DNA from: Nitriliruptoraceae bacterium
GTDB taxonomy: Bacteria > Actinomycetota > Nitriliruptoria > Nitriliruptorales > Nitriliruptoraceae
NCBI GenBank assembly: GCA_007130695.1
Contig: SLRZ01000180.1
Coordinates: 1-33,333 of the forward strand
Reading direction: 5' to 3'
DNA length: 33,333 bases
Made by a program: the position numbers and the translations under genes. The notes under the pieces are model-generated. The model worked only from the letters and a program-made list of their open reading frames with translations. It was not told the DNA's origin and made no database searches. Of the stretch, positions 1 through 33,333 are shown one piece after another (within the stretch, counting starts at the first letter, position 1; each line of letters begins with the position of its first letter).

Positions 1-160
1 ACGATGTTGGCCGCCTGGTTGGACATCGTGCCGATGTCGAGCTGGTAGCTGATCGCCATCGGCGGCTCGAAACCGGCGTCCCGGGCGGACTGCTCCGCGG
101 CGGCGAGGCACTGCTGGTAGATGGGGCGCTCGACCGCGCCGACTAGCGTGGCCGTCCCGG
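1..160 (-). CDS. Partial reading frame, resembles an internal segment of a periplasmic substrate-binding protein; extends beyond the left window edge
   Basis: Minus-strand frame reads ..TATLVGAVERPIYQQCLAAAEQSARDAGFEPPMAISYQLDIGTMSNQAANIV and runs off the window. No clear start upstream; the frame meets a TGA near 240. Confidence 0.3.
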
Positions 161-238
161 GGGTCGGACCCCGCCGGCACCACGGTGGGCGGTCCGAACC
201 CGCTCCCCCCGGCAGGTCCAGGGGATCGGGGCGTGGTC

Positions 239-1546
239 ATGGAGTTCGGCGGCACGACGGTCCCACTCCCCGCGCTCGTCGCCGCGGTGACCCTCGGGCT
301 CGTGGTCCTGGGTGCCATGGCCGCGGCCCTGGTCGACCTGAGACGCCGCGACGTACGCCACCTCCCCAAATGGGCATGGGCGCTCATCATCGTCCTGGTG
401 AGCTTCCCGGTGGGGGTCATCGCCTACCTCGTGGCTGGCCGCGTGCCGCCCGGGGAGGAACCGTTCGCGGACCGGCCCGGCGACCAGCCCGCGCCCGGGG
501 ATCCCTCCCCACAGCAGGTGCTCCCCGCGGCCTCCGGGCCCCGGACGCCGACCGTGGACGGGGGCGCGGCGGGTTCTGGCACCCACGGCCGGGGGCCGAC
601 GGCCGGTTCCGCCGCCGACCGGACGGCGGGCAGCGCCGGGCCGGACGCGTGGCAGCAGGCGTTCGCGGCGCCCGTCGTGCGCACCACGGGCCTGGGCAAG
701 GCCTACGGCGACACCCACGCCCTGCGCGACGTCGATCTCCTCGTGCCCCGCGGGACGACGTACGGGCTGATCGGACCGAACGGCGCCGGCAAGACCACGA
801 TGCTCTCGATCCTCGCCGGGCTTCGCCGCCCGACCGGCGGCACCATCGAACTCGGCGTGGCCCGCAGCGCCGTCGGCGTCCTGGTCGACACCCCGGACTT
901 CGAGCCGTGGCTGACGGCCGCCGAGGTCGTCGACCTCGCACGCGACCTCACCGCGCCGCACCTCCCGCACACCCGCGTGGCCGAGGTGCTCGACGGGACC
1001 GGGTTGGCAGCTGCGGCCGACCGCCGGGTCGGGGGCTTCTCGCGTGGCATGCTCCAGCGGTTGGGCCTGGCCACCTGCCTGGTCGGTGACCCGGAACTGC
1101 TGGTCCTCGACGAACCGTTCTCCGCGCTGGATCCGGCCGGCCGGCGCGAGACCCTCGAACTCGTCGGCCGGCTCGCGCAGTCCAAGACCGTGATCCTGTC
1201 GACCCACATCCTCTCCGACGTCCAGCAGGTCTGCGACGTGGTCGGCGTGATCGACCAGGGGTCGCTGCGGTTCCAGGGGCCCCTGACCGATCTGCTCGGG
1301 CGCACCGCCACGGTCTACGCCCTGCACCTGCGCGCTCCGGTCGGGGGCCTGCTCGAGGACCTGCGGACCCGCCCGTGGCTGGTGGAGGCACGGGAGCACG
1401 CGCCCGGACGCCTGCGGCTCGTCGTCTCCGACGCCGCCTCGGCGGAGCGGGAGGTGCCCGCCGTCCTGGCGTCGCACGCCGCCTCCCTCGTCTCGTTCGC
1501 CCCGGTGACCGACCTCGAGACCGCCTTCCTCGAGCTGACCTCGTGA
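239..1546 (+). CDS. ABC transporter ATP-binding protein with N-terminal PLDc_N-like two-TM domain
   Basis: Walker A GPNGAGKTT, signature-like GGFSRGMLQRLGLA, Walker B LLVLDEP. N-terminus MEFGGTTVPLPALVAAVTLGLVVLGAMAAALVDLRRRDVRHLPKWAWALIIVLVSFPVGVIAYLVAGR is PLDc_N-like. ATG at 239 is in frame. Confidence 0.88.
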   Translation: MEFGGTTVPLPALVAAVTLGLVVLGAMAAALVDLRRRDVRHLPKWAWALIIVLVSFPVGVIAYLVAGRVPPGEEPFADRPGDQPAPGDPSPQQVLPAASGPRTPTVDGGAAGSGTHGRGPTAGSAADRTAGSAGPDAWQQAFAAPVVRTTGLGKAYGDTHALRDVDLLVPRGTTYGLIGPNGAGKTTMLSILAGLRRPTGGTIELGVARSAVGVLVDTPDFEPWLTAAEVVDLARDLTAPHLPHTRVAEVLDGTGLAAAADRRVGGFSRGMLQRLGLATCLVGDPELLVLDEPFSALDPAGRRETLELVGRLAQSKTVILSTHILSDVQQVCDVVGVIDQGSLRFQGPLTDLLGRTATVYALHLRAPVGGLLEDLRTRPWLVEAREHAPGRLRLVVSDAASAEREVPAVLASHAASLVSFAPVTDLETAFLELTS

Positions 1547-2343
1547 GCGGGACCGCGCCGGTGAACACCACGACCGCCGGGGACGCCCGTCGCGGCATGT
1601 CGTTGTGGCGACTGGAGCGACTGCGTCTGCTCCGGACCCACCGGTGGCTGATCCTGTTCGGCGCCTATGCGGCGTTCGGGGTGCTGGGCCCACTCACCGC
1701 ACGCTTCATCCGGGAGCTCTTCGGCCGCGCGGGCGGGGAGATCACCATCATCGCCCCCGACCCGCGCCCGGTCGACGGCATCATCCAGTTCGTCACCAAC
1801 GCCGGACAGCTCGGGCTGCTGGCCGTGGTCGTGGTCGCCGCGGGCGCCCTCGCGTTCGACGCCCACCCCCAACGTGCCGCGTTCCTGCGCACCCGCAGCA
1901 GCCGACCGGACCGTCTGGTGGTGGCGCCCTACGTGGTCACGACCGTCGCGACCGTCCTCGCACTGCTGGCCGGGACGGCCCTGGCGACCCTGCTGACCAC
2001 CCTGCTGATCGGTCCGCTGCCCACAGGAGCCCTCGTCGTCGGCACGACCTACGGGGCGCTCTACCTCGGCTTCGTCGTCGCCGTGGTGGCCGCCGCCGCG
2101 GGCGTGGTCCGGACACAGATCGCCACGGTGTTCCTGGCCGTGGGGGTGCTGCTCGCACTCCCGGTGGTCGCGATGCTGGACGTGGTGCGACCGTGGGCAC
2201 CCAGCGAGCTCCTGCTGGCCGTGGTGGGGATGGTCGAGGGGGCTCCGGCCTCCGACTACGCGCGGGCGGCGGGCACGTCGGTCGTGGCGACGGTCGTGCT
2301 GCTGCTCTTCGCGGCGCGACGTCTCGGCCGCCGCGAGCTGTGA
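1543..2343 (+). CDS. ABC transporter permease (multi-TM)
   Basis: GTG start overlaps the ATPase stop (GTGA); several hydrophobic segments; directly downstream of the ATPase. Confidence 0.8.
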   Translation: MSGTAPVNTTTAGDARRGMSLWRLERLRLLRTHRWLILFGAYAAFGVLGPLTARFIRELFGRAGGEITIIAPDPRPVDGIIQFVTNAGQLGLLAVVVVAAGALAFDAHPQRAAFLRTRSSRPDRLVVAPYVVTTVATVLALLAGTALATLLTTLLIGPLPTGALVVGTTYGALYLGFVVAVVAAAAGVVRTQIATVFLAVGVLLALPVVAMLDVVRPWAPSELLLAVVGMVEGAPASDYARAAGTSVVATVVLLLFAARRLGRREL

Positions 2344-2390
2344 TCCATGGGCGGGCCGCCGCCCCGGGAGATGGCCGCCCCCGGGCGAGG

Positions 2391-3023
2391 TCAGTCCTCG
2401 GTCCAGGGCCGGGAGGTCGCCCCGGGCTCGGCGGGCGCGGGCGGGGCCGGCGGTGACGGTGTGGCGACCTCGGAGGGTTGCAGTCCCTCCAGCACGAGGT
2501 GCAGCAACCGGGGGGTCATGGCGGCGATGTACTCGTCGGAGGCGCCCTGCAACGGCTGGGTCAGCAACGCGAGCAGCAGCATCACGTCGTCGGCCGTCAC
2601 GTCCTCCCGCAGGTCGCCGTCGGCCCGGGCGCGTGCCACGAGCGCGTCGATCTCCTCGGTCACCTCCTCGAAGGCCGCGACGAGCTCACCGTCCGGCGTT
2701 CGGGCGGTGAGCAGCGGATAGAGACTCGACAGGAGGACACCCACCCGCAGCTGGGCGACCCGGACCAGGAACCGTTGCAGCCCCCCGGGCGCCGAACCCG
2801 GCGCCGTCTCGTCCGACGCCAGGCGGCGGAGGGTGGCGAAGGACTCCAGCGCCACGGTCCCGGCCAACGCGTGGCGGTCGGGGAAGTGCCGGTAGAGCGT
2901 GCCGATGCCGACATCCGCCCGACGCGCGACGGCGTCGAGGGCAACGTCGACACCCTGCTCGACGAACAGCTCCATCGCTGCCGCGACGAGCCGCTGCCGG
3001 TTTCGCCGGGCGTCAGCCCGCAC
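2391..3023 (-). CDS. TetR/AcrR family transcriptional regulator
   Basis: N-terminal HTH: NRQRLVAAAMELFVEQGVDVALDAVARRADVGIGTLYRHFPDRHALAGTV. Confidence 0.92.
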   Translation of the reverse strand: MRADARRNRQRLVAAAMELFVEQGVDVALDAVARRADVGIGTLYRHFPDRHALAGTVALESFATLRRLASDETAPGSAPGGLQRFLVRVAQLRVGVLLSSLYPLLTARTPDGELVAAFEEVTEEIDALVARARADGDLREDVTADDVMLLLALLTQPLQGASDEYIAAMTPRLLHLVLEGLQPSEVATPSPPAPPAPAEPGATSRPWTED

Positions 3024-3092
3024 CGCAGCTCCCTCCAGCGACCATTGGTGGCTCCCTTGCCGGCACGAGGCGATGGTGATGGCGGCGGGGCG

Positions 3093-3197
3093 ACCGACCC
3101 GCTCCCGTCCGATTCGGTCGGTGGCCCCGAGGCTGCGACGGGGCGGCTGATGCTACCTCCACGACCGGCATAATCGGAGGGTTTCGCTCCGTATACT
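3093..3197. promoter_or_regulatory. Candidate tetR/MMPL intergenic control region
   Basis: Inverted repeat ACCGACC (3093-3099)/GGTCGGT (3116-3122); second inverted repeat CGGAG-N7-CTCCG (3175-3191) next to a TATACT -10-like hexamer (3192-3197), upstream of the MMPL gene. Confidence 0.35.
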
Positions 3198-3250
3198 GGT
3201 GACCTCTCCCCGTCCCCTCTCCACCTCGCCACTCTCCCCCAGGACCGACC

Positions 3251-5722
3251 GTGCATCACGTGCTCAGCCGCGTCGCCGCGGTCGTCGAACGGTTCCCTGC
3301 CACGGCCCTCGTGGTACTGCTCGCCACGACGGTCGTCCTCGGCCTGTTCGCCTCCGAGCAGGAGGCCGACACGGACATGACCGCGTTCACGCCGGAGTCC
3401 GACCTCGCCGAAGCCCACGAACGGGTCATGGAAGAGTTCGGGGAGTCGGGTGCGTCGATCCAGGTGATCGTCGACGCCGGCACCGACGGCGACGTGCTCA
3501 CCCCCGCAGGGCTGCAGGTCGCCGATCGGATCGTGGACCTGGCCGGCTCGACGCCCGAGCTCGAGGCACTGCTGGTCGCGCCGACCCCCGAGGCGCCCGC
3601 GGTGGCCACCTACGGCTCGCCGTTCATCGCAGCACTCGCCGAACAGGGACTCACCCCGGAGGAGGTCGACGCGGCCACCCTCGACCCGCTCGTCACGGAC
3701 CTGCTCTCCGACCCCGCGACCGAGGCATCGGCCGGCGCCCTGCTCTCCGACGACCTCGAGGCGGACGGCACGGCCCGCGCCGGCCTGGCGATCGTGCAGT
3801 TGGACGGCGGGGTGGGCGCCGAGGAGCAGGCGACCGCGGAGCTGGCGTTCCGCGACGTCCTCGCGGCGGAGGACTTCCCCGGGTTCGCCGTCGCGCCCTT
3901 CTCGGAGCACATCTTCGCCGACGAACTGCTGAGCGACATGGAGGAGGAGATGCCGGCGCTGCTCGGCCTCGCCTTCCTGCTGATCGTCGCCATCCTGTTC
4001 GTCACCTACCGGCGGATCAGCGACGTGCTGCTCGGGCTGACGGGCCTGGTCGTCACCATCGTGTGGACCTTCGGCATCGCGGTGCTGCTCGGCCCGTCCT
4101 ATCTCGGGGTCACGGGGGTGCTGAGCCAGATCTCCATCATGATCCCGGTCCTGCTCGTCGGGCTGGCCATCGACTTCGCCATCCACCTCACCTCCCGTTA
4201 CCGCGAGGAGCTCCACCGCGGGCAGGTACCCGCCCGCGCCGCCCGGCGGGCCGTGACCAGCGTGGGCGGCGCCCTGGTCCTGGCGACGATCACCACGATG
4301 GTCGGCTTCCTCACCAACGTCGTCTCTCCACTGCCCCCGATGCGTGACTTCGGCTTGTTCGTCGCCGCCGGCGTATTGTCGGCCTTCATCGTGATGCTGC
4401 TGCTGGTGCCCGCGGGCCGTTCCCTGCTGGACCGTCGCCAGGGCGGGGCGGGAAGCCTGCGCCTGCCGAAGTCCGGGGCCGAACGCGGCCTCGGGCGAAA
4501 CATGGCCCGGGCGGCGCTGCTGGCCGAGCGACACCCGGGTGCCACGCTGACCGTCGCGGCGATGGTGACGGCGGTCGCCGGGCTGGCCGGGCTGCAGGTG
4601 TCCACCACGTTCGACCAGAACGACTTCGTCCCTGAGGAGTCCGAGATCGGCGCCCTGCTGGCCACGATGGAGGACCACTTCGGCGGCGACCTCGACGAGG
4701 TCACCAGCATCCTGCTCGACGGTGACCCCGCCACCCCACAGGCCGCCACCGCGATGCTCTCCGCCCAGGAACGCATGGACGACACCCCGTTCGTGCGCAC
4801 CGCCGCCGGCAGCCCCCAGGTCGAGTCCCCGGCCACCGCCGTGGTCGCCCTCGCCGAGGACCCCGATCTGGCCGTCCAGCTGGACGAGCTCGGGTTCGAG
4901 GGGGGCGGGTTCGCCGCCGACGCCGACGTGGGGGCCATCTACGACCTCGTGTGGGAGCACGCCCCGCAGCTGCTCTCCGGGGTGCTCGCCCAGGACCACA
5001 CCAGCGCCCGGCTGTCGGTCTCGACGACGGCGGGCCAACCGGACGCGGCCCTCCTCCGCGACGAACTCCGCGATGACGTCGCCCCGCTCGAGGAGGCGGA
5101 CCTCGAGGTGACGATCGTGAGCGAGAACCTGATGTTCGAGGAGTCGCTGGAGGCGCTGACGTCGTCGCAGGCGCGAGGGATCCTGATCACGCTGGCCGTG
5201 GCGCTGCTCGTGCTCGTGGGCTTCTACACGATCCGGCAGCGTCGCCCGATGCTCGGCCTGATCACGATGCTGCCCTCCGCCCTCGTCGTCGCCTGGGTCG
5301 CCGGGTCCATGTGGGTGCTGGGACTGAGCTTCAACGTCATGACCGCGATGGTCGCCTCGCTGGCGATCGGTATCGGGGTTCCCTACGGGATCCACATCAC
5401 CAACCGGTTCGTGGAGGACCTCGACCGGGCCGACACCATCGACGAGGCGGTGCGGGACACGGTGGTGCACACCGGCGGCGCGCTGGTGGGGTCGGCGACG
5501 ACCACCGCCGCGGGCTTCGGGGTGCTGGTATTCGCGTCGCTGGCCCCGATGCAGCAGTTCGGCATCATCACCGCGCTGACGATCATCTACTCGCTCGTCG
5601 CCGCCGTCCTGATCGAACCGGCGTGTCTGAAACTGTGGGCGGGGTGGCACCACCGCCATCAGACCCGGGACTCTCAGGTGGCGGCACCCGGCCGGGCGCC
5701 CGCCCCGGCACGCTCCGACTGA
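3251..5722 (+). CDS. MMPL/RND-family membrane exporter
   Basis: 823 aa, two repeated halves with TM bundles (ALLGLAFLLIVAILFVTYRRISDVLLGLTGLVV; IPVLLVGLAIDFAIHLTSRYREEL; SLAIGIGVPYGIHITNRFVEDL). Confidence 0.88.
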   Translation: MHHVLSRVAAVVERFPATALVVLLATTVVLGLFASEQEADTDMTAFTPESDLAEAHERVMEEFGESGASIQVIVDAGTDGDVLTPAGLQVADRIVDLAGSTPELEALLVAPTPEAPAVATYGSPFIAALAEQGLTPEEVDAATLDPLVTDLLSDPATEASAGALLSDDLEADGTARAGLAIVQLDGGVGAEEQATAELAFRDVLAAEDFPGFAVAPFSEHIFADELLSDMEEEMPALLGLAFLLIVAILFVTYRRISDVLLGLTGLVVTIVWTFGIAVLLGPSYLGVTGVLSQISIMIPVLLVGLAIDFAIHLTSRYREELHRGQVPARAARRAVTSVGGALVLATITTMVGFLTNVVSPLPPMRDFGLFVAAGVLSAFIVMLLLVPAGRSLLDRRQGGAGSLRLPKSGAERGLGRNMARAALLAERHPGATLTVAAMVTAVAGLAGLQVSTTFDQNDFVPEESEIGALLATMEDHFGGDLDEVTSILLDGDPATPQAATAMLSAQERMDDTPFVRTAAGSPQVESPATAVVALAEDPDLAVQLDELGFEGGGFAADADVGAIYDLVWEHAPQLLSGVLAQDHTSARLSVSTTAGQPDAALLRDELRDDVAPLEEADLEVTIVSENLMFEESLEALTSSQARGILITLAVALLVLVGFYTIRQRRPMLGLITMLPSALVVAWVAGSMWVLGLSFNVMTAMVASLAIGIGVPYGIHITNRFVEDLDRADTIDEAVRDTVVHTGGALVGSATTTAAGFGVLVFASLAPMQQFGIITALTIIYSLVAAVLIEPACLKLWAGWHHRHQTRDSQVAAPGRAPAPARSD

Positions 5723-5805
5723 GACCGGCAGGCCACCGCGACGCCGTCAGTCTGGCTATCGTCTCGCCGGACGACCAGGCGCAGCTCGACGGCCCAGGAA
5801 GCAGG

Positions 5806-6567
5806 ATGACGACCGACTTCGAGGTCATATGCGAGATCGAACCGCCCGTGTCGGCGGACATGGGCATCGTGCGGGAGCAGATCGCGATCCTGCGACGCAC
5901 GTGCGACGCGTTCCTGGTTCCCGACAGCCATCTGGGCCGTGCGACCGTCTCGAGCATCGCGGTCGCCCACGAGGTCCAGTACCTCCAGGGTCGGGCGATG
6001 GCGTGCCTCAACGCCAGGGACCGCAACCTGCTGGGCCTGCGACGCGACCTGCTCACTGCCAGCGCCTATGGCGTCGAGGAACTGCTCTTCGTCTACGGCG
6101 ACGCGCCGCAGCAAGGTGAGCGCACCGGCCTGACGGTCCGACAGATGCTCGAGGAGGCGACCAACAGCACGGACGGCCGGTCCTTCCGCATCGGTGTCAC
6201 CGCCGACGTGACCCGGGACCTGCCCGACTGGAAACAGGGTGCCGATTTCGTCTTCACCCAGATCTCGTTCGACCACGACGCCGTCGCGAGGTGGCGAAAC
6301 CGCGTGGGCTACGACGGACCGGTCTACGTGGGAGTCATCACGCTGGCCAGTGAGAAGATGGCCCGCCGGCTGATGGACCTCATCCCGGGATTCGAGGTAC
6401 CGGATGCCGTCCTCCGCGACCTCGGGACGGACGGGTCGTTGGGAGTGAGGCTGGCGATGCAGCAGGTCTCGCGGTTGAAGGAAGGGCGCGCGGTGGACGG
6501 CGTGCATCTCATTCCCGCCCGCAGCTACCGCGCGGTCGCCGAAGCCCTCGAGCGTGTGGAGCCGTAG
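5806..6567 (+). CDS. Methylenetetrahydrofolate reductase-family protein
   Basis: MTTDFEVICEIEPPVSADMGIVREQIAILRRTCDAFLVPD; ADFVFTQISFDHDAVARW matches the MTHFR TIM-barrel motif; in-frame ATG at 5806. Confidence 0.75.
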   Translation: MTTDFEVICEIEPPVSADMGIVREQIAILRRTCDAFLVPDSHLGRATVSSIAVAHEVQYLQGRAMACLNARDRNLLGLRRDLLTASAYGVEELLFVYGDAPQQGERTGLTVRQMLEEATNSTDGRSFRIGVTADVTRDLPDWKQGADFVFTQISFDHDAVARWRNRVGYDGPVYVGVITLASEKMARRLMDLIPGFEVPDAVLRDLGTDGSLGVRLAMQQVSRLKEGRAVDGVHLIPARSYRAVAEALERVEP

Positions 6568-6582
6568 TCGATCGCGTGGGCT

Positions 6583-7128
6583 TCAGGACGGTGGAGCAGA
6601 CCAGCACGAGGCGAACGCCTCGTAGACCAGCCACTCCCCCTTCCCCTCGCCGAAGTAGTCGGAGCGCTGCACGAAGGCCATTCCGAGCCGATCGCAGACG
6701 TCCATCGCGGGCTGATTCGCCGGCCGGGTCACCGCGATGATGCGCGTCAGGCCAGCGTCGAACCCCGCGGCCAGGAGCGCGGCGCCCACCTCGGTGGCAC
6801 AGCCCTGGTGCCAGTAGCGGCGGTTGAGCCGACCACCGAGCCCCACGTCGCCGCCGTCATCACGCTCGTACTGCAGCCCAGCGTCACCGACGACCACCCC
6901 GGTTCGCCGTTGCACCACCGACCACAGGGACAGCCCATCGCGTTCGTGCCGTTCCATCTTCGCCCGCACCCAGGCGCCGGCCGATTCGAGGGATGTCGGG
7001 ACCTCACGATGGAGGTGACGCAGCCCCTCGGCGTCCCGGTAGACCTCGAAGAGGTCGGCGGTGTCCTGCGGCTGCATCGGCCGGATGAGGAAGCGCTCCG
7101 TCACGATCGGCAATCTCACGGTGACCAC
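6583..7128 (-). CDS. GNAT-family N-acetyltransferase
   Basis: TERFLIRPMQPQDTADLFEVYRD...YWHQGCATEVGAALLAAGFDAGLTRIIAVTRPANQPAMDVCDRLGMAFV, RimJ/RimL-like; GTG start near 7128 estimated. Confidence 0.85.
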   Translation of the reverse strand: MVTVRLPIVTERFLIRPMQPQDTADLFEVYRDAEGLRHLHREVPTSLESAGAWVRAKMERHERDGLSLWSVVQRRTGVVVGDAGLQYERDDGGDVGLGGRLNRRYWHQGCATEVGAALLAAGFDAGLTRIIAVTRPANQPAMDVCDRLGMAFVQRSDYFGEGKGEWLVYEAFASCWSAPPS

Positions 7129-7379
7129 GAGCGTGCCCTTCGTGGTGTGGACCCCGTCCGGAAGGAGGTTCGCCGGGCTGCTGCCCGGGGCAACGAGTAT
7201 GCCTGCGCGGCGCTCCCCCGGGAAGGACACCCCCTCTGCCTTCCCGCAGCGTCCGGCCCGGCGGGAGGGGGCACCCCGCACATGGCCGTCACTGCGCGCG
7301 TGCCCGGGGCGGCGCGCGGATTCACGCAGTGGTGCCCGACGGCGTCTAGCGTCCCGACGCTGGCCAGAGAGGATGCCCC

Positions 7380-8090
7380 GTGGCGCTACCCGACCCAGCG
7401 CAGTACGACGCTTTCGCCGAGGAGTACGAGGACCACGCGGCGAGCGCCCCCTACAACGCGCTGTACGACCGACCGGCGACCCTCGAGCTCCTGGGAGACG
7501 TGCGGGGCCGCGCCGTCCTGGACGCCGCCTGTGGCCCCGGATTCTACCTCGAGGAGCTGCTCGCCTCCGGCGCCGAGGTGGTGGGCTGTGACGCCTCGCC
7601 ACGGATGGTCGAGCTCGCCCACCGGCGGGCCGGTGACGGCGTCGAACTACACGTGCACACCCTCGGCGAACCGTTCGACTGGGTCGCCGACGGGACGTTC
7701 GACGTCGTGCTCTGCGCGCTCGCCTACCACTACGTCAACGACCGCCCGGCGTTCCTCTCCGAGGCGGCGAGGATGCTGCGTCCCGGCGGTTCGTTGGTCA
7801 TCAGCACCCACCACCCGACCGCCGACTGGTGTCGCCTCGGAGGCTCGTACTTCGACGTGGTCCCGGTGACCGAGGTCTGGAGCAGGGGGTGGGAGATAAC
7901 GGCGTGGCGGATGCCGCTCAGCCACCTCACCGGGGAGTTCGCGACCGCCGGCTTCGTGATCGAATGCCTCCGCGAACCGATGCCGCAACCCGAGATGGCA
8001 CACACGCATCCCGAGGCCTTCGAGCGGCTGACGTCCGAACCGGGCTTCATCCTGTTCCGACTCCGTAGGCCCACGCCGACGTCGGCCTGA
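7380..8090 (+). CDS. Class I SAM-dependent methyltransferase
   Basis: Motif I VLDAACGPGFYLEELLASGAEVVGCDASPRMVELA; FDVVLCALAYHYVNDRPAFLSEAARMLRPGGSLVIS. Confidence 0.9.
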   Translation: MALPDPAQYDAFAEEYEDHAASAPYNALYDRPATLELLGDVRGRAVLDAACGPGFYLEELLASGAEVVGCDASPRMVELAHRRAGDGVELHVHTLGEPFDWVADGTFDVVLCALAYHYVNDRPAFLSEAARMLRPGGSLVISTHHPTADWCRLGGSYFDVVPVTEVWSRGWEITAWRMPLSHLTGEFATAGFVIECLREPMPQPEMAHTHPEAFERLTSEPGFILFRLRRPTPTSA

Positions 8091-8100
8091 CGACGCGACA

Positions 8101-8120
8101 GGTGACTCCGCGGAGTCACC
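8101..8120. terminator. Perfect 20-bp inverted repeat between convergent genes
   Basis: GGTGACTCCGCGGAGTCACC, self-complementary, between the methyltransferase stop and the pup stop. Confidence 0.45.
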
Positions 8121-8197
8121 CGACGAGGGGCCCGGCACGCTCCGGTCCCGCGGCATCGCCGGGACAGGCCCTCCCCGTGAGCGGAAGGACAGGCGGC

Positions 8198-8395
8198 CTA
8201 CTGGCCGCCCTTCTGGACGTAGTTCTTGACGAATTCCTCGGCGTTCTCCTCGAGGACGTCGTCGATCTCGTCGAGCAGTTCGTCGACGTCGTCGAGCAGT
8301 TCGCGATCGTCCGCGGCGGCCTCGGTCTCCGCCTGCTCCTCGGGTTCCTGCTCCCGTGAGGATCCGCCCTTGCGGGTCTGTCCGCCCTCGCTCAT
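8198..8395 (-). CDS. pup: Prokaryotic ubiquitin-like protein Pup
   Basis: 65 aa MSEGGQTRKGGSSREQEPEEQAETEAAADDRELLDDVDELLDEIDDVLEENAEEFVKNYVQKGGQ; C-terminal GGQ; ATG at 8395. Confidence 0.96.
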   Translation of the reverse strand: MSEGGQTRKGGSSREQEPEEQAETEAAADDRELLDDVDELLDEIDDVLEENAEEFVKNYVQKGGQ

Positions 8396-8471
8396 CACCG
8401 GCTCCTCGCGTCGCTTGGATGACCGCGCCACCACCCCAGGGATGCTACCCCCACGATCGTGGCGGGAGGCG

Positions 8472-9953
8472 TCAATCCCCGCCGGCCAGCCGATCCAGCA
8501 GTTGGGCCGCGTCGTCGACGGAGTCCAGCAGTTCACCCACGTGGGCTCTGGTCCCACGGCCGGGTTCGAGCATCGGCACGCGGCGCAGCGACTCACCGCC
8601 GGTGTCGAAGATCAGCGCGTCCCAGCCCGCGGCCACGACCTGGTCGCGGAAGCGACGCAGGCACTCGCCCCGGAACCAGGCCCGGGTGTCCTCGGGCGCA
8701 TGGTCGATGGCGTGCAGGATCTCGGACTCGGCGACCAGGCGCTCCACCCGCCCCCGCGAGGCCAGGCGCTGGTAGAGGCCCTTGTCCTGACGCACGTCGT
8801 GGTATTGCAGGTCGACCATCTTCAGCCGGTCGCTGTCCCAGCCCAGATCGTGCCGCGCGCGGTAGCTCTCCAGCAGGTCGAGCTTGGTGGCCCAGTCGAC
8901 CTGCCCCGCCAGCGCGCGGGGGTCCGCTTCGGCGGTGGTCAGCACCGCCTCCCAGCGCGAGAGCACGTCGGCGGTGACCGGATCGAGGTCGCGGTCCTTG
9001 CAGTAGCGCTTCGCGGCTTCGAGATAGAGGCCCTGGATCTCCAGCGCCGTCATCCGCCGCCCGTCCTCCAACAGCAGCGGGACCCGGCACGTCAGGTCGT
9101 GGCTGACGGTGTGGAAGGCCTCCACCGGGCGTGCGAGCACCGGCAGGTCGCCGAGTTCGCCGTCCTCGACGAGGTCGAGCACGAGCAACATCGTGCCGAC
9201 CTTGAGGAACGTCGCGACCTCGCACAGGTTCGCGTCGCCGTTGATCACGTGCAGCCGCCGGTAGGCCTCGGGGTCGGCGTGGGGCTCGTCGCGGGTGTTC
9301 ATCAACGGCCGCTTGAGCGTGGTCTCCAGCCCGACCTCGACCTCGAAGAAGTCGGCCCGCTGCGTGAGCTGGAAGTGCACGTCGTCAGCGAGTTCGCTGC
9401 CGATCCGTCCGGCACCGGTGAACACCGGGCGGGTGACGAAGAACGGCAGCAGCTCCCGTGTCAGCCGGCCGAAGGGGATCTCGCGGGGCACCAGGTAGTT
9501 CTCGTGGGTGCCGTAGGCCGCGCCCTTCCCGTCGGTGTTGTTCTTGTGGATGAGCACCCGGCCACCGTCGGGCAGGGTGGCCTCGGCGCGCCGGGCCGCG
9601 TCCTCGAGGATGCGCTCGCCCGCCTTGTCCCAGATCACCAGGTCGCGGGCGTTGGAGCACTCCGGGCTCGAGTACTCCGGGTGCGCGTGGTCGACGTAGA
9701 AGCGCGCCCCGTTGGTCAGCACGGTGTTGGCGAGCCCGAGTTCGTCGTCCGACGGCGGCTCGTGGGCGTCCGGCACCTCGTAGCCGCGCGCGTCACGCAG
9801 CGGATGTTCGTCGGTGTGGTCCCAGCGCACGTCGCCGGCGTGCCGGTAGGCGCCGACCACCATCGAGGACGCCAGCACCGGGTTGACCTCGGTCGGGCCG
9901 GTGACCGTGATGCCGTACTCGGTCTCGACCCCGACGAACTTCGGCGTGGTCAT
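8472..9953 (-). CDS. dop: Pup deamidase/depupylase Dop
   Basis: VGVETEYGITVTGPTEVNPVLASSMVV; NGARFYVDHAHPEYSSPE; NNTDGKGAAYGTHENYL; EVEVGLETTLKRPLMNTRDEPHAD; DTRAWFRGECLRRF. Confidence 0.96.
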   Translation of the reverse strand: MTTPKFVGVETEYGITVTGPTEVNPVLASSMVVGAYRHAGDVRWDHTDEHPLRDARGYEVPDAHEPPSDDELGLANTVLTNGARFYVDHAHPEYSSPECSNARDLVIWDKAGERILEDAARRAEATLPDGGRVLIHKNNTDGKGAAYGTHENYLVPREIPFGRLTRELLPFFVTRPVFTGAGRIGSELADDVHFQLTQRADFFEVEVGLETTLKRPLMNTRDEPHADPEAYRRLHVINGDANLCEVATFLKVGTMLLVLDLVEDGELGDLPVLARPVEAFHTVSHDLTCRVPLLLEDGRRMTALEIQGLYLEAAKRYCKDRDLDPVTADVLSRWEAVLTTAEADPRALAGQVDWATKLDLLESYRARHDLGWDSDRLKMVDLQYHDVRQDKGLYQRLASRGRVERLVAESEILHAIDHAPEDTRAWFRGECLRRFRDQVVAAGWDALIFDTGGESLRRVPMLEPGRGTRAHVGELLDSVDDAAQLLDRLAGGD

Positions 9954-9999
9954 GGGCGGCGTCCTGGCCGGGGGCGGCCGCGCACCGGGGCCGGGGCGC

Positions 10000-11805
10000 T
10001 CACAGGTACTGCCCCGCGCTGACGTTCTCGATCGAGCGGCCCGGGTGTGGGTCGTCGCCGGTGATCAGGGTGCGCACGTAGACGATCCGCTCCCCCTTCT
10101 TCCCGGAGATCCGAGCCCAGTCGTCGGGGTTGGTGGTGTTGGGCAGGTCCTCGTTCTCGCGGAACTCGTCGCGGATCGCGGTCAGCAGGTCGTCGGTGAC
10201 CAGGCCCTTGCCGCCGTCGTCGATGAAGCGCTTGATGGCGAGCTTCTTCGCGCGGGCGACCACGTTCTCGATCATCGCGCCGGAGTTGAAGTCCTTGAAG
10301 TACAAAATCTCCTTCTCGCCGTTGGCGTAGGTGACCTCGAGGAACTCGTTGTCCGACTCGGAGGCGTACATCTTCTCGACCGTGGCATCGACCATCGAGG
10401 CGACCGCCGCGGCCGCGTCGCCGTCGTGGCGCGCCAGTTCGTCAGGGTGCAGGGGCAGCCGCTCGTGCAGGTAGATCTTGAAGATCTCCCGGGCCGCGTC
10501 CGCACCGGGCCGGTCGACCTTGATCTTCACGTCCAGCCGCCCGGGGCGAAGGATCGCCGGGTCGATCATGTCCTCGCGGTTGGACGCACCGATGACCACG
10601 ACGTCCTTGAGGCTCTCGACCCCGTCGATCTCCGCCAGCAGCTGCGGAACGATCGTGGTCTCCACATCGGAGGACACGCCCGAGCCACGGGTGCGGAACA
10701 GCGACTCCATCTCGTCGAAGAACACGATCACCGGGAAGCCCTCGGCCGCCTTCTCCCGGGCCCGCTGGAAGATGACCCGGATCTGGCGCTCGGTCTCGCC
10801 GACGTACTTGTTCAGCAGCTCCGGGCCCTTGACGTTGAGGAAGTAGCTCTTCACCTCGGTCTGGCCGGTCCGCTCCGCGACCCGCTGCGCGAGCGAGTTC
10901 GCCACCGCCTTGGCGATCATGGTCTTGCCACAGCCCGGCGGGCCGTACAGCAGGATCCCCTTGGGTGCGCGCAGCTCGTGCTCCTCGAACAGCTCGGCGT
11001 GGAGGTAGGGCAGTTCGACGGCGTCGCGGATCGCCTCGACCTGGCCGCCGAGACCACCGATCTGCTCGTAGGTCACATCGGGGACCTGCTCGAGGATGAG
11101 CTGTTCGACCTCCGCCTTGGGGATGCGCTCGATCGCGCTGTTGGACCGCGGATCGACCAGCACCGAGTCCCCCGCCTTGAGCGGCAGATCGCGGAGCGGA
11201 TGGGCGAGATGCACGACCCGCTCGTCGTCGGTGTGCCCGAGCACGAGCAGGCGACCGTCCCCGAGCCGTTCGGAGATCGTCATGATCTCCCCACGGTCCT
11301 CGAATTCGCGCGAGGCGACGACGTTCATGGCCTCGTTGAGCAGGATCTCCTGGCCCGCGTGCAGTTCGTCCGCCGCCACCTCGGGCCCGAGCTGGACCTC
11401 GAGCTTGCGCCCCGACGCCATCACGACGGCCGTGTCGGGCTCCTCACCCGGGGCGAGGTAGGTGCCGTAGGTCTGGGGCGGAGCGGAGAGGCGCTCGACC
11501 TCGTCGCGCAGTTCGGTGAGCTGTTCGCGGGCCTGCCGCAGCGTGTCGGTCAGCTTCGTGTTCTGGTTCTGGGCGGCCTGGAGTTGCCCCTTGGCCTCCA
11601 GCAGCCGTTCCTCGAGGACCCGGATCCGTGTCGGGGCGCTCTCGAGGCGGCGTCGGAGCAGATCCATCTCCTCGCGCAGGTACTTCACCTCCGCGGCGAG
11701 CGCGTCGGGGTCCTCCGGGAGCGGGTCGTCGTGGCCGTCACCCCCGGTCGGCCCGGCAGGCGGGCGGGGGTCGTCCTCGCGTGGTGTCTGATGGGGACCT
11801 GCCAC
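10000..11805 (-). CDS. arc: Proteasome-associated AAA+ ATPase ARC/Mpa
   Basis: N-terminal coiled coil; AAA motifs [15 protein letters not shown] and [19 protein letters not shown]-terminal SAGQYL typical of a proteasome-gating tail. Confidence 0.96.
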
Positions 11806-11956
11806 CGGCTTCTCCTCCGCACCGTGCTCGGCGGGGCCGGACGAGGAGGCGGACGCGACCTCGTCGGCCCGGCACGACCCTCAGTGTACGGAGGGTGGTC
11901 GGGATGCGGTGGAGCTGCGGCGAGGCCGGGACCATTGCGCGCGAGCACCGGACGAC

Positions 11957-11989
11957 CGGCCAGGGGTCATGGCCGATCGGCCAGGGGTC
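11957..11989. promoter_or_regulatory. 21-bp-spaced direct repeat with embedded palindrome upstream of arc
   Basis: CGGCCAGGGGTC at 11957-11968 and 11978-11989; TGGCCGATCGGCCA perfect palindrome at 11970-11983. Confidence 0.4.
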
Positions 11990-12082
11990 GGGAAGCGACA
12001 CGGGGGCCGGGGCGATCCACACTCACGGCAGTACGAACATCGAATCATCTCCTGGAACTCCCGCCGACGCCGGGGACTGCTC

Positions 12083-12247
12083 GTGAGCACGCAACTCGAA
12101 CCGTTGGCCACGCTGCTCGCCGCCGTCGCGGGCGCGATGGTGGCGATCGTGATCATGGACGGCCCATTGTGGCTGCTCGCCCCCGGTGCCCTGGGCGCGC
12201 TGCTGCCGCTGGCGGTCTCGCGGACCCGCAGCCGCGGCCACGAGTAG
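12083..12247 (+). CDS. Small predicted membrane protein (54 aa)
   Basis: GTG start; STQLEPLATLLAAVAGAMVAIVIMDGPLWLLAPGALGALLPLAVSRTRSRGHE, two hydrophobic segments; lies in the arc-trmI gap on the opposite strand. Confidence 0.45.
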   Translation: MSTQLEPLATLLAAVAGAMVAIVIMDGPLWLLAPGALGALLPLAVSRTRSRGHE

Positions 12248-12256
12248 CCCGGGGGC

Positions 12257-13180
12257 TCACTCCCCCGCGGGGGTCTCCTCCGCGGCGGTCTCGCCCCAGA
12301 CGATCCCCGGACCCGTGTCGGCCTTGCGACGGGGCCGTGGTGGCCCACCCTCCTCACGGCTCGGCACGCGACGTGCCGTGGTGAGGAACGCCGTGTGGGC
12401 GACCATCCGATGGGCCGGGCGGACCGCGAGGCCGTCGACGTCCCAGCCGCGGACCATCGTCTCCGTCGTGCGGACCTGTGAGAAGCGGCCGTCCTCCCAC
12501 AGCCGCTCCGTGGTGCGCATCACCTGCGGCACCGTCGGGGTGTAGGTCACCAGCAACCCGCCGGGCGCCAGCGCGTCACCCACGGCCGGCACGACCAGCC
12601 AGGGCTCGAGGAGGTCGAGCACCACCCGGTGCGCGCGACGCCCGGCGAGCCCCTCGACCACGTCGCCTTCGTGCAGTTCCCAGTTGTCCGGCGGCCCGCC
12701 GTGGAACCGCTCGACGTTGCGTCTGGCCACCCGGGCGTGGTCGTCGCGGTGTTCGAAGGAGACCACCCGCCCCGAGGGCCCGACCGCGGCCAGCAGCGCC
12801 AGCGTCAGCGCCCCGGAGCCGGCACCGGCCTCCACGACCGTGCACCCGGGGCGCACGTCACCCGCGGCGACGATCATCGCCTGGTCCTTGGGATAGACGA
12901 CCTGCGCCCCGCGTTTCATCTTCAGCACGAAGTCCTCACGCGTCGGGCGCAGGACCGTGACCTCCATGTTGCGGTTGGTGCGCACCGTGGTGCCCTCGTC
13001 GCAACCGATGAACGCCTCGTGGGGGACCAGCCCCGCATGGCTGTGCCACTCCCCACCCGACGTGAGCGTCAGCAGGTAGCGACGCCCCTTGCGGTCGGTG
13101 AGCACGACCAGCTCGCCCTCTGCGAGCGGGGCGTCGGTCCCCGGCAGGACCGGCACGCCGTCGTCGGCGGCCCCGCTCAC
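12257..13180 (-). CDS. trmI: tRNA (adenine-N1)-methyltransferase TrmI (m1A58)
   Basis: KRGAQVVYPKDQAMIVAAGDVRPGCTVVEAGAGSGALTLALLAAVGPSGRVVSFEHRDDHARVARRNVERF; GTG start at 13180 overlaps the upstream stop (GTGA). Confidence 0.92.
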   Translation of the reverse strand: MSGAADDGVPVLPGTDAPLAEGELVVLTDRKGRRYLLTLTSGGEWHSHAGLVPHEAFIGCDEGTTVRTNRNMEVTVLRPTREDFVLKMKRGAQVVYPKDQAMIVAAGDVRPGCTVVEAGAGSGALTLALLAAVGPSGRVVSFEHRDDHARVARRNVERFHGGPPDNWELHEGDVVEGLAGRRAHRVVLDLLEPWLVVPAVGDALAPGGLLVTYTPTVPQVMRTTERLWEDGRFSQVRTTETMVRGWDVDGLAVRPAHRMVAHTAFLTTARRVPSREEGGPPRPRRKADTGPGIVWGETAAEETPAGE

Positions 13181-14340
13181 GCCTCCGCCTTCTGGCCCGC
13201 CAGGGGCAGTGTGGCGAGGATGCGCTCGCGCTGTCGGCAGAACGCGCAGATCTCGGTCACGGTGGGCATACCGCACTCCTGGCAGGCCACCAACCGGGGG
13301 CCGTCGTCGGTGGTCTCGGCGAAGTGCTCGGCGTGCCGGTCGAGGAAGCCGAACAGGAACTGGGCCTTGGCGCCCGGCGACCCGCGCTCGAGCACGTTCA
13401 GTGCCTCCTTGAGTTCGTGCCCGGTGTTGCCGTCGACCAGCGGGCACTCCTCCACCACGTAGTCGATCCCGGTCACGACGCAGTAGGCGGCCATCTCCCG
13501 CTCCGAGAGCCGGTACAGCGGCTTGCACTTGCGCACCTGGTTGGCGCCGGTCTCGGGCAGCACCGGCCGCTGGCGGGCCAGGAAGTCGTCGTTCCAGCGC
13601 AGGACGTTGCCGAGCAGGGTGGCCGCCTCGTCGTCGAGGTTGTGTCCGGTCACCATCACGTCGTAGCCCTCGTCGACCGCGACCCGGTTGAACACGTAGC
13701 GTTTGGACAGCCCGCACACCCCGCAGGTGGACCGCGACGAGGCCTGGGAACCGGACGGGGTCGTGTACCCGTACTCCTCCGCCAGATCGACCTCGATCAG
13801 TCGGCCACCGCGAGGTGCAGCCCGCTCGGCCGCGAACTCACGGCAGATCTCCCCGGAGCGTTGGGAGTACCCGCCGATACCCAGTCCGACGTACAGCCCG
13901 TCGGCCCGGTAGCCCATCGACAGCAGGGCGTCCCACAGCGCCAGCGAGTCCTTCCCGCCGGAGACCGCCACCAGGATGCGGTCGGCGTAGGAGAACATCC
14001 GCCCCTCGCTGCCCGCGACGGGACGGTCGATGGCCTTGCGGATCTGCCCCTGGACGTGGTCGGCGAAGTGGGACGGGCACCAGGCCGACCGGTGTCGGGG
14101 CTCCTCGATCGCGGCGGGAGCGCGGCACACGACACAGGTGGGGCCGGCGCCCCCGGAGATCACCGGCCGCACCTCGACCTCGGCGTCGTCGCCGAGCTGG
14201 TGGGACGCGGTGACCAGCTCCCCCTCGTGGATCACCAGCACGGTGTTGGGGTCGAGGTCGAGCTGTGCGAGCACCTGGGCGACCGTCAGTGGCCCGTCGA
14301 GCTGTTCGACACGTTCGGGGTTGCGCAGTCGGACACGCAT
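13177..14340 (-). CDS. ttuA: TtuA-family tRNA 2-thiolation protein with N-terminal ThiS/MoaD/TtuB-like sulfur-carrier domain
   Basis: Residues 1-64 MRVRLRNPERVEQLDGPLTVAQVLAQLDLDPNTVLVIHEGELVTASHQLGDDAEVEVRPVISGG; then CVVC...CPSH zinc motif, PP-loop VSGGKDSLALWDAL, STCGVCGLSKRY and VEECP cysteines, TGHNLDDEAATLLGNVL, C-terminal CQEC..CAFC zinc motif. Confidence 0.9.
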   Translation of the reverse strand: MRVRLRNPERVEQLDGPLTVAQVLAQLDLDPNTVLVIHEGELVTASHQLGDDAEVEVRPVISGGAGPTCVVCRAPAAIEEPRHRSAWCPSHFADHVQGQIRKAIDRPVAGSEGRMFSYADRILVAVSGGKDSLALWDALLSMGYRADGLYVGLGIGGYSQRSGEICREFAAERAAPRGGRLIEVDLAEEYGYTTPSGSQASSRSTCGVCGLSKRYVFNRVAVDEGYDVMVTGHNLDDEAATLLGNVLRWNDDFLARQRPVLPETGANQVRKCKPLYRLSEREMAAYCVVTGIDYVVEECPLVDGNTGHELKEALNVLERGSPGAKAQFLFGFLDRHAEHFAETTDDGPRLVACQECGMPTVTEICAFCRQRERILATLPLAGQKAEA

Positions 14341-14436
14341 GAGGGGACCTCCGTCGGGTGGCGGGCACCGCCGGAACGCCGGCCGGGCGCCTTCGAGATG
14401 CGTCGGCTCGACGGTGGGCCGACATCGGTCCCGAGA

Positions 14437-16371
14437 CTACCCAACCGGTCCTTCCGCGCTCATGTCCCGGCTCCGCGCGGCCTCGTGGCCGGGGGGCGAG
14501 CGCAGCGCATCCGGGAGCACCAGGGTGACCTCGGTCCCCCGGTCGGGGACGGAGACGGGTTCGATGGTCGCACCCAGCGTCTCGGCCAGCGCGGCCACCA
14601 GGGCGAGCCCCACCCCCAGGCCGCGGGTCTCGCGGCGCAGGACGTCACCTCCACGGTGGAAGGCCTCGAAGGCCAGCGAGAGGTCGCCGGGTTCCATACC
14701 GGGCCCGCGGTCGACCACCGTCAGGCGGACGTCGCGACCGATCGTGTCCACCCGCAGCTCGACCGGTTCGTGTGCGGGAGAGAACTTGGCCGCGTTGACC
14801 AGCAGGTGCCGCAGAATCTGTTCCACGCTCGCCACGTCGAGTTCGACGACGGGCTCTCCGGGGATCTGCACCGCCACGTCGCGACCATCGAGCTGTCCGT
14901 GCAACCCGGTGACGAGCCGTGTCACCAACGGGACCAGCGGCACCGGTTCCGGTGAGGGGGCCGCGGAGCGCCCCATGCGCTGGGCGGTCAGCTGCAACAG
15001 GTCCTCGACCACGCGACGAAGGTCGTCGGCGTTGGTCTCGAGCCGTGCCACCAGGGTGCGCCGCCGGGTGTCGTCGAGCTCATCCCAACGCTGCACCAGC
15101 AGGGAGCTCACGCCGCAGACCGACGTCAACGGGGTGCGCATCTCGTGCGACACGGTCGACAGGACATCGTCGCGGATGCGCTCGACCTCCGCGACCCGAC
15201 GCGCCGCCTCGACCTCGCGGATCGTCAGCAGCTCCCGCGCCTTGAGCCGGGCACGGTCGAGGGCCACGTCGAGGTGCACGGCGAGCACGCCGACGGCGTC
15301 GAGGTCACGGGCGCCGAACAGCAGGGCGTAGGGGTCGACCCGGACGACGAAGCACCCGCGCACGGTCGGGGCGACCAGCACGTGCCCGGAGCCGTCGGTC
15401 GCCGCGCGGACCTGCACCTGCCCCGCACTCTCACCGGCGTCCGGGGTCCAGACCGGAGACGCGCCGTCGGGCACGGCGACCACGACCTCGTCGCCGGCGA
15501 ACAGCCACGCCGCGGTGCCGCCCGCGAGCCGGGTGACGTGGGGCAGCAGTTCGCCGGCCAGCCGCTCGGGCTCGTCGATCTCGAACATGCGCCGCTCGGC
15601 GAGGGCCAACTGGTCGCGGTCCCGCCGCGCCCAGTGCCACCGCAGGGCCGCGGGCGGGACGAACCCCAGCAGCAGGAGGCCCACCGTGACCACGGCGAAG
15701 AGAAGGATCCCGGTGAGCGACTCGGCCTGCTGGTCCAGCGCACCCGCCAGGCCAGCGACGGGCAGCAGTGCTCCGAGCCCGGCGACGGCCGCCGCCATGA
15801 GCTGCGACCGTCGGCGGGCCACCGCGGCGGTCGCCCCCCGACCACCGCGCCACAGCCGTATCGCCGCCGTGCCGTGTCCGGCGACCCACAGCGCCAGGAA
15901 GACGGCGAGCCACGCCGAGGCCACCAGCCCGCTGAGGACCTCCAGCACGTACAACAGGGCGCCGGCGACCAGGACAGGCGTGGCCCACAGGGCCAGGCGC
16001 CAGATCCCGCGGGCCACCGGGTCGAACACGTCCGCGAAGCGGGTCACCAGCAGCGGGATCACCGCGAAGGCCGTCGCGGTGAGCAGGAGTACGGGCAGGC
16101 CGACGGCGGCGGGCAGGCCGGGCAGCTGCTCGACGCCGTGCAGGACGGCGGCCAGGGAGTAGACACCCAGCAACTGGGCCAGCTCCGTCGCTCCCGGCTG
16201 GCCGTCACGAACGTGGCGCCGAACGGCGACCGCGAGCAACGTGACGAAACCCGCGGCGGCGACCGCCGTCAGGATGAGATCGATCGCGTCGAGCACGGCG
16301 CCGCCCCTCCCCTGGGCGCCACGCGACGCGGGCACCCCGTCCGGCACCAACGATACGGTGAACCCCCTCAC
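14437..16371 (-). CDS. Multi-TM sensor histidine kinase
   Basis: HisKA VLSTVSHEMRTPLTSVCGVSSLL; HATPase LRHLLVNAAKFSP, DRGPGMEPGD, GLGVGLALVAALAETLG; N-terminal TM helices. Confidence 0.92.
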   Translation of the reverse strand: MRGFTVSLVPDGVPASRGAQGRGGAVLDAIDLILTAVAAAGFVTLLAVAVRRHVRDGQPGATELAQLLGVYSLAAVLHGVEQLPGLPAAVGLPVLLLTATAFAVIPLLVTRFADVFDPVARGIWRLALWATPVLVAGALLYVLEVLSGLVASAWLAVFLALWVAGHGTAAIRLWRGGRGATAAVARRRSQLMAAAVAGLGALLPVAGLAGALDQQAESLTGILLFAVVTVGLLLLGFVPPAALRWHWARRDRDQLALAERRMFEIDEPERLAGELLPHVTRLAGGTAAWLFAGDEVVVAVPDGASPVWTPDAGESAGQVQVRAATDGSGHVLVAPTVRGCFVVRVDPYALLFGARDLDAVGVLAVHLDVALDRARLKARELLTIREVEAARRVAEVERIRDDVLSTVSHEMRTPLTSVCGVSSLLVQRWDELDDTRRRTLVARLETNADDLRRVVEDLLQLTAQRMGRSAAPSPEPVPLVPLVTRLVTGLHGQLDGRDVAVQIPGEPVVELDVASVEQILRHLLVNAAKFSPAHEPVELRVDTIGRDVRLTVVDRGPGMEPGDLSLAFEAFHRGGDVLRRETRGLGVGLALVAALAETLGATIEPVSVPDRGTEVTLVLPDALRSPPGHEAARSRDMSAEGPVG

Positions 16372-16513
16372 AATGCACTAGTCCGATCGGCCTCGCCGCG
16401 GGCGACGAAGGTCCCGCCGGCGCCCGGCACGCCCACCGGACCTCGCCTGGCAAAGAGGCGGCGCCCGCCCCTCGCTCGCGCGAGTGGACGGGCGCCGAGG
16501 GTGACGCGGCCGT

Positions 16514-16867
16514 TCAGGCGAACTGCTCGGTGGTCTCGGCGAACATGCCCATGAGGTCACCGAGGTCCTCCACGCTGCCGCCGTAGCAGTGTTCCCGCTG
16601 GTAGTCGTCGGCGACCATCTGGACCCGCGTGGTCAACCGGAGGAAGTCCGCCTCGTTCTCCACGGCCTCCAGCTCGTCGATCTCGCCCTGCACGACCCAC
16701 ATGCCGCCGTTCCGGGTGGCGGAGATGAAGGGCTGGTGCGAGGTGATCCGATGGTTCTTCTCCAGGTCGTCGAAGTAGGCGGCCGACTCGGCGAACACCT
16801 CGAGCGCCTTCCGCTCGCGGCCTCGGGCCGTCGCACCCCAGTGAAAGACGATCGCTCCCTTTGCCAT
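16514..16867 (-). CDS. Conserved hypothetical protein (117 aa)
   Basis: Discrete ATG-started frame MAKGAIVFHWGATARGRERKALEVFAESAAYFDDLEKNHRITSHQPFISATRNGGMWVVQGEIDELEAV.., next to msrA on the same strand. Confidence 0.75.
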   Translation of the reverse strand: MAKGAIVFHWGATARGRERKALEVFAESAAYFDDLEKNHRITSHQPFISATRNGGMWVVQGEIDELEAVENEADFLRLTTRVQMVADDYQREHCYGGSVEDLGDLMGMFAETTEQFA

Positions 16868-17034
16868 GTGCGCTCCCTTTCGACGCTGGCCGTGTCCCGG
16901 CGCAGCACCTACGACGCTACGCCTGCCCGATGGCCGGGCCCATGGCCCCATCGGGCGGCCCCGCAGCGAAATGGCCCGTGCAATCGCGCCACCGGCCACC
17001 CGGACGCGCCCAACGCGCCAACGAGAGCACTGAC

Positions 17035-17691
17035 TTACGCGTAGGCCACCTGGCAGAAGCCGTGGTTGCAGTAGCCCCCGGGGTGTTTTGCGAGGTACTG
17101 CTGGTGGTAGTCCTCGGCGTAGCCCCAGGAGCGTGGCAGGCCGTCGACGAGTTCCTCGGGGTCGAGGACCTCGGTGACGACGGCCCCGTAACCGGCCTCG
17201 GCGAGCTGCTGCTGGTAGCGCTCCCGCGAGGCGACGGCGACGCGGTACTGCTCGTCGGTCGTGGGCAGGATCAGGGAGCGGTACTGGGTGCCGATGTCGT
17301 TGCCCTGCCCCATCGGCTGGGTCGGGTCGTGGTTCTCCCAGAAGGTGGCGAGCAGCGACTCGAGGTCCGCGGCCTGTGGGTCGTAGACCACCAGCGCGAC
17401 CTCGGCGTGACCGGTGCGGCCCGAACACGCCTCCTCGTAGGTGGGGTTGGGCGTGTAGCCCGCCGCGTAGCCGACCGCGGTGGTCCACACCCCCGGCAGG
17501 TCCCAGAAGAGCCGCTCGGCGCCCCAGAAGCAGCCCATGCCGAGCACGAGGACCTCGTGCCCCTCCGGCCACGGCGGCGAGAGCGGACGCGAGGTGACGT
17601 GGTGACGCTCCGGAGGGACGATCGCCTCCGCACGGCCGGGCAGCGCCTCCTCGGGTGAGACCATCTCGACCGGTCGTCGCGAGAACAGCAT
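17035..17691 (-). CDS. msrA: Peptide-methionine (S)-S-oxide reductase MsrA
   Basis: [56 protein letters not shown]. Confidence 0.96.
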
Positions 17692-17733
17692 CGGTGGGGC
17701 CTTTCGGGGGCGTGGGTGTCGAGGGTAGGAGGA

Positions 17734-18867
17734 TCAGGCGGCGTCGAGGTGGGCGAGCACGTCACTGGCCACGAGGATCGCCACGGGGCGCCCCTCGTGG
17801 CGCACGGCCAGGATGGAGTCGCGGGTGCGCCGGAAGTGGGGCAGGACCGTCACCAGCTCCGCGTCGGCGTCCACCACACCGACGACCGGGCGCATCGTCT
17901 CGGCGACCGTGACGTGTGCCCACGACCCGTGGGGCACCGAGGCGGCCTCGTCGGGCCCGAAGGTGCCCACGACGTCGCCGTAGCCGTCCAGCACGAGACC
18001 GGGCTGCTGACTGGACGTCACCGCCGCGACGACCGTGCCCACCATCGCGCGCCCCGGGACGTGGAAGGGCACGGCCCGTGACAGGTCCCGGGCCCGCAGC
18101 CCGGCCAGCTCCAGGCGCATGCCCGCATGGAGCACCCCCATCCTGGCGGCGACCGCCACGAACGCCCCCACCGCACTCACCCACAGCCAGGCGGGGTCCC
18201 CCGGGACCGGTCCGCCCGGCAACGCACCGAGGACGCCCGCCAGGACCATCGCCGCGCCGAGGGCCTGCCCCAGCAGGCCGGACAGCCGCAGTGCCCCCGA
18301 CGCGTCCCCGGTCAGCGCCCACGCCGCGGAGCGCACCAGCGCCCCGCCGTCCAGCGGGTGGCCGGGCAGGAGGTTGAAGACCCCCAGGGTGCCGTTGACG
18401 TAGGCGAGGAAGATCAGCGTGCCACCGGCCAGCGTGGTCGTCCCCACCGCGGTCCCGGCCAGCAGCAGGCCGCCGGCCAGCAGGAGGTTGACCAGGGGAC
18501 CCGCGACCGCCACGAGGGCCTCGTCGCGCGGGTCGTCCGGCTCACGGCCGAGCTGCGTCATCCCGCCGAGGTGGAGCACGGACACCGAGGTGACCGGCAG
18601 CCGGAGCGCCCGGGCGACCAGCGCATGCGCCAGCTCGTGGGCGATCACACTGACCAGGAACGCCGCGCACGTCAGTGTGGTGACGGTCGGCGCCAACCAC
18701 CACGAACGCCAGGTCAGACCGGGTGCGAGCTGCGCGTGCAGCAGCAGCCACAGGGCCGTGAGCGTGACCAGCGCGGAGCCGCGCACCTGGACCGGCACGC
18801 CGAAGACACGGGCGATCCGCCACCCGCGCGGCGGCGGTGCGGTGCGGGAGTGCTCGACGGCGGCCAC
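17734..18867 (-). CDS. Site-2 protease family M50 membrane metalloprotease with degenerate C-terminal CBS-like region
   Basis: HEXXH-type IAHELAHALVARAL; NLLPGHPLDGG; multiple TM helices; C-terminal VAETMRPVVGVVDADAELVTVLPHFRRTRDSILAVRHEGRPVAILVASDVLAHL. Start estimated (GTG 18867). Confidence 0.85.
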   Translation of the reverse strand: MAAVEHSRTAPPPRGWRIARVFGVPVQVRGSALVTLTALWLLLHAQLAPGLTWRSWWLAPTVTTLTCAAFLVSVIAHELAHALVARALRLPVTSVSVLHLGGMTQLGREPDDPRDEALVAVAGPLVNLLLAGGLLLAGTAVGTTTLAGGTLIFLAYVNGTLGVFNLLPGHPLDGGALVRSAAWALTGDASGALRLSGLLGQALGAAMVLAGVLGALPGGPVPGDPAWLWVSAVGAFVAVAARMGVLHAGMRLELAGLRARDLSRAVPFHVPGRAMVGTVVAAVTSSQQPGLVLDGYGDVVGTFGPDEAASVPHGSWAHVTVAETMRPVVGVVDADAELVTVLPHFRRTRDSILAVRHEGRPVAILVASDVLAHLDAA

Positions 18868-18974
18868 GACGTCGATGCTACACCTCGTCCCTCGGGGCCC
18901 ACGGCGCGGGAGGGCGGGGGGTGACACGAGTAGGCTCGCCCGCGCCCCGTGGACGCCCCGAGGACGAAGGCCCC

Positions 18975-20114
18975 GTGTTGCCGGAGCTCCCCGACGCCTC
19001 CCCGGCCGTCGGCCTGACCGCCCTGACGGCCCTGGACCACGCGCGGACCCCGGCCTCCTCACACCGGCCGGCGGCCGGCGCCGGACTCGTCGCGCTCCTC
19101 GACGCCGCGCCCCAGCTGCGACGCGACATCGTCGACTCGGGCAGCCCGCTGGGTGTCGCCCGCCGTGACCTCGCGACCTGGTCCTACCCCACCAGCTTCG
19201 CCTTCGGCGGTGCCGTGCGCACCCCACTGCCCTCGGTCCGGCTCGAGAGCCGCATGCTGGTCGTGCAGTGGGCGGATCCCCAGGGGGTGACGCGCACCCT
19301 GTTGTGGGAACCCGCCGACCACGAGCGGGCGGGCTTCACCCCCTACTACGCGCGCCGGCGCGCCGGGCTCGGGCGCTCAGGGCCCGCGCGCACGGTGGTC
19401 CACGGCACCGTGCCAGGCCATCTACGGGCCCTGGGGATCGATCCCGGTGACGTCGACTACCTCGCCTTCGCCCATCTGCAGACCCAGGACGTTCGGCGGC
19501 TGCTCGGCACGACGGCGCCGGCACCGGACCTCGCGGACCACGACACCCCGCTGGAGGGCTGGTTCCCGAACGCCACGCTGCTGGTCGCCCGGCAGGAGTG
19601 GGAGGCACTCGCGCGACTCCACCCGTTGCAGGCGCCCTGGTACCAGCCCCGCACGTTCACCAGCCTGCCCGGGGACCGGGTGGGACTGCTCGACGGCGAC
19701 CGGCTCCTCGGCCCGGGGGTCGCGTTGATCGCCACCCCGGGGCGGACCGGGGGGCATACCAGTCTCGTCCTGGCCACCGAGGCGGGCGTGTGGGTGTGCT
19801 CGGGCAACGGGGTCGCGGCCGACGCGTGGGCACCCCGGGCCTCCCGGCTGCCCGGTCTGCGCGCCTGGTCGCTCTCCTGGGGCCAGGAGGTGGCTCCAGT
19901 GACGGACGGCAGCGAGTTCGCCGCCTGGCAGTACGACGCCATGATGCTCGAGGGGGCGCTGGCGGACCCCGTGCCCTCGGCGCCGTTCCCCCAGTGTCTT
20001 CCGACGGCGGAGCTCGCGGCGGGCCGGCGCTCACCGGGGCTCGGCGCGGCCCACCGCCAGCCCGGGCCGTCCCACGGCCGCATCCACGGGAGTTCGCCGG
20101 TCGCCTCGGCCTGA
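18975..20114 (+). CDS. Metallo-beta-lactamase-fold-like protein with degenerate metal motif
   Basis: VDYLAFAHLQTQDVRRLLG; PNATLLVARQEWEAL; LGPGVALIATPGRTGGHTSLVLATEAGVWVCSGNGVAAD. GTG at 18975 in frame. Confidence 0.6.
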   Translation: MLPELPDASPAVGLTALTALDHARTPASSHRPAAGAGLVALLDAAPQLRRDIVDSGSPLGVARRDLATWSYPTSFAFGGAVRTPLPSVRLESRMLVVQWADPQGVTRTLLWEPADHERAGFTPYYARRRAGLGRSGPARTVVHGTVPGHLRALGIDPGDVDYLAFAHLQTQDVRRLLGTTAPAPDLADHDTPLEGWFPNATLLVARQEWEALARLHPLQAPWYQPRTFTSLPGDRVGLLDGDRLLGPGVALIATPGRTGGHTSLVLATEAGVWVCSGNGVAADAWAPRASRLPGLRAWSLSWGQEVAPVTDGSEFAAWQYDAMMLEGALADPVPSAPFPQCLPTAELAAGRRSPGLGAAHRQPGPSHGRIHGSSPVASA

Positions 20115-20278
20115 CGGCCCGCCCGTGCCCGGAGCCCGGGACCGGACCTTCGTGACCAGACCCTTCGTGACCAGGCGACATGGCCCGTTCGTGTCACTCT
20201 CCGTCCGATCGGTCACGCACCGTTACCTTCTGCCCCCGTGCGCGTTGAGGTCCACGAGCGATCCAGGAGCCCAGACGA

Positions 20279-21604
20279 ATGCCAACCCTGCCGGCGATGG
20301 TGGCACGCCCCTCGTGGCGCGTGGTCTCGCTCGGCGCGGCGATGCTCCTGCTGCTGACCACCTGCGGCGGCACCAGTGCGGAGCGCTCCTCGTCGCTGGC
20401 CGCCCAGCCCCTGGCCGCCGACCGCGGCGGGACCGAGGCCCCTCCGACCACGACCGAGGCCGGCTCCGTCCTTCCGGACATCCAGGCCCCGGGTACCAGG
20501 ATCGAGCCCACCGGCGACGCGCTGGACACCGACGCCACCGGCGACGAGCAGCCGCGCCGCGCCCCCGCCCCCCGGCAGGTCGTCTCGCCCAACCCGCTGT
20601 CCGACGAGGTGGAACTGTTCGAGCCGGACCTGATCGTCCGGTCCGCGGACGGGAAGAACGTCTCCCAGGGCGACATCGACGGGGCGCAGTACGCCACCGG
20701 CGTCCGCGAACTGTCCGCCTCCACCACCGATGAGGAGGGCGCGGCCCACGACCTCGAGCTGATGGCCGTGGAACCCACCGGCTTCCGCCCGGTCACGCCG
20801 GAGGTCACCGCCCAGAGTCCCGAGGTCTGGCAGCGCCTGGACGAGGGCGACGTGCTGGTCCGCCACGATGTGGCCCACGAGCTCGGTCTCGAACTGGGTG
20901 AGACCATGGTCCTCGAGGGCGAGGGCGGCCGCATGACCGTGCGCATCGGGGCGCTGGCCGCCAACGGTGCGCCGCCCTTCGCGGACGTCATCGTGCCCTT
21001 CGAGGTCGCCGCCATGCTGGGGGCTCCCGGGCTCAACGCCCTGGTCGTCTCCGCTGCGGACGACCCCGAGGCCGTGGCCGACGGTCTCGAGGACCTCGGC
21101 GAGGTCGAGATCATCCGCCCCCCGGAGCCCGAGCGGACCACCAGCAAGCCCACCTCCGGCCCCGTGGAGCTCGAGCCCTTCACCTACACCTCCCGCGGTG
21201 ACGGCACCATCGCCGTCCACGGCGACTGGGTCGAGCGCAACATCGTGCCCGTCGACATCCCCGGGATGGGCACCACCCGGTGCCACCGTGCGATGGTTCC
21301 CCAGCTCTACGCCGCACTGCAGGAGATCATCGACGAGGGCCTGTACAACCACTTCAAGCCCGAGCAGTTCGGTGGGTGCTGGGTCCCGCGTCACATCCTC
21401 TGGAACCCCGACCGCGGCCTGTCGATGCACGCCTGGGGTCTGGCGATCGACTTCAACGTCCAGGACAACTGGTTCGGCGAGGAGCCCCAGATGGATCCCC
21501 GCATCGTGGCGATCTTCGAGAAGTGGGGCTTCGAGTGGGGCGGGCACTGGTCCACCCCCGACGGGATGCACTTCGAACTCGAGCGCTTCGTCGAGGTCCC
21601 CTGA
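20279..21604 (+). CDS. Secreted/lipoprotein M15-family (D-Ala-D-Ala carboxypeptidase-like) peptidase with N-terminal FtsX/MacB-like domain
   Basis: Signal-like N-terminus AAMLLLLTTCGG; M15 motif LSMHAWGLAIDFN and GMHFELERF; middle region SPEVWQRLDEGDVLVRHDVAHELGLELGETMVLEGEGGRMTVRIGAL resembles permease periplasmic domains. Confidence 0.78.
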   Translation: MPTLPAMVARPSWRVVSLGAAMLLLLTTCGGTSAERSSSLAAQPLAADRGGTEAPPTTTEAGSVLPDIQAPGTRIEPTGDALDTDATGDEQPRRAPAPRQVVSPNPLSDEVELFEPDLIVRSADGKNVSQGDIDGAQYATGVRELSASTTDEEGAAHDLELMAVEPTGFRPVTPEVTAQSPEVWQRLDEGDVLVRHDVAHELGLELGETMVLEGEGGRMTVRIGALAANGAPPFADVIVPFEVAAMLGAPGLNALVVSAADDPEAVADGLEDLGEVEIIRPPEPERTTSKPTSGPVELEPFTYTSRGDGTIAVHGDWVERNIVPVDIPGMGTTRCHRAMVPQLYAALQEIIDEGLYNHFKPEQFGGCWVPRHILWNPDRGLSMHAWGLAIDFNVQDNWFGEEPQMDPRIVAIFEKWGFEWGGHWSTPDGMHFELERFVEVP

Positions 21605-21688
21605 TCCACCGACGCGACCGGCTTCCTGCGCCGCCGGGCGCTCGCCTACGATCGCCACGCCCGATGCCGCCGCCCTCGAAGGCGTTGT

Positions 21689-22294
21689 ATGCCCACGCTC
21701 GTCCTCGTCCGTCACGGCCAGTCGCTGTGGAACCTCGAGAACCGGTTCACCGGCTGGGTCGACGTTCCCCTGACCCCCGAGGGTGAGGCCGAGGCCCGCC
21801 GTGCGGGTGAGCGGGTGTCGGGGATGTCCTTCGACGTCGCCTACACCTCCACGCTCGTGCGGGCCCAGGACACCCTGCGCCTGATGAGCGAGACCGCCGG
21901 GCTGGACCTGCCGGTGATCCGGGACCAGGCGCTCAACGAGCGCCACTACGGCGACCTGCAGGGGCTGAACAAGGCCGAGACCGCCGAGCGCTACGGCGAC
22001 GAGCAGGTGCACATCTGGCGCCGGTCCTTCGCGACCCCGCCCCCGAACGGCGAGGCGCTCAAGCACACCGCCGAGCGCACGCTGCCGTTCTTCGAGCGGG
22101 CCATCCTCGGCGACATCAAGCTGGGCAAGGACGTCCTGGTGGTCGCGCACGGCAACTCCAACCGCTCGATCGTGATGGAGCTCGACCAGTTGGGCGAGGA
22201 CGAGGTGATGGAGGTCGAACTGGCCACCGGCATCCCGCTGGTCTACGACCTCGACGTCGACGGCACCGTCCGCGGCAAGCACACGCTCGAATAG
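21689..22294 (+). CDS. gpmA: 2,3-bisphosphoglycerate-dependent phosphoglycerate mutase
   Basis: LVLVRHGQSLWNLENRFTGWVDVPLTPEGEAEA; LNERHYGDLQGLNKAETAERYGDEQVHIWRRSF; VVAHGNSNRSIVMEL. Confidence 0.95.
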   Translation: MPTLVLVRHGQSLWNLENRFTGWVDVPLTPEGEAEARRAGERVSGMSFDVAYTSTLVRAQDTLRLMSETAGLDLPVIRDQALNERHYGDLQGLNKAETAERYGDEQVHIWRRSFATPPPNGEALKHTAERTLPFFERAILGDIKLGKDVLVVAHGNSNRSIVMELDQLGEDEVMEVELATGIPLVYDLDVDGTVRGKHTLE

Positions 22295-22319
22295 CACCCC
22301 GGCCCCACGGACGGGGGCC

Positions 22320-22460
22320 GGCTGCGGCGTCCGTTGCGGCCAGGGCCTGCAGACCCAGTGCGAGACCACCCAGGTGCGCGAGCAGCACATGGGCAAGGGC
22401 GGCACCGTCGCGGTGCTCGGACTGGGGCCCATCGGCGTCAAGGTGCTCCTGCAGCCGTGA
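22320..22460 (+). pseudogene. Relic of a zinc-dependent alcohol dehydrogenase
   Basis: Frame ending TGA 22458-22460 reads CGVRCGQGLQTQCETTQVREQHMGKGGTVAVLGLGPIGVKVLLQP*: structural-zinc-lobe-like QTQCETTQVREQ joined to Rossmann GxGPIG. Confidence 0.6.
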
Positions 22461-22592
22461 GCCGGCGGCGGGTCGGCCCCCGGACCCCACGGTCAACGCT
22501 CCCCCACCACGGGTCCCACTGCCGACGAGGCGGGGCCCGCCGCTACCCTCACGGTGTTCACGACGCGTCTTCGCCGACGAGGAGCTTTCGTC

Positions 22593-23390
22593 ATGCCCGA
22601 GCCCGTGCGACCGAGTGAGGGATGGGGTGTCCTGCACCTGTTCCTGCGCGTCGACCACGCCGCGGCCGCCGACCTCGCGCCGGGCGCCGGCAAGGACCTC
22701 GCGGCGGTCCTGTCGAGGTTCTCGGAACGGCTGCAGCTGCACCCGTTCTCGGTGCTCGGCCACAAGGCCGACATCATGCTGATGGCGCTCAGCGACGACC
22801 TGACCGAGCTGCGGGCGTTGCAGACCGACGTCCTGGCCTGCGACGCGGCGCCGGCGCTCGAGCTGTCCTGGTCGTACCTGTCGCTGACCGAGGGCAGCGA
22901 CTACACGACCACCCCGGAGCAGTACCGCGAGGAGATGGCCGCCAAGGGCGTCGAGGGCGAGGACCTCGAGCGTCGCGTGGAGGAGTTCGCGGAGCGGATG
23001 GCCTCCTACCTCGAGTCCAAGCTCCACCCCCGGATGCCCGAGTGGGCGCTCGGCTGCTTCTACCCCATGTCGCACCGCCGTGAGGGCGCCGACAACTGGT
23101 ACTCGCTCGACTTCGAGGAGCGAAAGCGCCTCATGCACGACCACGGCCGCTCCGGGCGCGCCTACACGGGCAAGGTCGTCCAGCTCGTCTCCGGGTCGAC
23201 CGGCCTCGACGACTGGGAGTGGGGCGTGACGCTGTTCGCCCACGACCTCTACGACCTCAAGGACATCGTCTACAAGATGCGTTACGACGAGGCCTCGGCA
23301 CGCTACGCGGAGTTCGGCGACTTCGTGATCGGGCTGCGTCGTTCGCCCGAGGAACTGGTGACCGAGGTCGGCCTCGACCGCGGGCGGTGA
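22593..23390 (+). CDS. hemQ: Coproheme decarboxylase / chlorite dismutase-like HemQ
   Basis: YPMSHRREGADNWYSLDFEERKRLMHDHGRSGRAYTGKVVQLVSGSTGLDDWEWGVTLFAHDLYDLKDIVYKMRYDEASARYAEFGDFVIG. Confidence 0.93.
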   Translation: MPEPVRPSEGWGVLHLFLRVDHAAAADLAPGAGKDLAAVLSRFSERLQLHPFSVLGHKADIMLMALSDDLTELRALQTDVLACDAAPALELSWSYLSLTEGSDYTTTPEQYREEMAAKGVEGEDLERRVEEFAERMASYLESKLHPRMPEWALGCFYPMSHRREGADNWYSLDFEERKRLMHDHGRSGRAYTGKVVQLVSGSTGLDDWEWGVTLFAHDLYDLKDIVYKMRYDEASARYAEFGDFVIGLRRSPEELVTEVGLDRGR

Positions 23391-24808
23391 GCGCCGCCCC
23401 GCCACGACTGCACGACCCGGCACCGCTGATCAGCCGCGGGGTCGGGTTCCTGCGTCGTGAGGGCCTCGCCGAGGGCGACCGGATCGTGGTGCTGCTCGGC
23501 AACGACCCCTCGACGTTCGGGCTGCTGGCCGCGACGTGCCTCGAGGGCGTGGTGGCGGTGCCGCTCCCCGGCGACCTCGGTCCCGGTGAACTCGCCGAGA
23601 TCGTCGCCGACGCCGAGCCGACCGCGATCGTCACGCTGCCCGGGCGCGCGGCCGAACTCGCGGGGCTGGGGCCGCGGGTGATCGCCGCCGACCCCGAGGA
23701 GCTGGCCGCCGTCCCCGGCCGTGACCCGTCCGCGGACTGGCCACGCACCCGGCCGATGGCCTACACCTCGGGCACGACCGGGCGCCGCAAGGGGGTCTTC
23801 GCCGGGATCCACGACGCCGACTGGGGGCGCGAGACGATCGCCGACGAACACGAGGCCTTCGAGGGGCGCCACGGTGCCTCCCACCTGGTCGTCTCCCCGC
23901 TGTACCACTCGGGGCCGTTCCGTTTCGCGCTGGTGACCGCTCTGAACGGCGGACGGATCGCGGTCCTGGAGTCCTTCACCGCGCCCGCCTGGCGGGCCGC
24001 GTTACGGACCCTGCGCCCCGACTCGCTGTTCTGCGTGCCCACGCACCTGCACCGCCTGCTCGAACTGCCCGAGACCGCACCGGACGACCTCGCCTCGTTG
24101 GCGCTGCTCGCCCACGCCGCGGCCCCGTGCCCGGTCCCCCTCAAGGAGGAGGTCCTCGACCTCGCGCCTGAAGGGGCCGTCTGGGAGTTCTACGGCTCGA
24201 CCGAGGGCCAGTTCACGATCTGCCCGCCCGACGTCTGGCGACGCGCCCCCGGCACGGTCGGCCACGCCCGACCCGGGCGGCGGCTGGAGATCCGCGACGA
24301 CGCGGGGCTCCAGCTCCCGGTCGGCGAGGTCGGCACGGTGTGGGCCCACGTACCGGAGCATGCCCGGTTCGAGTACTGGCGCTCGCCCGACCGCACGGAA
24401 CGGGCGTGGGACGGGGACGCCTTCACCGTCGGCGACCTCGGCAGCCTCGACGAGGGCGGCCGTCTGACGTTGGCCGGTCGCCCCGGCGACCTGGTGATCA
24501 CCGGGGGCGTCAACGTCTACCCCGCGGAGGTCGAGCGCTACCTGCTCGAGGCCCCGGGGGTCGCCGAGGCGGTGGTGTTCGGCATGCCCGACGAGGACTG
24601 GGGCGAACGCCTCGAGGCGGCCGTCGTCCCCTGGCCCGGGTACGAGCCCGACGCGGAGCAGTTGCGGGCCGAGCTCGCGGCCGTGCTGGCCCGGTCCAAG
24701 GTCCCCAAGCGCATCCACGTGGTCGGCGACCTGCCCCGCACGAGCACCGGCAAGATCCGTCGTGACGGCTCGCTGAGCCGTCAGGTGCACGGCGGGGGCG
24801 CCGGGTGA
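23387..24808 (+). CDS. AMP-dependent synthetase/ligase (acyl-CoA synthetase-like)
   Basis: AYTSGTTGRRKGV; EFYGSTEG; GDLGSLDEGGRLTLAGRPGDLVITGGVNVYPAEVE; LPRTSTGKIRR. GTG start overlaps the hemQ stop. Confidence 0.92.
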   Translation: MSAAPPRLHDPAPLISRGVGFLRREGLAEGDRIVVLLGNDPSTFGLLAATCLEGVVAVPLPGDLGPGELAEIVADAEPTAIVTLPGRAAELAGLGPRVIAADPEELAAVPGRDPSADWPRTRPMAYTSGTTGRRKGVFAGIHDADWGRETIADEHEAFEGRHGASHLVVSPLYHSGPFRFALVTALNGGRIAVLESFTAPAWRAALRTLRPDSLFCVPTHLHRLLELPETAPDDLASLALLAHAAAPCPVPLKEEVLDLAPEGAVWEFYGSTEGQFTICPPDVWRRAPGTVGHARPGRRLEIRDDAGLQLPVGEVGTVWAHVPEHARFEYWRSPDRTERAWDGDAFTVGDLGSLDEGGRLTLAGRPGDLVITGGVNVYPAEVERYLLEAPGVAEAVVFGMPDEDWGERLEAAVVPWPGYEPDAEQLRAELAAVLARSKVPKRIHVVGDLPRTSTGKIRRDGSLSRQVHGGGAG

Positions 24809-25377
24809 GTGCACGGCTCGACGCCCTGCGCTCGACGCTTGCCGACCACCGGCCGGGCGACGAACGCGAGCGACGCTCGCTGGTGCGCACCCGCGCCCTG
24901 CTGGACTGGCTGCGGGATCCGTTCGACCAGCACGCCGACCCCACGCACGTGACCGGCTCGGCGATCGTCCTGGACGGCGACGGGCGCACCCTGCTGCACC
25001 GCCACAAGCGGCTCGGGATCTGGCTCCAGCCCGGCGGGCACCTCGAGGAGGGCGAGGCCCCCGCCGACGCCGCGGTGCGCGAGACCCTCGAGGAGACCGG
25101 GGTGGACGCGCACCATCCGGCCGGGGGTCCGCGGCTGGTCCACGTCGACGTCCACGAGGGCCCACGGGGCCACGTCCACCTCGACCTGCGCTACCTGCTG
25201 CTGGCCGACGGCGCCGGACCACTGCGGCCGGCGGCCGGCGAGTCCCCGACCGTGGCCTGGGTCGACCACGGCACGGCGCGGCGCCGTTCGGACGCGTCCC
25301 TGCTCGCCGCGCTCGGGGCGGCGACGGCCGCCCACCGCGAGGGCGGGGTCACCACACCGCCAGGTGGTCCTCGGTGA
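24805..25377 (+). CDS. NUDIX hydrolase
   Basis: Nudix box GGHLEEGEAPADAAVRETLEETGV; GTG start overlaps the ligase stop. Confidence 0.93.
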   Translation: MSARLDALRSTLADHRPGDERERRSLVRTRALLDWLRDPFDQHADPTHVTGSAIVLDGDGRTLLHRHKRLGIWLQPGGHLEEGEAPADAAVRETLEETGVDAHHPAGGPRLVHVDVHEGPRGHVHLDLRYLLLADGAGPLRPAAGESPTVAWVDHGTARRRSDASLLAALGAATAAHREGGVTTPPGGPR

Positions 25378-26326
25378 CCCCCGAGAGGGTGACGGGTACG
25401 ACCCGGCCGTCCGGATCCGGCAGCGTGCCCACGAAGCGGCCGATCGGCTGGACGTAACGGGACCGGAGCACGAGCATGTTCTCGTCGGCGGCGCGTACCC
25501 CCTCGGGTTCGAAGCGCAGGGCCCAGCCGGGCCCGGAGACGCGCCACTGCCCCTCGGGCAGATCCTGGGGCGCGAGGCGCTCGACGTCCAGCGGGTGGGG
25601 CCGCCCCTCCCACCACAGGAGATCCTCGCCGGGTCCCTCGCCGTTCATGCCCGTGGAGGCGTTGAGTCCCACGCGGCGTCCATCGGCGTCCGTCCCGGCC
25701 CCTGCCGCCCAGCGCCAGGTGGTCCGACGGTCCTGCCGCCCGCTGGTCCAGTCCCGCCAGCCTCCCGCGTCCTCGCCCAGGTCGTACTGCGCGGCGCCGA
25801 GCGCGATCCGACCGCTGACGGCGTTGCCGGCCGCCTTCTGGGTCACGTTCCACCCGCCCCGCGGGGTCGCGGTGCTGAGCACGACCGGGGCGACGGGCTG
25901 TTTGCCACGGACCCGGACGGCCAGGCGTCCACCCGCCACCGGCACGTCGAGGTCGAGGCCGCCGTCGCCCAGCAGGTCCATCCGCGCATCCCGGCTCCGC
26001 AGCCCGGCCCCCCCGGCTGGGGTCGCAGCGACCCACGCGCCCCGTCCCAGTGGACGTCGGGTCTCCCAGGTGACGGTCCGTCCCCCCATGCTCGCCCAGG
26101 CGAAGGCCACCGCCACGGCGCCGAGATCGACCACCGCGGCCCCGACCGCGAGCAGGCCGTCCTGCGCCCGCCCATCGGCGGCCCCGACGTAGTACCAGCG
26201 CCGGACACGACCACCGCGCGCTCCGACCGGTACGGGATCGGTGGGTAGTTCGCCCACCCACCGTCCCCGGGCCAGCCGTCCGTGCGGGTCGGTGAGGGTG
26301 GCGGGCAGCGGGTGGAGCGTGGTCAT
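25349..26326 (-). CDS. DUF2804-like protein
   Basis: QYDLGEDAGGWRDWTSGRQDRRTTWRWAAGAGTDADGRRVGLNASTGMNGEGPGEDLLWWEGRPHPLDVERL; ATG overlaps the nucS stop (ATGA). Confidence 0.65.
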   Translation of the reverse strand: MTTLHPLPATLTDPHGRLARGRWVGELPTDPVPVGARGGRVRRWYYVGAADGRAQDGLLAVGAAVVDLGAVAVAFAWASMGGRTVTWETRRPLGRGAWVAATPAGGAGLRSRDARMDLLGDGGLDLDVPVAGGRLAVRVRGKQPVAPVVLSTATPRGGWNVTQKAAGNAVSGRIALGAAQYDLGEDAGGWRDWTSGRQDRRTTWRWAAGAGTDADGRRVGLNASTGMNGEGPGEDLLWWEGRPHPLDVERLAPQDLPEGQWRVSGPGWALRFEPEGVRAADENMLVLRSRYVQPIGRFVGTLPDPDGRVVPVTLSGVTEDHLAVW

Positions 26327-26985
26327 CAGAACAGCCGCAGGTGGACGTCGTCCTCGCCGCGCAGTCGCGACAGATCCACCTCGACGCACCCGATGCCCCG
26401 GGACTCGGCCAGGACCCGCGCCTGGGGCTTGACCACCGTCGCCGCGAACAGCCCGCGGACCGGAGCGATCAACGGGTCGCGCTGCATGCGTTCGAGATAG
26501 CGGGTCAACTGCTCGACGCCGTCGATCTCCCCGATCCGCTTGATCTCCACGGCCACGGCCGCACCGTCGTCGTCCCGGCACAACAGGTCCACCGGCCCGA
26601 GGTCCGTCCGGAACTCGCGCTGCACGCACGTCAACCCGGCTTCGAGATGGCCCGGATGGTCGGCCAGCAGCTCCTGCAGCTCGCGCTCCACCCCGTCCAG
26701 GGTGAGTCCGCGCTCGGTGTCGAGCTCGTGGGCGACGTCGGTGAACACCTCCTCGAAGTCGATCGTGAGGCGCTCCCCCTTCGGGTTCGTCACGATCCAC
26801 CGCTCCCCCTCGTCGAGGAGGGTGTTGGGTGCGTTCATCCAGTTCACCGGCTTGTAGGCGCCCACGTCGGCGTGGATGGCGACACAGCCGTCCGCCTTGA
26901 CCATGACGAGACGGACCGCGGACGTCAGGGTGGACGACAGGCGGCCGTCGTAGGTGGCGGCGCAGCGCGCGACGAGGAGACGCAT
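26326..26985 (-). CDS. nucS: Endonuclease NucS/EndoMS
   Basis: MRLLVARCAATYDGRLSSTLTSAVRLVMVKADGCVAIHADVGAYKPVNWMNAPNTL; nuclease core GPVDLLCRDDDGAAVAVEIKRIG; C-terminal DDVHLRLF clamp-binding-like tail. Confidence 0.95.
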   Translation of the reverse strand: MRLLVARCAATYDGRLSSTLTSAVRLVMVKADGCVAIHADVGAYKPVNWMNAPNTLLDEGERWIVTNPKGERLTIDFEEVFTDVAHELDTERGLTLDGVERELQELLADHPGHLEAGLTCVQREFRTDLGPVDLLCRDDDGAAVAVEIKRIGEIDGVEQLTRYLERMQRDPLIAPVRGLFAATVVKPQARVLAESRGIGCVEVDLSRLRGEDDVHLRLF

Positions 26986-27057
26986 GATCGGGGCGGACGG
27001 TAGCCGGCCGCGACGGGGTCGACCAAGGGACCTTCAAGGTCCGCGTCCCGATGGCCG

Positions 27058-28032
27058 ATGCATTCGAGCGGGCACGGCGTCACACCGGCGGCGGGCGCAC
27101 GGTCTGGGGGTTCGCAGGTGGCAGGACAGGGCGGCGGCACCCTGAGCTGGTACCTCGAGCACGTGGGCCGCGTCCCGCTGCTGAGCGCACAGCAGGAGGT
27201 CGACCTCGCCAAGCGGATCCGGGTGGGCACGGCCGCCACCGCCATCGCGGCGGGCGAGCCCGACCCGCGCCGGCGCGCCCGGTTGCGCCTGGCGGTCCGC
27301 GACGGCCACGCGGCGGCACACCGGCTCACCGAGGCAAACCTCCGCCTCGTCGTCTCGATCGCCCGCCGCTACCAGGGCCGCGGCCTGGACTTCCTCGACC
27401 TGGTCCAGGAGGGAAACCTCGGCCTGCTGACGGCGGTCGAGCGCTTCGACCCGGCCCGGGGGTTCCGTTTCTCCACCTACGCCTCCTGGTGGATCCGGCA
27501 GGCCGTACTCAGCGGCCTGGCGTCCCGGGGGCGCGCGGTACGCCTGCCGCTGCACGCCTACGAGGTCGCCCAACGGCTGCGGATGCGGGAGCAGGAGGTC
27601 TTCCAGGCCACCGGCGGCCCGGCCTCCGAGGAGCAGCTCGCCGCCGACCTCGACCTGCACCTGTCGCGGCTGCGGGAGATCCGCCGGGCCGCGCGCACCA
27701 TCGTCTCGCTCGACCTGCCGCTTCGCAGCGACACCGACGGCGGGGCCACGGTCGGTGACCTCGTGGCCGACGAGGTCGACCGCGGCCCGGAGGCGACCGT
27801 GGGCGAGGCCATCGCCCGCGAGGCCCTCGTCACCGCGCTGCGACTGCTCTCGGACCGTGAGCGCGACGTGATCGAGCAGCGTTTCGGGCTGCACGACGGC
27901 CAGCCGCGCACCCTCGAGGAACTCGGCGCCCACTACGGCGTGACCCGGGAGCGCATCCGCCAGATCGAACACCGGGCGTTGCGTAAGCTCTCCCAGCCCC
28001 GGCTCGACGGCCTGCTCGAGACCGCCAGCTGA
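27058..28032 (+). CDS. RNA polymerase sigma-70 family factor (SigA/SigB-like); true start may be the GTG near 27118
   Basis: Region 1.2 LSWYLEHVGRVPLLSAQQEVDLAKRI; region 2 EANLRLVVSIARRYQGRGLDFLDLVQEGNLGLLTAVERFDPARGFRFSTYASWWIRQA; region 4 HTH. Confidence 0.94.
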   Translation: MHSSGHGVTPAAGARSGGSQVAGQGGGTLSWYLEHVGRVPLLSAQQEVDLAKRIRVGTAATAIAAGEPDPRRRARLRLAVRDGHAAAHRLTEANLRLVVSIARRYQGRGLDFLDLVQEGNLGLLTAVERFDPARGFRFSTYASWWIRQAVLSGLASRGRAVRLPLHAYEVAQRLRMREQEVFQATGGPASEEQLAADLDLHLSRLREIRRAARTIVSLDLPLRSDTDGGATVGDLVADEVDRGPEATVGEAIAREALVTALRLLSDRERDVIEQRFGLHDGQPRTLEELGAHYGVTRERIRQIEHRALRKLSQPRLDGLLETAS

Positions 28033-28156
28033 CGGCCCCACGACCGAGGGTGCCCGGGATGGTGGGTACGCTGCCAGGAATCGTCAACGTCCCGGTGCGC
28101 GCCCATTCGTCCGCACGCACCCGTGGACCGGCTCCGTTCGTTCGAGGTGTGAACCA

Positions 28157-29248
28157 GTGGCTCTCCAGGTCGGGCTCGTCGGGCTCCCAAACGTGGGCAA
28201 GTCCACGCTGTTCAACGCGGTCTCCCAGGCGGGGGCCGAGGCGGCGAACTTTCCCTTCTGCACCATCGACCCCAACGTCGGGGTCGTGGCGGTCCCCGAC
28301 CCCCGCCTGGAACGGCTGGGCGAACTGGCCAGCTCCGCCAAGATCGTGCCCACGGCCATCGAGTTCGTCGACATCGCCGGGCTGGTCGCCGGCGCGTCCC
28401 GCGGGGAGGGCCTGGGCAACCAGTTCCTCGCCCACATCCGCGAGGTCGACGCGATCTGCCACGTGGTGCGCTGCTTCACCGACGACGACGTCATCCACGT
28501 CTCCGGCTCGATCGATCCCGCCCGCGACATGGAGATCATCTCCACCGAACTCGTCCTGGCCGATCTCGACACGGTCGAACGGCGCGTGGAGCGGGCCCAG
28601 CGGGCCGCCAAGAGCGGGGACAAGGACCTCCAGCGCGAGGCCCAGCAGATCACGGCCCTGCGTGACCACCTCGCCGACGGCGCGCCCGCCAGGACCTTCC
28701 CCGGGGAGCTCGACCCAGCACTGGCCCGCGAACTCTCCCTGCTGACCTTCAAGCCGGTGCTCTATGCGGCCAACGTCGCCGAGGACGAACTGCCCGACGG
28801 CAACGAACACGTCGCGCTGGTCAACAAGATCGCCGAGGAGGAGGGCGCGGAGGTCGTGGTCGTCTCGGCCCAGGTCGAGGCCGAGCTCGCGGAGCTCGAC
28901 GGTGAGGAACGCGCCGAGTACCTCGAATCCCTCGGCCTCGAGCGCAGCGGCCTCCAGCGCCTGATCGAGCGTGCCTACGAGCTTCTCGGCCTGCTCACCT
29001 TCTTCACGGCCGGCCCCACCGAATCGCGGGCCTGGACCGTGCGCCAGGGCGCCAAGGCACCACGTGCGGCCCGCGAGATCCACTCCGACATGGAGCGGGG
29101 CTTCATCCGGGCCGAGGTCATCGCGTTCACCGACTACGACCAGCTCGGCAGCGAGGCCGCCGCCAAGGACGCCGGACGGCTCCGCGTGGAGGGCAAGGAC
29201 TACGTGGTCGCCGACGGCGACGTCATGCATTTCCGATTCAACGTCTAG
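28157..29248 (+). CDS. ychF: Redox-regulated ATPase/GTPase YchF
   Basis: [42 protein letters not shown]-terminal [34 protein letters not shown]. Confidence 0.96.
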
Positions 29249-29257
29249 GAGGGACCC

Positions 29258-29446
29258 GTGCCCCGTAGCGAGCCGATCACCCGACTCGAGGTCGCATCCT
29301 GCCCCACGCACCGCAAGGACGTGCGGCACTACGCCGACTTCGAGGTCGGCTGCGCCTGCCTCGACGACACCCGCCGTGGCCGGCTCGAGTCACGCCTGAC
29401 CGAGGCCAAGGCGCAGGACGACCCGCTGGCGGAGATGGCCGAATGA
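29258..29446 (+). CDS. Small Cys-containing hypothetical protein (62 aa)
   Basis: MPRSEPITRLEVASCPTHRKDVRHYADFEVGCACLDDTRRGRLESRLTEAKAQDDPLAEMAE, tightly packed between ychF and the ABC1 kinase gene. Confidence 0.6.
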   Translation: MPRSEPITRLEVASCPTHRKDVRHYADFEVGCACLDDTRRGRLESRLTEAKAQDDPLAEMAE

Positions 29447-29474
29447 GCCACCGCTGCGCGACGGACGGCTGACG

Positions 29475-30887
29475 ATGGCCGGCAAGGGACTCGGTGGCCG
29501 AATCGGACGGGGCACCCGCCTCGCCCGCACGGGCGTGCGGGGCGCCGCGGGCCTCGCCGGCTCGCGGGCCCGTGCCTGGCGTGACGGCAGCGAGCCCGAC
29601 GACGAGGCCGCCCACCGTGCGATCGCCCTCCACCTCGCCGAGACGCTCGGTGACATGAAGGGTGCGGCGATGAAGCTCGGCCAGCTGCTGAGCTTCATCG
29701 ACCTCGACCTGCCGCCCGAGGTCAGAAGCGTCTACCACGAGGCACTCGCGGGCCTGCGCGACCAGGCGCCCTCCTACGACCCGGCCTCGATCGCCGAGGT
29801 GGTGCGGGAGGAGTACGGCGCCCCGCCCGAGGCGGTCTTCGCCGAGTGGGACCCCGAGCCCCTCGCGGCGGCCTCGATCGGACAGGTGCACGCCGCGCGG
29901 ACCGAGGACGGCCGCGACGTGGTCGTCAAGGTCCAGTACCCCGGCGTCGCGGAGGCCGTGCGGGCGGACCTGAAGAACGCAGAGTCCTTCGCTCCGATCG
30001 CCCGGCTGGTCTCGCCCAACCAGGAGGTCGGCCCGCTGCTCGACGAGCTGCGTGAACGTATCGACGACGAGCTCGACTACCAGCGCGAGGCCCAGTACCA
30101 GCGAGCGTTCGCCGACCGCTACCGCGACCATCCCTTCATCCACGTGCCCGACATCGTCGGGGACCTGTGCCGCGGACGGGTCCTGGTCAGCGAACGTGCG
30201 CACGGCCGGCGCTTCGACGAGGTGGCCGCCAATTCCTCCGAGGCGGAGCAGCAACGGGTCGGCGAGATCATCTTCCGCTACGCCTTCGGCTCGATGGGCC
30301 GCTTCCGCCTCTTCAACGGCGACCCGCACCCCGGCAATTACCTCATCGAGGACGGCGCCGCGGCCGACGGCGGCCCCCGCGTGGTCTTCATCGACTACGG
30401 GTCGGTGAAGATGTTCAGCCGGGAGCGCTACTCGTCCATGCGCCGCATCGAACGCTCGGTTGCGCTCGGTGACCGCGACGACACCATCGACGGCCTCCGG
30501 GAGGCGGGCTTCATCCCGCCCGGGGTCGCGGTGGACGAGGAGCGCATCTACGAGTGGTTCCGTCTCTACACCCGGCCGGTGCTACCCGAACTGCAACCCT
30601 TCGAGTTCACCCCCGAGTTCGCGGGCGAGGTCATCCGGGCCAGCAGCGATCCCCGCAGCCAGTTCGGGGATGCGCTGCGCCGGCTCAACATGCCGCCCGA
30701 CTACCTGCTGCTCAACCGCATCCAGTGGGGTCTGTACTCGGTGCTCGGCCGCCTCGGCGCCGTCAACGACTGGCGTTCGATCCGCGACGAGTACCTCTCG
30801 GGTGCGGCGCTGCCGGCGACGGAGCTGGGAGAACTCGACGCGACCTGGTGGGCCACGCACGGCCAGAACCCCGACGCCGCCGGGTGA
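29475..30887 (+). CDS. UbiB/ABC1 (AarF) atypical kinase family protein
   Basis: KxGQ motif MKLGQLLSFIDLDLPPEV; AAASIGQVHAA; VVVKVQYPGVAEAV; NGDPHPGNYLI; VFIDYGSVKMFS. Confidence 0.95.
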   Translation: MAGKGLGGRIGRGTRLARTGVRGAAGLAGSRARAWRDGSEPDDEAAHRAIALHLAETLGDMKGAAMKLGQLLSFIDLDLPPEVRSVYHEALAGLRDQAPSYDPASIAEVVREEYGAPPEAVFAEWDPEPLAAASIGQVHAARTEDGRDVVVKVQYPGVAEAVRADLKNAESFAPIARLVSPNQEVGPLLDELRERIDDELDYQREAQYQRAFADRYRDHPFIHVPDIVGDLCRGRVLVSERAHGRRFDEVAANSSEAEQQRVGEIIFRYAFGSMGRFRLFNGDPHPGNYLIEDGAAADGGPRVVFIDYGSVKMFSRERYSSMRRIERSVALGDRDDTIDGLREAGFIPPGVAVDEERIYEWFRLYTRPVLPELQPFEFTPEFAGEVIRASSDPRSQFGDALRRLNMPPDYLLLNRIQWGLYSVLGRLGAVNDWRSIRDEYLSGAALPATELGELDATWWATHGQNPDAAG

Positions 30888-31306
30888 GCCCAACCGGTTC
30901 CCCCGGGACGGGGTATGCAGAACCTGGAACCTGACTACTACCTGGCACCTCTCCGAGGGAGCACTGGAGCCACCGGCTGCTCGCGCCGTACCCCCGACTT
31001 CATCAGCCGGATACATCACTCGTGCCACGGCTCCGACGTCGCCACCCTCCCTGGCCGCCACAGGGGGAGACCGTCACGATCGGCTGTGACGGTCCGTTGA
31101 CACTGGCCGACCTTTGTCTCGATGGCCGACTTCTCACCCTCGGTTGGCCCGTGATGCGCATCGGAAGCGAGGCTCAGCGCTTGGGCGCCGCTCGACTCCG
31201 TCGGGCAAGCTCACCATCATCGAAGATGGCTACGAGACCGGTCGACTGGCACGCGGGCCGCCCGGTTCCGCGAACGGGCCGTTCCTGATAGGTCGGCGGG
31301 CGGGAC

Positions 31307-32251
31307 TCATGTTGGCGGCAGGCGTTTGCCGGTGATCTGCTCGAGGAAGTTGTGGATGGCTTGGGTCATGGTCGTGAGCCCTGGTTCCTCGACCGGGAAG
31401 TGGCCGCAGTTGTCGAGTTCGACGTAGGTGGTTTCGCCCGCGATGCGCCGGAGGAACGGCTGAGACAGGGCTGGTGGTGTCCAGCGGTCATCACCCGGAT
31501 GGACGAGTAGGACGGGGGTGGAGAACTGCTCGGGTGGGAGGGGCCGCTGGGACCGCAGCCACGAGGTGAGGAAGGCCAGTGGGACGCGGTTTCCACCACC
31601 GAGGGGGTCGGTGAGGCAGGCGGCGGCGAGCTCGGGCGTGTTGGCGATCGCGCGGACGTTGGCCAGCAGTCGGATGGGCACGCGCACGCGTCCGAGCAGG
31701 GGTCCCAGTGCGAGGGCGAGGGGGATGCCGTGTGCCAGGGTGGGGTGACGTACGACGGCGCGTCGGACTTCGGGGTCGCGGGGTTCGAGGAGGCAGGTGG
31801 CGATCACGCCTTGTACCCGCGGTGTTCTGGCGGCGACGTCGTAGGCCAGCATGCCGCCGATGCTTGCTCCGAACAGGATGATGGGGCGGTCGTCGCGCGC
31901 GGATTCGGCGTCGACGAGCGCTTCGACGCAGGCGATCCAGTCGGTGTAGGTGTAGGTGCTGGTGTCGTCGGGAAGCCGGGTGTGGCCGTAGCCGGGTAGG
32001 TCTGGCGCGACGGTCTCGGCGCTTGGGTGGGCAGCGATGCCGACCGAGGCCAGGAGCCGTCCGTTGCCGCCGGCACCGTGCAGGGCGATCATCTTGGCCG
32101 GCGCGTCGTGGTCGACATGACGGTCGAGGTGCACCTGGTGGTCGTTCCAGGCCCAGAGCTCCTCGACGGGCTGGTGCTGGCGGTCACAGCGAAGCTGTTC
32201 GGGCAGGAAGGGCTGGTAGGTACGCCAGTGCGGTGATGCTGCGTAGCTCAT
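31307..32251 (-). CDS. Alpha/beta hydrolase
   Basis: IALHGAGGNG; nucleophile elbow LFGASIGGML; VLLVHPGDDRWTP; LDNCGHFPVEEPG. Confidence 0.88.
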   Translation of the reverse strand: MSYAASPHWRTYQPFLPEQLRCDRQHQPVEELWAWNDHQVHLDRHVDHDAPAKMIALHGAGGNGRLLASVGIAAHPSAETVAPDLPGYGHTRLPDDTSTYTYTDWIACVEALVDAESARDDRPIILFGASIGGMLAYDVAARTPRVQGVIATCLLEPRDPEVRRAVVRHPTLAHGIPLALALGPLLGRVRVPIRLLANVRAIANTPELAAACLTDPLGGGNRVPLAFLTSWLRSQRPLPPEQFSTPVLLVHPGDDRWTPPALSQPFLRRIAGETTYVELDNCGHFPVEEPGLTTMTQAIHNFLEQITGKRLPPT

Positions 32252-32403
32252 CGGGCTGCTCGGCTGTGTGGCGTAGGCGTCGAGTGTCGCATGCCGTGCC
32301 CGGCTGCAGTAGGCCGCCGCGCCCTGGCGGAAGGCTGCAGCTCGATGGTTGACCTCGCGTCACCGGGTGGGGTGCGGGTGCGAGGGTGTGCCAGACTGCG
32401 GGT

Positions 32404-33333
32404 ATGGGTGGTTTGGCCGTCACGGTCCTGGTGGTGTTGCTCGGCTCAGGGATGTGCTCTGGCGCTGAGGCGGCGCTGCTGTCGGTCCCGGAGGTGCGTG
32501 CCCGACAGCTGGCGGAGCAGGGGGGCAGAAGCGCTCGCGCGTTGCTGGCCATCAAGCAGCGGATCGGTCGGCCGATCTCGGCGATCGTGGTGCTCAACAA
32601 CGTGTTCAACATCGTTGGAAGCATCATGGTCGGCCGGGCGGCGGCCGTGGTGTTCGGTGCGGGCTGGGTGGGCGTCGTCTCCGGGGTGTTGACGTTTCTG
32701 ATCATCCTGTTCGCGGAGATCCTGCCCAAGACGCTGGGTGAGCGCTACGCGGTGCGGGTGGGGCTCAGGATCGCCGTGCCGGTTCGTGGGATGACGGTGG
32801 TGCTGACCCCGCTCGTGGTGGTGTTCGAGACGTTGATGCGGCCGTTGACGCGGGGGCCACGGGAGCCGTCGACCAACGAGGCCGAGATCCGCCTGCTCGC
32901 CCGCATCGGGCGGTCCGAGGGCACGATCGAGGCCGATGAGCTCGAGATGCTCCAGCGGGTGTTCCAGCTCAACGACCGTCGGGCGCAGGAGCTGATGACG
33001 CCACGAACGGCGGTGACCTGGCTCGAGGCCGACCGTCGTGTCGCCGACGCGCGTGCCGACATCCTGGCCTCGGAGCACAGCCGCATCGTCGTTGCGAACG
33101 GCGAACTCGATCACGTCGTGGGGGTCGCGCTCAAGCACGAGCTGCTGGCCGCCCTGCTGGCTGAGTCGACAGCCACCGTGGGCGAGCTTGCCCGTCCCGT
33201 CGAGGCGGTGCCGTGGCTGCTACGTGCCGACCACCTGCTCGAGCGGTTCCGCCAGCGTCGGGAGCATCTGGCGTTGGTCATCGACGAGTACGGCGGGACC
33301 ATGGGGGTGGTCACGCTCGAGGATGTCCTCGAG
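32404..33333 (+). CDS. CNNM/CorC (HlyC-type) transport family protein, 3' end beyond window
   Basis: Open frame from ATG 32404 to the window edge: MGGLAVTVLVVLLGSGMCSGAEAALLSVPEVRARQLAEQG...PISAIVVLNNVFNIVGS...EILPKTLGERYA...QELMTPRTAVTWL...LALVIDEYGGTMGVVTLEDVLE. Confidence 0.9.
   Translation, partial: MGGLAVTVLVVLLGSGMCSGAEAALLSVPEVRARQLAEQGGRSARALLAIKQRIGRPISAIVVLNNVFNIVGSIMVGRAAAVVFGAGWVGVVSGVLTFLIILFAEILPKTLGERYAVRVGLRIAVPVRGMTVVLTPLVVVFETLMRPLTRGPREPSTNEAEIRLLARIGRSEGTIEADELEMLQRVFQLNDRRAQELMTPRTAVTWLEADRRVADARADILASEHSRIVVANGELDHVVGVALKHELLAALLAESTATVGELARPVEAVPWLLRADHLLERFRQRREHLALVIDEYGGTMGVVTLEDVLE

Follow-up and report, generated by a model that had tools for sequence, protein, structure and literature searches.

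A TtuB-like sulfur carrier is fused to the tRNA thiolase TtuA in Nitriliruptoria and is probably released by cleavage after a conserved internal Gly-Gly

Analysis of a 33,333-nucleotide stretch of DNA from a Nitriliruptoraceae bacterium (the window) revealed an open reading frame on the reverse strand (13177-14340, ATG start) that encodes 387 amino acids and combines a sulfur carrier with a tRNA thiolase. A 64-residue TtuB-like beta-grasp domain ending in SGG is followed by a linker of four residues and a complete TtuA. The Gly-Gly of this gene is not the free C-terminus of the encoded protein, as another 323 residues come after it. A glycine within a peptide bond has no free carboxylate for adenylation. 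We call the domain TtuB-like, since its Gly-Gly is internal and processing would be needed. Probably, the TtuB-TtuA precursor is cut after the Gly-Gly, with a JAMM peptidase as the likeliest protease, and the carrier, thiocarboxylated by MoeZ, feeds TtuA for the modification of U54.

The carrier domain comprises residues 1-64 (14149..14340, reverse strand) and ends in RPVISGG. Pfam ThiS (PF02597) matched residues 9-64 with 27 bits in the whole protein and 31.6 bits for the domain alone, above the curated cut-off of 22.5 bits. In a phmmer search against PDB sequences, Thermus TtuB (5ztb_E) was matched over residues 2-64 with E=4e-4. Modelled alone with AlphaFold2, the domain reached a mean pLDDT of 92, and the predicted order of strands and helices fits a beta-grasp fold of about 65 residues. 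The best five PDB matches of this model in Foldseek were all Thermus TtuB chains of 5ZTB and 5GHA (TM 0.87-0.89 on the query), which ranked ahead of Mth1743, MoaD, ThiS and the SAMP proteins.

The remainder of the protein (residues 69-387, 13177..14136 on the reverse strand, stop codon included) was identified as the TtuA tRNA 2-thiolase region by phmmer, NCBIfam NF049949 and Foldseek. Thermus thermophilus TtuA, to which the window enzyme is about 45% identical, was matched over residues 68-374 with E=5e-78 and was closer than NcsA (1e-17) in the same PDB search. NF049949 was the best TtuA/NcsA model for the protein (229.9 bits, compared with 101 for the NcsA model); its cut-off of 450 bits, which was not reached, belongs to an equivalog named for Pyrococcus-type TtuA and bears on this equivalog, not on membership of the TtuA family. 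The first Foldseek match of the full-length model was TtuA of the 5ZTB/5GHA complexes (5ztb_B, TMt 0.90), and TtuB chain 5ztb_E was found as well. The region, read on the reverse strand, contains an N-terminal LIM-type zinc finger (residues 69-92, 14065..14136, PF22082 above cut-off) and the PP-loop ATPase domain (residues 122-298, 13447..13977, PF01171 above cut-off) with an SGGKDS loop (S127-S132, 13945-13962) that is invariant in the fused homologues. The Fe-S cluster cysteines C206 and C209 (13714..13725), invariant in 43 fused homologues, are part of CGVCGLSK213, which in the alignment to 5gha_A corresponds to the CxxC...K137 region of Thermus. The third cluster cysteine, C299 in EECP (13444..13446), is likewise invariant and aligns with the EECP cysteine of Thermus TtuA, and the C-terminal zinc finger is represented by the invariant C353, C356, C365 and C368 (13237..13284).

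Between the two parts lies the linker AGPT (residues 65-68, 14137..14148, reverse strand), directly followed by C69, the first zinc cysteine. No in-frame ATG, GTG or TTG occurs between the Gly-Gly and C69 of the window gene; the nearest in-frame GTG codons upstream are those of V60 and V57. The internal diglycine itself (Gly63-Gly64, 14149..14154, reverse strand) is the putative site of cleavage and activation, as judged from its conservation, its codon changes and the low pLDDT of this segment. The full-length AlphaFold2 model, built with 43 fused homologues, had a mean pLDDT of 90.2, and its sole inner segment with a pLDDT below 50 was residues 61-64, the SGG junction. Such low model confidence would be expected for an exposed and flexible protease site. 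Pfam, phmmer, AlphaFold2 and Foldseek thus agree with the initial annotation, which had claimed a TtuB-type carrier fused to TtuA. The position of the Gly-Gly, its distance of four residues from the zinc cysteine and the lack of a start codon between them are as it had described, and the TtuA motifs that it had expected are present, with two zinc fingers flanking the PP-loop, three Fe-S cysteines and SGGxDS.

A TtuA match was found in 46 of the 66 genomes of the window's class, mostly along the full fused length. Among 397 genomes of the phylum there were more fused genes, together with many TtuA matches starting only at about residue 65 with a carrier match adjoining. We read the junctions of 48 fused genes (46 full-length and two cut by contig ends) and of 35 separate pairs; a fusion recurring at this frequency is neither chance nor assembly error. 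Fused genes occur mostly in the window's class, and the nearest fusions in named genomes belong to Nitriliruptoraceae, Nitriliruptorales, Nitriliruptoria and Actinomycetota, all of them metagenome-assembled. Separate pairs were found in Acidimicrobiia, Ilumatobacteraceae, Nitrospirae/Nitrospirota, Chloroflexi and others. On a tree of 81 TtuA sequences, the fused and separate states need eight changes, at least five of which are forced by well-supported branches, and S-G-G stays invariant throughout.

The Gly-Gly, whose conservation the initial annotation had seen as decisive, proved to be strictly maintained in this recurrent fusion: SGG is kept in 48 of 48 fused genes. Over the 46 fused rows of the TtuA tree, the two Gly codons underwent 20 and 18 third-position changes (38 synonymous) and none at positions 1 and 2. 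Residues just after the Gly-Gly change often, with 5, 13 and 21 changes at residues 65, 66 and 67. Among the fused genes, the pair is written by 12 codon combinations, which points to a constraint on the protein and not to a nucleotide signal. The linker is 4-11 residues long in the homologues, and its first residue is small, A or S, in 47 of 48 cases and Q in one, which conforms to the pattern of MoaX-like processed fusions. S-G-G is equally invariant in the separate carriers.

Where carrier and enzyme are separate (35 pairs), the carrier gene is located directly upstream of ttuA, usually overlapping it or tens of bases away. Six of these carriers end exactly at the Gly-Gly, and the other 29 bear a tail of 1-20 residues; the two-residue tail is commonest because the carrier stop overlaps the ttuA start as ATGA or GTGA. 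In the named genomes, a set that overlaps the fused genes and pairs just described, the carrier ends at the Gly-Gly in 14 cases, beyond it in 52 and is fused in 13. The fusion is therefore one extreme of a series that runs from a terminal Gly-Gly through a short and a long tail to Gly-Gly followed by TtuA. Judged from the gene sequences, a masked Gly-Gly appears to be the general state of carriers in this clade, fused or not.

Several loci are listed here as separate observations. In L164, the carrier gene runs about 66 residues past the Gly-Gly to a stop and is followed by ttuA, which may be a frameshift or a stage between a tailed and a fused carrier. In the bin G102, which is 94% complete with 5% contamination and might contain two organisms, TtuB and TtuA occur both as a fusion and as a separate pair (L069 and L104). 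Adjoining ttuB-ttuA genes are present in Nitrospirae/Nitrospirota, including a Nitrospira (L160, L162, L180, L184, L188, L191, L194 and L197), in spite of the description of s2T54 as specific to thermophiles. Three records titled Bifidobacterium breve (L173, L186 and L192) carry Acidimicrobiia-like ttuB-ttuA genes and are apparently misnamed metagenome bins.

An invariant Gly-Gly through repeated fusion, together with tails after it as the rule, fits a cell that routinely cuts after Gly-Gly. We propose that the precursor is cut post-translationally after Gly64, in front of Ala65. The Mec/desampylase-type JAMM metallopeptidase of this genome is the likeliest protease, and the products would be a TtuB carrier with a terminal Gly-Gly and a TtuA whose chain begins with AGPTC. 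The single MoeZ-type E1-rhodanese would then adenylate and thiocarboxylate the C-terminus of the carrier. The carrier would dock on TtuA, where the [4Fe-4S] cluster and the PP-loop may transfer the sulfur to U54 in the T-loop of the tRNA, close to A58, the presumed methylation site of the co-encoded TrmI. The computation shows what the domains are, how they are conserved, how the genes are ordered and that E1 and JAMM are encoded; cleavage, its protease and the product nucleoside are inferred.

The precedent for such processing comes from MoaD-MoaE fusions, as in MoaX of Mycobacterium tuberculosis and DR2607 of Deinococcus radiodurans, in which a ThiS/MoaD-family carrier with an internal Gly-Gly is likewise N-terminal to a sulfur-accepting enzyme. 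Their activity requires cleavage after the Gly-Gly, by a JAMM peptidase in D. radiodurans (PMC4326299, PMC8832034). The cut in MoaX falls between Gly82 and Ser83 and depends on Gly81 (PMC4326299); DRJAMM cuts the MoaD-MoaE fusion and leaves a C-terminal Gly (PMC8832034). In T. thermophilus, deletion of a JAMM homologue led to abnormal conjugates of TtuB and lowered thiouridine by about 50% (PMC3980101). The window protein differs from the MoaD-MoaE fusions in that the partner of the carrier is a tRNA thiolase instead of MoaE, and in that its cleavage is a proposal. The initial annotation had offered two alternatives, cleavage of the precursor or conversion of the domain into a docking module, and had called both mechanistically unusual. 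Since MoaX and the DRJAMM substrate are cleaved after an internal Gly-Gly, this was overstated, and of the two alternatives cleavage after the Gly-Gly is favoured.

Partners for this route are encoded elsewhere in the genome, which is 89.75% complete. There is one clear E1, a 420-residue MoeZ-like protein composed of ThiF and rhodanese parts (L133:3922-5184), and one clear JAMM peptidase (L132:6375-6824, reverse strand; PF14464, 65.5 bits). The latter carries the HSHTHSQAYPSETD motif, and its best NCBIfam match is desampylase, below the cut-off of that model. The JAMM gene shares its contig with a CysO/SAMP1-like carrier (L132:3867-4283, reverse strand) that is encoded beside cysM and continues for 15 residues after VAGG; the Gly-Gly of this carrier would also need trimming. 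This arrangement of JAMM, carrier and cysteine synthase resembles CysO-Mec-CysM, which is a separate pathway, and the same JAMM may in addition cut the TtuB-TtuA precursor. Also encoded are a ThiS ending in QGG, beside thiO and thiG, and a MoaD/CysO-like carrier ending exactly in VAGG. A search for E1 and stand-alone TtuB, which had been suggested with the initial annotation, thus returned the one MoeZ-type E1-rhodanese and no TtuB paralogue in the 89.75% complete genome; the four other ThiS-family matches were ThiS, two CysO/MoaD-like proteins and a MoaD-like protein that is cut off by the end of its contig. This last carrier (L001, G000:C153), near moaA, continues for at least about 30 residues past VAGG to the contig end and is possibly another fusion.

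A JAMM peptidase is present in 66 of the 69 TtuA-bearing genomes compared with 167 of the 328 without TtuA, a contrast that is inflated by shared ancestry. It is equally present in genomes whose carriers end exactly at the Gly-Gly; its presence therefore does not single out fusions, and it was discarded as an indicator of carriers that are fused or tailed. Most fused genomes have a clear JAMM match, and two, G046 (98% complete) and G074 (94%), have none. In the loci read, neither a JAMM nor an E1 gene was linked to ttuBA.

The main rival to cleavage of the precursor is a fusion that stays uncut, in which the ubiquitin-like domain serves as a docking or regulatory module in a permanent linear counterpart of the conjugate that TtuB and TtuA form in Thermus, and sulfur comes from another carrier or as sulfide on the [4Fe-4S] cluster. 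We regard this as unlikely. Other carriers would be at hand, as the ThiS (QGG) and MoaD/CysO-like (VAGG) proteins of this genome end exactly in Gly-Gly, and T. thermophilus TtuA is modified by TtuB, for example at K137 (PMC3980101), whose equivalent here is the invariant K213. TtuA can also use sulfide in vitro, and some organisms have TtuA without TtuB (PMC7138817), so that a carrier is not strictly required. However, a docking domain has no need of an exact S-G-G, yet 38 synonymous changes stand against no replacement at the Gly codons. The motif is just as invariant in separate carriers, where it is C-terminal or needs trimming to become so, and the interconversion of fusion and separation suggests that both states are equivalent.

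It is quite improbable that the fusion works as the enzyme in its uncut form, with the Gly-Gly, which a tether of four residues joins to the zinc finger, placed at the [4Fe-4S] cluster as an internal ligand or gate and sulfur arriving without a carrier thiocarboxylate. If so, the strictly conserved diglycine would serve a function for which no free C-terminus is needed.

Translation might also start inside the fused gene and give TtuA on its own alongside the fusion, which would then be a side effect of the loss of stop codons. An in-frame ATG just before the first cysteine is kept in three fused genes (L068, L069 and L071), separate pairs typically overlap as ATGA or GTGA, and the window gene offers the in-frame GTG codons of V57 and V60. 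Against this, 45 of the 48 fused genes lack a start codon between the Gly-Gly and the first cysteine; with an in-frame start in the linker of only three, an internal start for TtuA was rejected. Moreover, no carrier with an exposed terminal Gly-Gly would arise in this way, yet the Gly-Gly is the conserved feature, and we consider this explanation very improbable. Release of the carrier by ribosomal frameshifting or termination just after the Gly-Gly, with no proteolysis involved, is more remote: an off-frame stop does follow 3-16 codons past the Gly-Gly in some fused genes, but across the fused genes this distance ranges from 3 to more than 600 codons and the Gly codons, in their 12 forms, contain no conserved slippery sequence, so that a programmed frameshift sharing either element among fused genes was dismissed. 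Finally, an assembly or gene-calling artefact, for which the fragmentation of the window's assembly (288 contigs, 89.75% complete) might speak, has a negligible probability, as open fused frames in 48 genes, some of them in the single-contig genomes G040, G047 and G003, rule it out.

The gene next to ttuBA bears on where the sulfur would go. Its GTG start overlaps the ttuBA stop (GTGA), and it encodes the tRNA m1A58 methyltransferase TrmI (12257..13180, reverse strand; PF08704 and PF14801 above cut-offs). trmI lies directly 3' of ttuA on the same strand and within 1 kb in 139 of the 145 loci with room. In Thermus, 2-thiolation at position 54 is promoted by m1A58 (PMC6313347), which together with this linkage supports position 54 as the target. 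The window enzyme belongs to the TtuA family, and its putative action on tRNA position 54 is suggested by one observation, the linkage to trmI. Searches of the 89.75% complete genome yielded neither TrmFO nor a close TrmA; its one PF05958 protein, considered as T54 methyltransferase, scores best as 23S RlmD. The product nucleoside, as far as this incomplete genome tells, is probably s2U54 rather than s2T54. To our knowledge, s2T54 is described as thermophile-specific; the fused gene predicts 2-thiolation of U54 in actinobacteria despite that description.

The closest known system is TtuA-TtuB of T. thermophilus, which synthesizes m5s2U54 and resembles the window protein in sequence and fold of both domains (TM about 0.88 for TtuB). 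Its TtuA has the same Fe-S cysteines, PP-loop, zinc fingers and the lysine corresponding to K213. The two proteins are separate in Thermus, whereas in the window they form one chain with the carrier Gly-Gly inside; with no TrmFO seen in the 89.75% complete genome, the product may lack the 5-methyl group. Fusions of ubiquitin-like proteins, namely ThiS-ThiG, MoaD-MoaE and ThiS-sulfite reductase, have been described, and release of the carrier by JAB/JAMM peptidases was proposed for them (Iyer et al. 2006, PMC1779556). As in the window, a carrier is joined to its acceptor enzyme there, and the parts of that paper available to us do not mention a fusion to a PP-loop tRNA thiolase. A literature search, mainly outside subscription journals, returned no report of a TtuB-TtuA fusion. 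A carrier-acceptor fusion released by cleavage is a kind already known; its tRNA-thiolation instance, the recurrence of this fusion and the tails on stand-alone carriers look new. tRNA thiolation would thereby be added to the few pathways whose ubiquitin-like sulfur carrier is synthesized in pro-protein form, joined to the acceptor enzyme. Most TtuB carriers of the clade, fused or not, appear to be made with residues past the Gly-Gly, so that tRNA thiolation would always depend on a protease that unmasks the carrier, a step that may be regulated.

Two further features of the window were recorded. A sensor histidine kinase gene (14437-16371, reverse strand) is located upstream of ttuBA on the same strand, and no match to it was seen near ttuA in the relatives' loci read. 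On the strand of ttuBA-trmI there are also genes for Pup, ending in GGQ (8198-8395), the depupylase/deamidase Dop (8472-9953) and the proteasomal ATPase ARC (10000-11805), all reverse, which places two differently masked Gly-Gly-bearing protein tags within about 6 kb.
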